This document shows positions 1-64,000 of a stretch of 64,000 nucleotides of DNA, one piece after another (the first letter of the stretch is position 1; each line of letters starts with the position of its first letter). Under the pieces are notes generated by a model. The model saw only the letters and a list, made by a program, of their open reading frames with translations. It was not told the origin of the DNA and did not search any database. Origin of the DNA: Herbinix hemicellulosilytica. Lineage in GTDB: Bacteria; Bacillota; Clostridia; Lachnospirales; Lachnospiraceae. Location of the stretch: NCBI RefSeq assembly GCF_002904165.1, contig NZ_CVTD020000015.1, positions 1-64,000 on the forward strand. The letters are read 5' to 3'. The position numbers and the translations under genes were made by a program.

Positions 1-376
1 AAAAACCATTCGGTTATTTTTTACATTTATATTTTACTTATACTGTAATACTTCAAATATATTAACAAAATTAAATTATGTTTTTACTTAACCGAAATTT
101 ACTTTTTTTAACTTTTTCCTATAGAATTTTTAGGAAAATTATTTATAGTAAACGTTTAGTTAACGGTTGTATTATATTATACATGTAATTTATTTTATTA
201 TTGTCGGTCGTTAAAATATAGTTATTTACAATTTATAAGTATTTTTACTTGTGATATTAATATCTCATAAATGTAGCTAAAGCAACATTTATATAATTAA
301 AATCATTATATAATACATACAGTAAGAAAATTATTATCTACGAAAATTTAACTTAAGATATCTGGGAGGATAATGT

Positions 377-1120
377 ATGATAAGGCAAATAATAAAAATT
401 GATGAAGATTTATGTAACGGATGTGGATTATGTGTAAGTACCTGCCACGAAGGGGCTATAGGCATAATTAACGGGAAAGCTAAACTTCTAAGGGACGATT
501 ATTGTGACGGGCTAGGCAACTGCCTTCCGGTATGTCCGACGGGTGCCATAAGTTTTGAGATGAGAGAAGCGGCTGAGTTTAATGAAGAAGCCGTTAAAAT
601 GAATATGGAAAGGCAAAAAATGGCACATATCCGTCATGAACATGCCGGTTGTCCGGGCTCAAGAATGATGCAGCTTCATAAAGAAAATACTGATGATGCT
701 CATGAAAACAACGTAAGTGATGGCAAAAATACGGACAATATTTATCCTAAAAGCATGCTTTCGCAATGGCCGGTTCAGATTCAACTGGTTCCATATAATG
801 CGCCATATTTTGATGAAGCGGAAGTTTTGGTTGCCGCAGACTGTACAGCATATGCTTACAGAAATTTCCATTCATTTATGAAGAATAAGATAACCCTAAT
901 AGGATGCCCTAAACTGGATGATGTGGATTATTCTGAAAAACTAACTCAAATAATAAAATACAACAATATAAAAAGTATTACGGTAATCCGTATGGAAGTG
1001 CCTTGCTGCGGCGGAATTGTTCATGCGGTAAAAACAGCAATATTAAACAGTGGAAAATTAATACCTTGGAGAATTGTAATTATCTCTACAGACGGACAGA
1101 TATTGGAAGATACTAATTAA
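377..1120 (+). CDS. 4Fe-4S dicluster-type iron-sulfur protein of unknown role
   Basis: A 247-residue protein with a ferredoxin-like N-terminus. The first motif has C13, C16, C19 and C23. The second has C43, C49 and C53-Pro, but Leu46 sits where the middle Cys of a CxxCxxC would be. The region after residue 85 has more cysteines (around 92, a GCPK and a late PCCGG), so it may bind a further cofactor or undergo thiol chemistry. There are no membrane segments, so it is probably cytoplasmic and involved in electron transfer or redox sensing. The ATG follows GGGAGG by 7 nt. It stands alone, 126 bp from the next gene. The fold family is clear; the partner and the reaction are not. Confidence 0.8.
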   Translation: MIRQIIKIDEDLCNGCGLCVSTCHEGAIGIINGKAKLLRDDYCDGLGNCLPVCPTGAISFEMREAAEFNEEAVKMNMERQKMAHIRHEHAGCPGSRMMQLHKENTDDAHENNVSDGKNTDNIYPKSMLSQWPVQIQLVPYNAPYFDEAEVLVAADCTAYAYRNFHSFMKNKITLIGCPKLDDVDYSEKLTQIIKYNNIKSITVIRMEVPCCGGIVHAVKTAILNSGKLIPWRIVIISTDGQILEDTN

Positions 1121-1158
1121 TTGCATTGTAAGACAATAGATTTCTAAAATAGTAACAG

Positions 1159-1187
1159 TTGACAGTTTCCTTTAATACGGATATAAT
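1159..1187 (+). promoter_or_regulatory. Consensus sigma-A promoter of the EamA gene
   Basis: TTGACA (1159-1164), a 17-bp spacer and TATAAT (1182-1187), a perfect match to the vegetative consensus. It lies 60 bp upstream of the transporter start, so the transporter is transcribed on its own. Confidence 0.85.
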
Positions 1188-1246
1188 ATTTCTTGAGTTT
1201 TCGGTATTGATTATTACTAATTACATACGAGGAAACGGAGACAACT

Positions 1247-2128
1247 ATGGAAAAGCAATCCGGAAAAAATATAGCATCCAAACTGGCATTGTTCGGAGCT
1301 TCCGTAATTTGGGGAAGCTCTTTCCTTGTGGTCAAAAAATCAATGGACAGTATGCAGCCCCATACCTTGCTTGCTTTACGTTTTACCATAGGCAGTATAC
1401 TTCTTTGCATAATATTTATGAATCGGCTTAAAAATCTCAATAAAGAATACTTTTTAAAGGGCGGTATAATCGGTGTATTTTTATTTATAGCATATAGTCT
1501 GCAGACCATAGGAATTACCGATACAACTCCGGGTAAAAACGCATTTTTGACGGCTATTTATTGCGTTATTGTTCCGTACCTTTATTGGATTATTGAGAAA
1601 AATAAGCCTGACATTTATAATATTTTTGCAGGGATACTTTGTCTTACCGGAATAGGTTTTGTATCCTTAAACAATGATTTCAAAATCCGGTTCGGTGATA
1701 CATTCACCTTAATAAGCGGTTTTTTTTATGCGGCTCATATGGTAGCATTGAGTAAATTGACCAAAGATAAAGACCCTGTACTGTTAACTATAGTTCAGTT
1801 CGGTTATACGGCGATTTTTTCCTGGATTATAGCCTTGCTGTTTGAGGATATCCCAAGATCATGGAAACAAAACGTCATTTTTGAAGTTTTATATTTGTCT
1901 GTGTTTGCCACTGCAGTGGCTTTATTGCTTCAGACCATAGGTCAAAAATATACAAAACCTGCTCCGGCATCCATAATATTAAGTCTGGAAGCGGTATTTG
2001 GAGTCCTGTTTTCTGTAATATTTTATGAGGAAGAAGTAACATTTAAATTAATGATCGGATTTTTACTTATTTTCATTTCGGTCATTACGTCAGAATCAAA
2101 ATGGGATTTTTTAAAAAAAAATAAATAA
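1247..2128 (+). CDS. EamA/DMT-family membrane transporter
   Basis: A 293-residue hydrophobic protein with about ten membrane helices in two EamA halves (roughly residues 10-140 and 150-285). The first half opens with the family-typical segment ASVIWGSSF, and the second has a PAPASIILSLEAVFG stretch like the conserved end of EamA repeats. The family exports or imports small metabolites such as amino acids and purines, and the substrate cannot be read from sequence. The ATG follows GAGGAAACGGAG. It has its own consensus promoter and a hairpin downstream, so it looks monocistronic. Confidence 0.88.
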   Translation: MEKQSGKNIASKLALFGASVIWGSSFLVVKKSMDSMQPHTLLALRFTIGSILLCIIFMNRLKNLNKEYFLKGGIIGVFLFIAYSLQTIGITDTTPGKNAFLTAIYCVIVPYLYWIIEKNKPDIYNIFAGILCLTGIGFVSLNNDFKIRFGDTFTLISGFFYAAHMVALSKLTKDKDPVLLTIVQFGYTAIFSWIIALLFEDIPRSWKQNVIFEVLYLSVFATAVALLLQTIGQKYTKPAPASIILSLEAVFGVLFSVIFYEEEVTFKLMIGFLLIFISVITSESKWDFLKKNK

Positions 2129-2176
2129 ATTATATCGTATATGCAAATACTAATAAGTTTAATAAATGTAAAAAAT

Positions 2177-2210
2177 CCACTTGACAAAATTATCAAGTGG
2201 GTTTATTATT
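2177..2210 (+). terminator. Hairpin after the EamA gene
   Basis: An 8-bp perfect stem, CCACTTGA (2177-2184) with TCAAGTGG (2193-2200), has an 8-nt loop and is followed by a T-rich tail. The T-tract is interrupted, so termination may be partial. Confidence 0.6.
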
Positions 2211-2218
2211 ATACTAAA

Positions 2219-2265
2219 ACATAGTAATTTAATATGTTTACTATGTGATAGTTATAGCATATAAT
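2219..2265 (+). promoter_or_regulatory. Promoter and overlapping inverted repeat ahead of cysK
   Basis: ACATAGTAA (2219-2227) and TTACTATGT (2238-2246) form a perfect 9-bp inverted repeat with a 10-nt spacer. The right arm overlaps a TTTACT -35 (2237-2242), which is 17 bp from a TATAAT -10 (2260-2265). This is the geometry of a repressor operator, and cysteine control of cysK would make sense. The sequence does not match the CymR box as I remember it, so the regulator is unknown. Confidence 0.45.
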
Positions 2266-2352
2266 ATTATATGTATTTTATTAAATATCTATTGTAAATA
2301 ATAGAAAGAGAATATAATTTAATCTAAAATAAAAAAGAAAGGAACAGTGCGT

Positions 2353-3285
2353 ATGGCAAACATTAAAACTCAAATCACCCAGTTGGTCGGAAACACACCG
2401 CTTTTAGAATTAACCAATTATAACAAAAATCACGGAGTAAAAGGCAGAATAATAGGAAAACTGGAGTACTATAATCCGGCAGGAAGCGTAAAGGACCGTA
2501 TTGCGAAGAAGATGCTGGAGGAAGCTTTAAAATCCGGTCAGATAAATAAAGATACCGTTATTATCGAGCCTACCAGCGGTAATACCGGTATAGGGTTAGC
2601 CAGCATTTGCGCAAGTTTAGGTCTCAGACTTATTATTACAATGCCCGATACCATGAGTATTGAAAGACGAAACCTTATGAAAGCATACGGTGCTGAACTT
2701 GTACTTACCGAAGGTGCAAAGGGAATGAAAGGAGCCATTGAAAAAGCCAAAGAACTTCACGAAAACACCCCTAACAGCTTTATACCTTCCCAATTTGAAA
2801 ATCCCAATAATCCTAAAGTACATGAAGAGACAACCGGTGTTGAAATTTGGAATGATACGGACGGCCAGGTAGACATCTTTGTTGCCGGTATCGGAACCGG
2901 AGGTACCATAACCGGAGCCGGAGCTTACTTAAAATCCAAGAATCCCAATATTAAGATAGTGGCTGTTGAGCCTGCGGATTCTCCGGTATTGTCCGAAGGC
3001 AGGGCTGGTTCCCATAAGATTCAGGGTATCGGTGCAGGTTTTGTACCTAAAATTTTAAATACAAGCATTTATGACGAAATTATTACCGTAAAGAACGAAG
3101 ACGCATTTGAAACATCAAGAAAACTGGCAAAATCCGACGGTGTCCTGGTCGGTATATCTTCCGGAGCAGCTTTATGGGCAGCAACACAGGTCGCATTAAG
3201 AGACGAAAGCAAAGGAAAGAACATAGTAGTTATTCTGCCTGATACCGGTGAAAGATATCTGTCCACTCCTTTGTTCTCCGAGTAA
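2353..3285 (+). CDS. cysK: Cysteine synthase A (O-acetylserine sulfhydrylase)
   Basis: A fold-type II PLP enzyme of 310 residues that makes L-cysteine from O-acetyl-L-serine and sulfide. The PLP lysine is K47 in [21 protein letters not shown] is the substrate loop, and the glycine-rich phosphate loop is [10 protein letters not shown]. Length is normal for CysK. A GTG lies 6 nt upstream in frame, but AAAGGAA is only about 3 nt from it and 8 nt from ATG 2353, so the ATG is chosen. No serine acetyltransferase gene adjoins it. A strong terminator follows. Confidence 0.95.
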
Positions 3286-3304
3286 TTATATAATCTTTAT
3301 GTAA

Positions 3305-3345
3305 AGAGTTAAAGGTATTCATCCATACCTTTAACTCTATTTTTA
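3305..3345 (+). terminator. Rho-independent terminator of cysK
   Basis: A perfect 14-bp stem (3305-3318 with 3325-3338) has a 6-nt loop TCATCC and is followed by ATTTTTA. It is nearly symmetrical, but the only gene ending here is cysK. Confidence 0.9.
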
Positions 3346-3502
3346 TGAGTAATAATACTGAGCATTATTTTTAATCAGCATTAAAGAATATTTTTCTTAA
3401 TTACGTTTTAGTTTAAGGAGAAGAGTTTAGTTCGTATGTACTAATGATAATCCGATTAAACATATAATATAGGGATAAATTATATTAGGTGATAAGCATT
3501 TT

Positions 3503-4324
3503 ATGGCAACAATAATATTGGATGCCGGCCACGGTGGCAATGACCTCGGTGACGCTTACGGCCACAGATTTGAAAAGAATGATAATTTAAAGCTGACCCT
3601 AGCGGTAGGTGCGGAACTGGAAAAATACGGCTACCAGGTCGAATATACAAGAATTACGGATATGTATCTTTCGCAATTTGACAGAGTAGATATAGCTAAT
3701 AATATAGGTGGAGATTTTCTTCTTACTATACATAGGGTAGTAGGAGAACTGCCCTTATCCGAAGGCGGGCTTGGGTTTTACGTAAATGAACGTGGAGGTA
3801 TAGCGGAAGAAGCTGCGGTAAATATAGCAGATGCATTATTTCCGTTGGGATTTTGCAATTACAGTATTGAAGTCAGAAGCGAACTTCCTATACTAACCAG
3901 AACAAACATGCCGACTCTTATGATGGGAATAGGCAATATGAATTCTGAAGCCGATAACCTGTTTTTTGATACCAGACTTAATGATATAGCGGCAGCTATA
4001 GCTTTAGGTATATATAACACAATACCGGTCGGAAATTCTAATAATTTCAGTACTCAGGATAACATATTTACAAGTACCGATTATAACGGTAACACAAGCA
4101 ATTATACCGTTTTTTATGGGGTACAGATAGGCCTTTTTTCGGAATATAGGAATGCCGTAGCTTTATATGAGGAATTGCTTATGAAAGGATATGAAGCTTA
4201 TGTTGATTACAAGGAACCTTATTATAGGGTGATTGTTGGGGCTTGTAATGATTTGGATGCTGTTGCACAACTGGAATTCCGCTTGAATTTAGAAGGTTAT
4301 GACACCCTTATCGTAGAACTGTAA
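3503..4324 (+). CDS. N-acetylmuramoyl-L-alanine amidase-like protein with SPOR domain, possibly inactive
   Basis: 273 residues with an Amidase_3 fold (about 1-180) and a C-terminal SPOR-like peptidoglycan-binding repeat (about 200-273). The zinc ligands of the family are present: H10 in DAGHGG, E24 in FEKN and H77 in TIHRV. The catalytic Glu normally found in the late V-E-x-G-F motif is replaced by G142 in TLMMGIGNMNS. No signal peptide or membrane helix is visible, which is odd for a wall hydrolase. The family cleaves the amide between MurNAc and L-Ala. This copy may bind rather than cut. ATG follows TAGGTGAT by about 10 nt. Confidence 0.75.
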   Translation: MATIILDAGHGGNDLGDAYGHRFEKNDNLKLTLAVGAELEKYGYQVEYTRITDMYLSQFDRVDIANNIGGDFLLTIHRVVGELPLSEGGLGFYVNERGGIAEEAAVNIADALFPLGFCNYSIEVRSELPILTRTNMPTLMMGIGNMNSEADNLFFDTRLNDIAAAIALGIYNTIPVGNSNNFSTQDNIFTSTDYNGNTSNYTVFYGVQIGLFSEYRNAVALYEELLMKGYEAYVDYKEPYYRVIVGACNDLDAVAQLEFRLNLEGYDTLIVEL

Positions 4325-4395
4325 CATGAGCTTTTCCCATGAATAAAAGTCTGTTATTATTAACTTATCATATTTAATAAATGGTCGTACGGTGC

Positions 4396-4424
4396 TTGAC
4401 TTACATTTTAATTTAAATTATAAT
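4396..4424 (+). promoter_or_regulatory. Promoter of the yicC-remA-rpoZ operon
   Basis: TTGACT (4396-4401), a 17-bp spacer and TATAAT (4419-4424), about 90 bp upstream of yicC. A near-perfect vegetative promoter. Confidence 0.75.
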
Positions 4425-4514
4425 TAATTAGATATATAATCAATTAAATATTTACTTAAAAAATTTTACAAAATAACCACGTTTTATAATTATTTATAAG
4501 AAAGTGTGTGTTTT

Positions 4515-5396
4515 ATGATAAAAAGTATGACAGGCTTTGGGAGAAGCGAAGTAAGCAGCCAGGATAGAAAAATCACGGTAGAAATGAAATCCGTAAATCA
4601 CAGATACTGTGATATTACTATTAAACTCCCGAAAAAACTCAGTTTTTTTGAAGCAGGCATCAGGAATTTACTTAAAAGTTATATCGGTAGAGGTAAAGTT
4701 GATGTCTTTATTACCTACGAAGATTATACGGAAAGCAATGTATGCCTGAAATATAATGCAAATCTGGCAAAAGAATATTATGAGTATCTGGTTAAAATGA
4801 GCGAAGATTTTGGCATCGAAAATGATGTCCGTACATCGGTTTTATCCAGATATCCCGAAGTTTTTACCTTGGAAGAACAGTCAGTAGACGAAGAAAAACT
4901 TTGGGAGATGGTAGAAGAAGCGGTTAGAATTGCCGCAGAAAAGTTTGTAGAGACAAGAATAATTGAAGGCGAAAACCTTAAAGCCGATTTAATACAAAAG
5001 CTTAACGGTATGAGGGAAATAGTTGATTTTATAGAAGAAAGATATCCGCAGATAATTACTGAATACAGAAACAAGCTGCTTAATAAGGTAAGAGAAATAT
5101 TGCAGGATACAAAGGTAGATGAAAGCATACTTCTTACCGAAGTAACCGTATATGCGGATAAAATTTGTGTGGACGAAGAAACCGTACGCCTGAAAAGTCA
5201 CATTAACAATATGTTAAATATATTAATGAACGAAAGTGACAATGTAGGCCGAAAACTGGACTTCATCGCGCAGGAAATGAATAGAGAGGCCAATACCATA
5301 TTGTCAAAGGTAAGTGATATAGAAGTTACCAACAAAGCAATTGACCTGAAAACCGATATTGAAAAAGTAAGAGAGCAAATTCAAAATATAGAATAA
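4515..5396 (+). CDS. yicC: YicC family endoribonuclease
   Basis: 293 residues, full length. It begins with the family signature [10 protein letters not shown] and has the YicC N-terminal domain (about 1-155) and the C-terminal DUF1732 domain ending in [15 protein letters not shown]. YicC proteins are reported to be metal-dependent endoribonucleases in RNA turnover. A GTG 9 nt upstream is in frame, but the family always starts at [10 protein letters not shown]. It is first in a run with remA and rpoZ, as in many Firmicutes. Confidence 0.93.
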
Positions 5397-5419
5397 ATAT
5401 ACCGAAAAGAGGAATAACT

Positions 5420-5686
5420 TTGAACAGGTTAATTAATATCGGATTTGGAAATGTAGTTAATTCCGGTAAAATTGTAAGTATAATCAGTCCGGATGCGGCA
5501 CCTGTAAAAAGAATGGTGCAGACAGCAAAAGACACAGGTATGGCTATTGATGCAACCTGCGGAAGGCGGACTAAGGCTGTAATTGTAACAGACAGCGGCC
5601 ATATAATTTTATCTTCCCTGCTTCCGGAAACTATAGCAGGCAGGGTTAATCAATTTTACGAGGATCATTATCAGGACAGCAATTAA
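5420..5686 (+). CDS. remA: RemA/DUF370 DNA-binding regulator
   Basis: 88 residues, full length, with the conserved [10 protein letters not shown] start, [10 protein letters not shown], the [23 protein letters not shown] core and a C-terminal PETIAGRV. In Bacillus RemA binds DNA as a ring-shaped oligomer and activates biofilm matrix and osmoprotection operons. It starts with TTG, 5 nt after GAGGAA, and no in-frame ATG upstream fits. It follows yicC by 23 nt, so it is probably co-transcribed. gmk, which normally follows, is absent. Confidence 0.92.
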
Positions 5687-5734
5687 ATTATTTTATTCGA
5701 TATAATCTTATTACATCAAAGGAGGAATCATAAA

Positions 5735-5974
5735 ATGTTGCGTCCGTCATATTCAGATTTAATTAAGGCTGTTAACAGTGAGGTGGAACCGGGAGAAGAC
5801 CCCATTGTAACCAGCAGATATTCTATCGTTATTGCAACAGCAAAGCGTGCAAAACAACTTATTAACGGATCCAAACCTTTAATCGAAACAGACAGCCGCA
5901 AACCCCTGTCTATTGCTATAGAGGAAATGAACCAGGGCAAAGTAAAAATTATTGCAGATAATGAGAAAAAATAA
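5735..5974 (+). CDS. rpoZ: RNA polymerase omega subunit
   Basis: 79 residues. It has the N-terminal MLRPSYSDL, the TSRYSIVIATAKRAKQL helix (the conserved omega motif around R28 and A37-R38) and the KPLSIAIEEM segment before a short charged tail. Omega binds the beta-prime subunit and helps RNA polymerase assembly. AAAGGAGGAATC precedes the ATG. It closes the yicC-remA-rpoZ run and is followed directly by a strong terminator. Confidence 0.93.
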   Translation: MLRPSYSDLIKAVNSEVEPGEDPIVTSRYSIVIATAKRAKQLINGSKPLIETDSRKPLSIAIEEMNQGKVKIIADNEKK

Positions 5975-5989
5975 ATAGTCTTCTTGTAC

Positions 5990-6032
5990 AAGAAAGAGTT
6001 TCGTATGCGAAACTCTTTCTTGATTAAATTTT
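5990..6032 (+). terminator. Terminator of the rpoZ operon
   Basis: A perfect 14-bp stem, AAGAAAGAGTTTCG (5990-6003) with its complement at 6008-6021, has a TATG loop and is followed by GATTAAATTTT. Confidence 0.88.
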
Positions 6033-6062
6033 GATATGACTCCGGACTAGAAAGGAATAAAT

Positions 6063-6746
6063 ATGGACTTAAAAAGTGAAGATTATAAAGAGATTGAATT
6101 TGATGATGATATAAATTATACCTCAGATATAAGTGAAATAGATAATCATTCCGAATTTAATGAGTCTGAAAAAACATATGAATCATTTGAAATAAATAAT
6201 GGTGTAAAAAAGCCCAACCGTTTAAAACGTTTTCTGTTAGATTTAATTTTTTATGCCGTTATAATATTTTCCTGTGTTTATATTATCCCTAACTTTGTTC
6301 TGCAACGTACTATTGTTGAAGGAAAGTCCATGGAAAATACCCTGTCGGACGGAGATCACCTATACGTCGAAAAAATTTCATACAGGCTTGGATTACTTAA
6401 ACGTTTCGATATTATCGTTTTCTATCCATACGGACGGGATCATGAAGATTATTATGTAAAACGAATTATAGGCCTTCCCGGAGAGACCGTTCAAATTATA
6501 GACGGTAAAATATATATAAACGGAGAGGTTCTTGAAGAAAACTATGGCAAAGAGCCTATTTTGGACCCCGGCCGGGCTGTACAGCCGATTACTTTGGCAG
6601 ATGATGAGTATTTCGTATTGGGAGATAACCGTAATATCAGCAAGGATAGCAGATATCCCAATGTAGGAAATGTCAAAAAGGAAAATATCGGCGGTAAAGC
6701 TTTTTTCAGGGTAAGCCCTTTAAATAAATTCGGTCCGATTGATTAA
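6063..6746 (+). CDS. lepB: Type I signal peptidase
   Basis: 227 residues. A 50-residue acidic cytoplasmic tail precedes one membrane helix (about 57-78) and the external S26 catalytic domain. The nucleophile is S89 in GKSMENTL, the general base is K133 in YYVKRIIGLPGE, and the box GDNRNISKDSR is intact. It removes signal peptides from secreted proteins. The acidic tail is longer than in most SipS-type enzymes, where it is around 20 residues. ATG follows AAAGGAATAAAT. It sits alone between two terminator or promoter regions. Confidence 0.93.
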   Translation: MDLKSEDYKEIEFDDDINYTSDISEIDNHSEFNESEKTYESFEINNGVKKPNRLKRFLLDLIFYAVIIFSCVYIIPNFVLQRTIVEGKSMENTLSDGDHLYVEKISYRLGLLKRFDIIVFYPYGRDHEDYYVKRIIGLPGETVQIIDGKIYINGEVLEENYGKEPILDPGRAVQPITLADDEYFVLGDNRNISKDSRYPNVGNVKKENIGGKAFFRVSPLNKFGPID

Positions 6747-6859
6747 TCGGCAATAGACGATATAATTTATGTTCTTTCATTTTCTGTTTACGTTTATATA
6801 CTTTATTGATAAAATTTCTTGTTTACATAAAATAAACAGCAAATTATAAATTTTTACGC

Positions 6860-6888
6860 TTGCATTTTATGCATTAATTAGGTAGAAT
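6860..6888 (+). promoter_or_regulatory. Probable promoter of holA
   Basis: TTGCAT (6860-6865), a 17-bp spacer and TAGAAT (6883-6888), ending 33 bp before the holA ATG. Confidence 0.55.
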
Positions 6889-6921
6889 AGAGAATGTTCC
6901 GAAAGGATGGCCGGTTAACCG

Positions 6922-7899
6922 ATGATTGTTTTAAGAGAGCATATAAAGTCAGGAGACTTTAAGCAATTCTACCTGATTTACGGAAATGAGCCTTATTTGA
7001 TAAAGCTTTACCGGGACAAATTAAGGGATGCCATTTTGGGTAATGCCGATCGGATGAATTTTTCCCGTTTTGAAGGAAAGGATATAGATCTGAAAGAAGT
7101 AAATGCTATAGCCCAGACTTTGCCCTTTTTTAGTGACAGAAGGCTTATACTTATCGAAAACAGTGAACTGTTTAAATCACAAAGTGATTTGGCTGAAATT
7201 CTGTCGGAAGCTCCCGAAAGCTCCATATTTATTTTTGTTGAAAAAGAAGTAGATAAAAGAAATAAATCTTATAAATTTATAAAAGATAAGGGTATCGTTT
7301 CCGAAATGAATACCCTTGATGAAAAAAATCTGAAACTTTTTATTGCATCTTTATTAAAATCGTCAGGAAAGAAAATAACCGAAAGTACCGCAAGTTATCT
7401 TCTTGAAAAGATCGGTACTGAAATGGAAAGTATCAGCAATGAAGTTGAAAAACTGATTTCCTATACCTGGGACAAAGATACGATAACGAATAAGGATGTG
7501 GATGAGATTGTCACAGGGCAGATTACGGGAAAAATTTTTCAGATGATGGATGCTATCGGGCTTAAACAGCAAAATAAAGCTTTGACTCTGTATTACGATT
7601 TATTATCAGTAAGGGAAAGGCCGTCCCATATCCTGTATCTGATTACAAGACATTTTAATATACTGCTTCAGATAAAGGATTTAATTGAAAACGGTTATGC
7701 ACCGGCAGCCATTACCGACAAAGTAGCGGTACCGGCTTTTACGGTAAGCAAGTATATCAGCCAGGCAAGAAACTTTACAAAAGAGCAGCTTATCGGTGCT
7801 TTAAAACTGGCAGCCGATACCGAAGAGCAAATAAAAACCGGCCGGTTGCAGGAGCAAATCGGAACAGAATTACTGATTATTCAATTCAGCAGCAATTAA
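6922..7899 (+). CDS. holA: DNA polymerase III delta subunit
   Basis: 325 residues, normal length. It has the YLIYGNEPYLIK start, the FFSDRRLILIEN segment of domain I, and a C-terminal clamp-loader collar domain with ILYLITRHFN and GRLQEQIGTELLIIQFS. Delta opens the beta clamp during loading at the replication fork. The order holA, tRNA, then rpsT-gpr-spoIIP-lepA further on follows the usual Firmicutes order, here interrupted by about 5 kb of other genes. The start at GTTAACCGATG is supported by AAAGGATGG. Confidence 0.93.
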   Translation: MIVLREHIKSGDFKQFYLIYGNEPYLIKLYRDKLRDAILGNADRMNFSRFEGKDIDLKEVNAIAQTLPFFSDRRLILIENSELFKSQSDLAEILSEAPESSIFIFVEKEVDKRNKSYKFIKDKGIVSEMNTLDEKNLKLFIASLLKSSGKKITESTASYLLEKIGTEMESISNEVEKLISYTWDKDTITNKDVDEIVTGQITGKIFQMMDAIGLKQQNKALTLYYDLLSVRERPSHILYLITRHFNILLQIKDLIENGYAPAAITDKVAVPAFTVSKYISQARNFTKEQLIGALKLAADTEEQIKTGRLQEQIGTELLIIQFSSN

Positions 7900-7909
7900 A
7901 TAATAATTT

Positions 7910-7998
7910 GGAGACGTATCGAAGTGGTCATAACGAGCTCGACTCGAAATCGAGTTGTCGGCAAAACCGGCACGTGGGTTCGAATCCCACCGTCTCCG
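7910..7998 (+). tRNA. tRNA-Ser(CGA)
   Basis: The acceptor arms GGAGACG (7910-7916) and CGTCTCC (7991-7997) pair perfectly, with G as the discriminator base. The anticodon stem CTCGA/TCGAG encloses the loop CTCGAAA, so the anticodon is CGA (7945-7947). There is a long variable arm as expected for serine, and the T-arm is GTGGG-TTCGAAT-CCCAC. CCA is not encoded. It lies 11 bp after holA and may be co-transcribed with it. Confidence 0.96.
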
Positions 7999-8004
7999 TT
8001 AAAT

Positions 8005-8048
8005 AAAAGCATTGATATTATCGGGTAAACGGTAATCAATGCTTTTTT
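8005..8048 (+). terminator. Terminator after tRNA-Ser
   Basis: A 12-bp stem, AAAAGCATTGAT (8005-8016) with ATCAATGCTTTT (8035-8046), is followed by T residues. Confidence 0.85.
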
Positions 8049-8077
8049 GCCATATAATACTATAATAGATGATATAC

Positions 8078-8411
8078 ATGTTTGATATTAATAAAAAAAG
8101 AATAATATATATTTCTATTATTTTCACTTTTTTTTATAATTGACATTAATTATTTAAATTTAAGAACATCTATTAATATCAAAAATGAAAAAGATATATT
8201 ATCATACTTAGAAAAAAAGTACAATTATAATCCTCAACTTGTTGATATCAAATGCCAGGAAAAAATAAGGATTTATGGTGCGTATATTATGTTGCAGATA
8301 ACAAAAACTTGCTCCTGATTTAAGAGAAGGTCAAATTCTTTAAAAACAGATACAAATTCTATGGCTCATCAGAAAATAGAAACCGTTAATTATTTTGTTA
8401 ATCACTACTAA
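8078..8411 (+). pseudogene. Decayed gene for a small exported or membrane-anchored protein
   Basis: No single frame is open, but a protein can be followed across frame changes. It starts at ATG 8078 with MFDINKKRIIYISIIFTFF, a typical membrane anchor. It shifts frame at the T-run near 8127-8134, continues through ILSYLEKKYNYNPQLVDIKC, and shifts again at a six-A run near 8259-8264 into NKDLWCVYYVADNKN. It meets an in-frame TAA at 8321-8323, continues as KVKFFKNRYKFYG, and ends in IETVNYFVNHY at TAA 8411. Three frame changes plus a stop mean decay rather than one sequencing slip. It resembles small Firmicutes exported proteins of unknown function. Confidence 0.6.
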
Positions 8412-9091
8412 ATTTGACTTATTTATTTTATATAAAATATACAATGAAATGTATCGTCGGTATCTAATATAAAAGTCGAATAAGTATCAGATTATATTGA
8501 TAAAACGGTACTTGTTCGTTTCGTATAATCTTAAATTTTTATCGGTTTAGCAAAAAAAATCATCTTCAATTTTTATATATTTTCTTTAGTCAAAGCTCCC
8601 CATTATTAATTGATTTTCTATAATTACGAATTTATATATATTGCTGTATATAGTTTAAAATACATATGCAAATTATACAATAATGTGGCTATAGTTATCT
8701 TATGCCGTTATTTGAAGTATAGCTTAATTTTTGCTATAATCATTTTGTAATGATTTTATATGTACTCCAAGTTTACTAAACAGAACCGAATAATACCTGC
8801 ACTTCTTACTGTTTATTACAGTCAAGAATAACTCTTACACCCGGTTATGTCTGTATTGAAATTGCAGTGCAATTTCGTCTTAGCTTAAATAAAGCTTCTT
8901 TCTATCTGCAGGAAGGTACTTAAGATGATTTAAAAAATCCAGCATTAACTGGATTTGGTTAATTATTGTCTTTTTTAGGCAATAACATTTAATATATTTT
9001 CCTGGTTGGCTTATTCTCATGTAATTAAGCTGTTTTAAACACCGAAAATAAGATTGTTTGTTACTTGCTTTAAAGGAAGGTGATGTATAGA
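8412..9091. other. Non-coding AT-rich stretch upstream of the aminomutase gene
   Basis: I see no gene here on either strand. It contains a perfect odd palindrome (8858-8876) and a small hairpin AAATCCAG/CTGGATTT (8935-8942 with 8949-8956) that would lie in the leader of the next gene. It may hold the promoter of that gene, but no convincing -35/-10 pair stood out. Confidence 0.5.
8858..8876. repeat. Perfect 19-bp palindrome
   Basis: GAAATTGCA (8858-8866), a central G and TGCAATTTC (8868-8876) are exactly inverted. It lies about 215 bp upstream of the aminomutase start. It could be a regulator site, or the remains of a hairpin; no T-tract follows. Confidence 0.5.
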
Positions 9092-10321
9092 ATGACATTG
9101 TCAAATATACCCGAAGAAAGGTTTGATAAACTGAGAAATGAAATTTCGGATTATGAGAATATTAAGGACAGGATTTTTACGGGTATTGAGGATTATGAGA
9201 AAATACTATATCAAAAAAAGAAAATTCTTAAGTATCTGAATGCTACCGAAGAAGACTACAACAATTATCATTGGCAGATAAAAAACCGTTTTACATCTGC
9301 AGAAGGCATATCTAAAATTATAGATCTGTCCGAAACCGACTTAAAATATATAAACGAAGTTGCATCCAAGTACCGATTTGCCGTATCCCCTTATTATTTA
9401 TCTCTGATAGATCCCCAAAATTCCGATTGTGCCATAAAAAAACAGGCAATTCCGGCTGTAGAAGAACTCAATGATTTGGGTGAATTGGACCCAATGGATG
9501 AGAAGGGAACGGCAATTCATGATATAATTACAAGAAGGTATCCTGACCGTTTGATTATAAAAATAACCAATGTATGCGGAATGTTTTGCAGGTTCTGTCA
9601 AAGGAGAAGACATATCGGAGAAACCGATAAAGTTGTTCCGAGGGCTAAGATACAGACAGCGATTGAATATGTGCGGGAAAATCGTGAAATTCGTGATGTT
9701 CTTATAACAGGAGGAGACGCCTTTTTGGTATCCGATGAGATGATAGAGTGGATGTTAAAAGAACTGAGGGCTATACCTCATGTTGAAATAATCCGCTTTG
9801 GTACAAGAACTCCCGTAACTTTGCCTCAGAGAATAACCAAAAATCTTGTAGATATATTAAAAAAATATCATCCCATATTTGTAAATACCCACTTTAATCA
9901 TCCAAGAGAAATAACACCCGAATCCAAAATCGCATGCGAAATGCTTGCTGATGCGGGAATACCTCTTGGAAACCAGATGGTACTCTTAAACGGAGTAAAC
10001 AATGATAAATATGTTGTAAGAAAGTTAAATCTAAAGCTTCTTACCATACGGGTAAAACCGTATTATATTTTTCATCCTAAAACTGTAAAAGGTACAAGTC
10101 ATTTTTGGGTAAAGATAGAAGAAGGATTAGAAATAATGGAAAGTCTTCGGGGCAGGACTTCCGGTCTTGCTATTCCTACATATATCATAAACGGGCCTAA
10201 AGGATTAGGTAAAACGCCTATAATGCCGAATTATTTATTATGCCTTGGCAAGGATAAGGCTTCTTTCAGGAATTGGCAGGGTGAATATTTTGAAGTTGAA
10301 AATTTTGGTGCTGATGCATAG
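9092..10321 (+). CDS. eam: KamA-family radical SAM aminomutase, probably glutamate 2,3-aminomutase
   Basis: 409 residues. The radical-SAM cluster is C162, C166 and C169 (CGMFCRFC), followed by QRRRHIG. The PLP lysine is K374 in PKGLGKTPIMPNY. In lysine 2,3-aminomutase, Asp293 and Asp330 hold the lysine side-chain amine. Here the aligned residues are K330 (HPKTVKG) and N367 (IINGPKG), with the same 37-residue spacing. Lys and Asn at these sites are what I recall for clostridial glutamate 2,3-aminomutase, which makes beta-glutamate, an osmolyte. The start is ATG 9092, 11 nt after AAAGGAAGG; GTG 9080 and ATG 9083 also lie in frame. Confidence 0.8.
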   Translation: MTLSNIPEERFDKLRNEISDYENIKDRIFTGIEDYEKILYQKKKILKYLNATEEDYNNYHWQIKNRFTSAEGISKIIDLSETDLKYINEVASKYRFAVSPYYLSLIDPQNSDCAIKKQAIPAVEELNDLGELDPMDEKGTAIHDIITRRYPDRLIIKITNVCGMFCRFCQRRRHIGETDKVVPRAKIQTAIEYVRENREIRDVLITGGDAFLVSDEMIEWMLKELRAIPHVEIIRFGTRTPVTLPQRITKNLVDILKKYHPIFVNTHFNHPREITPESKIACEMLADAGIPLGNQMVLLNGVNNDKYVVRKLNLKLLTIRVKPYYIFHPKTVKGTSHFWVKIEEGLEIMESLRGRTSGLAIPTYIINGPKGLGKTPIMPNYLLCLGKDKASFRNWQGEYFEVENFGADA

Positions 10322-10423
10322 ATAAAAATTATTTTATATTGTGCTTAAGACAATCAGCTCTCTGTAATTATAATATATTATTAAAAAGGCTTAATACTAT
10401 TTCACTATATTAACAAACAGGAT

Positions 10424-10465
10424 AAGGCTATCAATGATTTTACTTCAATCATTGATAGCCTTTAT
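10424..10465. terminator. Terminator after the aminomutase gene
   Basis: A perfect 16-bp stem, AAGGCTATCAATGATT (10424-10439) with its complement at 10447-10462, has a 7-nt loop and ends in TTTAT. Confidence 0.85.
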
Positions 10466-10572
10466 CAATTATATGTTATAATTATGTTAATAATATGAAA
10501 CCAAGGAAGTATTTGTATCGTCTAAATCATGTGAACAATGAGAGCAACTTTCAGTTAAGAAAGGAGAAGCGT

Positions 10573-12873
10573 ATGGGAAAAAAATTTATATCCTTAATCT
10601 TATGCGGGGTATTATTTACGGGTTTTTTGCCGTCCACAATTTTTGCGGCAGAAACTCTAACTACTAAGGCAGTTATGCCGGTATTGACAAAAGATACGGT
10701 TTTTCAATTAACTGCCACAGAGAGCAAAAAAAGCGAGCCGTCCAACAGTTTACTTGAAGCCGCTATTAAAGCAGCAAAAGCAAAAATTAAAATACCAAGC
10801 GAATATTCTGAGTTTAACTTCTATTACTACGGTTCCAATACAGGAACAAACATATACTGGAATTTAAACTGGACAAATCCTAAGAATTACAGTTACATAG
10901 AGATAAATTTGGATCATGATAATAATATTATTTATTATTACAAATATGACAGTTCAAGATCCGGCAAGAATATTCCGGCTTATTTAAAAAATGAGCTTGA
11001 TTATAAGGCCAAGGACTTTATCCGGTTGATTGCCCCTGAAATTTCATCAAAAATCGAATTTGTAAGTTCAGATTATAGCGGAATATACAGCAACACATAT
11101 ACTTACAGGTTTCAAAGAAAAGAAAACGGTATCTTTTTCCCCGACAATAGCGTAACAGTAAGCGTAGATGCTGCCACAGGCGAAATAAAGTCCGCATCAA
11201 TAAACTGGTTATATCAGGCTAAGATACCGTCATCCGTTACAAAACTAACAAAAGAAGAAGCTGCTAAGATTATCGGCGAAAATCTAAATATGAAACTCAG
11301 CTACAAAACAAATTATTACCGTATATTTGAAAACGGAAAAGACGAAACAGTAAAAAAAGCATTCCTGGTTTATGAGCCTGATTTATCCTATATTTCTGTT
11401 GATGCGGTTACAAAAGAAGTATATTTAACAAGAAATGAATGGGTAGTCCTAGACTCCGAATATGCAGGAAAAGCAACTGACGCAAAAGAAAAACTGGACC
11501 AGGGCGCTGCCGAAGAAAATGTTACCTTGACAGAAGATGAAATCGCTAAAATCCGTGAACTGGAAAGTCTTATTTCAAAGGAAAAGGCAATTGAAACTGT
11601 AACGAAAAACCCTTATCTTTATATTGATAAAAACCTTCTTACATATACGGCAACCTTAAGTAAATCTTATGCCAATAATGGCAAGAAAGCTTCCTATGTA
11701 TGGAACATAGAACTTAAAGATGAAAGGCCTATAGATTACAATAAAGATCAGGATTATTACAGGGCCTATGCTTATGCAACCGTAGATGCCAAGACCGGAA
11801 AAATATTAAGTTTTAATGCCAGTGTAAAAGACAATTATGATCCTAAAACAGGTACATGGCGTAAAGTTAACGTAAAATATGACAGGGAGTACGGAAAGAA
11901 TATTTTTGAGAAATTCCTAACAAGCCAGATTAAAGACCGTTTCAGCAAAACAAAACTGGTAGATCAAAGATACGATTATATCGCTTATTATAAAGATAAC
12001 AATGAGCCTGTATACGGAGGTTATTATTATACTTATAACAGATTTAACGAAGATGTGGAATTCCCATACAACGGTATATACGGGGCCGTAGACGGAGTGA
12101 CGGGCAAGATATATTCCTATTACAGTACCTGGGATGATGATATAATATTTGAATCACCCAAAAATGCCATGTCTCCTAAGGAAGCGTTTGAACATTTTAT
12201 AAACAAAGACGGATTTAATCTTATATATGAAATAAATGTCATCAACCGGTATAATCCCAATAATAAATCTAAAGGCTACATTGAAAATTCTGAAAGCTAC
12301 TTGGTAGATTATGAAGTACGCCTTGTATACCGGCCCGATATATACCCGGTATATATTTCGCCTTTTACGGGAGAGCAGCTAAATTATAACGGAGAAGTCT
12401 ACAAAGAAACAAAGCCGTATGCTTATGCCGATATTGACGATACCAAAGAGAACCGCAAGATTCTTCTTCTTTCCGATATGAATATAGGCTTTGAAGGAGA
12501 ATATTTTAATCCCGAAAAAGAAGTAACGGTAGAAGAAGTTAATATGTTGATGGAGAAACTGGGTTATTATAATTACAAGGACAATACGGCTAAATCTACA
12601 AAATTAATAACCCGGGAAGAATTGGCTTATATCTTTATCAAAAGACTTGGACTTGAGAAAGTTGCAAAGTTATCCGACATATATACTACAGGATATTATG
12701 ATGAAAGTTTAATCAATAGAGAATATCTTGGTGCTGTTGCACTGGCAAAGGGGTTGGAAATCTTTCCAAAAAACACCGACAATTTATTCAAACCCAAAGA
12801 AAACATAAGCAGAAGAGAAATTGTCAGCCTGATATTTAACTTTATCAATTCGGCTAACAGTATAGACTATTAA
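10573..12873 (+). CDS. Secreted YcdB/YcdC-domain protein with SLH-like C-terminus
   Basis: 766 residues. MGKKFISLILCGVLFTGF followed by a STIFAAE cleavage site is a clear signal peptide. The body holds PepSY-like YcdB/YcdC repeats rich in Tyr and Lys, with recurring DAATGEI, DAVTKEV, DAKTGKI and DGVTGKI turns. The last 120 residues contain a TREELAYIFIKRLGLEK segment and a SRREIVSLIFNFI segment that look like S-layer homology repeats, which would hold the protein on wall polymers. In YcdB-type proteins the fold is linked to protease inhibition or propeptides; the role here is unknown. The start is ATG 10573 (AAGGAGAAGCGTATG), not an upstream in-frame ATG at 10495. Confidence 0.8.
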   Translation: MGKKFISLILCGVLFTGFLPSTIFAAETLTTKAVMPVLTKDTVFQLTATESKKSEPSNSLLEAAIKAAKAKIKIPSEYSEFNFYYYGSNTGTNIYWNLNWTNPKNYSYIEINLDHDNNIIYYYKYDSSRSGKNIPAYLKNELDYKAKDFIRLIAPEISSKIEFVSSDYSGIYSNTYTYRFQRKENGIFFPDNSVTVSVDAATGEIKSASINWLYQAKIPSSVTKLTKEEAAKIIGENLNMKLSYKTNYYRIFENGKDETVKKAFLVYEPDLSYISVDAVTKEVYLTRNEWVVLDSEYAGKATDAKEKLDQGAAEENVTLTEDEIAKIRELESLISKEKAIETVTKNPYLYIDKNLLTYTATLSKSYANNGKKASYVWNIELKDERPIDYNKDQDYYRAYAYATVDAKTGKILSFNASVKDNYDPKTGTWRKVNVKYDREYGKNIFEKFLTSQIKDRFSKTKLVDQRYDYIAYYKDNNEPVYGGYYYTYNRFNEDVEFPYNGIYGAVDGVTGKIYSYYSTWDDDIIFESPKNAMSPKEAFEHFINKDGFNLIYEINVINRYNPNNKSKGYIENSESYLVDYEVRLVYRPDIYPVYISPFTGEQLNYNGEVYKETKPYAYADIDDTKENRKILLLSDMNIGFEGEYFNPEKEVTVEEVNMLMEKLGYYNYKDNTAKSTKLITREELAYIFIKRLGLEKVAKLSDIYTTGYYDESLINREYLGAVALAKGLEIFPKNTDNLFKPKENISRREIVSLIFNFINSANSIDY

Positions 12874-12892
12874 ATTTAAAGGTAACCTTAAA

Positions 12893-12930
12893 TAAAAAAA
12901 GATGGATTGGTTTCCGATCCGTCTTTTTTA
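12893..12930. terminator. Terminator after the YcdB-like gene
   Basis: A 10-bp stem, GATGGATTGG (12901-12910) with CCGATCCGTC (12914-12923), includes two G-U pairs and has a TTT loop. It is preceded by an A-run and followed by six T, so it could also stop transcription on the other strand. Confidence 0.85.
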
Positions 12931-13043
12931 TTGCTATAAAAAACATTTTTTCTAAAACTCAATGTTTATTCATTAAAAGCCTTCTTTGCAAAAGGCATAA
13001 TTATTAAATAGCAGTATAAACAGTATTATTCGCTACATAAATA

Positions 13044-13101
13044 CAATAAAAAAGCTGTCCGCTTTGATATGATTCTATTGCCATATCGTCAGACAGCTTT
13101 T
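13044..13101 (-). terminator. Terminator of rpsT
   Basis: On the minus strand, AAAAGCTGTC (13101-13092) pairs with GACAGCTTTT (13059-13050), with an inner GATATG/CATATC helix. Six T end the transcript. It lies just downstream of the rpsT stop. Confidence 0.8.
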
Positions 13102-13121
13102 GATATATTTAGTGACTTCAT

Positions 13122-13385
13122 TTAGCCTAAATTATTTACAAGCTTAGAAATACGGGAAACTTTTCTTGCCGCTGTGTTCTTATGAATAACGCCCTTTGAG
13201 CAAGCCATATAAATCTCTTTAACAGCCAAAGGAAGTTGAGCCTGAGCTTTTTCTTTATCGCCTGCGGCAACAGCAGCTTCGACCTTCTTAATCATTGTCT
13301 TAACCTTGGACCTGATAGCCTTATTTCTAGCTGCTTTTTTAGCATTAACCAAAATCCTCTTTTTTGCAGATTTAATGTTAGCCAA
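13122..13385 (-). CDS. rpsT: 30S ribosomal protein S20
   Basis: 87 residues, very basic. It has the S20 start MANIKSAKKRI, a helical Lys/Arg/Ala body and KGVIHKNTAARKVSRISKLV, the conserved C-terminal segment. It binds 16S rRNA in the small subunit. The start codon is TTG, 8 nt after GGAGGT. It is transcribed away from gpr, as in Bacillus, where rpsT and gpr are also divergent. It has its own promoter about 145 bp upstream, leaving a leader that can fold a hairpin. Confidence 0.96.
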   Translation of the reverse strand: MANIKSAKKRILVNAKKAARNKAIRSKVKTMIKKVEAAVAAGDKEKAQAQLPLAVKEIYMACSKGVIHKNTAARKVSRISKLVNNLG

Positions 13386-13528
13386 GATTACACCTCCAAA
13401 ATAATTTTATTTCTACAATCATAGTTCCAAGGACAACATTGAGAGAGTGAAATGCGAAACTTGGACAGGTAGATAACTTTTGTTTCATTAAATCGGACAC
13501 GGACGTTCTAATGAAAACATACTATTAT

Positions 13529-13557
13529 ATAGTAGTATATCACTTTAATAATGTCAA
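13529..13557 (-). promoter_or_regulatory. Promoter of rpsT
   Basis: Read on the minus strand, TTGACA (13557-13552), a 17-bp spacer and TACTAT (13534-13529). The leader between this and the TTG start (about 135 nt) contains a near-complementary pair, GTTTTCATTA and TAATGAAAC, around 13485-13520. That pair could form a leader hairpin for feedback control, but this is speculative. Confidence 0.7.
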
Positions 13558-13638
13558 TACTTTAATTATATCAATACATAAAATTTAGTCAATTGGAAAA
13601 AATAAACCATGATATACCAAATTATCGGAGGTATAAAT

Positions 13639-14556
13639 ATGGAACACAAGATTAGGACAGACCTTGCGCTGGAAGTAAGAGAAAGCTTTCCTGAAGACGA
13701 TGTAGAAATAAAGGGTGTCGTTCTTACAGAAGAGTTTGCTCAAGAAAAAAAGATTCGTATTACAACCGTTGCGATAAAGGACGAACATGGGGCAAAACTT
13801 ATGCAAAAGCCTGTCGGAACTTATATTACTATCGAAGCTCCGGACCTTGATAAAGATTCCGAAGATTACTGCAAACCCGTATCAGATTTGATAGCCAAAT
13901 ATTTAAAAAAACTTGCCGGAGATTTGAAAAATGAGGAAATTCTGGTGGTAGGCCTTGGAAACCGCGAAGTTACACCGGATGCTTTAGGGCCTCAGGTTAT
14001 AGATAATCTGTTTGTAACAAGGCACTTAATCCGTGAATACGGCGAAGAATTTAAAAAGAAAAACCGTTTGGGCAGTGTCAGTGCCATTTCACCGGGAGTA
14101 ATGGCTCAGACCGGTATGGAAACAGTCGAAATCATAAAAGGTGTTATTAAAGAAACCAATCCCAAGCTGATTATTGCTATAGATGCTTTGGCTGCAAGAA
14201 GCATAAGCAGATTAAATACGACCGTTCAGATAGCCGATACAGGTATCTGTCCGGGCTCCGGTGTAGGCAATGACCGCAAGGCACTTAACGAGGAAAGCCT
14301 CGGAGTAAAAGTGATTGCAATAGGTGTACCGACAGTGGTAGACGCATCCACTATCGTTGCCGATACTTTGACAAAATACATGGAATCGACGGGTTTTGGA
14401 GAAGAAGATATTTTTAAGTTTATTTCCGAAGTAAACGGCACACAGATGTATAATATGTTTGTTACCCCAAAAAATATTGATGAAGCCGTAAAACGGATAA
14501 GCTATACCATATCCGAAGCTTTAAATTCCTGTTTTTCTCAACCGGCAGTATCTTAA
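13639..14556 (+). CDS. gpr: Spore protease GPR
   Basis: 305 residues. It starts with the propeptide-like MEHKIRTDLALEVRE and contains the conserved GLGNREVTPDALGP, the ISPGVMAQTGMET segment, IAIDALAARS and the GIPTVVDASTI-like motif GVPTVVDAS. GPR degrades small acid-soluble spore proteins at germination and is made as a zymogen in the forespore. The start is ATG 13639 after TCGGAGGTATAAAT; an in-frame ATG at 13609 has no ribosome binding site. It sits directly before spoIIP, as in Bacillus. Confidence 0.95.
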   Translation: MEHKIRTDLALEVRESFPEDDVEIKGVVLTEEFAQEKKIRITTVAIKDEHGAKLMQKPVGTYITIEAPDLDKDSEDYCKPVSDLIAKYLKKLAGDLKNEEILVVGLGNREVTPDALGPQVIDNLFVTRHLIREYGEEFKKKNRLGSVSAISPGVMAQTGMETVEIIKGVIKETNPKLIIAIDALAARSISRLNTTVQIADTGICPGSGVGNDRKALNEESLGVKVIAIGVPTVVDASTIVADTLTKYMESTGFGEEDIFKFISEVNGTQMYNMFVTPKNIDEAVKRISYTISEALNSCFSQPAVS

Positions 14557-14637
14557 GTTATAAATTCCAACCGTATGAATATAATGAAATAGGCTTGTTA
14601 TTTTTTCATATTTTTATTTTACGGTTTGGAGGCAACA

Positions 14638-15999
14638 ATGAAACAATTTATAATCAGGAACAGGAGAAAATACATTAAAACAATACGGATAATATTACTT
14701 ACATTATCCGTATTTTTTATATTGCGTATTTTTTTCCTGGTCATATCCGATGAATTTAACCAGGCAAAAAATAAAGTAAAAACTTCGGTAATAACCATGA
14801 TATATTCAAAAATAATGGATTCCGGTTCGGCCCTTGTAGGCTATCAGTCCATAAAAGCTAAAGAAAGCTATCCTTTCCCATTAAATATTGCTTCGGATTA
14901 TTATGATATTCACAAATACGTAACATCCGGACCACAGCCGTACCTATTGGAAGATACTGAAAATAATGCTATTGAAACAATTAAAAATGATAATAAAACA
15001 GGTAAAATAAATTTTAATGATAGGCTAAAAGGAATACTGTCAAAAGAATATATATTAACAAACGGAGCAATATTCAATACAGATGATTACATTGAGTATA
15101 TTAATGCCGGTAAATTGAATATCAGAACTCAGGAGCTGCCCGTAAAAATAATGGACGGAGCAATTGATATTAACGAATTAACTAATAATTCCAAAGGGGA
15201 CGGAAAAACCGTTGAAACTATGAGGACTTTTAACGGGACTCCATTTACCCTTGATATGCTTAATGACGTAAATTTCCTGCTTCGGCATTTTTATATTATC
15301 GATTCTGCTACAAGGGTAACGGAAGACATGTTCAATGCCGAGGTCCTTCTTGGAAAAGATATGACTATAAAAACTCCCAATGACAAACCTCAGATACTTA
15401 TATATCATACCCACTCACAGGAAGCATTTATAGACAGTAGAGAAGGAGAAAAAGATGATACGGTTGTCGGTGTCGGGGCGCTGTTGGCTAAAATATTAAA
15501 AGAAAAGTATGGATATAATGTAATACATGACAAGAGCGTATACGACCTAGTTGACGGAAAACTTGACCGGAATAAGGCGTACAATCTGGCGCGGCAATCC
15601 ATATTAAAAATTTTGGAGGAAAACCCGAGTATCGAAGTACTTATAGACTTGCACAGGGACGGGGCCGAAAAAAGGTCTACATACATAAACGGGCAGGAAA
15701 CAGCCCAGATAATGCTTCTTAACGGCCTTAGCAGAAATCAGTACGGGCCTATAGCGAGACTTGACAATCCCAATTTGCAGGATAATCTGGCTTTCAGCCT
15801 TCAACTGCACCTTAAATCACTGGAGCTGTATCCCGGATTATTCTATAAAAACTATCTGCAGGACTATCGTTATAACCTTGATCTAAGGCCAAAGAGCATA
15901 CTGGTGGAACTAGGCACCCATAAAAACACCTTAAAATCAGCCAAAAATGCCATGGAACCCTTCGCCGAAATCCTAAACGCCGTCCTAAAAGGCGAATAA
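14638..15999 (+). CDS. spoIIP: Stage II sporulation protein P
   Basis: 453 residues. A basic N-terminus and one membrane helix (about 19-41) precede a long linker and the C-terminal SpoIIP hydrolase domain. Visible motifs are IYHTHSQEAF, DLHRDGAEKR and LVELGTHKNT, which carry the metal and catalytic residues. SpoIIP is an amidase and endopeptidase that, with SpoIID and SpoIIM, drives engulfment of the forespore. The start is ATG 14638 after GGAGG; an upstream TTG in frame is ignored. It follows gpr by 81 nt, with no terminator between. Confidence 0.95.
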   Translation: MKQFIIRNRRKYIKTIRIILLTLSVFFILRIFFLVISDEFNQAKNKVKTSVITMIYSKIMDSGSALVGYQSIKAKESYPFPLNIASDYYDIHKYVTSGPQPYLLEDTENNAIETIKNDNKTGKINFNDRLKGILSKEYILTNGAIFNTDDYIEYINAGKLNIRTQELPVKIMDGAIDINELTNNSKGDGKTVETMRTFNGTPFTLDMLNDVNFLLRHFYIIDSATRVTEDMFNAEVLLGKDMTIKTPNDKPQILIYHTHSQEAFIDSREGEKDDTVVGVGALLAKILKEKYGYNVIHDKSVYDLVDGKLDRNKAYNLARQSILKILEENPSIEVLIDLHRDGAEKRSTYINGQETAQIMLLNGLSRNQYGPIARLDNPNLQDNLAFSLQLHLKSLELYPGLFYKNYLQDYRYNLDLRPKSILVELGTHKNTLKSAKNAMEPFAEILNAVLKGE

Positions 16000-16032
16000 A
16001 TCCTTGTAACTAAAATTTTCATATGATATAAT

Positions 16033-16171
16033 GTACGCGATAAACGAAGCTCAGATGTTTAGAGGTTCACAAATGAAACTTATATTTTAAGTTTCATTTG
16101 TGGACTTCTGAACATCGGAGCGAGTAACGCGAGCGAAGTGCCGAAGGCACTGAGCTTCGTTTATCGCGTAC
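16033..16171. repeat. Inverted-repeat element with 21-bp perfect ends
   Basis: The 21-bp segment at 16033-16053, beginning GTACGCGATAAACG, is exactly complementary to 16151-16171, which ends in CGCGTAC. Between the arms lie a long imperfect hairpin (16054-16116) and a GTGCC-GAA-GGCAC hairpin. The right arm is also the 3' part of the first 68-bp tandem unit. The layout suits either a MITE-like element of about 139 bp or a large branched RNA. Its base composition is richer in G and C than the flanks. Confidence 0.8.
16054..16116. repeat. 28-bp hairpin with G-U compatible differences
   Basis: The arms 16054-16081 and 16089-16116 pair over 28 bp with a 7-nt loop ATATTTT. The three non-Watson-Crick positions are all G-U pairs if the plus strand is transcribed. 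This lies 55 bp downstream of the spoIIP stop codon and could terminate or stabilise its mRNA, although no T-run follows. Confidence 0.75.
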
Positions 16172-16324
16172 TTTTACTTAAAATGAAACGAGTAACGCGA
16201 GCGAGATGCCGAAGGCATCGAGCTTCGTTTATCGCGTACTTTTACTTAATATAAAGCGAGTAACGCGAGTAAAATGCCGAAGGCACTGAGCTTCGTTTAT
16301 CGCGTACATTCACTTTATTCAAAT
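16121..16324. repeat. Three tandem 68-bp units, each able to fold
   Basis: The units at 16121-16188, 16189-16256 and 16257-16324 each begin CGAGTAACGCGAG and carry a xTGCC-GAA-GGCAx hairpin, then AGCTTCGTTTATCGCGTAC and a T-rich tail. Unit 1 pairs AGTGCC with GGCACT, and unit 2 pairs GATGCC with GGCATC, so both strands of the stem changed together. Unit 3 has one mismatch. A partial fourth copy, ATTTATCGCGTA (16329-16340), follows. It lies between spoIIP and lepA. Confidence 0.9.
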
Positions 16325-16401
16325 TTTCATTTATCGCGTAGATTTTCGTTAATGATTTTCCCTTCACTTTGGTGAGATTAAATATACACAGGAGGATATG
16401 C

Positions 16402-18213
16402 ATGGGAATTGACCAGAGTAAAATCAGAAATTTTTGCATCATAGCACATATAGACCACGGAAAATCCACTTTAGCGGACAGAATTATTGAAATGACCGGT
16501 TTGCTTACCGACCGGGAAATGCAGGATCAGGTTTTGGACAACATGGATCTGGAAAGAGAAAGAGGAATTACGATTAAGGCTCAGACGGTACGAACCGTAT
16601 ATCGTTCAAAATCCGGCGAAGAATATATATTTAACCTGATAGATACACCCGGACATGTGGATTTCAATTATGAGGTATCAAGAAGCCTTGCCGCCTGTGA
16701 AGGGGCAATTCTTGTTGTGGATGCAGCCCAGGGAATTGAAGCCCAGACCCTTGCCAACGTTTATCTGGCTATTGATCATAATCTGGAGATAATGCCGGTT
16801 ATAAATAAGATTGATTTACCCAGTGCCGAGCCGGAGAGGGTTATAAAAGAAATAGAAGATGTTATTGGGCTTGAAGCCCATGACGCACCCTTAATTTCCG
16901 CAAAACAGGGTATTAACATCGATGAAGTTTTGGAGCAAATCATAACCAAAATCCCCCCTCCGAAAGGCGATCCTCAAAAGCCTTTAAAAGCCCTGATATT
17001 TGATTCTATTTATGATTCTTACAAAGGTGTTATAGTATTTTGCAGGATTATGGACGGCACGGTAAAAAAAGGAGACCAGATAAAAATGATGGCGACCGGT
17101 GCCACTTCAGAAATTGTGGAACTAGGAACTTTCGGACCGGGCCAGTTTATCCCCAGCGAAGAACTTTCTGCCGGTATGGTCGGATATATTGTTACCGGAC
17201 TTAAGAACGTAAGAGAAACCCGAGTGGGAGATACTATAACCGACGCAAAAAACCCTTGTGACGAACCCCTTCCCGGATATAAAAAGGTGCTGCCTATGGT
17301 TTACTGCGGCGTTTACCCGACAGACGGAGCCAAGTATCCTGATTTGAGGGATGCACTGGAAAAACTTCAGCTAAACGATGCGGCTTTGCAGTTTGAACCT
17401 GAAACATCCGTCGCTTTGGGCTTTGGATTCAGATGCGGCTTTTTGGGGCTTTTGCATCTTGAGATTGTCCAGGAAAGGCTGGAGAGGGAATATAATCTTG
17501 ACCTTATAACCACGGCACCCAGTGTTATATATAAGGCCTATTTAAAAAACGGTCAGGTTATCGATATAACCAATCCTACAAACATGCCCGATCCTTCCCA
17601 GATAGACTATATGGAAGAACCTTTTGTTTCGGCAAGCATCATGGTTACTACGGATTACGTAGGGCCTATAATGACCCTGTGTCAGGAAAGACGGGGCATA
17701 TATCTTGGCATGGAATACATGGAAGAAAAAAGGGTAGTATTAAGATACGATCTTCCATTAAACGAGATTATCTATGATTTCTTTGATGCCTTAAAATCAA
17801 GATCCAGAGGATATGCTTCACTGGATTATGAGTTTAAGGGTTATGTCCAATCCAATCTGGTGAAACTGGATATTCTGGTTAATAAGGAAGAAGTAGATGC
17901 TCTGTCATTTATCGTACACGCCGACAGTGCCTACGAAAAAGGAAGAAGGATGTGCGAGAAACTAAAAGAAGAGATTCCCCGCCACCTGTTTGAAATTCCT
18001 ATTCAGGCAGCCATAGGAAGCAAAATAATTGCCAGAGAAACCGTTAAGGCCGTCCGTAAAGACGTACTTGCCAAATGTTACGGTGGTGACATAACCAGAA
18101 AGAAAAAACTGCTTGAAAAGCAAAAAGAAGGCAAAAAGAGAATGCGCCAGATCGGCAACGTAGAAATACCTCAAAAAGCTTTCATGAGTGTATTGAAGCT
18201 GGATGATAACTAA
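16402..18213 (+). CDS. lepA: Elongation factor 4 (LepA), ribosomal back-translocase GTPase
   Basis: 603 residues, full length. The GTPase motifs are [18 protein letters not shown] and NKIDLP. They are followed by the EF-G-like domains and the LepA-specific C-terminal domain with [18 protein letters not shown]. It acts on stalled or mis-translocated ribosomes. The start is ATG 16402 after CAGGAGGATATGC; an upstream GTG at 16369 and the out-of-frame ATG at 16398 are rejected. The order lepA-hemW-hrcA is the usual one in Firmicutes. Confidence 0.97.
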
Positions 18214-18238
18214 TTCCGCTTCCTAAGGAGCTGAAATA

Positions 18239-19552
18239 ATGGATTACGATAACAAAATAAATTTGGGAACATGGAAGAAGGATTTGAGACTTTATGTCCA
18301 TGTTCCTTTTTGTGTTAAAAAATGCAATTACTGCGATTTTTTATCCGCTCCGTCAAAAGAAGAGCAGATTAATGCTTATTTTGAAGCCTTGTATAAGGAA
18401 ATTGAAAGCTACAAGGGCAGGACGGATAATTATGTGATTTCCTCAGTTTATATAGGAGGGGGAACTCCCTCTTGTGTTAATTCGGAAAAAATAGTCCGAG
18501 TCATGGAAGAACTAAAAAAAGTATTTAGGTTCAAAGAAAATAACAATAATGTTATATGCCAAAGAAGTTGTAATGAAATTAACAAGGAAGCTGAAATAAG
18601 CATAGAAATAAATCCGGGAACTATAAGTGCAACCGGAATAAACAGAAAAAAACTTTCAGATTATAAAAATGCCGGAATAAACCGTTTAAGTTTCGGCCTT
18701 CAGTCAACCCATGATCATGAGCTTAAACTATTGGGCAGAATCCATACTTATTTCCAATTCGAAGAAAATTACTATCTTGCCAGGGAAACAGGATTTAAAA
18801 ATATAAATATCGACCTTATGTCAGGCATGCCGGGGCAAACCCTTAAGACCTGGGAAGAAAGCATTATTAAAACAGCTTTGCTGAAACCGGAACATATATC
18901 AGCCTACAGCCTTATTATCGAAGAAGGAACACCTTTTTATGAAATTTACGGGCCTGACGGACCGGATAGTCACAGGCTTCCTTCGGAAGATCTGGACCGT
19001 GAAATGTATAAGCGTACCAAAGAGCTTCTTTTTTCATACGGTTATGAAAGATACGAAATATCCAATTATGCACAGCCGGGTTTTGAGTGCAGACATAACC
19101 TTGCATATTGGGAACCGGCAGACTATCTGGGATTAGGTCTTGGTTCGGCATCTTTGATAGAAAATACCAGGTTTCATAACACTTTTAGCCTGCATGAATA
19201 TATTTATAAAATTGGCAGGAATGCTAATTCAAGTGTTTTGTCCTTAAACGCCGACAACCAAAATAAAAATCTGCTTTTACTGGATTACTTTGGAATTAGA
19301 GAAGATACCGAAGTTCTTTCAAAAGCACAACAGATGGAAGAATTCATGTTTCTCGGTTTAAGAAAGACTAAAGGAGTAAGCATTCAAGGTTTTTACGAAA
19401 AATTCGGGGTTACTATTGATGAAATATACGGAAGTACCGTTAATAATTTAAAAAACCAGGGTTTAATCGAATCAGACAATGAAAGAATATGGCTTACAGA
19501 CTTTGGGGTTGATGTAAGTAACAGGGTTTTGGCCGAATTTTTATTTAATTAA
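18239..19552 (+). CDS. hemW: HemW-type radical SAM protein (heme chaperone, coproporphyrinogen oxidase-like)
   Basis: 437 residues. The radical-SAM motif is HVPFCVKKCNYCDF, a CxxxCxxC followed by Asp-Phe. True HemN has a fourth Cys two residues on; this one has Phe, which points to HemW. GGGTPS, LSFGLQS and the HemN C-terminal domain follow. A polar insertion rich in Asn (about 98-120) is unusual. HemW proteins bind heme and deliver it; they lack oxidase activity where tested. It lies 25 bp after lepA, so it is probably co-transcribed. Confidence 0.9.
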   Translation: MDYDNKINLGTWKKDLRLYVHVPFCVKKCNYCDFLSAPSKEEQINAYFEALYKEIESYKGRTDNYVISSVYIGGGTPSCVNSEKIVRVMEELKKVFRFKENNNNVICQRSCNEINKEAEISIEINPGTISATGINRKKLSDYKNAGINRLSFGLQSTHDHELKLLGRIHTYFQFEENYYLARETGFKNINIDLMSGMPGQTLKTWEESIIKTALLKPEHISAYSLIIEEGTPFYEIYGPDGPDSHRLPSEDLDREMYKRTKELLFSYGYERYEISNYAQPGFECRHNLAYWEPADYLGLGLGSASLIENTRFHNTFSLHEYIYKIGRNANSSVLSLNADNQNKNLLLLDYFGIREDTEVLSKAQQMEEFMFLGLRKTKGVSIQGFYEKFGVTIDEIYGSTVNNLKNQGLIESDNERIWLTDFGVDVSNRVLAEFLFN

Positions 19553-19569
19553 ATAATGTAAATTTATCC

Positions 19570-19598
19570 TTGACAAATAGATATGATAGTGATATTTT
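19570..19598 (+). promoter_or_regulatory. Promoter of the hrcA operon
   Basis: TTGACA (19570-19575), a 17-bp spacer and TATTTT (19593-19598). The CIRCE operator begins 12 bp downstream, where bound HrcA would block transcription. Confidence 0.7.
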
Positions 19599-19609
19599 AT
19601 TACTAGGTG

Positions 19610-19636
19610 TTAGCACTCAAATCAAGTGAGTGCTAA
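19610..19636. promoter_or_regulatory. CIRCE operator (HrcA binding site)
   Basis: TTAGCACTC (19610-19618), a 9-bp spacer and GAGTGCTAA (19628-19636), an exact match to the CIRCE consensus. It is placed between the promoter and hrcA. A further 240 nt of leader follows it. Confidence 0.98.
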
Positions 19637-19877
19637 TCAATAAAGAAAATACATAATAAAGGCCTTAAAAATACGCTATATTTTACGATGTTACATTTAA
19701 GATAATATAAGACGATTACTTATTATACGATAAGTAACAAAACGATTTACAAGAAGCGATACATAACTGACTTGATATTCAAAAAACATTTATCTTTATG
19801 AATTTAGTAACAATACCAGCTGATGCATCAATGTAAAAATAAAGATAATCAATTTTAAATTTAAGAAAGGTGATTGA

Positions 19878-20909
19878 ATGCACGAGCTTGATGATAGGAA
19901 ATTAACAATTTTACAGGCAATTATCCAAAATTATTTAGAAACGGGTGAACCTGTCGGTTCCAGAACAATTTCAAAGGGAACTAATCTGAATTTAAGCTCG
20001 GCAACAATCCGCAATGAAATGTCTGATCTTGAAGATATGGGATATATTTTTCAGCCCCATACCTCAGCCGGCAGGATTCCGACAGATAAGGGATATCGCC
20101 TTTATGTAGATATGCTTCTTAAAGAAAAAAATAAAGAAATTGAAAATATGAAGGAGATTCTAATCGAAAAAGCTGACCGCCTGGAAAGTATGCTGCAAAA
20201 AGTGGCTAAGCTGTTGGCTGAGAACACGAATTATACTACGATGGTAACGACACCCAAATACAAAAAGAAAGTTAAGTTTATACAATTGACCGATATAGAC
20301 GAAAGACAGTTGCTTGCTGTCTTAGTCTTTGAAGGAAATATAGTTAAAAATAAAATTATAAATATTTCAGTTTCCTTAAGTAAAGAAACAATTTTAAAAC
20401 TGAATATAGTACTTAATACCTTTTTACAAGGCCTGGATTTGACCGATATAAACCTTCCTGTCATATCAAAGATGAAGGAACAGGCAGGAGATTACAGGGA
20501 TATAGTCAATGATATATTGGATGCAATCATGCAGGCTGTAAATGAAGAAGAAGATTTTGAAATATATACCTCAGGAACTACCAATATATTAAAATATCCT
20601 GAATTAAGCGATGTTGAAAAAGCATCTGAGCTGTTATATACACTGGAAGAAAAGAAGCTCCTGTCAGGACTAATTCAGCATCGTATGGACAGTGAGGACA
20701 GCAGAGGAATCCAGGTCTTTATCGGAGAAGAAACACCTGTTGAATCTCTTAAAGACTGTGCAGTTGTTACTGCCACCTACGAAATTGAAGAAGGGGTATA
20801 TGGCAAGGTGGGAATTATCGGTCCTAAGCGAATGGACTATGAAAAAGTGGTTGCTACGCTAAAGAATTTGATGGCGCAGCTTGATGAGATATTTAAAAAG
20901 AAAAAATAA
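19878..20909 (+). CDS. hrcA: Heat-inducible transcription repressor HrcA
   Basis: 343 residues. The N-terminal winged helix contains the signature GEPVGSRTIS and SSATIRNEMSDLEDMGY, followed by QPHTSAGRIPTDKGYR. The C-terminal HrcA domain includes the VFIGEE segment. It represses this operon through the CIRCE site and loses DNA binding when the GroE chaperonin is occupied. ATG follows GAAAGGTGATTGA. First gene of hrcA-grpE-dnaK-dnaJ. Confidence 0.97.
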   Translation: MHELDDRKLTILQAIIQNYLETGEPVGSRTISKGTNLNLSSATIRNEMSDLEDMGYIFQPHTSAGRIPTDKGYRLYVDMLLKEKNKEIENMKEILIEKADRLESMLQKVAKLLAENTNYTTMVTTPKYKKKVKFIQLTDIDERQLLAVLVFEGNIVKNKIINISVSLSKETILKLNIVLNTFLQGLDLTDINLPVISKMKEQAGDYRDIVNDILDAIMQAVNEEEDFEIYTSGTTNILKYPELSDVEKASELLYTLEEKKLLSGLIQHRMDSEDSRGIQVFIGEETPVESLKDCAVVTATYEIEEGVYGKVGIIGPKRMDYEKVVATLKNLMAQLDEIFKKKK

Positions 20910-20932
20910 TATTAGAAAGGTGGTAAGCAGGC

Positions 20933-21763
20933 TTGGAGGATATGGACAAAACAGTTGAAGTGGTAAAAGCCGCCATGGAAAAAGAGCAAAAAGGCAAACA
21001 GGCCAGTGATATTATGGATGAAAAAATAGATAACGTGACGGAAAATAACACTTACGACAATGAAGAAATCCTTCAGAATAAAGAAGCAATGGATAATGAA
21101 GCTAAAAATGATGATTTAAAAAATCAGGCAGACAATACAGACCAAACTAATGAAGCTCCTTCCCAAGAAGAAACTGCAAATGAAACTGCCGCAGAAGGAA
21201 GCTTTAAAAATAAGGCGGCAGAAGATGAGCAGGAAATCTCCGAGGAAGATGATTCTGATTCCGAAGGAGAAAAGGAAGCCAAAACCAAAAAATCATTATT
21301 TAAAGGAGCTAAAAATAAAGAATTGGAAGCTAAAGATCAAAAAATACAGGAACTTACAGATAAAATCTTAAGAATTATGGCTGAATTTGATAATTACAGA
21401 AAGCGTACCGAAAAAGAAAAAGCCCAAATGTTTGATATGGGAGTAAAAAGCGTAATAGAAAAACTGCTTCCCGTAGTAGATAATTTTGAACGGGGACTCG
21501 GTGCGGTTGATGAAGCAAATAAAGACAATGCCATAGTTCAGGGCTTTAATATGATTTACAAGCAACTGATGACAATGCTTGATGATATAGGTGTTAAGCC
21601 TATTGAAGCTGTTGGAAAGCCCTTTGACCCTAATTTCCATAATGCCGTTATGCATAGTGAAGATGAAAATTACGGCGAAAATATTGTAGCCGAAGAGTTC
21701 CAAAAAGGATATATGTATAACGACATGGTCGTAAGACACAGTATGGTTAGGGTAGTTAATTAA
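20933..21763 (+). CDS. grpE: GrpE nucleotide exchange factor
   Basis: 276 residues. The first 120 or so are acidic and rich in Glu, Asn and Lys, longer than the tail of most GrpE proteins. The GrpE core follows: a coiled coil ending in AEFDNYRKRTEKEK, LLPVVDNFERGL and the beta domain with GVKPIEAVGKPFDPNFHNAVMH. It releases ADP from DnaK. The start is taken as TTG 20933, 9 nt after AAAGGTGG. ATG 20942 is possible but has GGAGG only 2 nt before it. Confidence 0.95.
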   Translation: MEDMDKTVEVVKAAMEKEQKGKQASDIMDEKIDNVTENNTYDNEEILQNKEAMDNEAKNDDLKNQADNTDQTNEAPSQEETANETAAEGSFKNKAAEDEQEISEEDDSDSEGEKEAKTKKSLFKGAKNKELEAKDQKIQELTDKILRIMAEFDNYRKRTEKEKAQMFDMGVKSVIEKLLPVVDNFERGLGAVDEANKDNAIVQGFNMIYKQLMTMLDDIGVKPIEAVGKPFDPNFHNAVMHSEDENYGENIVAEEFQKGYMYNDMVVRHSMVRVVN

Positions 21764-21778
21764 TAAACTTTGACTTAG

Positions 21779-23665
<1,887 letters not shown>

Positions 23666-23678
23666 TAATTGCCTTAAT

Positions 23679-23716
23679 TGTCCCAAAAGGCCTTACAAAA
23701 AAGGCTTTTTGGGACA
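23679..23716 (+). terminator. Hairpin between dnaK and dnaJ
   Basis: A 16-bp stem (23679-23694 with 23701-23716) has one G-U pair and a 6-nt loop. It carries no T-tract, so it more likely reduces read-through or protects the dnaK end of the mRNA than stops transcription fully. dnaJ begins 51 bp later. Confidence 0.6.
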
Positions 23717-23767
23717 TTCAATAAAGGCATAATTAAAATTGCGCAACTATGAAAGGTGAAGGATAAG

Positions 23768-24904
23768 ATGGCTGAAAAAAGAGATTATTATGAGGTTTTG
23801 GGTGTCAGCAGAAATGCGACGGAAGAAGAAATAAAAAAGGCATACAGGAAACTGGCAAAACAGTATCATCCCGATGCCAACCCCGGAGATAAAACTGCCG
23901 AAGCCAAATTTAAAGAAGCATCCGAAGCCTATGCCGTACTAAGTGATCCGGAAAAAAGAAGGCAATACGATCAGTTCGGCCATGCCGCCTTTGAAAACGT
24001 AGGCGGAGGAGCCGGTGGATTTGACTTCTCCGGTTTTGATATGGGAGATATTTTCGGAGATTTATTCGGAGATCTTTTCGGAAGCCGCTCAAGGAGAGCC
24101 AATACCGGGCCGGTACCGGGTGCAAATATAAGAACTTCTGTAAGAATAACTTTTGAAGAAGCCGTATTCGGTACGGAAAAAGAATTGGAATTAAATCTCA
24201 AAGACGAATGTGAATCCTGTCACGGAACCGGTGCCAAACGCGGAACCAGTCCCGAAACCTGTCCTAAATGTGGCGGCAGAGGTCGGGTTATATATACTCA
24301 GCAATCCCTGTTTGGTATGATAAGAAGCGAGCAGACCTGTCCGGACTGCAGAGGAACGGGTAAAATAATCAGAGAAAAATGCCCCGACTGCTACGGTACC
24401 GGATATGTTTCGGGAAGAAAAAAAATAAAAGTAATTATACCTGCAGGTATTGATAACGGTCAAAGTATCAGAATACGAGGGAAAGGTGAACCAGGCCTTA
24501 ACGGAGGACCCAGAGGAGATTTGCTGGTGGATGTGGAAGTGGCAAGACATCCCATTTTCCAAAGAAAAGATTATGACATTTATTCTACGGCTCCTATATC
24601 CTTTGTTACTGCAGCTTTAGGAGGAGATATCCGTATAAGTACCGTTGACGGAGACGTCATATATACAGTAAAACCCGGAACTCAGACCGATACAAAAATA
24701 AGACTCAGAGAAAAAGGCGTTCCTTCATTAAGGAATAAAAATATTCGGGGAGACCACTACGTAACCCTGGTAGTTCAGGTACCTACCAATCTTACCGCAG
24801 AACAGAAAGAACTTCTAAGAAAATTTGAAGATTCCTTAAACGGTAAGAGCGTTAATACCGACAAGGAAGAAAACGGAAAAAGCAAACGAAAATTTTGGAA
24901 GTAA
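23768..24904 (+). CDS. dnaJ: Chaperone DnaJ (Hsp40)
   Basis: 378 residues. The J domain carries HPD in [11 protein letters not shown], followed by a Gly/Phe-rich region with [14 protein letters not shown]. Four zinc repeats are present ([32 protein letters not shown]), then the C-terminal substrate domains. It stimulates DnaK ATPase and delivers clients. The start is ATG 23768 after AAAGGTGAAGG; a GTG 12 nt upstream is in frame but lies within the ribosome binding site. Confidence 0.97.
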
Positions 24905-24922
24905 GGAAAAAGGGAAGCAAAT

Positions 24923-25918
24923 ATGAAATGGACTAAGATTACTTTGGAAACCACCAGCGAAGCGGTGGATTTTATCAGCGGAATGCTGTATGATTTAGGC
25001 ATTGAAGGAATTGAAATAGAAGATAATGTACCGCTTACCGAGGAAGAAAAAAAACAGATGTTTGTAGATATACTTCCTATTGTCAATGAAGGCGACAATA
25101 CCGCCAAAGTCAGCTTTTATGTCGATCCTGCCGATGATTTGGTTTCATTGCTTATGAGAGTAAAAGAAGGTTTAAAAGAAATTTCCGAATTTGTTTCCGT
25201 AGGCAGCGGTAATATTTCAATATCCGATACCGAAGACAAAGACTGGATAAATAACTGGAAGGAATTTTTCAAACCTTTCCGTATAGACGACTCTATTGTC
25301 ATTAAACCTACCTGGGAGACACTGACCGAAAAGAAACCGGATGATTTGGTTATTGAAATAGACCCCGGTATTTCTTTCGGTACAGGTTCTCATGAAACAA
25401 CAAAACTATGTATCCTGGCTCTTAAAAAGTATCTGAAGCAAAATGACACAGTTTTGGATGCTGGCAGCGGAAGCGGAATATTATCCATTATAGCAAGTAA
25501 GCTTGGCGCAGGTTATGTGCTGGGTGTTGATATAGATCCTATAGCCACAAAATCCGCTTTGGAAAATGCCCAGGTGAATAATATTAATGCATCGGAATGG
25601 AACGTGCATGAAAATGATATGCCCAATACCCCGGTAGCTTTTGCTACGGCAAATTTAATCGAAGATCAAGAAATCAGAACCCGTATCGGTAAAGATAAAT
25701 TCGATCTGGTAGTAGCCAATATTCTGGCCGATGTCATTATTCCACTTTCCGGAATAATAAAAGATAACATAAAAGACGGCGGTTTATTTATATGTTCGGG
25801 CATAATTAATACAAAAGAAGATGAAGTAAAAGCCGCTTTGGAAAAAAATAATTATAAAATAATTGAAGTTAATAGGATGGGAGATTGGGTAATGGTGGCA
25901 GGTACTGTAAGCAAATAA
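24923..25918 (+). CDS. prmA: Ribosomal protein L11 methyltransferase
   Basis: 331 residues. An N-terminal L11-recognition domain includes DKDWINNWKEFFKPFRI. It is followed by the SAM-binding methyltransferase with FGTGSHETTKLC, VLDAGSGSGILSI and VVANILADVI (the NxLA motif). It trimethylates L11. A polar insertion around residues 230-255 is slightly unusual. It follows dnaJ by 18 nt and is probably in the same operon, as in many Firmicutes. Confidence 0.96.
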   Translation: MKWTKITLETTSEAVDFISGMLYDLGIEGIEIEDNVPLTEEEKKQMFVDILPIVNEGDNTAKVSFYVDPADDLVSLLMRVKEGLKEISEFVSVGSGNISISDTEDKDWINNWKEFFKPFRIDDSIVIKPTWETLTEKKPDDLVIEIDPGISFGTGSHETTKLCILALKKYLKQNDTVLDAGSGSGILSIIASKLGAGYVLGVDIDPIATKSALENAQVNNINASEWNVHENDMPNTPVAFATANLIEDQEIRTRIGKDKFDLVVANILADVIIPLSGIIKDNIKDGGLFICSGIINTKEDEVKAALEKNNYKIIEVNRMGDWVMVAGTVSK

Positions 25919-25943
25919 ATTTAACAATAATGGCTTTGTCGGC

Positions 25944-26750
25944 CTAGTTTACAGTGCCTGACACCTTTATTGTTTTTAGCATGGCTTCAATTCTTGCCCC
26001 GTAACCTTCCTGAGCCTCAAGAAAATACCCGCATTCGATTATGAAATTTTTATCGTCTTGATTAATTATATAATAATCTTTAATAATCGAATTCCAGTTA
26101 TTGCCGGATTTATACTTATAATGACCGGCTGTATATGATCCTATTGAAACTTCGCCAACATACTCAGCGGCATCTTTCCCATCGGTGGTAATGGTGTCGC
26201 TGTTTGGCATTTCAGGCAATATATTAATATTTATATATACATCGGGATATCCGTCAGAGTCCTGATTATTGGCCGTAAACTTGTCGGAACCGTCTTTTTC
26301 TCTGCTTAAATTAAACCGCTCAGAATCAAATATAATCCGGTATCCTAAGGGGCTGGTATAAGATACGGCATCAATTTCCTCAGTGGTTCCTTCAATTTCA
26401 ACGGTTAATTTTGCTGGCTCCAATTCAAAAGATTCGTTTTTGCCGTAATCCTCTTTTTTGGTCTTGTTACCGTTTTTATCGGCAGAAGATATTTCATCTG
26501 CCGTCTCCGATATATTCGGTTTTTTGTCCTCATTGTTTAAAGTATTATCATCTTCGGGATTATCTGCATTTTCAGTTATATTATCATTAAGCCCGGTATT
26601 ATTACCTAATTCATTATTAGCTGCTTCTTCAGATATTATATCTTTATTTACTTTATCAGGTATTACGGTTTTTCCTTCATCTTTTTTACAGCCATAAAAA
26701 ATGACTGCAGCAATAAGAGTTATAAAAAGTATCTTAGCAAATTTCATCAT
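25944..26750 (-). CDS. Putative lipoprotein of unknown function
   Basis: 268 residues. MMKFAKILFITLIAAVIFYGC is a lipoprotein signal peptide with the lipid Cys in FYGC. A long linker rich in Asn, Glu and Asp (about 25-100) spaces it from a globular domain whose text YTSPLGYRIIFDSERF resembles small Firmicutes extracellular domains with a PLGY-like start. I do not recognise a named family. The start is ATG 26750 after AAAGGAAG; ATG 26747 is equally possible. It is transcribed against the flanking prmA and rsmE. Confidence 0.75.
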   Translation of the reverse strand: MMKFAKILFITLIAAVIFYGCKKDEGKTVIPDKVNKDIISEEAANNELGNNTGLNDNITENADNPEDDNTLNNEDKKPNISETADEISSADKNGNKTKKEDYGKNESFELEPAKLTVEIEGTTEEIDAVSYTSPLGYRIIFDSERFNLSREKDGSDKFTANNQDSDGYPDVYININILPEMPNSDTITTDGKDAAEYVGEVSIGSYTAGHYKYKSGNNWNSIIKDYYIINQDDKNFIIECGYFLEAQEGYGARIEAMLKTIKVSGTVN

Positions 26751-26806
26751 ATGTCTTCCTTTCAAATCATATTTTTGCAGTCTGTCTACAAGCGTTATGT
26801 TTATGA

Positions 26807-26836
26807 TATATAGGTATTTTGTTTTATATAAGTCAA
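26807..26836 (-). promoter_or_regulatory. Possible promoter of the lipoprotein gene
   Basis: On the minus strand, TTGACT (26836-26831), an 18-bp spacer and TATATA (26812-26807). It lies about 57 bp upstream of the lipoprotein start. Confidence 0.5.
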
Positions 26837-26873
26837 ATATGTTAACATTGTATTAATATTTCAGAACAGATGT

Positions 26874-26902
26874 TTGTCTTATTTTAAACAATATGGTATA
26901 AT
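26874..26902 (+). promoter_or_regulatory. Promoter of rsmE
   Basis: TTGTCT (26874-26879), a 17-bp spacer and TATAAT (26897-26902), 39 bp before the rsmE ATG. rsmE therefore need not depend on the heat-shock operon. Confidence 0.65.
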
Positions 26903-26940
26903 ATTCATTGTTGTAAAGTAATTTTAGTAAAGGAGACCAT

Positions 26941-27681
26941 ATGCATCGCTTTTACGTAGATAATGAAAAAATCCTGGATGATAAAATAATTATAACCGGC
27001 CCTGATGTTAATCACATTAAAAACGTACTTCGCATGAAACCCGGTGACGAGCTTATAATTTGTAATGGACAAGGAAAAGATTGTTATTGTATAATTAATA
27101 AGGTGTCCGACCGGGAAATAGAAACTCATATAAAATCTATACAGGAAACTGAAACCGAATTACCTGTTAAGATAACCTTGTTTCAGGGAATTCCCAAGTC
27201 CGACAAAATGGAACTGATTATACAAAAAGCCGTGGAACTTGGGGTTTACGAAATAGTTCCTGTTATGACTGCGAGATGTGTGGTCAAATATTCCGACGCC
27301 AAAAAAGAAGACAAAAAGATATCCCGGTGGCAGGCAATTTCTGAAAATGCCGCAAAACAGTCCCAAAGAGGCATTATACCGAAAGTACTGCCTGTTATGT
27401 CTTTTAAGGAAGCTGTACTTTATGCATCAGGGATGGATTTGAAAGTCATTCCTTATGAAAACGAAAAAGGAATGAGTGCCACTAAGGATGCTTTATCTGG
27501 GTTAAAGGACTGCCGGACAGCCGGAATATTCATAGGTCCTGAAGGCGGATATGAAAGCTCGGAAGTTGAGCTTGCTAAAGAATATAACATTATACCCATA
27601 TCCCTGGGAAAAAGAATATTACGAACGGAAACGGCAGGGCTGGCATTGTTGTCAATGATGATGCTGACATTGGAAATGTAA
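26941..27681 (+). CDS. rsmE: 16S rRNA (uracil-1498-N3) methyltransferase
   Basis: 246 residues. It has an N-terminal PUA-like domain (MHRFYVDN, HIKNVLRMKPGDEL) and a SPOUT knot with IQKAVELGVYEIVPV, FIGPEGGYESSEVELA and SLGKRILRTETAGLALLS. It methylates U1498 of 16S rRNA. ATG follows AAAGGAGACCAT. It follows prmA in many Firmicutes; here an opposing lipoprotein gene is interposed. Confidence 0.96.
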   Translation: MHRFYVDNEKILDDKIIITGPDVNHIKNVLRMKPGDELIICNGQGKDCYCIINKVSDREIETHIKSIQETETELPVKITLFQGIPKSDKMELIIQKAVELGVYEIVPVMTARCVVKYSDAKKEDKKISRWQAISENAAKQSQRGIIPKVLPVMSFKEAVLYASGMDLKVIPYENEKGMSATKDALSGLKDCRTAGIFIGPEGGYESSEVELAKEYNIIPISLGKRILRTETAGLALLSMMMLTLEM

Positions 27682-27690
27682 TTTGTATTG

Positions 27691-27714
27691 TATATTCTAC
27701 AAATGTAGAATATA
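27691..27714. repeat. Perfect 11-bp hairpin between rsmE and the alarmone synthetase
   Basis: TATATTCTACA (27691-27701) and TGTAGAATATA (27704-27714) pair perfectly around AA. There is no T-tract, so its role, whether a weak terminator or an mRNA end, is unclear. Confidence 0.45.
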
Positions 27715-27747
27715 TGTGTTGAAGGTATTTATGGGAGGTAAAACATT

Positions 27748-28551
27748 ATGGAGATACAGTTGTGGAGAGAAATTCTGGACCCGTATGCCCTGGCAGTGGA
27801 TGAACTGATTGTAAAATTTAATCATATAATAAGAGAATATCGTCATTTATACGGTTATTCCCCTATCGAACAGGTAACCGGAAGAGTTAAAACCATATCC
27901 AGTATACTGGAAAAAGCCCAAAAAAAGAATATTCCCCTTGAGCAAATCGAGGATAAGATAGATGATATAGCAGGAATCCGAATAATATGCCAGTTTGTTG
28001 AAGATATTTATAAAGTGGCAGATATCATAAGAAACAGATCTGATATGATTATTAAAAACGAGATTGACTATATCGAGAATATGAAAAAGAGCGGATACCG
28101 TTCTTATCATATTACGGTATTTTATGATGTGGAAACCCTTAAAGGGACAAAGCGGCTTCAGGTTGAAATACAAATTAGGACCCTGGCCATGAACTTTTGG
28201 GCTACTATTGAACATTCGCTGCAATATAAGTACAAACAGAATATGCCTGAACACATAAGAGAAAGGCTTACTTCGGCAGCAGAAGCAATTCTTATTCTTG
28301 ACAGGGAAATGAGCGTAATCAGGGATGAAATTATGGATGCCCAGAGTTCCTTTACCATTAAAGCAAATATGGTTGCAGATATTCTTAACAATATACAGAA
28401 CCTGTATAAGGTTGCCAACAAACAGGAAGTTTTAAAGATTCAGGACGAGTTTTTCAGGATTTATCAGATGAATGATACCGAAGAACTTGAAAAATTCAGC
28501 AAAAATCTGGATTTGCTGGCACAAAGATACAGGGCACAAAGCTTGCAATAA
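27748..28551 (+). CDS. relQ: RelQ-type small alarmone synthetase, (p)ppGpp synthetase
   Basis: 267 residues with only the RelA/SpoT synthetase domain: no HD hydrolase, TGS or ACT domains. Motifs are VTGRVKTISSILEKA, IDDIAGIRIIC, MKKSGYRSYHI and EIQIRTLAMNFWATIEHSLQYK. The length and a C-terminal helical tail fit RelQ/YjbM rather than RelP. It makes ppGpp or pppGpp from ATP and GDP or GTP. RBS GGGAGG. It is 14 bp from the next gene. Confidence 0.88.
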   Translation: MEIQLWREILDPYALAVDELIVKFNHIIREYRHLYGYSPIEQVTGRVKTISSILEKAQKKNIPLEQIEDKIDDIAGIRIICQFVEDIYKVADIIRNRSDMIIKNEIDYIENMKKSGYRSYHITVFYDVETLKGTKRLQVEIQIRTLAMNFWATIEHSLQYKYKQNMPEHIRERLTSAAEAILILDREMSVIRDEIMDAQSSFTIKANMVADILNNIQNLYKVANKQEVLKIQDEFFRIYQMNDTEELEKFSKNLDLLAQRYRAQSLQ

Positions 28552-28565
28552 CGGATGGTGAATAT

Positions 28566-29999
28566 ATGAAATTACCAAAATTATTTGAGGACAGGATGAG
28601 AAATCTTTTAGGGGATGAATATGAGGAGTATTTAAAATGCTACGACAAACCGCATTTTGGCGGAATTAGAGTAAATACCCTTAAAATATCTCCGGAAGAA
28701 TTCGAAAATCTTTGTCCTTTTTCTATAAAGAAAATTCCCTGGGTTTCTAACGGGTATTATTATGACATTAACGATCAACCCGCAAGACATCCTTACTATT
28801 ATGCAGGATTATATTATATTCAGGAACCCAGTGCCATGACTCCTGCCAGCCTTCTTCCGGTAAAACCGGGTGAGAAGGTACTGGATTTATGTGCCGCTCC
28901 CGGCGGAAAAAGTACCGAATTGGGAGCAAAACTAAAGGGCAAAGGCCTGCTTGTATCCAATGACATAAGCAGTTCCAGAGCCAAAGCCTTATTAAAAAAC
29001 ATTGAATTATTCGGAATATCGAATGCTTTTGTAATTTCAGAATCCCCTAATAAACTGGCTGAGTATTTTCCCGAATTTTTTGATAAAATACTCGTAGACG
29101 CTCCCTGTTCAGGCGAAGGTATGTTTCGAAAAAGCCCTTCCATTATGCAAAACTGGGAGCAGTACGGGGTTGATTACTATAATAAACTTCAAAAAGAGAT
29201 AATTATTCATGCCGCCAGGATGCTAAAACCGGGCGGAATGATGCTTTATTCAACCTGTACTTTTTCACCGGAAGAAAATGAGGGTACCATAGCTTTCCTG
29301 CTAAAAGAATGCCCGGAGTTTCATGTGGTTGAAGCTTTACCTGATGCTGAAGAAAGACAAAGGCTCGGTGTATCATATGACGGATTTGATTTCGGAAAAC
29401 CCGAATGGGTTAACGGTCCCGAAGAATTAAAACACTGCTTAAGACTATGGCCTCACAAAATAAACGGAGAGGGCCATTTTATTGCCTTGCTAAAAAAAGA
29501 CGATAAGACAAATGATTTAAACTTTGATGATACATCCAAAGAGGACCGGAAAATCCCACCTAAAAGTAAAATTTCCCTTTCGGATGAAACTGTTGAATTT
29601 TTAAAGCGCATAAAGCCTTTATCGGATGTAGATATTTTACTTAAGCAAAACAGATTTTACATTCAACAGGACAGGGTTTATCTTATACCGGAAGGATTTG
29701 AAGAAAAGAAAGGCCTTAGGACATTAAGGCAGGGTCTTTTTCTTGGAGAAATGAAGAAAAACCGCTTTGAGCCGTCCCAGGCTTTAGCCATGGCGCTAAA
29801 GTCATCCGATTATGACCAAATTATTGACCTAAAATCAGACAACCAGGATGTTATCAAATATCTGAAGTGCGAAACCCTTACAACCGAAGGACGTGACGGA
29901 CTTAATCTTGTATGCGTCGACGGTTATCCCTTGGGATGGGGCAAATTAAATAAGAATGTTTTAAAAAATATGTATCTTCCTGGCTGGAGATGGATGTAA
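28566..29999 (+). CDS. rsmF: RsmF-like rRNA cytosine-C5 methyltransferase
   Basis: 477 residues. The NOL1/NOP2/Sun catalytic domain has LDLCAAPGGKSTEL (SAM site), DAPCSGEGMFRK and STCTFSPEENEG, whose Cys residues are the catalytic pair. The C-terminal PUA-like part ends DGYPLGWGKLNKNVLKN, typical of the RsmF group. It would methylate a cytosine of rRNA in the cytoplasm; the exact target is inferred from the family only. ATG 14 nt after the relQ stop, probably one transcript. Confidence 0.88.
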   Translation: MKLPKLFEDRMRNLLGDEYEEYLKCYDKPHFGGIRVNTLKISPEEFENLCPFSIKKIPWVSNGYYYDINDQPARHPYYYAGLYYIQEPSAMTPASLLPVKPGEKVLDLCAAPGGKSTELGAKLKGKGLLVSNDISSSRAKALLKNIELFGISNAFVISESPNKLAEYFPEFFDKILVDAPCSGEGMFRKSPSIMQNWEQYGVDYYNKLQKEIIIHAARMLKPGGMMLYSTCTFSPEENEGTIAFLLKECPEFHVVEALPDAEERQRLGVSYDGFDFGKPEWVNGPEELKHCLRLWPHKINGEGHFIALLKKDDKTNDLNFDDTSKEDRKIPPKSKISLSDETVEFLKRIKPLSDVDILLKQNRFYIQQDRVYLIPEGFEEKKGLRTLRQGLFLGEMKKNRFEPSQALAMALKSSDYDQIIDLKSDNQDVIKYLKCETLTTEGRDGLNLVCVDGYPLGWGKLNKNVLKNMYLPGWRWM

Positions 30000-30155
30000 T
30001 TTGGCCAAAGTTACGACATCAGTTTAAAATATATTGTTTAATTACAGGTAAAACTTCTTACACATAATTATTAGTAAATTTATTTATTTGTTTTATTCTA
30101 TAAGTAGAATTAAAATATTTCTTTTACGTCAAATAATAAAAACGGAGTTAGAAAA

Positions 30156-30884
30156 ATGGGAGACCGGATAAGGATAGATAAATTTCTTTCAGATATGAAT
30201 AAAGGAACAAGAAGCGAAATAAAGGATTTAATCCGTAAGGGAAGAGTAAGCATTAACGGTATTCCCTGTAAAAAACCCGATGAAAAAGTTGATACGGATT
30301 CCGATACTGTAAGTCTTGACGGTCATATTGTCAGTTATGAAAAGTATATATATCTTATGCTTAACAAACCGGCCGGAGTCGTATCTGCCACAAAGGACAA
30401 TAAAGAAAAAACGGTTATCGATTTGGTAAAAGAAAGCAGTCGTAAAGATATATTTCCTGTGGGAAGGCTTGATAAAGATACGGAAGGCCTGCTTATTCTT
30501 ACCAATGACGGGGCCCTGGCCCATAATCTTTTATCCCCCAAAAAAGAAGTGGACAAGGTTTATTATGCAAAGGTTGAGGGAAAAGTTACCGCTAAAGATG
30601 TGGAAGCTTTTTTATCGGGAATATCCATAGGTGAAGATGAATTGTGCCTGCCTGCAAGACTTGAAGTTCTGGTTTCAGGCGATATTTCGGAAGTAAATCT
30701 CACTATACAGGAAGGTAAATTTCATCAGGTTAAAAGGATGTTTGAAGCTGTCGGTAAGAAAGTTATTTATCTTAAAAGATTATCTATGGGTGGTCTTAAG
30801 CTTGATCCTACCCTAAAACCCGGTGAATACAGAAGCCTGACAAAGGATGAAGTAAAATATCTAAAGACTATAACCATGCGTTAA
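30156..30884 (+). CDS. rsuA: RsuA-family pseudouridine synthase
   Basis: 242 residues. An S4 RNA-binding domain (IRIDKFLSDMNKGTRSEIKDLIRKGRV) precedes the RsuA catalytic domain with LNKPAGVVSATKD, the active-site FPVGRLDKDTEGLLILTNDG and EGKFHQVKRMFEAVG. The catalytic residue is the Asp in GRLDKDTEG. Family members make pseudouridine at 16S position 516 or in 23S RNA. The length fits RsuA. ATG after ACGGAGTTAGAAAA. Confidence 0.9.
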   Translation: MGDRIRIDKFLSDMNKGTRSEIKDLIRKGRVSINGIPCKKPDEKVDTDSDTVSLDGHIVSYEKYIYLMLNKPAGVVSATKDNKEKTVIDLVKESSRKDIFPVGRLDKDTEGLLILTNDGALAHNLLSPKKEVDKVYYAKVEGKVTAKDVEAFLSGISIGEDELCLPARLEVLVSGDISEVNLTIQEGKFHQVKRMFEAVGKKVIYLKRLSMGGLKLDPTLKPGEYRSLTKDEVKYLKTITMR

Positions 30885-30894
30885 TCAGCAATTT

Positions 30895-30912
30895 TTTTGA
30901 CAGCTGTCAAAA
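30895..30912. repeat. Perfect 18-bp palindrome after rsuA
   Basis: TTTTGACAG followed by CTGTCAAAA, exactly symmetrical, 11 bp after the rsuA stop. It has no loop, so it is a poor RNA hairpin and looks more like a protein-binding site. It sits too far (about 240 bp) from the next gene start for a simple operator role to be clear. Confidence 0.55.
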
Positions 30913-31156
30913 CAGATTTGCTTTGTAGGCTACAACCTAATTAAAAACAGTCTTTATAAGCAATTTAATATTTATAGCAATTTAGAATGAGAAATATAAG
31001 CCATTTAAAACTGGAAATACCGGTATATAAAAGCATGAAGCTAATTTAAAAAAGCAAATTTAAAATCTGATAAACGAAAGATAAATATTATAATATTTAA
31101 TATTTACATGTGAAAACATATGCCGTATTACGTTACATATGAAGGAGAAAATGTAT
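30913..31156. other. AT-rich intergenic DNA
   Basis: I see no gene. It presumably contains the promoter of the HAD gene, but I find no clear -35/-10 pair. Confidence 0.4.
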
Positions 31157-31804
31157 ATGTTAAAAGATATTGATGCGGTGATTTTTGATTTGGACGGTAC
31201 ATTAATCGATTCCATGTGGTTGTGGAAGAATATCGATATAGAGTATTTAGCCAGATTTGGAATAGAATTTCCAGAGGACCTTCAAAGATGTATAGAAGGG
31301 ATGAGTTTTTCCGAAACAGCCGTTTATTTTAAACAAAGATTTAATCTTCCTGACAGCCTTGAAAAGATTAAAAGTGACTGGAATCAAATGGCCTGGGATA
31401 AATATCTGTATGAAGTGCCGTTAAAAGAAGGGGTAAAAGAGTTTCTTGATTATTTGAAAGAATTGAAACTTCCTCTGGGTATTGCCACAAGCAACTCCAG
31501 GGAACTTGTAGAGCTGGTGCTTAATAAGCACAATATCTCAGGATATTTTTCTTCAATAAGGACATCCTGTGAAGTAGATAGAGGAAAACCATATCCTGAT
31601 ATATATCTGCTGGTGGCAAAAGATTTGGGTGTTAAGCCGGAAAAATGTCTGGTATTTGAAGATGTCATTCAGGGAGTAATCGCAGGAAAAAGCGCAAATA
31701 TGAAGGTATGCGCCGTGTATGATGATTATTCAAAAAGCGACGACGAAGAAAAGAAAAAACTTGCCGATTACTATATCAGATCCATGAAGGAACTTCTTCC
31801 ATAA
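31157..31804 (+). CDS. HAD-superfamily phosphatase, beta-phosphoglucomutase-like
   Basis: 215 residues. HAD motif I is VIFDLDGTLIDS (both Asp present), motif II is ATSNS, motif III is the Lys in DRGKPYPDIYL, and motif IV is VFEDVIQG. The helical cap between motifs I and II marks subclass I. The family includes beta-phosphoglucomutases and sugar phosphate phosphatases; the substrate is not predictable here. The start ATG 31157 is 9 nt after GGAG; ATG 31139 and 31151 are also in frame. Confidence 0.88.
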   Translation: MLKDIDAVIFDLDGTLIDSMWLWKNIDIEYLARFGIEFPEDLQRCIEGMSFSETAVYFKQRFNLPDSLEKIKSDWNQMAWDKYLYEVPLKEGVKEFLDYLKELKLPLGIATSNSRELVELVLNKHNISGYFSSIRTSCEVDRGKPYPDIYLLVAKDLGVKPEKCLVFEDVIQGVIAGKSANMKVCAVYDDYSKSDDEEKKKLADYYIRSMKELLP

Positions 31805-31885
31805 AAAATGCCAATTAACATAAAATATATATTATAATTAATCTTAAAAAGATTATTATTTATTAACTTGTAAAGCAGGTGTGGT

Positions 31886-32854
31886 ATGAAACAGATTACA
31901 GTCAACGAAAATCAAGCCGGTCAGCGGCTGGACAAACTTTTATTCAAAATACTGAATAATGCTCCCAAAAGCTTTATCTACAAGATGCTAAGAAAAAAGA
32001 ATATTGTCCTTAACGGCAAAAAAGCCGCTGGATCGGAACTTTTAAAGGTAAATGATGAAATAAAACTTTATCTTTCCGACGAAACCATTGACAAGTTTAC
32101 GAAAAAACTTGAATCGGCTATTCTTGATTATGAACTTGATATTATTTATGAAGATAAAAATATACTTTTAATAAATAAGCCGGTAGGTATTCTTTCACAA
32201 AAAGCGGTTGTAAATGATTTTTCTATGGTAGAATATGTAATATCCTATATGCTTTCTAAAAATCAGATAACAAAAGAGCAACTGATGACCTTTAAGCCCA
32301 GTGTATGCAACCGCCTTGACCGGAATACCAGCGGCCTTTTAATTGCCGGAAAAACCTTGGTAGGCTTGCAGGAAATGTCACGTTTATTGAAAGAAAGAAA
32401 AATTGATAAATATTATCTGTGCATAGTAAAAGGTAAGATAGATAAAACTACTCAGATTACCGGATATCTAAAAAAGGACAAAGATAAAAATATTGTAACC
32501 GTCACTAAAGAAGCTTCATCTGAATCAGATTATATATGTACTGAATATAAGCCTTTGGCTCTGTCAGACGAATTCACCTTATTACAGGTTAAACTTATTA
32601 CGGGAAAATCCCATCAGATTCGTGCCCATTTGGCAAGCATAGGCCATCCAATTCTGGGAGATTCAAAGTACGGGGATCCTACATTAAACGAACGGTTTAG
32701 ACAGAAATATGGCCTTACCCATCAGCTTTTACATTCACACCGTCTGGTATTTCCGGAGCTTATCGGCCCCTTGTCAAATTTGTCAGGCAACGAATTTAAA
32801 GCTCCTGAACCTGAGATTTTTGTAAAAATCCGAAAAGATTTATTTGGTATATAA
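31886..32854 (+). CDS. RluC/RluD-family pseudouridine synthase
   Basis: 322 residues. An N-terminal S4 domain (GQRLDKLLFKILN, RKKNIVLNGKKAA) is followed by the RluA-type catalytic domain with LINKPVGILSQ, the active-site NRLDRNTSGLLIAGK and GKSHQIRAHLASIGHPILGDSKYG. It modifies uridines of 23S rRNA; which ones cannot be told from the sequence. ATG after AGGTGTGGT. Confidence 0.9.
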   Translation: MKQITVNENQAGQRLDKLLFKILNNAPKSFIYKMLRKKNIVLNGKKAAGSELLKVNDEIKLYLSDETIDKFTKKLESAILDYELDIIYEDKNILLINKPVGILSQKAVVNDFSMVEYVISYMLSKNQITKEQLMTFKPSVCNRLDRNTSGLLIAGKTLVGLQEMSRLLKERKIDKYYLCIVKGKIDKTTQITGYLKKDKDKNIVTVTKEASSESDYICTEYKPLALSDEFTLLQVKLITGKSHQIRAHLASIGHPILGDSKYGDPTLNERFRQKYGLTHQLLHSHRLVFPELIGPLSNLSGNEFKAPEPEIFVKIRKDLFGI

Positions 32855-32893
32855 AATCTATTACCGAAGACTAAACAGCAAGGAGGGGGCAAA

Positions 32894-33451
32894 ATGGCAT
32901 CTTGGAAATCCAGAGGCCTTCGGGGGTCCATGCTGGAAGAGATGATTAATATTACCAACAGCAAATACCGGGAAAAATGCCTGGCCTTAATTCAGAAAGT
33001 TCCAACCCCAATAACCCCAATAAGTATCGATAAAGAAAAGGGGCATATTGACCTGGCTTTTTTTGAGCAAAAAAGTACGGTCGATTATATCGGTGTTGTA
33101 CAGGGTGTTCCGGTATGCTTTGACGCAAAAGAATGTGCCGGAGATACTTTCAGCTTAAGAAATGTCCATGAACACCAGGTTCAGTTTATGAAGGAATTTG
33201 AAGCTCAAAAAGGGGTAGCATTTTTGCTTATTTATTTTAAAAAATATGATATTTATTATTATATGCCCTATGAAATGTTATTAAAGTTTTGGCAAAGATC
33301 TCTTGACGGAGGCAAAAAAAGTTTCAGGTTTGAAGAACTGGATATGTCATATCAAATAAAAGTTGTAAATGGCGTATGTATTCACTATCTGGAGCAACTG
33401 CAAAGAGATTTGCTTGATAGAGATAATAAAAAGCATAAGGCCAATTATTAA
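32894..33451 (+). CDS. recU: Holliday junction resolvase RecU
   Basis: 185 residues. It has the N-terminal RGLRGSMLEEMINITNSKY, PTPITPISID, the metal site around VDYIGVVQGVPVCFDAKE and the HEHQVQFMKEFE segment. These match RecU, which resolves four-way DNA junctions in recombination. It is slightly shorter than Bacillus RecU (about 200), and the RecU stalk region looks reduced. In Bacillus recU pairs with ponA; no penicillin-binding protein gene is next to it here. AAGGAGGGGG precedes the ATG. Confidence 0.85.
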   Translation: MASWKSRGLRGSMLEEMINITNSKYREKCLALIQKVPTPITPISIDKEKGHIDLAFFEQKSTVDYIGVVQGVPVCFDAKECAGDTFSLRNVHEHQVQFMKEFEAQKGVAFLLIYFKKYDIYYYMPYEMLLKFWQRSLDGGKKSFRFEELDMSYQIKVVNGVCIHYLEQLQRDLLDRDNKKHKANY

Positions 33452-33460
33452 AATCTTTTA

Positions 33461-33489
33461 TTGACTTATTTAGGCAAATAAATTATAAT
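33461..33489 (+). promoter_or_regulatory. Promoter of the his operon
   Basis: TTGACT (33461-33466), a 17-bp spacer and TATAAT (33484-33489), beginning 10 bp after the recU stop. The leader to hisZ is about 70 nt and contains no T-box and no His-rich leader peptide that I can see. Confidence 0.8.
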
Positions 33490-33563
33490 GTAAAAACATA
33501 TCAGCATGGCAGCGAATTATCACGTCACCGTATGAAAGTATATTGTAAAGGTTGGAGTTGCTT

Positions 33564-34829
33564 ATGAAGGATAAATTGCTACATACCCCTGAAGGTGTTA
33601 GGGACATATATAGTACGGAATGCGCAGTAAAGCTTCTGATACAGGAAAAATTACATCAGGTTCTTAAACTTTACGGATTCAGGGATATTCAGACGCCAAG
33701 CTTTGAATTTTTTGATATCTTCAACCATGAACGTGGAACCGTTTCTTCAAAAGATATGTATAAATTATTTGACAAGGAAGGAAATACCCTGGTGCTTCGG
33801 CCTGATATTACCCCTTCCGTTGCAAGATGTGTAGCCAAATATTATAAAGACGAAGAACTTCCTATCCGTTTATGTTATATAGGCAATACGTATATCAATA
33901 ATACCGCATACCAGGGCAAGCTGAAAGAAGTAACCCAACTGGGGGCAGAACTTTTTAACGATGACAGTATCGATGCAGATGCGGAAATGCTGGCTCTTAC
34001 CGTTGAATGCCTCCTTGAGGCAGGTTTAAAAGAATTTCAGCTGGAAATCGGCAACGCCGATTTTTTCCGTTCCCTTATTGAAGAAACAGGCCTTAAGAAC
34101 AAAGAGGATGTTATAAACCTTCGTACCTTAATTGAAAACAAGAATATGTTCGGTATCGAAGAAACAGTCCAAAGTAAGATTATAAACGAAGATCTTAAGG
34201 AAATCTTTTTAAAACTTCCGGAGTTATTCGGTTCTTCCGAAGTTTTGGACTATGCAAAAAAATTAACCAAAAATCCCAGGGCTTTAAAAGCTGTTGAAAG
34301 ACTGGAAAAACTTTATGAAATAATGACCCTTTACGGTTTTGAAAAATATATATCTTTTGATTTGGGTATGACCGGCAAATTTGATTATTACACCGGCATT
34401 ATTTTTAAAGCTTATACATATAAAACCGGGGAACCTATTGTAACCGGAGGCCGATATGATAATCTTGTCGGCCAATTCGGCAAGGATTGTCCCGCTATCG
34501 GCCTTGCCATTGTAATTGACAGTTTGATACTGGCCTTGTCAAGACAGAATTTACTGCCGCAGATTGATTCGTCCGATACTTTGGTAATATATAAATCCGA
34601 ATATAAAAAACAAGCCATTTCCCTGGCAAATTATTTCAGGAAAGACGGCATCAATGTTATTCTACAATTGTCGAAAAACAACATGGATTTAAATGATTAC
34701 CTGGCATATATGAAAAGGATGAATATCGGCGGCTTATTGTATATAGATAATGATACCGAAATTTCAGTTATGGATGCTTCCGAGGGGAGTATAAAAAAAG
34801 TAGCTGTAAAAGAACTTATGCAAGGCTGA
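33564..34829 (+). CDS. hisZ: ATP phosphoribosyltransferase regulatory subunit
   Basis: 421 residues, a histidyl-tRNA synthetase paralogue with class II motifs (TPEGVRDIYS, LRPDITPSVAR, a TGGRYDNLVGQFG motif) but without the tRNA anticodon-binding domain of HisS. HisZ pairs with short-form HisG, which follows. It gives histidine feedback control of the first step of histidine synthesis. The start is ATG 33564 (AAAGGTTGGAGTTGCTT); an in-frame TTG 12 nt earlier overlaps the ribosome site. Confidence 0.93.
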   Translation: MKDKLLHTPEGVRDIYSTECAVKLLIQEKLHQVLKLYGFRDIQTPSFEFFDIFNHERGTVSSKDMYKLFDKEGNTLVLRPDITPSVARCVAKYYKDEELPIRLCYIGNTYINNTAYQGKLKEVTQLGAELFNDDSIDADAEMLALTVECLLEAGLKEFQLEIGNADFFRSLIEETGLKNKEDVINLRTLIENKNMFGIEETVQSKIINEDLKEIFLKLPELFGSSEVLDYAKKLTKNPRALKAVERLEKLYEIMTLYGFEKYISFDLGMTGKFDYYTGIIFKAYTYKTGEPIVTGGRYDNLVGQFGKDCPAIGLAIVIDSLILALSRQNLLPQIDSSDTLVIYKSEYKKQAISLANYFRKDGINVILQLSKNNMDLNDYLAYMKRMNIGGLLYIDNDTEISVMDASEGSIKKVAVKELMQG

Positions 34830-34877
34830 CTTCAATTTGTTTAAGCCTTTTACGTATATTCTGAAAGGAAGATAAGG

Positions 34878-35534
34878 ATGAGATATATTACTATTGCACT
34901 GGCAAAAGGAAGGCTCGCTGCCGACACGTTGGACCTGTTGGAGCAAATAGGCATATCATGTGACGAAATAAGAGACAAATCATCCCGTAAACTTATTTTT
35001 GAAAATAAGGAACTTAAGCTGAAATTTTTTCTAGCCAAGGCAAGCGATATACCTACATATGTAGAATACGGTGCGGCAGACATAGGATTTGTAGGCAAAG
35101 ATACTATTCTTGAGGAAGGCAGGAAAATGTACGAAGTTTTGGATCTGGGACTTGGCAAATGTAAAATGTGTGTCGCAGGCCCGGAATCTGCCGAAAAGCT
35201 TCTTCAACACGGAGAACTTATAAGAGTTGCAACCAAGTATCCCAATATAGCCAAAGATTACTTTTATAATAAAAAACATCAGACTGTAGAAATAATCAAA
35301 CTGAACGGCTCTATAGAACTGGCCCCGATCCTTGGCCTTTCCGAAGTAATAGTGGATATAGTGGAAACAGGAAAAACTCTAAAAGAAAACGGCCTGGTCG
35401 TTCTTGAAGATATATGTGATATATCCGCAAGAATGGTAGTTAACGAAGTCAGCATGAAAATGGAGCATGAGAGAATCTCTGCTATAATAAAAGATTTAAA
35501 AGAATATCTGAATAATAAAAAGAACGGATCGTAA
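34878..35534 (+). CDS. hisG: ATP phosphoribosyltransferase, short form
   Basis: 218 residues, the HisG-S length that lacks the C-terminal ACT-like regulatory domain. Motifs are [10 protein letters not shown] at the start, [13 protein letters not shown], and [24 protein letters not shown] with the PRPP loop. It joins ATP and PRPP, the first step of histidine synthesis. It requires HisZ, encoded just upstream. RBS AAAGGAAGATAAGG. Confidence 0.96.
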
Positions 35535-35546
35535 AGGGGGATAAAT

Positions 35547-36839
35547 ATGCGGATTATTGAACTTAACGAATCAAGCAGAAAAAAAATACTTGAAAATTTA
35601 TTAAAAAGAAGCCCTCATCAGTACGAAACCTATAACGAAACTGTAGCCCAAATAATTAATGATGTAAGAAGTAATGGGGATGAGGCTTTATTTTTATATA
35701 CAAAAAAATTTGATAAAGTAGATATAAACGCAGATAATATAAAAGTTACTGACGAAGAAACAGAATATGCCTATAAGCAGGTAGACCCCAAACTGATAGA
35801 TATTATAAGAAAAGCCAAGGCCAATATAGAAGAATTTCATATAAAACAGAAGCAAAACAGTTGGATAGATGCTTCAAAGGAAGGCATTATACTCGGTCAA
35901 AAAATTACACCTATTGAAAAAGTGGGAGTATATGTCCCCGGCGGTAAAGCCGCCTATCCTTCAACGGTACTTATGGACATTATACCTGCAAAAGTTGCGG
36001 GAGTAAAAAGGATTGTAATGGTGACCCCTCCCGATAAGGACGGACGGGTAAATCCGGGTACATTGGTGGCTGCAAAAGAAGCCGGAGTAACGGAAATCTA
36101 TAAAGTAGGAGGGGCCCAGGCTATTGCTGCTTTGGCATTCGGTACCGAAAGTATACCTAAGGTAGACAAAATTGTAGGCCCTGGTAATATATATGTTGCC
36201 CTGGCCAAAAAAGCTGTTTACGGCTATGTAAGCATTGATTCTATAGCAGGCCCCAGCGAAATTCTGGTTTTGGCAGACGAAACCGCCAATCCCAGATATG
36301 TGGCGGCTGACCTTTTATCACAGGCTGAACATGATGAACTGGCTTCATCAATTCTTATTACTACCAGTAGGAATCTGGCAGATAAAGTATTGGAAGAGAT
36401 TGAAAACTTCCTTAAAACCCTGTCCAGAAGCGATATAATTAAAAAGTCCTTAGCAAATTACGGTTATATATTAATTGCCAAAAATATGAACGAAGCTATT
36501 GAAGCAACCAACGAAATTGCTTCGGAACATCTGGAGATTATGACAAAAGACCCCTATTCAGATATGACAAAGATAAAAAATGCCGGAGCCATTTTTATAG
36601 GGGAGTATTCCTGTGAACCTCTGGGAGATTATATGGCAGGTCCTAATCATACTCTGCCTACCAACGGTACCGCCAGATTTTTTTCTCCTTTGAGTGTTGA
36701 TGACTTTGTTAAAAAATCCAGCATTATTTCTTACAATAAAGATGCTCTTGAAAAAATCTATAAGGATATTGAAACCTTTGCCTTATCCGAAGGGCTCAGC
36801 GCCCATGCCAATTCGGTATCCGTAAGATTTAATAATTAA
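35547..36839 (+). CDS. hisD: Histidinol dehydrogenase
   Basis: 430 residues, full length. Motifs are VGVYVPGGKAAYPSTVLM, EIYKVGGAQAIAALAFGTE, VDKIVGPGNIYVALAKK and DLLSQAEHDE, which includes catalytic and zinc-binding residues, with a GPNHTLPTNGTARFF C-terminal segment. It converts L-histidinol to histidine in the last two steps. It follows hisG by 12 nt. Confidence 0.97.
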   Translation: MRIIELNESSRKKILENLLKRSPHQYETYNETVAQIINDVRSNGDEALFLYTKKFDKVDINADNIKVTDEETEYAYKQVDPKLIDIIRKAKANIEEFHIKQKQNSWIDASKEGIILGQKITPIEKVGVYVPGGKAAYPSTVLMDIIPAKVAGVKRIVMVTPPDKDGRVNPGTLVAAKEAGVTEIYKVGGAQAIAALAFGTESIPKVDKIVGPGNIYVALAKKAVYGYVSIDSIAGPSEILVLADETANPRYVAADLLSQAEHDELASSILITTSRNLADKVLEEIENFLKTLSRSDIIKKSLANYGYILIAKNMNEAIEATNEIASEHLEIMTKDPYSDMTKIKNAGAIFIGEYSCEPLGDYMAGPNHTLPTNGTARFFSPLSVDDFVKKSSIISYNKDALEKIYKDIETFALSEGLSAHANSVSVRFNN

Positions 36840-36857
36840 CCTAATTTAAGATAAAGT

Positions 36858-36886
36858 TTGACATCAAAACCAACCATTGGTAAACT
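36858..36886 (+). promoter_or_regulatory. Possible internal promoter before hisB
   Basis: TTGACA (36858-36863), a 17-bp spacer and TAAACT (36881-36886), in the 127-bp gap between hisD and hisB, the largest gap in the operon. The spacer contains ACCATTGGT, a short palindrome. Confidence 0.45.
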
Positions 36887-36966
36887 ATTTTAATATAAAT
36901 GTCGTTTAGGCTTATAATATTATACCGATAATTGCCAGTTTCTTATTTTACAGGGGGATGAACTTT

Positions 36967-37557
36967 ATGGGCGGTAGAATTTCAACCATAAACCGGAAAA
37001 CAAAAGAAACCGATATTTTTATGGAATTTAATCTGGACGGAAGCGGCAATTCTCAGATTGAAACAGGAATCGGCTTTTTCAATCACATGCTGGACAGTTT
37101 TGTAAGACACGGCTTATTTGATATGAAACTTACGGTCAAAGGCGATCTTTACGTGGATTCCCATCATACGGTGGAGGATACCGGTATAGTCTTAGGCCAG
37201 GCCATAAAAAAGGCTTTGGGAGACAAAAAAGGGATACGCCGTTACGGTTCATTTATGCTTCCCATGGACGAAGCCTTGGTTTGCTGTGCCATAGATTTGT
37301 CAGGTCGTCCTTATCTTTCCTATGATCTTAAATTTACTGCTGAAAAGATCGGGTATCTTGATACCGAACTTATTAAAGAATTTTTCTATGCTGTTACCTA
37401 TAACGCAGGATTAAATCTGCACCTAAGAATGTTAAGCGGCGAGAATAACCATCATATAGCTGAGGCAGCATTTAAAGCTTTCGGTAAGGCTTTGGATGAG
37501 GCAGTAAGTTTTGATGAAAGAATACAGGATGTCTTATCTACTAAAGGTACTATTTAA
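36967..37557 (+). CDS. hisB: Imidazoleglycerol-phosphate dehydratase
   Basis: 196 residues, monofunctional (no histidinol phosphatase domain). It has GIGFFNHMLDSFVRHG, the metal site DSHHTVEDTGIVLGQA and a second NHHIAEAAFKAFGKAL. It dehydrates imidazoleglycerol phosphate. The start is ATG 36967, 9 nt after AGGGGG; ATG 36958 abuts the ribosome site and is rejected. Confidence 0.95.
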   Translation: MGGRISTINRKTKETDIFMEFNLDGSGNSQIETGIGFFNHMLDSFVRHGLFDMKLTVKGDLYVDSHHTVEDTGIVLGQAIKKALGDKKGIRRYGSFMLPMDEALVCCAIDLSGRPYLSYDLKFTAEKIGYLDTELIKEFFYAVTYNAGLNLHLRMLSGENNHHIAEAAFKAFGKALDEAVSFDERIQDVLSTKGTI

Positions 37558-37596
37558 AATCCCCAAAAATAACTTCAGATGAAAGGTAATGATAAG

Positions 37597-38313
37597 ATGA
37601 AGATATTTCCGGCAATAGATATAAAAAACGGTCAGTGTGTCAGATTAAGGCAAGGAAATTTCAATGATGTTTACGTATATTCCGATGTACCCTTAAAAGT
37701 TGCTAAAGAATGGGAAGCCTGCGGGGCATCGTATATTCATATTGTTGATTTGGACGGAGCATTAGTCGGCCATTCGGTTAATGAAAAAGTCATAAAAGAA
37801 ATTGTTAAAAATGTAAAAATACCGGTGCAATTGGGAGGCGGAATCCGTTCCATAAAGGATATTGAGCAAAAGCTAAACTTAGGTATTGCAAGAGTTATTA
37901 TAGGTACCAAAGCAGCTACCGATGCCGGTTTTATGAAAGAAGCCATCGACATTTTCGGACCCGACCGCGTCATTGCGGGAATTGATGCAAAAGACGGGAT
38001 AGTAGCCGTAGAAGGCTGGGAAAAGCTCAGCCATTATAATGCCGTATCTTTGGCTATGGAAATGAAGAAAGCCGGCGTTAAAACCGTCATTTACACCGAT
38101 ATCGCAAAAGACGGTATGCTGCAAGGACCAAATCTCCATTATACAGCGGAAATAGTAGAAAAAACCGGACTTAATGTTATAGCATCCGGAGGAATATCTT
38201 CATTAAAAGACCTGGAAGTCTTAAAAGAAATAAACGTTTATGGTGCAATTATAGGCAAAGCGCTTTATGAAAACAAAATAAACTTAAGGAAAGCAATTTC
38301 CATGTTTGAATAG
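37597..38313 (+). CDS. hisA: Phosphoribosylformimino-5-aminoimidazole carboxamide ribotide isomerase
   Basis: 239 residues, a TIM barrel with FPAIDIKNGQCVRLRQG (catalytic Asp in PAIDI), VQLGGGIRS and a second phosphate site ASGGISS; the second catalytic Asp is in YTDIAKDGM. It isomerises ProFAR in histidine synthesis. ATG 37597 follows AAAGGTAATGATAAG; ATG 37579 is in frame but would sit before that site. hisH, often next to hisA, is absent. Confidence 0.95.
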   Translation: MKIFPAIDIKNGQCVRLRQGNFNDVYVYSDVPLKVAKEWEACGASYIHIVDLDGALVGHSVNEKVIKEIVKNVKIPVQLGGGIRSIKDIEQKLNLGIARVIIGTKAATDAGFMKEAIDIFGPDRVIAGIDAKDGIVAVEGWEKLSHYNAVSLAMEMKKAGVKTVIYTDIAKDGMLQGPNLHYTAEIVEKTGLNVIASGGISSLKDLEVLKEINVYGAIIGKALYENKINLRKAISMFE

Positions 38314-38334
38314 TATTTGGGAGGTTATTTCTTT

Positions 38335-39597
38335 ATGCCATATAAAAAAATCATCCCCCTTATAAATACCGAGGGTGAGATAAGTGCCAATGTAATCCGT
38401 CTTGCTGATAAATACTGCGACAGCGGTGCCGATGAACTTATATTATATAACTTCTCCAAAGACGAAAATTCGAAAGAAGAGTTATTAAAATTATCAAAAA
38501 ATCTGAAAAGGGCTCTTGATATACCATACATTATCGGCTTATATGCCGAAAGTTTTGATGATATTAAAAGGGTTTTATATACCGGAGCTTCCGGTATACT
38601 GCTTTCTTATTCCCTTCTTAATAAACCGGATCTGATAAAATATGCTTCCGAACGTTTCGGAAAAAATAAAATATATCTAGAAGCCAGGCAGGAAGACATT
38701 TTACAATCAGACGAAATCTTTGAAACTTGCGAACAACTTGGAATAGGAACATTAGTTATAAACCACATTGATACTTCCGAAGCATTTATAAGTAAACTAT
38801 CCAAGTCGCCGGTTTCTGTAATTATCCGTGATGACCTTAATAAAAACGATATAAGAAATCTTTTGAACATTCCCAATGTTACAGGTATTACTACCGAGTT
38901 TTACAAAGACAAAGACATCTTAAAGGCAAAACTTGCCCTAAAGGAAGAAAATATATCGGTAAATGTATTTGAAAGCAAAATACCGTTTTCGGAATTTAAA
39001 GTAAGTGAAGCCGGCTTGATACCTGTTATAACTCAGGATTACAAGACCGGCGAAGTTTTAATGCTTGCTTATATGAATGAAGAGGCTTATAATAGGACTG
39101 TTACGGAAGGACGGATGACTTACTACTCAAGAAGCAGAAAATGTCTTTGGCTTAAAGGAGAAAGCTCAGGTCATTATCAGTATGTAAAAGCCTTATATAC
39201 GGATTGCGATAAAGATACGCTTCTTGCCAAGGTACGTCAGATTGGTCCGGCTTGCCATACGGGAAATAAAAGCTGTTTTTATACAGGCCTGTTAAACAAT
39301 GAATATAAAGAGTCCGATCCCTACCGCATATTGCAAAGTGTTTATGGCGTAATAATGGATCGCAAAAAGAACCCTAAAGAAGGCTCTTATACCAACTATT
39401 TATTTGAGAAAGGCATTGATAAAATACTGAAAAAATGCGGAGAAGAAGCGGCTGAAATAATTATAGCGGCAAAAAATCAAAATGTTGACGAGCTTCGTTA
39501 TGAGATAGCCGATTTTTTGTATCATCTTATGGTGCTTATGGCTGAAGTTGGCCTGGATTGGGATGATATAGCAGCAGAACTGGCTGACAGAAAATAA
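38335..39597 (+). CDS. hisIE: HisIE bifunctional enzyme with an N-terminal degenerate HisF-like domain
   Basis: 420 residues, about twice the usual HisIE length. Residues 1-215 look like a HisA/HisF barrel (start [15 protein letters not shown], with an [16 protein letters not shown] segment). The catalytic Asp of HisF (IPCLDVKDG) is Asn here, and the second Asp (AIDAKR) is replaced in YLEARQED. Residues 225-325 are HisI (phosphoribosyl-AMP cyclohydrolase: [21 protein letters not shown]), and 330-420 are HisE (phosphoribosyl-ATP diphosphatase: [15 protein letters not shown]). It does the second and third steps. The start is ATG 38335 after GGGAGG. It follows hisA by 21 nt. Confidence 0.9.
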
Positions 39598-39811
39598 GTA
39601 TCGTCTTGCAATATGGCTTAAAATTTATTTTATTAATTAAAAATATAGACATATGCTCCTGTTTTTTTGTAAAATACATTTCAGCAGAAACTTTATTAAA
39701 GTCAATCGTAAAAATATAATTTTAAGCAAGTAATATATAATTTTTTAACTTCAAACATTTAAATATATTAAAATTATTAACTTGAATTTTAATTTACAGG
39801 AGGCAATAAAA

Positions 39812-42454
39812 GTGCGGACTTACGGTGTAAACGAACTAAGGAAAATGTTTTTAGATTTTTTCAAAAGCAAAGATCACTTGGTTTTAAAAAGCTTTTCCTT
39901 AATACCACAAAATGATAAAAGCTTACTTTTAATTAATGCCGGTATGGCTCCTTTAAAACCGTATTTTACGGGGCAAGAGGAACCTCCTAAAAGAAGGGTG
40001 GCAACCTGTCAGAAATGCATCCGGACAGGAGATATTGATAATGTAGGAAAAACAGCCCGTCATGCTACCTTTTTTGAGATGCTCGGCAATTTCTCCTTCG
40101 GAGATTATTTCAAGAAAGAAGCTATTTCATGGTCATGGGAATTCTTAACCGAAGTAATAGGCCTTGATAAAAACAGGCTTTATCCTTCTATATATGAGGA
40201 TGATGATGAAGCCTTTGAAATATGGAATAAAGTAGTGGGAGTTCCCGCAGACCGCATATACCGTATGGGTAAAGAGGACAACTTCTGGGAAATAGGTTCC
40301 GGCCCTTGCGGCCCCTGTTCCGAAATTTACTATGACCGCGGTGAAAAATACGGATGCGGAAAGCCCGATTGTCATGTAGGTTGTGATTGTGACCGTTTTA
40401 TAGAGGTTTGGAATAACGTATTTACTCAGTTCTACGGTGACGGCAACGGCAATTATACCGAACTGGCTCAGAAAAATATAGATACCGGTATGGGCCTGGA
40501 AAGGCTGGCTGTTGTTGTACAGGATGTAGATTCCATATTTGATATTGATACATTAAAGGCAATCAGAGACAGGATATGCGAAGTAGCCAATGTAACATAT
40601 AAGAGTGATCCTGAAAAAGACGTATCAATCCGACTGATTACCGACCATATCAGGGCGGTTACATTTTTGGCTTGTGACGGCGTAATCCCTTCAAACGAAG
40701 GAAGAGGCTATGTCTTTAGAAGGCTTCTTCGCCGTGCTGCAAGACACGGCCGTCTGCTCGGAATCAATGACCTGTTTTTGGCTGAGCTTTCAAAAACAGT
40801 TATAGAAGTATCAAAAGACGGCTATCCTGAGCTGGAAGAAAAAAAAGATTATATACTTAAGCTTCTTACCCTTGAAGAAGATAAGTTCAACAAAACCATA
40901 GATCAGGGTCTTAATATTCTTCAGGATATGATGAAAGCCCTGGAAGAAAAGAAGCTGGATACCCTTGCCGGTGAGGATGTATTTAAACTTTATGACACTT
41001 ACGGATTTCCTTTGGACCTTACAAAAGAGATCCTGGCAGAAAAGGGTTATAAGGTTGACGAAGAAGGTTTCATAAAAGCCATGGAGGTTCAGAGAGAAAC
41101 CGCAAGAAGCGCAAGAGAAGCCACCAACTACATGGGAACAGACGAAACCATATACCAACATCTTGATAACAGCATCACTTCCGAATTTGTCGGATATGAT
41201 ACTTTGGTTCATACATCCAAAATTACTGCACTTACCACCGAAAACGAAATTGTAAATGATCTTGTAGCAGGGCAGAAGGGTACAATTTTTGTTAAAGAAA
41301 CGCCTTTTTATGCAACCAGCGGCGGACAGGTTGCCGATACCGGTATAATTACAACTGAAACATCAGAGTTTATCGTAGAAGATACCATTAAGCTTCAAGG
41401 CGGCAAAATCGGACATGTTGGTACCGTAACTAAAGGTATTTTCAAACTGAATGATACGGTTACCCTTAAAGTAAATTCAGACCTTAGGGCCGACACCGCC
41501 AAAAATCACTCGGCTACCCACTTGCTTCATAAGGCCCTTCGCATGGTACTGGGTACCCATGTTCAACAGGCAGGTTCTCTTGTTTCAAGCGACAGGTTAA
41601 GATTTGACTTTACTCATTTTTCAGCCTTGACAGAAGAAGAAATAAGCAAGGTTGAAAATATAGTAAATGAGCAAATTGCAAAGAATCTTACCGTATCAAC
41701 ACAAGTGATGAGCCTTGACGATGCCAAAAAAGAAGGGGCAATGGCCCTGTTTGGAGAAAAATATTCAGAAAAAGTCAGGGTTGTATTCATGGGTGATTTC
41801 AGCAAGGAATTATGCGGCGGAACCCATGTATCAAATACTGGAGCTATAACTATATTTAAGATAATATCCGAAACCGGTATTGCTGCCGGTGTAAGACGTA
41901 TAGAAGCCTTGACCGGAAACGGTGTAATTAGATATTATAAAGATTTGGAAAACAAACTATATGAGGCAGCAAAGACCGCAAAAACCGAACCTGCCCAGCT
42001 TACAGGCAGAATAGAAGCTTTACTTGAAGAAATCAAAGTTTTAAAATCTGAGAATGAAAAGCTGAAATCTAAGCTTGCAAGCAGCTCTATTGGAGATATT
42101 ATGAATCAAGTTCAGGATGTAAAGGGAGTAAAACTGCTTGCTGCCGATGTTCCCGAGCTTGATATGAACGGCCTTAGAAATCTCGGGGACAAACTCAGAG
42201 ACAAACTGGGTGACGGTGTAATTGTCCTTGCTTCATCCACCGCTCCTGACAAGGTAAGCCTTGTAGTTATGGTAAGCGACGGAGCCATAGAAAAAGGTGC
42301 CCACGCCGGTAATCTCATTAAGGAACTTGCCGTTTTAGTCGGCGGTGGCGGCGGCGGAAGACCTAACATGGCTCAGGCCGGAGGAAAGAATGCCGCAGGT
42401 ATCAAGGAAGTAATCGCCAAAGCCGGCGAAATATTGAGCAAGCAATTAGGGTAA
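39812..42454 (+). CDS. alaS: Alanyl-tRNA synthetase
   Basis: 880 residues, full length. The class II core (RTYGVNELRKMFLDFF, MAPLKPYFTG) is followed by the editing domain, with zinc ligands in HSATHLLH and CGGTHVSN, and the C-terminal C-Ala domain ending in GGGGGRPNMAQAGGK. It charges tRNA-Ala and clears Ser or Gly mischarges. The start is GTG 39812, 8 nt after AGGAGG; the TTG 30 nt upstream has no ribosome site. No T-box leader is visible in the 214 bp upstream. Confidence 0.97.
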   Translation: MRTYGVNELRKMFLDFFKSKDHLVLKSFSLIPQNDKSLLLINAGMAPLKPYFTGQEEPPKRRVATCQKCIRTGDIDNVGKTARHATFFEMLGNFSFGDYFKKEAISWSWEFLTEVIGLDKNRLYPSIYEDDDEAFEIWNKVVGVPADRIYRMGKEDNFWEIGSGPCGPCSEIYYDRGEKYGCGKPDCHVGCDCDRFIEVWNNVFTQFYGDGNGNYTELAQKNIDTGMGLERLAVVVQDVDSIFDIDTLKAIRDRICEVANVTYKSDPEKDVSIRLITDHIRAVTFLACDGVIPSNEGRGYVFRRLLRRAARHGRLLGINDLFLAELSKTVIEVSKDGYPELEEKKDYILKLLTLEEDKFNKTIDQGLNILQDMMKALEEKKLDTLAGEDVFKLYDTYGFPLDLTKEILAEKGYKVDEEGFIKAMEVQRETARSAREATNYMGTDETIYQHLDNSITSEFVGYDTLVHTSKITALTTENEIVNDLVAGQKGTIFVKETPFYATSGGQVADTGIITTETSEFIVEDTIKLQGGKIGHVGTVTKGIFKLNDTVTLKVNSDLRADTAKNHSATHLLHKALRMVLGTHVQQAGSLVSSDRLRFDFTHFSALTEEEISKVENIVNEQIAKNLTVSTQVMSLDDAKKEGAMALFGEKYSEKVRVVFMGDFSKELCGGTHVSNTGAITIFKIISETGIAAGVRRIEALTGNGVIRYYKDLENKLYEAAKTAKTEPAQLTGRIEALLEEIKVLKSENEKLKSKLASSSIGDIMNQVQDVKGVKLLAADVPELDMNGLRNLGDKLRDKLGDGVIVLASSTAPDKVSLVVMVSDGAIEKGAHAGNLIKELAVLVGGGGGGRPNMAQAGGKNAAGIKEVIAKAGEILSKQLG

Positions 42455-42525
42455 GAACGGTTACATCAGTTTTAAAAATTGTACTTTATAACGGTAATAC
42501 AATTACAATTTAGAATAATATACAG

Positions 42526-42556
42526 AAAAAAGGGGTTGTCTAATCAACCCCTTTTT
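42526..42556. terminator. Terminator after alaS
   Basis: A perfect 12-bp stem, AAAAAGGGGTTG (42527-42538) with its complement at 42545-42556, has a 6-nt loop. It has A-runs on one side and T-runs on the other, so it can work for alaS and for the opposing gene. Confidence 0.9.
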
Positions 42557-42627
42557 AATTATCCAAAAATATATCTAAGAATTTGTTTTATAAAAGTATC
42601 ATTTTTATTTATAAACATTTTTTAATA

Positions 42628-44166
42628 TCAGTTCTTATAAAATCCAAATAATTTAAGAAGCTTTTGCCAGAAAGTAAGTTTTACTGACTCCGCAATTTCT
42701 GCGGCTGAAACATTTGTTATCTTTATCGAGTCGGTCCTTAATACAAACTGTAAAGAAATGATCTTCGTATTCTTTTCCGACACAAAGGATTTTACTTGCT
42801 TTTCGCTGCCGAACAAATCTTTTATCAGCTTATCAATTTCCTGTTTTAATTTATCCTCCATACCGGAAGTCTTGCTTTTAAATTCCCCTGTCCCTTTTTT
42901 GAAGTTATTCATTCCTTCGTAAAGTTCTTTTATTCCCGCGTTGATTTTTTCAGCACCGTCATATAGTGCTTCGGCAGCCGATGCGATTTCAGAGGCTGAT
43001 TCTTTGAATAATTTAATACCTTCAGAAAGATCACCGGCCCCTTTACTAAGCTGTGTAACCGCCCCGGTATAATCCTTTAATCCGTTTATAAACTGGGTCA
43101 CACCGTCCAGTTGCATTTTAATCATGTAAAGATCGGGTATACCGGACAAAACGGAATCGTAATTTTCTGGAGTAAGAAGAGGCAGATTAAGTCCCATGCC
43201 TGAAAGTTGAGCATTAACCGCATCAAAGGCTGCCTTCTGTAAAGTATAAGCCCCGTTCATAATATTTTCATTTTCTTTAGCCAGTTCAGATAAACCCATA
43301 CTTAAGGCTTCCGCGCCTACTAAAATATTTCCTGCACCGGTTGGAATATTACTTATTCCTTCACTGAATGCTTTAACACCGTTTCTATATTCATCCATGC
43401 CGTCCGCCAGTTCTTTAATACCGCAAAGAAGTTTTCCGGCTCCATTATCAAGTTCTTCAAGCCCGTTTATAAGGTCTGAAAACCGGTCTACATAATCGTC
43501 GGTGTCAATATCCATATCAAAATTAAGCCTTACCGCATTAATCGAAATTGATTCCATCTCAAAATTCTTCACATCGGCTGTTACAGACCCTTCAAAAGAC
43601 TTTCCCGGAAGTACGGTAAAGCTTATTTGCTTTTTTCCACCGGCTTCGGCAAGAGTGGCATTGTCCGCTATAATGTCGGTACATAAACTGCTGTCTAAAA
43701 CTAAAGATATCTGCAGGCCGTAATTTTCAAAAAATATGCTGTCCGAATTCGGATTTTGATTAACCGATATACTGATTTTTAACCTACCGTTTTTTCCGGC
43801 AAGGTCACCACCAGCTATTTCCGTGTCGTCTAAATAATATCTGATATTTATATCCCACGGAAGTTCCTTAGATACAAGATAACCCTGATAGTAGAATTTA
43901 TCAGAATCCGTATTTACGGTAATCATATCGCCAGAAACAAATATCGGTTCAGTATCGGTCAAGTTTTTTACTTTTTCATAATTTCCAAAATCGGTGATTA
44001 AGCCGCCCTCAAAAATGTTGACAACATACAAATTCCTGACACTGCCATCATGGGCAAGTAAGCCGTAAACCACTTCTTCCTTGGCAGTAGGAGTAGCCGC
44101 ATATGCTTTTATATATGATGTAAGCACCAATATGCAAATCATCATAAGTGAAAGCACTTTCTTCAT
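42628..44166 (-). CDS. Secreted protein with heptad XXXLXXG repeats, partner of the MMPL transporter
   Basis: 512 residues. The signal peptide is MKKVLSLMMICILVLTSYIK with cleavage near AYAATP. The first 225 residues are beta-rich. Residues 230-460 carry many Leu-x-x-Gly heptads (AGKLLCGIKELADGM, GAGNILVGAEALSMG), the pattern seen in YhgE/Pip and in MmpL-associated proteins. The C-terminus has a hydrophobic patch but no clear membrane anchor. It lies 169 bp downstream of the MMPL gene on the same strand, so it probably works with that transporter in the envelope. The exact family is not named here. Confidence 0.78.
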   Translation of the reverse strand: MKKVLSLMMICILVLTSYIKAYAATPTAKEEVVYGLLAHDGSVRNLYVVNIFEGGLITDFGNYEKVKNLTDTEPIFVSGDMITVNTDSDKFYYQGYLVSKELPWDINIRYYLDDTEIAGGDLAGKNGRLKISISVNQNPNSDSIFFENYGLQISLVLDSSLCTDIIADNATLAEAGGKKQISFTVLPGKSFEGSVTADVKNFEMESISINAVRLNFDMDIDTDDYVDRFSDLINGLEELDNGAGKLLCGIKELADGMDEYRNGVKAFSEGISNIPTGAGNILVGAEALSMGLSELAKENENIMNGAYTLQKAAFDAVNAQLSGMGLNLPLLTPENYDSVLSGIPDLYMIKMQLDGVTQFINGLKDYTGAVTQLSKGAGDLSEGIKLFKESASEIASAAEALYDGAEKINAGIKELYEGMNNFKKGTGEFKSKTSGMEDKLKQEIDKLIKDLFGSEKQVKSFVSEKNTKIISLQFVLRTDSIKITNVSAAEIAESVKLTFWQKLLKLFGFYKN

Positions 44167-44335
44167 AATATCACTCCTTTTTATATCTTATATCAAAAAT
44201 ATACTTCAATCCAGTGACCTTAAAAATATGTAAAACCAAATTTAATCAATAAAGCTTTTTTATTGATAATAGATCAACAATTATTAATTTTATTAATAAA
44301 GCAAAAATAACCTGATCCAAAAATTAATTTATAGA

Positions 44336-46387
44336 TTAATCCTTAAAATTAAGGGTGGTTCTTTTAATGACTTTATCGAACAGAACAAGCAAAGCCGGTA
44401 ATACAAATGTTACCATTATTAGAGACAGGGCAGTTCCTCTTCCGAGAAGTATCCCCAGCTCACTTATTATGGGGTTATTTGAAGTCAGGGCTAAAGCAAA
44501 ACCGGCAAATGACAAAATTACAGCAGAAGTAATTACAGCAACCAGATTATTACTTATGGTTTCTTTCATGGCATCCTTGCGTGATAAAGTTTTTCTGTTT
44601 TTAATATAGGAGTTGGTAAACAATATTGCATAGTCCACCGTCGCCCCCAACTGAACAGTACTTACAATCAGGTATCCGATGAAGTTTATCGGTTTATCCG
44701 TAAAATAGGGGATTGAGAGATTAATCCAGATGGCGGTTTCAATGCAAAATACCAGTAAGAAAGGTAAACTTACCGAACGGAAAGTTATCAGTATTACAGT
44801 AAAAATCCCCGCTATGGCAATTATGTTAATCATTAGATTATCTTTAGAAACTATATTTTTCATATCGTACAAAGTGGCACTGGTTCCTGCCAGATAAAAG
44901 GTATCGTAGTATTTCCCTGCAATATCATTTACCGCCTGGACCGTATCAAAAGCCGCCTCATCTTCATCACCGGTATCCGTATAAAGAATTATCTGTGAAT
45001 AATTTTCAGAATAAAATTGATCGTATACTTCCTGTGGTACAAATTCAGAAGGAATTTGAAAACCAACGGATGTCTCATAAGACACAATATCTGTAATATG
45101 ATTCAATGAAGCCAGTTCACTGCAAAGACTGACTTTATTATCGGCATCTTCTTTCGGCACCAGCAATACAAGGATATTTTCCCTGCCGAACTTTTCATCA
45201 ATATTTTTACTGTCTTTTCCGACCCTGGTTGCGGCGGTAGCATTGCTCATGCCGTATAAAAATTCGGTATTATTCTGGGCAAGAAATGCCGGAACAACCA
45301 ACATAAGTGCAATTACCAAAAAAGGTATTCTTACTTTCATTATAATTTTCCCTGAAGATTTAAAATCCGGCATCAGTTTGCGGTGTTTTGTTTTGTCTAT
45401 AATTTTATATAAAAGTAATGTAAAAACCGGCAAAAATACCATGACCGAAATAAAGCTTAAGCTTACCCCTTTAAGGAGGTTTAAGCCCAAATCCGCCCCT
45501 ATTTTAAAGCGCATAATAACAAGAGCAGCAAATCCAATAACGGTAGTAGCCGCACTGGCAGCCACCGTAGGCAGGGATTCTTTCATCGCCAGATGCATTG
45601 CTTTTTCAGGTTTATGATTTAATCTGTGCTTTTTAAAGCTGTGAAGCAGGAAAATAGCATAATCTAAAGATACGGCCAACTGCAGTATAGGGCTTACCGT
45701 TCTGGATATAAAAGAAATTTCACCGAATATAATATTTGTCCCCATATTTATAATAATGGCAATGCCTATGGCCGAAATGAAAAGCACTGGCTCAGCCCAT
45801 GAGGTGGTTGATATGATAAGTATAAGTATTACAATAGGAAGAAGTATTAGCATGGCGTTTATGACTTCATAAACGGACATGGACTGAGTTTCAGCCAACA
45901 CAACTGATTCACCGGAAGCGGCATTTTCATCTCCGATAAGTTCATATATAGCTTTTACCGTTTCCTGTTCCCGGCCTTTTTCAATGGAAACTGAAAACAG
46001 GGCAGTATCATCCTTGTAATACTTATCTGTTATTTCCCTGTCTAAAAATTCAAAAGGTACTGATGTCAATTTTTCCTTTCCTATAATGTCATCAAGCCAT
46101 AAGACGGATAATACACCGTCTATGTTGCTTAAGCTCTCTTTATATTCAAGGGCTTCAGGTATAGATATATTATTAACCATGATTCTGGCTCCGGGCATAT
46201 CTGTATTAAATTCATCTTCAATTATCCGTACAGAGATTGTAGATTGGGCTTTCTTTGGCAGATAATCGGAAAGATTATAGTTTACAGGTACCCTGAAAGC
46301 GAGTAACGCACAAAATAAAGCGACAGCAAAAAATATTGTTAAAACTGTTTTTTTGTGCCTTAAGATTATTTTAGAAAACCAATCCAT
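44336..46387 (-). CDS. MMPL/RND-family transporter
   Basis: 683 residues, twelve predicted membrane helices in two six-helix halves with large external loops (about 40-170 and 360-510). Each half has an Asp-Tyr proton-relay motif: VSLDYAIFLLHS (TM4 region) and GATVDYAILFTNS (TM10 region). MMPL proteins export lipids or hydrophobic drugs using the proton gradient. It is divergent from a TetR gene. The start is ATG 46387 (AAAGGAGGGATTTG); an upstream in-frame TTG is ignored. Substrate unknown. Confidence 0.88.
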   Translation of the reverse strand: MDWFSKIILRHKKTVLTIFFAVALFCALLAFRVPVNYNLSDYLPKKAQSTISVRIIEDEFNTDMPGARIMVNNISIPEALEYKESLSNIDGVLSVLWLDDIIGKEKLTSVPFEFLDREITDKYYKDDTALFSVSIEKGREQETVKAIYELIGDENAASGESVVLAETQSMSVYEVINAMLILLPIVILILIISTTSWAEPVLFISAIGIAIIINMGTNIIFGEISFISRTVSPILQLAVSLDYAIFLLHSFKKHRLNHKPEKAMHLAMKESLPTVAASAATTVIGFAALVIMRFKIGADLGLNLLKGVSLSFISVMVFLPVFTLLLYKIIDKTKHRKLMPDFKSSGKIIMKVRIPFLVIALMLVVPAFLAQNNTEFLYGMSNATAATRVGKDSKNIDEKFGRENILVLLVPKEDADNKVSLCSELASLNHITDIVSYETSVGFQIPSEFVPQEVYDQFYSENYSQIILYTDTGDEDEAAFDTVQAVNDIAGKYYDTFYLAGTSATLYDMKNIVSKDNLMINIIAIAGIFTVILITFRSVSLPFLLVFCIETAIWINLSIPYFTDKPINFIGYLIVSTVQLGATVDYAILFTNSYIKNRKTLSRKDAMKETISNNLVAVITSAVILSFAGFALALTSNNPIISELGILLGRGTALSLIMVTFVLPALLVLFDKVIKRTTLNFKD

Positions 46388-46424
46388 CAAATCCCTCCTT
46401 TAATTTAAGTTTTTCGACACAGTG

Positions 46425-46453
46425 TTGACAAATAGTTATATATATAGTTTAAT
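46425..46453 (+). promoter_or_regulatory. Promoter of the TetR gene with possible operators
   Basis: TTGACA (46425-46430), a 17-bp spacer and TTTAAT (46448-46453). Two copies of ACANNNTGT, ACACAGTGT (46417-46425) and ACATTGTGT (46455-46463), flank it and could be TetR sites. On the opposite strand a TTGATA/TAAACT pair could serve the MMPL gene, so both directions may share control. The operator idea is inference. Confidence 0.5.
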
Positions 46454-46562
46454 TACATTGTGTAGGTATATCAACATACAGATTTTTATTAAATGTCAGT
46501 TGTTAAACATAAGTGCCTTGTCCAGTTGAAAAAATTACACTTTTTCAAAATTTGGAGGTATT

Positions 46563-47150
46563 ATGAAGCACGGGAAAGAGGACAGAAGAGTAAAGTATAC
46601 CAAGATGGTTTTAAAGGAAAGTTTTTTAAATCTCTTGGAGAAAAAAGATATATCCCGGATAACGGTTAAGGAAATATGCGAGGATGCCGATATTAACAGG
46701 GCCACATTTTATACTCATTATACTGATGTATATGATCTGCAAAAAAAAATAGAGGATGAATTTCTTGATAATGTAGAAGTGTATCTCAGCCAACTGGACA
46801 AAAAGGGTAAGAATGTTAACGATTTTATTCTGGCAGAAAAAATATTTGACTATATTAAAGATAACGCCAAGCTTTGCAAACTCCTTTTAAGTGAACGAGG
46901 GGATTTAAGCTTTCAGAAAAAAATAATGACCATTGTTTACGACAAGATAATAAGCGAGCTTACCGACAACAACAAGCTTTCCAAAGAAGATGCCGAATAC
47001 GTTTATTCCTTTACCATTACCGGTTGTGTGGGTATAGTACAAAAATGGCTTGACGATAATATGAAAAAATCCTCCCGTTTTATGGCTGAAACAGTTATAA
47101 ATCTGACATATGGGGTAATAAACGCTTTAAAAAGCCAAAATACGAAATAA
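46563..47150 (+). CDS. TetR-family transcriptional regulator
   Basis: 195 residues. The N-terminal helix-turn-helix has SRITVKEICEDADINRATFYTHYTDVYDL, typical of TetR, followed by an all-helical ligand domain of the TetR_C_7 type. It sits head-to-head with the MMPL transporter and its secreted partner, which makes it their likely repressor. The inducer is unknown. ATG after TTTGGAGGTATT. Confidence 0.88.
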   Translation: MKHGKEDRRVKYTKMVLKESFLNLLEKKDISRITVKEICEDADINRATFYTHYTDVYDLQKKIEDEFLDNVEVYLSQLDKKGKNVNDFILAEKIFDYIKDNAKLCKLLLSERGDLSFQKKIMTIVYDKIISELTDNNKLSKEDAEYVYSFTITGCVGIVQKWLDDNMKKSSRFMAETVINLTYGVINALKSQNTK

Positions 47151-47227
47151 TTTTTCTTATTTTGATTAAAGATTAACTTTATACGTTAATTAAACTAAAA
47201 GAAGATAAGTATAATTACGAAAAATCA

Positions 47228-47255
47228 TTGACGAATGATAAAATTATGTTATAAT
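47228..47255 (+). promoter_or_regulatory. Promoter of rpsU
   Basis: TTGACG (47228-47233), a 16-bp spacer and TATAAT (47250-47255). It lies about 78 bp upstream of the rpsU ATG. Confidence 0.75.
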
Positions 47256-47332
47256 CTTTAATAGTGCTATACAAATAATACCCAAACAGTTGTAGGCACA
47301 ATTTACAACTGGAGGGAGGTAAGGTGTGAGAC

Positions 47333-47509
47333 ATGTCAACTGTTATCGTTAAAGAGAACGAATCATTAGATAGTGCTCTCCGCAGATTCAAGAGAAACTG
47401 TGCAAAAGCCGGTATTCAACAGGAAATCCGTAAGAGGGAGCATTATGTAAAGCCCAGTGTAAGACGCAAGAAAAAGTCTGAAGCTGCAAGAAAACGTAAA
47501 TATTCATAA
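47333..47509 (+). CDS. rpsU: 30S ribosomal protein S21
   Basis: 58 residues: [19 protein letters not shown], then a KRNC segment, [18 protein letters not shown] and a basic AARKRKYS tail. This is the S21 pattern, used in the 30S subunit near the anti-Shine-Dalgarno region. ATG 47333 lies 12 nt after GGAGG. rpsU next to yqfC and yqfD is the usual Firmicutes order, although yqeY is missing. It is followed by a strong terminator. Confidence 0.97.
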
Positions 47510-47528
47510 TCATAATATTGAAAAAAGG

Positions 47529-47559
47529 ACTTCCAATGAAATTCATTGGAAGTTTTTTA
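47529..47559 (+). terminator. Terminator of rpsU
   Basis: A perfect 11-bp stem, ACTTCCAATGA (47529-47539) with TCATTGGAAGT (47543-47553), has an AAT loop and is followed by TTTTTAT. Confidence 0.92.
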
Positions 47560-47769
47560 TATTAATAATATAAACTATATATAAAATATCCTTTTTAGTG
47601 TCAATGTTTATTTTCTGCTATAATTTCTAATTTTTAAGAATACTTGATTACTTTTCTATATCTATTATTCCGTTTCTTTATTATTCAAAAATTCCCAGTT
47701 TAATTTACCCATAAAGGCCAAGGTACGGAACAAAACCAGAAGTAACTATATCTATCCTCCGGTGTTTTT

Positions 47770-48003
47770 ATGAACTTTAATAATTAAAGTGATAAGGTTT
47801 CTTATTCATCAGCTAAGAGAATGAAAATTGAAAAGGATAAGCATCATTGGCATAATATCAAAGGATTAAGATATGGCAGCAACGTATATTTGGAAAGAGA
47901 AAAAATTTATTATAATTAAACTTATATGAGATTTTTGGATAGGGAAGATGCAAGAGAAGTTATTTTTTTTTTGAAGGAAATTACAATGAAAAATTGCTGT
48001 TAA
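47770..48003 (+). pseudogene. Small gene broken by two in-frame stops
   Basis: One frame runs from ATG 47770 to TAA 48001-48003 (77 codons plus the final stop) but is cut by TAA at 47785-47787 and 47917-47919. The text between reads like protein: SDKVSYSSAKRMKIEKD, then WHNIKGLRYGSNVYLERE, then after the second stop MRFLDREDAREVIFFLKE. Two ochre stops argue for decay. No family recognised. It may be a remnant of a longer gene, since the DNA upstream back to the rpsU terminator has no frame I can join to it. Confidence 0.5.
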
Positions 48004-48083
48004 TGAAAATTGATTGCATAGTCTACATAAATCAGAAAAATCATATATTAATAACAGTATCCTTACTGTTTTTGGAGGATAAG

Positions 48084-48446
48084 ATGAGTAAAAAACTTAA
48101 ATCAAATCATAAAAAATTCAAAAAGGAAGCCAAGGACACTTTATATAAAGGTTTTGATACAAAAAACAAGAAAGTTAAGCCCAAGTTATCATATCTTGAA
48201 GAATTGTCTAACCACCTTAATTTGCCTACGGATATCCTGGCAGGAGCACCTATAGTTACAGCAACCGGAAGAAGTGAAATATGCCTTGAAAATTATAAAA
48301 GTATTATCGAATATAATGAGAGCATGGTTAAGGTTCAGTCTAAAACCTGTAAAATTTGCATTGAAGGCCAGGAACTTAACATTCCTTACTTTACAGAGGA
48401 TGAAATGAAAATAACCGGTTTCATAAAGGCAATTTATTATCAATAG
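48084..48446 (+). CDS. yqfC: Sporulation protein YqfC
   Basis: 120 residues. A basic N-terminal extension (about 25 residues) precedes a domain with LSYLEELSNHLNLPTDILAGAPIVTATGRSEICLENYKSIIEY. This matches YqfC of Bacillus, a sigma-E-dependent sporulation protein. Start is ATG 48084 after TTTGGAGGATAAG; an ORF reaching back to 47994 has no ribosome site. It precedes yqfD, as in Bacillus. Confidence 0.85.
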   Translation: MSKKLKSNHKKFKKEAKDTLYKGFDTKNKKVKPKLSYLEELSNHLNLPTDILAGAPIVTATGRSEICLENYKSIIEYNESMVKVQSKTCKICIEGQELNIPYFTEDEMKITGFIKAIYYQ

Positions 48447-48568
48447 GCAATACATTAAGAAAAAAATTATAAAGCAATTTTAAACTTCATAATCTTATAA
48501 AAGAACAATATTTTTATTATAAATAAAATAGCAGCTTGTCGGAAGTCGCATATAAAATATGGGGGTAA

Positions 48569-49813
48569 ATGATGCTTAAGAAACTTAAAAACTGGCTTAT
48601 GGGCTATCTGACTGTACATATAAGCGGTATATCGCCTGAACGCTTCATAAACCTATGCGGCAACAGGAATATTTATATTTGGAATATAGCCAGAGACAAT
48701 GAAAAATATAGATTTAATCTGTCTGTAAAAAATTATAAAAAGATTAGACCTATCGTAAAAAAAACAGGCTTAATACCAAAAATCGAGCAAAAACATGGAC
48801 TACCCTTTCTTATTAATAAAAACAAAAAAAGAAAGGGATTTTTTTTGGGCATAGTCATATGCTCGGTTTTGGTTTATATTATGTCACTTTATATATGGGA
48901 CATAGAAATCCTCGGAGGATACAAGTATACCCCACAGGCACTTTTAAAATTTTTAAGCGAACATAATATTAAGCCCGGTATTAAAAAGAAATATATAAAC
49001 GGAAGCAAAATAGAAGAGGAAATCCGACTGGCTTATGATGATATAGGCTGGGTATCGGCAGAAGTAAGGGGAACCAGACTAATAATAAAAATAAACGAAA
49101 CAAATATGCCTGCACCTATTATTGAAGCGACAGCTCCAAGCCATATAGTGGCCGCAAAAGACGCAGTAGTTAAGGAAATTATAACAAGATCGGGGACACC
49201 AAAGGTAAAACCGGGAGATGTGGTAAGAAAAGGAGATATATTGGTATCAGGTATAGTTGAAATCATGGATGATTTTGGGGGAGTTTTAAACAAGAAACCG
49301 GTTATAGCCAGTGCCGATATAGTTTGCAAATCCTATTACGATTATTATGACGCTTTTCCTTTAACACATATAGTCAGGACATATACTAATAATAAAAAAA
49401 AGGGGTATTATATTACCTTGTGGGACAAAAAAATATTTTTATATAATCCTAGATATTCCTATAGCATGTATGATATAATTGTTGACGAAAATACCCTGCA
49501 TATTACCGATTCCTTCTATCTTCCTTTAAGGTACGGTACGGTGACAATCAGGGAATATATAGAACAGAAAAATAAATATACAAAAGAGGAAGCAATTGAA
49601 ATAGCCAAGAATAAATTAAAAAGGTATTTCGAAAAATTAAATGAAAAAGGTGTGCAAATATTAAAACATAATGTTAATATAACATTTAAAAATAATAATT
49701 GTATTGCCGAAGGAAGGATTTTTGTTGAAGAGCCTGCCTGGGAATACAAAGTAATAGATGAAAGTGAGTGGAGGATCGAACAGACAGATGAGCTTAACGG
49801 AATCAATAATTGA
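48569..49813 (+). CDS. yqfD: Sporulation protein YqfD
   Basis: 414 residues. An N-terminal basic domain of about 85 residues precedes one membrane helix (about 90-111) and a large external domain with GWVSAEVRGTRLIIKINE and a motif around PKVKPGDVVRKGDILVSGIVE. The family is required for sporulation in Bacillus and is made in the mother cell; the molecular role is not known. ATG after GGGGGTAA; ATG 48572 is an equal candidate. The stop overlaps the phoH start. Confidence 0.88.
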   Translation: MMLKKLKNWLMGYLTVHISGISPERFINLCGNRNIYIWNIARDNEKYRFNLSVKNYKKIRPIVKKTGLIPKIEQKHGLPFLINKNKKRKGFFLGIVICSVLVYIMSLYIWDIEILGGYKYTPQALLKFLSEHNIKPGIKKKYINGSKIEEEIRLAYDDIGWVSAEVRGTRLIIKINETNMPAPIIEATAPSHIVAAKDAVVKEIITRSGTPKVKPGDVVRKGDILVSGIVEIMDDFGGVLNKKPVIASADIVCKSYYDYYDAFPLTHIVRTYTNNKKKGYYITLWDKKIFLYNPRYSYSMYDIIVDENTLHITDSFYLPLRYGTVTIREYIEQKNKYTKEEAIEIAKNKLKRYFEKLNEKGVQILKHNVNITFKNNNCIAEGRIFVEEPAWEYKVIDESEWRIEQTDELNGINN

Positions 49814-50798
49814 CATACCGGTAGAACATGAAAGAAATCTATTCGGTGATTATGATGCTTTTGTAAAAATAATAGAAAGAACGCTTAACGTAACCGTTAT
49901 TGAAAGAAACGGCGAAATAAAAGTAATCGGTGAGACGGATAATGTAGCCAGAGCCAAAAGCGTGTTTATGCAGCTGTTGGAATTATCAAAACGGGGCAAT
50001 ACCATTACCGAACAGCAGGTAAATTATGCCCTGTCCCTTGCTTTTGAAGACAAAGAAAAGGAAATAGTAGAAATAGACAAGGAAATTATATGCCATACCA
50101 TCAGTGGCAAACCTATTAAGCCTAAAACCATCGGACAAAAAAACTACGTAAATCAAATCCGTAATAAAATGATTGTTTTCGGCCTTGGTCCTGCCGGAAC
50201 AGGCAAGACTTATCTTGCCATGGCTATGGCAGTTACAGCATTTAAACGGGATGAAGTAAGTAAAATAATCCTTACCCGTCCGGCTATAGAAGCAGGAGAA
50301 AAGCTGGGTTTCCTTCCGGGCGACCTGCAAAGCAAGGTTGATCCTTATCTTAGGCCTTTGTATGATGCCCTTCATCAGATTATGGGACCTGATGCATATT
50401 TAAAGAACTCAGAAAAAGGTCTTATTGAAGTTGCTCCTCTGGCATATATGCGGGGAAGGACTTTGGACAATGCCTTTATTATTTTGGATGAAGCCCAAAA
50501 TACGACACCTGCACAGATGAAGATGTTCCTTACAAGAATAGGTTTCGGTTCCAAAGTGGTTATAACCGGCGATTTAACTCAAAAAGACCTTCCTAAAGGA
50601 ACAAAATCCGGCCTTGAGGTTGCCATAAAAGTTCTAAGCAAAATTGAAGATATCGGTTTTTCTTATCTGACTAATCAAGACGTAGTAAGGCATCCTCTGG
50701 TACAAAAAATTGTTAAAGCCTATGACGCTTACGAAGAGAAGCAAAAGCTTCTTTCTCAAAAAAAGAAAAAATCTGCTATTATAAAAAGAGGAATATAA
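49788..50798 (+). CDS. phoH: PhoH-like ATPase
   Basis: 336 residues. Walker A is GLGPAGTGKTYLA, Walker B is FIILDEAQNTTP, with the PAIEAGEKLGFLPGDLQ and VVITGDLTQKDLP motifs of the PhoH family. A KH-like N-terminal region precedes it. PhoH proteins bind nucleic acid and hydrolyse ATP; their role in RNA metabolism is inferred from the association with ybeY. The start ATG 49788 overlaps the end of yqfD by 26 nt and follows GGAGGA by 12 nt. Confidence 0.92.
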   Translation: MSLTESIIDIPVEHERNLFGDYDAFVKIIERTLNVTVIERNGEIKVIGETDNVARAKSVFMQLLELSKRGNTITEQQVNYALSLAFEDKEKEIVEIDKEIICHTISGKPIKPKTIGQKNYVNQIRNKMIVFGLGPAGTGKTYLAMAMAVTAFKRDEVSKIILTRPAIEAGEKLGFLPGDLQSKVDPYLRPLYDALHQIMGPDAYLKNSEKGLIEVAPLAYMRGRTLDNAFIILDEAQNTTPAQMKMFLTRIGFGSKVVITGDLTQKDLPKGTKSGLEVAIKVLSKIEDIGFSYLTNQDVVRHPLVQKIVKAYDAYEEKQKLLSQKKKKSAIIKRGI

Positions 50799-50822
50799 AC
50801 AGAAAAAATCGGGAGTAGTCGT

Positions 50823-52358
50823 ATGATATCTGATAAAGGAAAAAAGATAGATTCTAAAATATTTATTACAATATTGCCCCTTACGGCAATGCTGACCGTC
50901 TTTTTTTCAAAAATACTATATAAGGCCGAAATTATTGAAATACTAAAGGTAAGTATTACGACTCTTTTAACTACTACAGCTGTAGTATTCTATATCCGTT
51001 TTCATTCTTGTTTTAATAATGTTAAATACTCCAGTATTATTATTTTTATTTCATATATGATGTCAATACTGCTTGTAATGCTTACGAAAAATCCGCAAAA
51101 TTTTATTTTCTGGATACTAGGCGGTATTATAAATGCCATGTTGATTGACAAAACGCTGGGATTATTGATATATTTTAACATGGTTTTTTTGCTAAGTATG
51201 AATTATATTGTCGGACCGGAAGTCATTATTCATTTTCTTATAATGGGTATTTTATTTGTCCTCTTATCGGATGCCCTTAAGAGTAAATCTACGGTAATTT
51301 ATGCATCAATTATATTGCTTTCAACCAATATTACTTTAACTTTTGTCATAAACAATTTTATATTTGATGCAAGCAATACCGATTATCTGCTTTCATTTTT
51401 CAGTATTTTTGCGGTACTTGTTACCGCCTTTTTGATGTCACAGTTGTATAAAAAAATAAGTAAGATTACTGCTATTGAAATGGCAGAAAATGATTATGAC
51501 ATACCAAATATAACCGAAGCAAGCGAAAATACCGAGGTTAATATAGGGCAAATTACTCCGGAGATAGCCGAAAATATCCCTGATACGGATAAGCAAATTT
51601 CGTCTGAATTAAACGAAAATATTAAAGATACTGATAAGTTATATGCATACGAAGAAGATACCCGGGCTAACGATGAGCAGGTTTCGTCAGCAACAGCAGA
51701 AGAAACGGATGATTTATATAAGCAGTTTACCTCAGAGAATAACGATAATATCAAGGACAGTGACAACGTGGACATAACTGACGCAAATATCCGGGATACG
51801 AATATTATTCAAAATATAACAAGGACAAGTTATGATGTGCTTTTGTCCGACGATAACGAACTTATGCAGAAGGTTAAAAATTTCTCCGAAAAGCTTTATA
51901 AACACAGCCGTTTAATCGGTGATTTATCCGCAAGAGCCGCAAAATTAATCGGTGCCGATGAAGATTTGGCAAAGGCAGGCGGATATTACCACGAAATCGG
52001 CAAGATTAACGGTTTCAATTACATAGAAGAAGGTTTAAAATTGGCCGATGAATATTCTTTTCCCGAGAAATTAAAAAATATTATCAGGCAGCATAATATC
52101 AAATATGATAAACCCACTTTTAAAGAATCTGCCATAGTTATGATCTCGGACAATGTGGCCACAACCATAGAATACATAGAAAAAACAGGAGAAGCTAAGA
52201 TTGCTCCTGACAAAATAATTGATGATATTTTCCGCATGAGGATGGAAAAAGGAACTTTTGATGAATCCGGATTAACGGTAAAAGAATTTAAACTCCTTAA
52301 GGAATTTTTCCGGAATGAGTTTAAATCCACCGGCAATAATTATAAGGAGGAAAATTAA
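50823..52358 (+). CDS. PgpH/YqfF-like membrane HD protein with altered metal ligands
   Basis: 511 residues, where PgpH (YqfF) has about 700. It has six or seven helices (about 14-208), an acidic Asn/Asp/Thr-rich linker (225-345) and a C-terminal HD-like domain (350-505). It lacks the large external domain of 7TMR-HD proteins. In the HD domain, H361 and H390 are kept, but the motif is H390-E391 (YYHEIGK) instead of HD. The later HV motif is YI (residues 400-401), and the QHH motif is Q-H424-N425. D443 is kept. PgpH hydrolyses c-di-AMP; this copy may be inactive or altered. It occupies the yqfF position between phoH and ybeY. Confidence 0.8.
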   Translation: MISDKGKKIDSKIFITILPLTAMLTVFFSKILYKAEIIEILKVSITTLLTTTAVVFYIRFHSCFNNVKYSSIIIFISYMMSILLVMLTKNPQNFIFWILGGIINAMLIDKTLGLLIYFNMVFLLSMNYIVGPEVIIHFLIMGILFVLLSDALKSKSTVIYASIILLSTNITLTFVINNFIFDASNTDYLLSFFSIFAVLVTAFLMSQLYKKISKITAIEMAENDYDIPNITEASENTEVNIGQITPEIAENIPDTDKQISSELNENIKDTDKLYAYEEDTRANDEQVSSATAEETDDLYKQFTSENNDNIKDSDNVDITDANIRDTNIIQNITRTSYDVLLSDDNELMQKVKNFSEKLYKHSRLIGDLSARAAKLIGADEDLAKAGGYYHEIGKINGFNYIEEGLKLADEYSFPEKLKNIIRQHNIKYDKPTFKESAIVMISDNVATTIEYIEKTGEAKIAPDKIIDDIFRMRMEKGTFDESGLTVKEFKLLKEFFRNEFKSTGNNYKEEN

Positions 52359-52856
52359 TTGACAATAAATTTGGAATATGAAGCTTCAAAGCAATTGGAT
52401 TTTGATTATAAGGATTTAATCGAAAAAGTGGTAACACAGTGTCTTGATGAGGAAGATTTTCCTTATGAGGCGGAAGTCAGCATTTTACTTACCGATGATA
52501 AGGAAATACAGGAACTTAATAAAAATTTCCGTGGAAAGGACGCACCGACCGATGTGCTTTCTTTTCCTGCTTTAGAATATAAAAAATCCGGAGATTTCTC
52601 ATTTCTTGATGAAGCGGGGGATGAGTATTTTAATCCGGATACCGGAGAATGTATATTGGGGGATATAGTAATATCGGTTGACCGGGCTATAAGCCAGGCC
52701 GAAGAATACGGCCATTCATTAGTCAGGGAAATTGCATTTTTGACAGCCCACAGTATGTTTCATCTGATGGGATATGATCATATGACCGATGATGAAAGGC
52801 TGATAATGGAAGATAAGCAAAATAAAGTTTTGAATGAATTAAAAATCTACAGATAG
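52359..52856 (+). CDS. ybeY: Endoribonuclease YbeY
   Basis: 165 residues. The zinc motif is AHSMFHLMGYDH with a preceding LVREIAFL, and NKNFRGKDAPTDVLSFP is the family signature. YbeY processes and checks rRNA. TTG start directly after the preceding TAA, with AAGGAGG 8 nt before. It is co-transcribed with phoH and the HD protein, as is common in bacteria. Confidence 0.95.
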   Translation: MTINLEYEASKQLDFDYKDLIEKVVTQCLDEEDFPYEAEVSILLTDDKEIQELNKNFRGKDAPTDVLSFPALEYKKSGDFSFLDEAGDEYFNPDTGECILGDIVISVDRAISQAEEYGHSLVREIAFLTAHSMFHLMGYDHMTDDERLIMEDKQNKVLNELKIYR

Positions 52857-52873
52857 TACGGAAGGTAACAGAT

Positions 52874-53968
52874 ATGAAAAAATGGATATATATTATGTTT
52901 ATTTTTTTGACAGTTCTTACTCTGGGAAGCTGTAAAAAAAATAAAGATAAGAAAAATTCAGATAATAACCAGAACATAACCATCATACCCAGTCCTACTG
53001 TTCGTATAACACCTGAGCCGACTTCACCCCCCGAAACAGCAGAAGATAACCATGAAGGAGAAATGAAAAGCTATTTGACCGGTCTTTGGGTCCCGATCGA
53101 AACAGGAACCAAACGTCCCTATGCCATACAGTTCAGTAATTTTAAAACCGTAAGAAATCAATGGGGTATCGGACAAGCAGATATTGTTTATGAGGCACTT
53201 GTTGAAGGCGGTATAACCCGGCTTCTTGCCATTGGTGAAAACTACAGCGGAGACAGAATCGGATCCATAAGAAGTTCAAGGCATTATTTTGCCAGTTTTG
53301 CAGACGAATATGATGCCATATATATCCATTACGGCAAAACCAAATATGCAACATCAAAAATAAAAGAGCTGGGTATAGACAATCTTGACGGGGAAACAGG
53401 TATCGGAACTACGGTATTTTATCGGGATAAGAGTATGAAAGCCCCCCATAATGCATTTACATCTTTGGATAAAATTCTTGCAGGTATTGAGAAAAAAGGA
53501 TACAGAACGGAGCTTAAATCCGATTATGAACCTCATTTTAAATTTTATGAGCAAGATACCGATATTGACGGATCGGCTTGCAATAAAATAACTATAAAAT
53601 ATCCGTACAATAAACCTTATTTGGAATACAACTCCTCGGACAAGCTTTATTACAGATACCAGTTTGGGGAAGTCCATAAGGATTCCAATACCGGAGAACA
53701 GCTTAAGTTTAAAAATATTATTGTTCAGTTTGTAAAAGAGTGGGATATAGACAGAAACGGATATCAGACCATGGAACTGGAAAATGCCGAAGGAACCGGT
53801 TATTATATTACCAACGGCAAGATGGTACCTATAACATGGAAGAAGAACGAAAGCAAAAAATGGATGCGTTATTATGATTCTTCCGGTCAGGAATTAACCA
53901 TAAATCCCGGTAAAACTTACATTGCCATTTATCCAAATAATAAAACAAAAGATGTAGTAATTGAATAA
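52874..53968 (+). CDS. DUF3048 (YerB-like) lipoprotein
   Basis: 364 residues. MKKWIYIMFIFLTVLTLGSC is a lipoprotein signal with Cys at the end. A Lys/Asn/Pro linker leads to a DUF3048 domain with KRPYAIQFSNFKTVRNQWG, ADIVYEALVEGGITRLLAI and IGSIRSSRHYFASFADEYDA, and a C-terminal DUF3048 half. The family (YerB) is extracellular and uncharacterised. The start has a clear ribosome site (GGAAGGTAACAG). It begins 18 bp after ybeY. Confidence 0.9.
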   Translation: MKKWIYIMFIFLTVLTLGSCKKNKDKKNSDNNQNITIIPSPTVRITPEPTSPPETAEDNHEGEMKSYLTGLWVPIETGTKRPYAIQFSNFKTVRNQWGIGQADIVYEALVEGGITRLLAIGENYSGDRIGSIRSSRHYFASFADEYDAIYIHYGKTKYATSKIKELGIDNLDGETGIGTTVFYRDKSMKAPHNAFTSLDKILAGIEKKGYRTELKSDYEPHFKFYEQDTDIDGSACNKITIKYPYNKPYLEYNSSDKLYYRYQFGEVHKDSNTGEQLKFKNIIVQFVKEWDIDRNGYQTMELENAEGTGYYITNGKMVPITWKKNESKKWMRYYDSSGQELTINPGKTYIAIYPNNKTKDVVIE

Positions 53969-53978
53969 GGAGAGGAAC

Positions 53979-55661
53979 ATGGGCGCAGATAAAAGAGAAA
54001 ACCAATTTTTGATACAGGGAAGTATTCTGGCTGCGGCATCCTTACTTGTGCGTATAATAGGCTTGATTTACAGAATTCCCATGACACGTATTATTGGCGA
54101 CGAGGGCATGGGCTTATACACCATAGCTTTTGAATTATACAGCATTACATTAATCTTATCGACATACAGCCTTCCTCTTGCCGTATCAAAATTGGTAGCC
54201 GCAAAAAATTCTAATCGTGAATACAGAAATTCATACCGTATTTTTATAACAGCCATGGGCTTTGCTTTTGTCGTCGGTTTAATTGCTTCACTGATACTGT
54301 TTTTCGGGGCTGATTTCTTTGCCTCAGTAGTAAATAATGATCCTAATGCCGCACTTCCTATAAAAGTTTTGGCTCCTACCTTGTTTGTATTTTCCATTAT
54401 GGGAGTATTCCGCGGTTTTTATCAGGGCAAGAATACCATGATACCAACGGCCATATCCCAGGTTATTGAACAAATTGTAAATGCCGTTATAAGTGTTCTT
54501 GCGGCATATCTGCTGATGAATAACTTCAGTGCTTCGGAACATCTGGCTGCATACGGGGCCGCAGGCGGCACTTTAGGTACTTTAATCGGAGCAATTTCCG
54601 GCCTTTTATTCCTTTGGTTTGTCTATATAATTTATAGGCCGGTTTTAAGAAAGCAACTCAGATCGGACAGAAATCCTTATATGGATTCCTATAAAGATAT
54701 ATTAAAAATGCTGGCAGTAACAATATCACCTATTATTTTAAGTCAGACCGTTTATCATATAAGCGGTGTAGTTGACAATGCCATGTTTACGAATATTATG
54801 GCTACAAAAGAAGTAACCTATTTTGACAGTACGGTATTTTCCAATGCGGTTCCCGGCAGTTTGTATTCGGCTGAAAATATAAGAATACTTCTCGGAATCT
54901 ACAGTAACAAATACAGGAACCTGTCAAATATTCCCGTAGCCATAGCCACCGCCATAGGAACGGCTACCATAACCAGTATAACGGCAGCCATGGCAAAAGG
55001 CCTGGATGGTGTTATCCGTTACAAAACCCATGTAGCGGTAAAATTTAATATGATTATAGCTATTCCTGCTGCCGTAGGCATGGGGGTATTGGCTTATCCT
55101 ATACTGCAGATGCTTTTTCCCGGATCCCATCAGCTTGACGCCAATTACCTAAGACTTGGAGCTGTTGCCATAGTATTTTATTCTCTGTCAACGGTAACCA
55201 CGTCCATACTGCAGGGCATAAACCGCTTAAAAACCCCTGTTATTAATTCAGCAATTTCCTTAGCTTTTCACGTTGCCTTGCTGTTTTTGCTGTTAAAATA
55301 CACTTCACTGAGCGGATATGCTTTGGTTATATGCAACGTAACTTTTGCCCTGGTTGTATGTGTTCTTAACTGGCTTTCTTTGGAGAAATATTTAAGTTAC
55401 AAGCAAGAAATAATAAAAACCTTTGTAATCCCTACAGTAAGCGCCGGTATAATGGGTGTAGCTATATACTTTATACATCTGGGACTTTATAAATGGACAT
55501 CCAGCAATACCTTTGCCACAATTGTTTCCGTATTCATCGGAATAGTCATTTACTTTGCACTTCTGATATTTATGAAAGGGGTAGAAGAAGAAGAGCTGGA
55601 AAACCTGCCAAGAGGTAATTTGATAATCCGTATATTACGATGGGCTCATATTTTAAGATGA
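53979..55661 (+). CDS. spoVB: SpoVB/MurJ-like flippase, polysaccharide transporter family
   Basis: 560 residues with about fourteen membrane helices. The N-terminus QGSILAAASLLVRIIGLIYRIPMTRIIGDEGMGLY is typical of the SpoVB/YabM/YtgP group, and the GAAGGTLGTLIGAISGL segment supports it. These proteins flip lipid-linked sugar precursors across the membrane for spore cortex or other polymers. Which member this is cannot be told. ATG 53979 after AAGGAGAGG. It overlaps the upstream DUF3048 gene only in an alternative start. Confidence 0.82.
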   Translation: MGADKRENQFLIQGSILAAASLLVRIIGLIYRIPMTRIIGDEGMGLYTIAFELYSITLILSTYSLPLAVSKLVAAKNSNREYRNSYRIFITAMGFAFVVGLIASLILFFGADFFASVVNNDPNAALPIKVLAPTLFVFSIMGVFRGFYQGKNTMIPTAISQVIEQIVNAVISVLAAYLLMNNFSASEHLAAYGAAGGTLGTLIGAISGLLFLWFVYIIYRPVLRKQLRSDRNPYMDSYKDILKMLAVTISPIILSQTVYHISGVVDNAMFTNIMATKEVTYFDSTVFSNAVPGSLYSAENIRILLGIYSNKYRNLSNIPVAIATAIGTATITSITAAMAKGLDGVIRYKTHVAVKFNMIIAIPAAVGMGVLAYPILQMLFPGSHQLDANYLRLGAVAIVFYSLSTVTTSILQGINRLKTPVINSAISLAFHVALLFLLLKYTSLSGYALVICNVTFALVVCVLNWLSLEKYLSYKQEIIKTFVIPTVSAGIMGVAIYFIHLGLYKWTSSNTFATIVSVFIGIVIYFALLIFMKGVEEEELENLPRGNLIIRILRWAHILR

Positions 55662-55793
55662 AATATAAGTATAAAAAACCAATACATATATAAATATTTG
55701 TAAGTAAAAACAGGGATACGATATACTAACCGCAAACACGTATTGTATAAATTTTCAAATAATGGAGAAAATATATGCCGAAGGAGTGGTTAT

Positions 55794-56498
55794 ATGAAGC
55801 TCAGGAAGGCATATATTTTTGTTTTAAGTTTTTTATCCCTGTCCCTGTTGTTCAGTGTTTGTTATTATTTGAGTTATCAGCATGCCTTAAGGCAGTTTAA
55901 TAAAAGAGCTGTAGAACGGTCGGAAGAATTTGCCGCTCTTCATGATAATATTACCCCCGCTCCGGCAGAAAATTCTCCAGCCGTAGAGGATACAGAAAAT
56001 AATAATGATAATATAGATTCAGATGAAACCGTAGCGGTAGACGTACAGCCTGAACCTATAATCCTACCGACCACAAAATTTATACTTGAAATCTATGACC
56101 GAAAAAAAGGTACCTTGGAGCAGATTGAGCAAAACCCTCCCGGTGATTTTGTAGGCCTTACCCGGGAAGAGGTTGAAAAATATTTGGATGATTATATGAA
56201 AGATTTGACCCTTTCCGAATATAACAAAGGTTTATTATCTTATGAATTGATTTCTTTTTCGGATAAAGCCGTTAAATTAAGAAAAAGCTATGATGCAGAT
56301 ATGGTACCTTACAGATTTTATGTGGTTGTAAAAAACGGTTATGTAGTAGTATACAACAGCGATTTAAAGTCGGTATATGAATATACCCATATAGAAGCAA
56401 AAAATCTTCCTGAAGAAGACAGAACAGCCTTAAGTCAGGGTATATATGTAGACAACATAGATGACTTATATGCACTTCTTGAGAGTTTTACAAGCTAA
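55794..56498 (+). CDS. BofC-like C-terminal domain protein, membrane-anchored
   Basis: 234 residues. One membrane helix near the N-terminus (about 7-28) is followed by a Pro/Asp/Asn-rich linker (50-100) and two small domains. The last 75 residues (PYRFYVVVKNGYVVVYN, YEYTHIEAKNLPEEDRTALSQG, DNIDDLYALLESFTS) resemble the C-terminal half of BofC, a forespore signal regulator. The N-terminal BofC domain is not obvious, so the match is partial. ATG 55794 after GGAGTGGTTAT. Confidence 0.65.
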   Translation: MKLRKAYIFVLSFLSLSLLFSVCYYLSYQHALRQFNKRAVERSEEFAALHDNITPAPAENSPAVEDTENNNDNIDSDETVAVDVQPEPIILPTTKFILEIYDRKKGTLEQIEQNPPGDFVGLTREEVEKYLDDYMKDLTLSEYNKGLLSYELISFSDKAVKLRKSYDADMVPYRFYVVVKNGYVVVYNSDLKSVYEYTHIEAKNLPEEDRTALSQGIYVDNIDDLYALLESFTS

Positions 56499-56894
56499 TA
56501 TTATTCTGTTAATGATAGATTAATTTAAAAGATAATTTTGTTGCTGTAATGTTGGCCTTCTATAAACATATGGAGCTGTTTCATAATAATTGTATACAGA
56601 TAAAAAACTCTTAGGTTTCTGCATTTTTAATAGCTGTATACAATTAGAATTATGAAACAGCTCATTTTATATTATAAATAATCTTATGTTTAAACACTGA
56701 TTTCAAGACTTTTTGTTTTAATTAAACTTATGGGGTAAATTATGATTTCAAGGCTTTTGATAATCAAAAATGATTTAAAATTAGTTTTTAATTAAAATTT
56801 ACAAAACATTATATTAAAATAAGTAAGAATGACTTGAATTAATTTTCACGGTAAAATATAATGATACAAATGTCAAATACCGGGGGGTTTACCG
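56499..56894. other. Intergenic DNA holding a MITE-like inverted repeat
   Basis: Apart from the inverted repeat at 56573-56663, this is AT-rich with no gene that I can support. The TTG start of the flavoprotein gene lies at its end. Confidence 0.45.
56573..56663. repeat. 91-bp inverted repeat element, possible MITE
   Basis: GAGCTGTTTCATAAT plus AATTGTATACAG at the left (56573-56599) is inverted at the right (56634-56663), the only difference being 3 extra nt. A 34-nt centre lies between. The GAGCTGTTTC ends resemble termini of some insertion sequences. A terminator role cannot be excluded because ATTTTAT follows. No transposase is near. Confidence 0.65.
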
Positions 56895-58124
56895 TTGGAA
56901 TACGACGTAATTATAGCCGGGGCAGGTGCAGCAGGCCTAGTTGCCGCAATTGCCGCTGCAAGGAAAGGCAAATCGGTTCTGATAATCGAAAAAAACACTA
57001 AAGCAGGCAAGAAAATTCTTGCAACAGGAAACGGCAAATGTAATTTTACTAACCTGCATCAGACTCCGGAATGCTATAGATCTGAAGACAGTAAATTTGC
57101 CATGAAAGTTCTGTCTAATTTTGATCTCAATAAAACATTAAACTTTTTTGAAAATCTTGGTATATTCCCAAAAGAACGAAACGGTTATGTATACCCTTTT
57201 TCCGAACAGGCTTCCAGTGTGGTTTCAGTTCTTTTGATGGAATGCGAAAGACTGAAAGTAGAAATTTCATATAATGAAAAAGTTAAATCGGTTATTCGGC
57301 CCGATTTTACCGTTGTAACAGTAAGACCTGATAATACGGAAGCGATTTATTACGGTAAAAAATTGATAATAGCAACTGGGGGATGTGCCTCACCAAACCT
57401 GGGCTCCGACGGAAGCGGCTATCAACTGGCAAAATCTTTCGGCCATTCAATTGTAAAACCTCTTCCGGCCCTGGTTTCCTTAAAGTCTCCTGATAAATTC
57501 TGTAAGACCGTATCGGGAGTACGTACTCAGGCAAAGGTAACGGCTTATGCATCGTCAAAGCCTCTTTCACAGGAAGAAGGAGAAATTATTTTTACCGATT
57601 ACGGTATTTCAGGAATACCTGTCATGCAGCTTAGCCGCTTTGTTTCCAAAGCTCTGGACAAAAAAGAAGAAGTATTCCTGATTCTGGATTTTTTTAAAGA
57701 ATATACGAATGATGAGCTTAAAAAGCTGCTTACAGTCCGCTGCAGTCAAAATCCTAATAAAACTCTGGAAGAGATGCTGATTGGCTTATTTAACAACAAA
57801 TTAAATTATATTCTGATAAAAGAGGCAAAACTTGATCCGGGGCTCAAATGTAAAAGATTAAGCAAAGCAGATATAAATAAATTAGCCGGGCAAATTAAAA
57901 ATTTTAAAATCAGAATATCCGATACCAATTCATTTGATTTTGCCCAGGTAACCGCGGGAGGAGTATCAACATCAGAAATTAATCCCGATACCTTGGAATC
58001 AAAGAAAAAGAAAAATTTATATTTTGCGGGAGAAATAGTAGATGTTGACGGTACCTGCGGAGGGTATAACCTGCAATGGGCCTGGAGCAGCGGATACATA
58101 GCCGGAAGTAATGCAGCAAAATAA
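56895..58124 (+). CDS. BaiN/HI0933-family flavoprotein (NAD(P)/FAD-dependent oxidoreductase)
   Basis: 409 residues. It starts with the dinucleotide fold VIIAGAGAAGLVAAIAA, then KNTKAGKKILATGNGKCNFTN, the family signature, and ends DFAQVTAGGVSTSEINPDTLE and GEIVDVDGTCGGYNLQWAW. The family holds FAD; one relative, BaiN, reduces bile-acid intermediates, but most members are uncharacterised. The start is TTG 56895, 8 nt after GGGGGG. Confidence 0.9.
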   Translation: MEYDVIIAGAGAAGLVAAIAAARKGKSVLIIEKNTKAGKKILATGNGKCNFTNLHQTPECYRSEDSKFAMKVLSNFDLNKTLNFFENLGIFPKERNGYVYPFSEQASSVVSVLLMECERLKVEISYNEKVKSVIRPDFTVVTVRPDNTEAIYYGKKLIIATGGCASPNLGSDGSGYQLAKSFGHSIVKPLPALVSLKSPDKFCKTVSGVRTQAKVTAYASSKPLSQEEGEIIFTDYGISGIPVMQLSRFVSKALDKKEEVFLILDFFKEYTNDELKKLLTVRCSQNPNKTLEEMLIGLFNNKLNYILIKEAKLDPGLKCKRLSKADINKLAGQIKNFKIRISDTNSFDFAQVTAGGVSTSEINPDTLESKKKKNLYFAGEIVDVDGTCGGYNLQWAWSSGYIAGSNAAK

Positions 58125-58227
58125 TTTTTCTATGGTTATTTAAATTAATGCTGATCTGGTTTATAATTAAAAATTCAATCAATCTTTTTTAATCGAATGT
58201 AATCATATATATACGGAGGAAATTAAC

Positions 58228-59082
58228 GTGCAGGAGAGAAAGGATTTAATAAATAAAAAAAGGATAGTAGTTAAAATAGGTTCTTCATCCCTTACCCATA
58301 TGGAAACCGGAAATTTGAATCTGGATAAGATGGAAAGGCTGGTCAGAATCCTTACCAATCTAAGAAACCAAGGAAAAGATGTAATATTGGTTACCTCCGG
58401 TGCCATCGCCGTAGGAAGAAATGCATTGGGCCTTACGGAAAGACCTAAAGAACGTACTATTAAACAGGCTTGTGCGGCCGTAGGCCAGGCAAGACTTATG
58501 ATGGTTTATCAAAAACTTTTTGCCGAGTATAACCAGATAGCGGCACAGATTCTTATAACAAAACATACTATGCTTAATGATATAAGCAGGACAAACGCCC
58601 AAAATACCTTTAACGAACTGTTAAAAATGGGTGTTATACCGATAGTAAACGAAAACGATACGGTTTCTACCGATGAAATGGATTTCGGAGACAACGACAC
58701 CTTGTCAGCTGTCGTAACCGCTTTAGTCGGAGGAGACTTGCTGATTTTACTGTCTGACATAGACGGATTTTACACGGATGACCCTCATGTGAATAAAGAC
58801 GCCACCCTGATATCCTGTGTTAAAGAAATTGACGACGAACTGATGAAAATGGCCAAATCTTCGACAGGATGCAATCTCGGGACAGGCGGCATGGCAAGCA
58901 AGATATCTGCCGCCAAAATTGCCAATGCTTCCGGCGCAGATATGGTTATAGTAAACGGAGATGATGTTCAAAATATCAACCGTGTAATAGACGGCAAAGA
59001 AGTAGGAACCCTGTTTTTAGCCCATAAAGCAGACAATTTTAACATAATGGATTACTTAAGGACAAAGCAATATAATTCATAA
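58228..59082 (+). CDS. proB: Glutamate 5-kinase
   Basis: 284 residues, an amino acid kinase fold with VVKIGSSSLTH, VTSGAIAVGRNALGL, IPIVNENDTVSTDEMDFGDNDTLSA and LGTGGMASKISAAKIA. It lacks the C-terminal PUA domain seen in E. coli (367 residues). It phosphorylates glutamate for proline synthesis. GTG start after GGAGGAAATTAAC. Confidence 0.95.
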   Translation: MQERKDLINKKRIVVKIGSSSLTHMETGNLNLDKMERLVRILTNLRNQGKDVILVTSGAIAVGRNALGLTERPKERTIKQACAAVGQARLMMVYQKLFAEYNQIAAQILITKHTMLNDISRTNAQNTFNELLKMGVIPIVNENDTVSTDEMDFGDNDTLSAVVTALVGGDLLILLSDIDGFYTDDPHVNKDATLISCVKEIDDELMKMAKSSTGCNLGTGGMASKISAAKIANASGADMVIVNGDDVQNINRVIDGKEVGTLFLAHKADNFNIMDYLRTKQYNS

Positions 59083-59178
59083 AGAAGATGATACAGAAGA
59101 ATTTACAGGATAAATAATCAAAAAGTTAAGTCTTTCACAAAAGCATACATATTTCTGTAACCAAACAGGATGGTATTT

Positions 59179-59751
59179 ATGACAAAAAATGAAATCCGTA
59201 CACTCATGAAAGAAAAAAGAAATAAGCTTTCGGATTACCAAAGGAATGAACTTAATAAAAAAATCCAAGACAGATTATACACCCTGGATTATTTTAAATC
59301 ATACGAAATGTTATTTACCTACGTTTCTTTCGGTTCGGAAGCCGATACTTTAGCCGTTATTGACACTGCTTTGAAAATGGGTAAAAAAGTTTTTGTACCC
59401 AGAGTGGAAGGAAAGGAAATGAACTTCTATGAAATTGACAGCCTAAACGGTCTAATCCGAAGCAAATTCGGGATTTTGGAGCCTGCCGGAAGTAAAAGTC
59501 CTTATCTTTTTGCACCGGATGACGGTAAAAAGCTTATGCTGCTTCCCGGCCTTGCCTTTGACAGAAACGGAAACAGAATAGGATACGGGGCAGGATATTA
59601 TGACAGTTATCTTGGAAGGTATCCGACTAATGGATGGCTAAAAATCGGGCTTGCTTTCAGCTTTCAGGTTACGGATAAGCTTCCGGCTTTCAGTAATGAT
59701 ATAAAGGTAGATTATATAGTAACCGATCAGGAACTGGTCATATGTAAATAA
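59179..59751 (+). CDS. fthC: 5-formyltetrahydrofolate cyclo-ligase
   Basis: 190 residues. It has MTKNEIRTLMKEKRNKL at the start, FTYVSFGSEADT, VPRVEGKEMNFYEI and the ATP loop RIGYGAGYYDSYL. It converts 5-formyl-THF to 5,10-methenyl-THF using ATP. ATG 59179 is 9 nt after CAGGA; ATG 59170 abuts that site. It lies between proB and proA. Confidence 0.92.
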   Translation: MTKNEIRTLMKEKRNKLSDYQRNELNKKIQDRLYTLDYFKSYEMLFTYVSFGSEADTLAVIDTALKMGKKVFVPRVEGKEMNFYEIDSLNGLIRSKFGILEPAGSKSPYLFAPDDGKKLMLLPGLAFDRNGNRIGYGAGYYDSYLGRYPTNGWLKIGLAFSFQVTDKLPAFSNDIKVDYIVTDQELVICK

Positions 59752-59781
59752 TTTTAGAATAAAATCGAGAGGAGGATTTGA

Positions 59782-61029
59782 ATGGATTACTTAAAGGATA
59801 TCGGAATTAGAGCCAAAAATGCTTCCGTAAAGTTAGCCTTAATGCTTCAGGATGAAAAAAACAATGCACTTAAAGCCTGTGCAGCAGCCCTTCTTAACAA
59901 TCAGGATGATATTTTGGCAGCGAATGAAAAGGATGTAAATCGTTCCAGGGAAAACGGCGTTAAGGAATCTCTGATTGACAGGCTTATGCTTTCACCTGCC
60001 AGAATAAAGGCTATGGCTGACGGCCTGCTTGAGGTATGCGCCCTTCACGATCCTATAGGTGAAGTATTATCCATGAAAGTAAGGCCTAACGGCCTTGTTA
60101 TAGGAGAAAAGAGAGTCCCTTTGGGTGTAATAGGCATGATCTATGAATCCCGTCCCAATGTTACAGCCGATGCTTTCGGATTATGCTTTAAAACCGGCAA
60201 TGCGGTAATTCTTCGTGGCGGAAGCGATGCCATAGAATCCAACAAAGCTATAGTTAAAGCTTTGCATCAGGGCTTAAAAGAATCCGGTATAACAGAGGAT
60301 GCGGTTTTGCTTATAGAAGATACATCCAGAGAACTGGTTAATAAAATGATGAGAATGAATGAATATATAGATGTATTAATTCCCAGAGGCGGATACAGCC
60401 TTATACAGTCAGTAAAGGAAAACAGCAGCATTCCCGTCATTGAAACCGGTACAGGCAACTGTCATGTTTATGTGGACGAATTTGCCAATTTTGAAATGGC
60501 TTTGGATATAATTGATAACGCAAAGACACAGAGGTTAGGGGTATGCAATGCCTGTGAATCCCTGGTTATTCACGAAAAAATAAGTGAGTCCTTTATACCT
60601 TTGGTTTATGAAAGGCTTAGTGCAAAGGGAGTAGAAATCAGGGCCGACGAAAAAGGCTGCGCTATATGCCCGGGCTGCGTACCTGCCACAGAAGAGGACT
60701 TTTATGCGGAATATCTGGATAAAATCATCTCCTTAAAAGTGGTCGCAAATCTGGATGAAGCCATTGCCCATATCAACAAATATAATACCAAACATTCAGA
60801 TGCCATAATTACCGATAATTACAATAACGCCATGCGCTTCCTAAACGAAATCGATGCTGCAGCCGTTTATGTCAATGCTTCCACCAGGTTTACGGACGGC
60901 AACGAATTCGGTTTCGGTGCCGAAATCGGAATCAGCACTCAAAAACTTCATGCAAGAGGCCCTATGGGTCTCAAAGCCTTAACCACTACGAAATTTATTA
61001 TTTTCGGTAACGGCCAGATCAGAAAGTAA
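59782..61029 (+). CDS. proA: Gamma-glutamyl phosphate reductase
   Basis: 415 residues, aldehyde dehydrogenase fold, with [45 protein letters not shown] and a catalytic Cys in [14 protein letters not shown]. The C-terminal [20 protein letters not shown] is typical. It makes glutamate semialdehyde from glutamyl phosphate. GAGAGGAGGATTTGA before the ATG. It works with proB. Confidence 0.97.
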
Positions 61030-61051
61030 TGCCGGCCTTTAAATAAAATAT

Positions 61052-61117
61052 TAATTTGGCGTATAAAAAGTAATACTTTAAAAATTTTAACTTAACATAA
61101 AAGTATTACTTACGCTA
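61052..61117. terminator. Hairpin between proA and hflK
   Basis: AGTAATACTTT (from 61069) pairs with AAAGTATTACT (ending 61110), and the pairing extends outward through GCGTA/TACGC after a 5-nt bulge. Most likely a terminator after proA, although the T-tract is weak. Confidence 0.5.
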
Positions 61118-61185
61118 ATTATTTTACATAGTTTTACCCAACAATTTTACTATTCAATTTCAGTAAGAAAGAAGGTGTTTTACTA

Positions 61186-62151
61186 ATGGTTGAAAAAAGG
61201 ATATATGAATTTCCCTCAACTGATTTTAGAAGTTTTCTAAAGAAATTTAAAAATATAATGCTTGCAGTAATTCTGCTTTTAGCGTTGTTTATATTGTCAT
61301 TAAATTCATTTTATACAATTAAAGAACAGGAACAGGCGGTTGTAACAACTTTCGGAAAAGCAACGGCTGTCTCGGAAGCGGGCCTTCATTTTAAAATTCC
61401 TTTTATCCAAAAAATAAAAAAGGTCGATGCCACAATAAAAGGCTTTCCCATCGGTTACGATGAGGCAACCGACAAGACCATTGAAGCAGAGTCACTAATG
61501 ATTACCAGAGATTTTAATTTTGTCAATGTCGATTTTTATCTGGAATATAAGGTTTCCGATCCGATAAAGTATCTTTATGCTTCATCGGACCCCGAAACCA
61601 TACTGAAAAATATGGCCCAAAGCAATATCCGCACTATAGTCGGAAGTTATAATGTTGACAGTGTCTTAACCGACGGCAAATACGAAATCCAATCCAAAAT
61701 CAAGGATTCTATCGTGGCAAATCTTCTGGAACATGATATAGGCCTTATGCTTGTTAATATTACCATTCAGGATTCAGAGCCTCCTACAGAGCAGGTTATG
61801 GAAGCCTTTAAATCGGTTGAAACAGCCAAGCAAGGTAAAGAAACCGCCATCAACAATGCCAATAAATACAGAAATGAAAAACTGCCTCAGGCAAAGGCGG
61901 AAGTGGACAGAATCCTTCAGCAGGCCCAATCGGAAAAAGCCAAGAGGATTAACGAAGCAGAGGCTGCTGTAGCCAGATTCAATGAAATGTATGAAGAATA
62001 CATTAAGAATCCTTATATTACAAAAGAAAGAATGTATTATGAAGCAATGGAAGAGATTCTTCCTTCCCTCAAAGTTATTATAGACAACGGTGAAGGGGAT
62101 ATAAATAAACTGCTTCCTCTTGATTCTCTTACGGAAGGAGGAAATGAATAA
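61186..62151 (+). CDS. hflK: HflK-type SPFH membrane protein
   Basis: 321 residues. One membrane helix (about 25-46) is followed by an SPFH domain with TIKEQEQAVVTTFGKA and a coiled coil (about 215-275) that includes EAKNA/KAKRINEAEAAVARFNE-like segments. HflK and HflC form a complex that surrounds and regulates the FtsH protease. RBS GAAAGAAGGTG. It overlaps hflC by one base (TAATG). Confidence 0.92.
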   Translation: MVEKRIYEFPSTDFRSFLKKFKNIMLAVILLLALFILSLNSFYTIKEQEQAVVTTFGKATAVSEAGLHFKIPFIQKIKKVDATIKGFPIGYDEATDKTIEAESLMITRDFNFVNVDFYLEYKVSDPIKYLYASSDPETILKNMAQSNIRTIVGSYNVDSVLTDGKYEIQSKIKDSIVANLLEHDIGLMLVNITIQDSEPPTEQVMEAFKSVETAKQGKETAINNANKYRNEKLPQAKAEVDRILQQAQSEKAKRINEAEAAVARFNEMYEEYIKNPYITKERMYYEAMEEILPSLKVIIDNGEGDINKLLPLDSLTEGGNE

Positions 62152-63035
62152 TGGCAAGGAAAGTTAAAGGTATTGTCGGGATATTGTTTTTGATTATAAT
62201 AATCGGAGTAATTATAATCGGGTCCAACGCCCTTGTTATTACAAACGAAGATGAATATACCCTTATTAAAAGGTTTGGGAAAATAGAAAGAGTCATAGAC
62301 AGTGCAGGCTTATCATTTAAGACCCCTTTTGTTGAAACGGTCGATAAACTTCCTAAAAGCATTCAATTTTATGATATGCCTCAGTCAGACGTAATAACAG
62401 TCGATAAAAAAGCTATGGTTGCAGATTCTTATGTCTTATGGAAAATAACCGATCCGGTTTTATTTGCCCAGACCTTAAATTCCTCCTTGGTTCTGGCTGA
62501 GAGCAGAATTAATACCATAGTATACAATGCCATGAAAAATGTTATCAGCCGCAATACCCAAAATGAGGTTATAAGCGGAAGAGACGGTGAGTTAAATGCT
62601 GCTTTTATGAATGATATCGGCGACAGCATGAAGCAATACGGCATTGAACTTATCACCGTAGAAAATAAGCATCTGGATTTACCCAGTGATAACAAGAATG
62701 CGGTATTCGAAAGAATGATTTCAGAAAGAGCCCAGATGGCTGCAACATATACAGCAGAAGGCGAATCTGAGGCTCAGATGATCCGTAACAGCACCGACAG
62801 AGAGATAGAAATAAGCATATCAGATGCCCAAAAAGAAGCGGCAAAAATAATTGCCGAAGGTGAAGCGGAATATATGAGAATATTGTCCGAAGCATATTCC
62901 GATAGCTCAAAAAGTGATTTTTATACCTTTATAAGAGCTTTAGACGCGGCAAGAACATCTTTTGCCGGTTCGGATAAGACCGTTATCTTATCTAAAGATT
63001 CACCGATAGCACAGATTTTTTACAATCTGGATTAA
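62151..63035 (+). CDS. hflC: HflC-type SPFH membrane protein
   Basis: 294 residues. A membrane helix (about 7-28) is followed by an SPFH domain with EDEYTLIKRFGKIERV, LPKSIQFYDMPQSDVITVDKK and a long coiled coil that includes SDAQKEAAKIIAEGEAEYMRILSEAY. It works with HflK around FtsH. The ftsH gene is not in this window. The last base of the hflK stop is the first base of its ATG. Confidence 0.93.
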   Translation: MARKVKGIVGILFLIIIIGVIIIGSNALVITNEDEYTLIKRFGKIERVIDSAGLSFKTPFVETVDKLPKSIQFYDMPQSDVITVDKKAMVADSYVLWKITDPVLFAQTLNSSLVLAESRINTIVYNAMKNVISRNTQNEVISGRDGELNAAFMNDIGDSMKQYGIELITVENKHLDLPSDNKNAVFERMISERAQMAATYTAEGESEAQMIRNSTDREIEISISDAQKEAAKIIAEGEAEYMRILSEAYSDSSKSDFYTFIRALDAARTSFAGSDKTVILSKDSPIAQIFYNLD

Positions 63036-63430
63036 TTGAATAATATCGGATTTAATTAATCTAATAATATAGGATGTAATTAATCTATTCAAAAGGAAAT
63101 TCTTATGAATTTCCTTTTGAAATTTATGCAGATTTCCATACTAACTATTAAGCATATCTTTAGCCAAATACCCATATATTGTAGTGAATATAACCGTTTC
63201 CTTAGGACATAATTTGGATACGCAGCCGGCCAAAAAGCGATTCTATTATAACCACTCAGAGGAATGTTTTCATTGTATTTCTTGGATTCTTAATATTTTA
63301 CGATTTGATATGGTTTTTCGTTATTTGAAACATCCTTTGAAATAATATTTGTTTAAATTTTTATGGGTAATCATAATTTTAAGTTTTAATACCGGCATAA
63401 ATGTAACAGTTCTGAATAGGGAGTCTGCAT
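63036..63430. other. Intergenic DNA with a hairpin and a short direct repeat
   Basis: Besides the hairpin (63089-63120) and a duplicated segment of about 23 bp (around 63040-63085, TAATATCGGAT and TAATATAGGAT units), I see no gene in the rest. Confidence 0.45.
63089..63120. terminator. Hairpin after hflC
   Basis: A perfect 14-bp stem, TCAAAAGGAAATTC (63089-63102) with its complement at 63107-63120, has a TTAT loop. The T-tract is short, so termination efficiency is uncertain. Confidence 0.65.
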
Positions 63431-64000
63431 ATGATTATAGATTTTAATAAGCCTCAATATTCTTATATTGATTTAATTTCCGATGCCAATGCCCTGGCCC
63501 AAACCTATGGCAATATCTTGCAAAATGTCACGATTGGCAAATCCCATGACAATCGTGACATTGTTATGCTAAAACTGGGGACAGGCAAAAAATATATTCT
63601 TTTTTGCGCCGGCGTTCACGGCAGAGAAACCATAAATCCTATTGTACTGTTGAAGATAGCGGAATATTATGCGAAAATATATGAAGAATTTAATAATGCA
63701 ACAGAAAAATTTGAAAATCTTATAAAAAAACCCGATGGGGATGTTCAAAAGCAGTACAACCGGATGATTTTCGGGAAATGTGTGTATGAATTATTACGTA
63801 CATATACAATCCTGATTATTCCTCTTTTAAATCCGGACGGATATATGATATCATTATATGGATACAATGCTATTCAGGATCTTGACCTAAGAAAACGGGT
63901 AAAAAAAATGGGTATCAACCATACCGAATGGAAATATAACGGCCGGGGAGTAGATATTAACCGAAATTTTCCCTGCAGGTCCTGGAAGCCTAAGGGTCCG
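63431..64000 (+). CDS. M14-family zinc carboxypeptidase, cut by the window end
   Basis: The first 190 codons are visible, starting at ATG 63431 (MIIDFNKPQYSY). The zinc motif is HGRE in CAGVHGRETINP, with PLLNPDGYMISLYGYN and NGRGVDINRNFP, the M14 signature. Such proteins include gamma-D-Glu-diamino acid endopeptidases that trim peptidoglycan peptides. No N-terminal signal or LysM domain precedes it, unlike many relatives. The second half, with the catalytic Glu and the last zinc ligand, lies outside the window. Confidence 0.85.
   Translation, partial: MIIDFNKPQYSYIDLISDANALAQTYGNILQNVTIGKSHDNRDIVMLKLGTGKKYILFCAGVHGRETINPIVLLKIAEYYAKIYEEFNNATEKFENLIKKPDGDVQKQYNRMIFGKCVYELLRTYTILIIPLLNPDGYMISLYGYNAIQDLDLRKRVKKMGINHTEWKYNGRGVDINRNFPCRSWKPKGP

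Follow-up and report, generated by a model that had tools for sequence, protein, structure and literature searches.

A repeat block upstream of lepA in Herbinix hemicellulosilytica belongs to a dispersed family of structured, non-coding elements

The DNA analysed here is a stretch of 64,000 nucleotides from Herbinix hemicellulosilytica (hereafter, the window), in which Pfam matches place a repeat block, at 16033-16341, between spoIIP and lepA. We found that this block belongs to a family of structured, non-coding elements dispersed in the Herbinix/Mobilitalea group (Lachnospiraceae). The explanation that we favor, and hold with moderate confidence, is that members of this family sit at -10 boxes and become the leader of the downstream gene, and that they are non-autonomous, promoter-docking mobile elements. 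The features of the locus are as follows.

16004-16032, plus strand: lepA promoter, TTGTAA-17 nt-TATAAT, with TG before the -10 box (consensus scan, 10/12)
16033-16054, plus strand: left arm GTACGCGATAAACGAAGCTCAG, directly 3' of TATAAT, able to pair with the right arm of every unit
16054-16116, plus strand: long hairpin P2, a 29-bp perfect core with a 5-nt loop (from the fold and family covariation)
16119-16131, plus strand: joining stretch GCGAGTAACGCG(A), corresponding to GTGCAACGTG in the family (from alignment A3)
16121-16188, plus strand: 68-bp unit 1, consisting of the joining stretch (J), P4, the right arm and an AT-rich spacer
16131-16157, plus strand: small hairpin P4 of unit 1, GAGC-GA-AGTGCC-GAA-GGCACT-GA-GCTT (from alignment and pair counts)
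16150-16171, plus strand: right arm of unit 1 (inverted repeat I3)
16189-16256, plus strand: 68-bp unit 2, also a partial match of models R2 and R3
16257-16324, plus strand: 68-bp unit 3, with a weak partial R2 match (16258-16293, 16.4 bits)
16326-16341, plus strand: partial fourth right arm TTCATTTATCGCGTAG, with two mismatches to TTCGTTTATCGCGTAC
16390-16395, plus strand: lepA ribosome-binding site AGGAGG (from sequence)
16402-18213, plus strand: lepA (elongation factor 4; Pfam GTP_EFTU and LepA_C), with its ATG at 16402

The first-pass annotation had described an inverted pair enclosing a long and a smaller hairpin, followed by three direct 68-bp units that no coding sequence explains, and this layout was borne out. 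The left arm, taken as 16030-16054, can pair with the right arm of unit 3 at 25/25 bases and with that of unit 1 at 24/25. Both P2 and P4 are present. The wider P2 arms span 16049-16121 (34-nt arms, 88%), P4 of unit 1 has a tandem GA internal loop and a GNA triloop, and at the joining stretch an alternative helix, H0, pairs the 5' end with CGTG/CGCG. The three units are 100/90/84% identical to unit 1, and the array has a TRF score of 313. Stem changes between units 1 and 2 compensate each other as claimed (AGTGCC/GGCACT versus GATGCC/GGCATC); unit 3 (AATGCC/GGCACT) breaks one of these compensated pairs. The fold of 16028-16345 reached -144.8 kcal/mol (z -13.8), and 0/100 shuffles were as low. 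The sole open reading frame of at least 60 aa over the repeats is an unsupported 75-aa frame on the minus strand (16242-16469). TRF also reported further short tandem arrays in the window at 24044-24082 and 63031-63087, with a 12-bp unit GGAGATATTTTC (x3.2) and a 24-bp unit (x2.4).

When the block was compared by BLAST with 99 genomes, only three had matches, namely its own, G013 and G003, and no second copy was found in its own genome. This result is misleading about the size of the family, because the family diverges too fast for BLAST. The copies that the first-pass annotation had proposed to search for were thus absent by BLAST from the own genome, whereas a covariance model recovered more loci there and in relatives. 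In G003 the element is complete and sits at the corresponding position before lepA, its hairpin being entirely different; in G013 a left arm and a hairpin are followed by seven 53-bp units, ahead of a methyltransferase gene. The product of the gene beside the G013 element (L029:1683-3263) contains many TTPGAPMTTPRTP-type repeats in tandem. A unit model, R1, together with patterns added G180 and G170, which belong to other genera, and further copies came from a pattern of the -10 box plus arm and from weak matches within the genus to the Rfam family Clostridiales-1. An exact-pattern scan of genome contigs returned nothing beyond G013 and G003. Among viral sequences there were 0 matches for the unit and 13 for the left arm, none of them significant with R1 (best E 0.15); a phage collection gave no match, and plasmids gave one match, at chance level. 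Matches to Rfam microRNA models were discarded as generic hairpin matches below cut-off. The searches also turned up two other repeats. One is a different element of G003 with AAAGTGTCAAAAG...CTTTTGACACTTT ends, present in two copies (L195 and L206; C39:61313-61394 and 9068-9149) that form a long hairpin with a CUUG loop. The other is a repeated hairpin element common to three species (L198, L201 and L207 in G024, G010 and G021), in which CCTCATCAGGGAAG... is followed downstream by ...AGTAGCGTAAGCGGAT.

Fifteen aligned elements share one geometry: CGNGATAAGC, a type-specific stretch (RAAG in type A, which includes the window, or AGATTAG in type B), P2, GCAACGYG, P4 and the right arm. P2 is a hairpin of about 29 bp at a near-fixed position, its apex about 43 nt from the start of the arm, and P4 takes the form GARC-GA-stem-GNA-stem-GA-GYUC. 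The first-pass annotation had asked for co-variation across copies, and we found it to be strong, with double changes in 32 of the 33 pairs of P2 and P4. In these helices 85.3% of cells were paired versus 59.3% after shuffling, a level that 0/500 shuffles reached; across 85 aligned matches the figures were 89.8% versus 61.9%, with the alignment fitted to the model. Covariation also marks a short helix that joins a 5' CRNG to the CNYG just after P2 (CACG/CGTG, CGCG/CGCG, CATG/CATG). The outer helix, P1, was ruled out as proof of covariation, as 291/500 shuffles reach its score; in type B its sequence is conserved and its covariation is not above that of shuffles.

Model R2 was made from eight type-B elements at loci other than the window. 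It matched the window at 16029-16168 with 47.8 bits (E 9.5e-12), and partially at units 2 and 3, in a test that is not fully independent, since one training element lies elsewhere in the own genome and three (G170, G010 and C26 of G000) had been found through window-derived queries. Matches of R2 at E<1e-3 were obtained in 9 of the 16 sources searched, one of which is a training locus. L166, L173, L174, L149, L177 and L178 were missed, and the E value for L181 was 0.046. A census with model R3 (at most 102 candidates scored per genome) returned 273 matches at E<=0.01. They come from 28 of the 34 congeneric genomes covered; six genomes had none, and the largest number in one genome was 46. The corresponding loci are fewer, as the count includes tandem units and echoes on the opposite strand. 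In the own genome, R3 made six matches. Among the matches listed, four lie at three loci: the window, contig C26, where a tandem pair precedes a DnaB_2 gene, and contig C8, where a copy precedes a DUF624 gene. The remaining two are probably units 2 and 3 of the window.

At lepA, the left end of the block lies 3 bp 3' of the -10 box, and a scan found no plus-strand terminator. Because it starts just after this -10 box, the block is predicted to be the 5' leader of lepA, a context that the first-pass annotation had not brought out. In at least eight congeneric genomes without the element, TTGTAAC...TATAAT still stands ahead of lepA; R3 places the element at 2 of 30 congeneric lepA loci. The lepA leader of G007 (L068) has only TATAATGTACGCGATAAAGAAG, a left arm after the same promoter, perhaps the remnant of a lost element. 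In G023 the lepA leader (L072) holds several AGGAGGAAAAATCCTCCT-type repeats, in which boxes resembling ribosome-binding sites are paired with their complements.

This position is common in the family. An exact TATAAT occurred within 14 nt upstream of the left end, 30 times at one offset, in 36 of the 64 copies inspected, a non-random choice from the 273 (the best of each genome, with high-scoring copies from G021, G018, G032 and G014 added; seven copies or loci are also in the R3 training sequences). Control windows had an exact TATAAT in 64/6130 cases (1%). With one mismatch allowed, the box was present in 50/64 copies versus 869/6130 control windows and absent from 14/64. TG preceded TATAAT in 27 of the 36 copies, and a -35 box with at least 4/6 matches was found in 20 of the 36, versus 22.5% and 20.5% in two controls. 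The statement that every copy follows TATAAT was rejected: it came from a TATAAT-based pattern, and the census with R3, a model without the -10 box, gives the 36/64 reported here.

The element is also oriented. We found the downstream gene to be co-directional in 37 of the 39 copies with a callable gene, comprising 19/19 loci with long flanks and a gene call (24 examined) and 18/20 refetched loci, in which both exceptions lack TATAAT. A heuristic on short flanks had given 21 plus, 9 minus and 7 ambiguous; all 16 minus or ambiguous loci except L337, at a contig end, were refetched with longer flanks, together with five others. As a control, Clostridiales-1 gave 13 plus and 12 minus relative to the downstream gene. 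The genes downstream of the family are unrelated housekeeping genes, encoding DnaB_2, LepA, VanY, a MutS2-like protein, trigger factor, a tRNA synthetase, a DEAD helicase and others.

Dispersal to unrelated flanks within one genome was shown in G021, where the hairpins of 18 copies are up to 95% identical and the upstream flanks of the top pairs are 23-40% identical. Of within-genome pairs, 15% reached 80% identity, versus 0.9% of pairs between genomes. Near-identical copies in unrelated flanks indicate that the family disperses. Target-site duplication was not detected: 3 of 62 own flank pairs share at least 7 bp, versus 10% of crossed pairs, and so the mode of movement is inferred. The first-pass annotation had read the block as a MITE-type element amplified in tandem or as a structured RNA. 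Much of this stands, given the covariation, the multiple copies and the dispersal. As in MITEs of the DDE type, the arms are paired (25 bp in the window), the element is short, no open reading frame is supported and copies are dispersed within one genome (up to 46 matches per genome); the target duplication of such elements was not detected in the 62 flank pairs, and a comparable test was clearly positive in Clostridiales-1 (29/36 copies). The tandem amplification is real as well, but it concerns the right end only (P4 plus right arm) and not the whole element. A second stretch resembling the left arm was found within 90 nt downstream in 17/62 copies versus 15/1240 shuffled controls, and right-arm repeats recur in G013, G027, G180 and others. 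In the 68-bp array this recurrent duplication of the right end has gone to an extreme.

Some copies have stayed in place. The same DnaB_2-type gene is preceded by a copy in five species (two by Pfam, three by eye); there P2 is paired at 111/115 and P4 at 49/50, and 14 of the 23 P2 pairs are doubly changed with the structure kept. Retention at this locus, taken with the dispersal, means that both coexist, and retention with compensatory changes fits a host function as well. The block could thus be a host-functional, cis-acting leader RNA whose long and GA/GNA hairpins, on nascent mRNA, set processing or stability; its usefulness would then have led copies to spread through ordinary duplication. 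Its duplex of about 29 bp, lying at the 5' end, could plausibly serve as a substrate of RNase III and shield that end. The co-direction in 37/39 copies is consistent with this explanation, as are motifs typical of RNA (the G(CUUG)C loop of many copies, the GNA triloop and tandem GA). The downstream genes, however, have no common function, nor do they form one pathway, as would those behind a riboswitch or attenuator. The range of 0 to 46 matches per genome, with 6/34 genomes lacking any, and conserved arm letters that reach upstream of the predicted transcript start also argue against it, and we consider this explanation, the main alternative, rather unlikely.

The nearest catalogued relative is Clostridiales-1 (RF01699), which Weinberg et al. 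2010 describe as a likely RNA that is not cis-regulatory (PMC2864571). Across 250 Lachnospiraceae genomes, with the best 10 candidates at most scored per genome, RF01699 matched in 132 and exceeded its cut-off in 109, and one genome had 95 and 108 matches to the end pattern on the two strands. From six genomes (G109, G303, G060, G118, G248 and G041) we sampled 40 copies (L243-L282), 36 of them with both ends readable. Exact duplications of at least 6 bp flanked 29 of these 36 copies versus 38 of 1260 crossed pairs; they are AT-rich and 6-8 bp long, mostly 7 bp, and 28 are 7 or 8. Target duplications together with random orientation identify a MITE-like transposon, and we conclude that Clostridiales-1, catalogued as an sRNA, is a transposon-like repeat present in high copy number. 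No published account of it as a transposon was found in searches of the literature on RF01699 and on miniature inverted-repeat elements in Lachnospiraceae and Rfam, and the few loci inspected with long-spaced ends held ordinary genes only, with no autonomous partner or transposase. This links a 'structured RNA of unknown function' to transposition, and the family annotation should change.

Both families are non-coding and multi-copy, and they appear to have a similar arrangement, in which paired ends enclose a long hairpin, its loop often G(CUUG)C, and a GA-module hairpin comes next. One member of the lepA family scored 47.6 bits against the RF01699 gathering cut-off of 48 bits, and R2 gave seven matches on canonical Clostridiales-1, at 5/30 loci with E<1e-3, largely from the long hairpin. 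RF01699 had no match in the window at 15900-16500 at E up to 10 and exceeded its cut-off in 0/34 congeneric genomes. Clostridiales-1 has 7-bp target duplications, random orientation and other end sequences, whereas the lepA family is oriented and without duplication. From these weak scores and the shared fold, the lepA family looks like a divergent sister of Clostridiales-1.

We consider it improbable that the family is a REP/BIME moved by a RAYT (Y1/HUH), or a close relative of IS200/IS605 type that inserts, with no target duplication, on the 3' side of a short, fixed sequence. Hairpin-bearing ends, one orientation to a short target and the lack of target duplication are traits of single-strand transposition, described in part in PMC6006769. 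In the strict sense of the definition given there, the REP type proposed in the first-pass annotation was not supported, because GT[AG]G occurs in the block only at 16100, inside P2, and at 16338, and at the foot of no hairpin. Further, the closest relative family makes 7-bp target duplications, unlike single-strand transposition. As for a local palindrome and tandem duplication unique to the lepA leader, with no family behind it, the BLAST results alone would suit it, and we give it almost no credence, as R2 and R3 detect the family widely and the covariation rules it out.

We return to the promoter-docking mobile element. With its left end just 3' of a -10 box, each element would form a structured 5' leader on the gene that follows, which in the window is lepA. 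We infer a non-autonomous element with folded ends recognised by a transposase supplied in trans, docking in one orientation at the -10/melted region of sigma-A promoters, such that the promoter is kept and a leader is added. Counting against this explanation are the flank pairs without target duplication, the 14/64 copies that lack TATAAT even when one mismatch is allowed, the retention before DnaB_2-type genes and the P1 helix, whose covariation does not exceed that of shuffles. The -10 region is melted in the open complex, and as the left end lies there, insertion at the open promoter is our preferred, unproven model. With the transcript start predicted near 16039 (7 nt after the -10 box), part of the conserved arm would lie upstream of the RNA, which favors recognition of the arms at the level of DNA. 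Slippage at the palindromic right end, or template switching there, may have produced the 68-bp units, and a leader with a duplex of about 29 bp may affect mRNA stability or processing. Tentatively, we propose a wider picture: a new promoter-docking mobile element that enters the melted -10 of active sigma-A promoters in one orientation without target duplication, is transcribed as a structured leader of housekeeping genes, has partly been kept as a functional leader with compensatory evolution, and is sister to an Rfam 'sRNA' family that is really a transposon. If this is true, transposable leaders stand behind dozens of housekeeping promoters in one clade, and an element that spares the promoter is rewriting mRNA 5' ends; it would also allow a test of the way in which insertion at an open promoter might proceed.

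Known systems resemble the lepA family in part. REP/RAYT systems are likewise species-specific dispersed palindromes (PMC6006769); the lepA element differs in having no GT[AG]G foot and a hairpin of about 60 nt rather than a short one. Mutator-like elements (TnGBS, ISLre2, ISKra4) insert in an oriented manner at sigma-A promoters, 13-17 bp upstream of the -35 box (PMC3942029). They carry or relate to a DDE transposase. The lepA element lies 3' of the -10 box, not upstream of the -35 box as a p-MULT would. Correia elements and other prokaryotic MITEs are also short, non-coding mobile repeats near genes, and one Correia element lies directly downstream of the mtrCDE promoter, according to a review (PMC10969869). 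Correia elements bring their own promoters along, and their ends are unrelated to those of the lepA family, which is set apart from them by the absence of target duplication, a covarying internal fold and a strongly one-directional placement.
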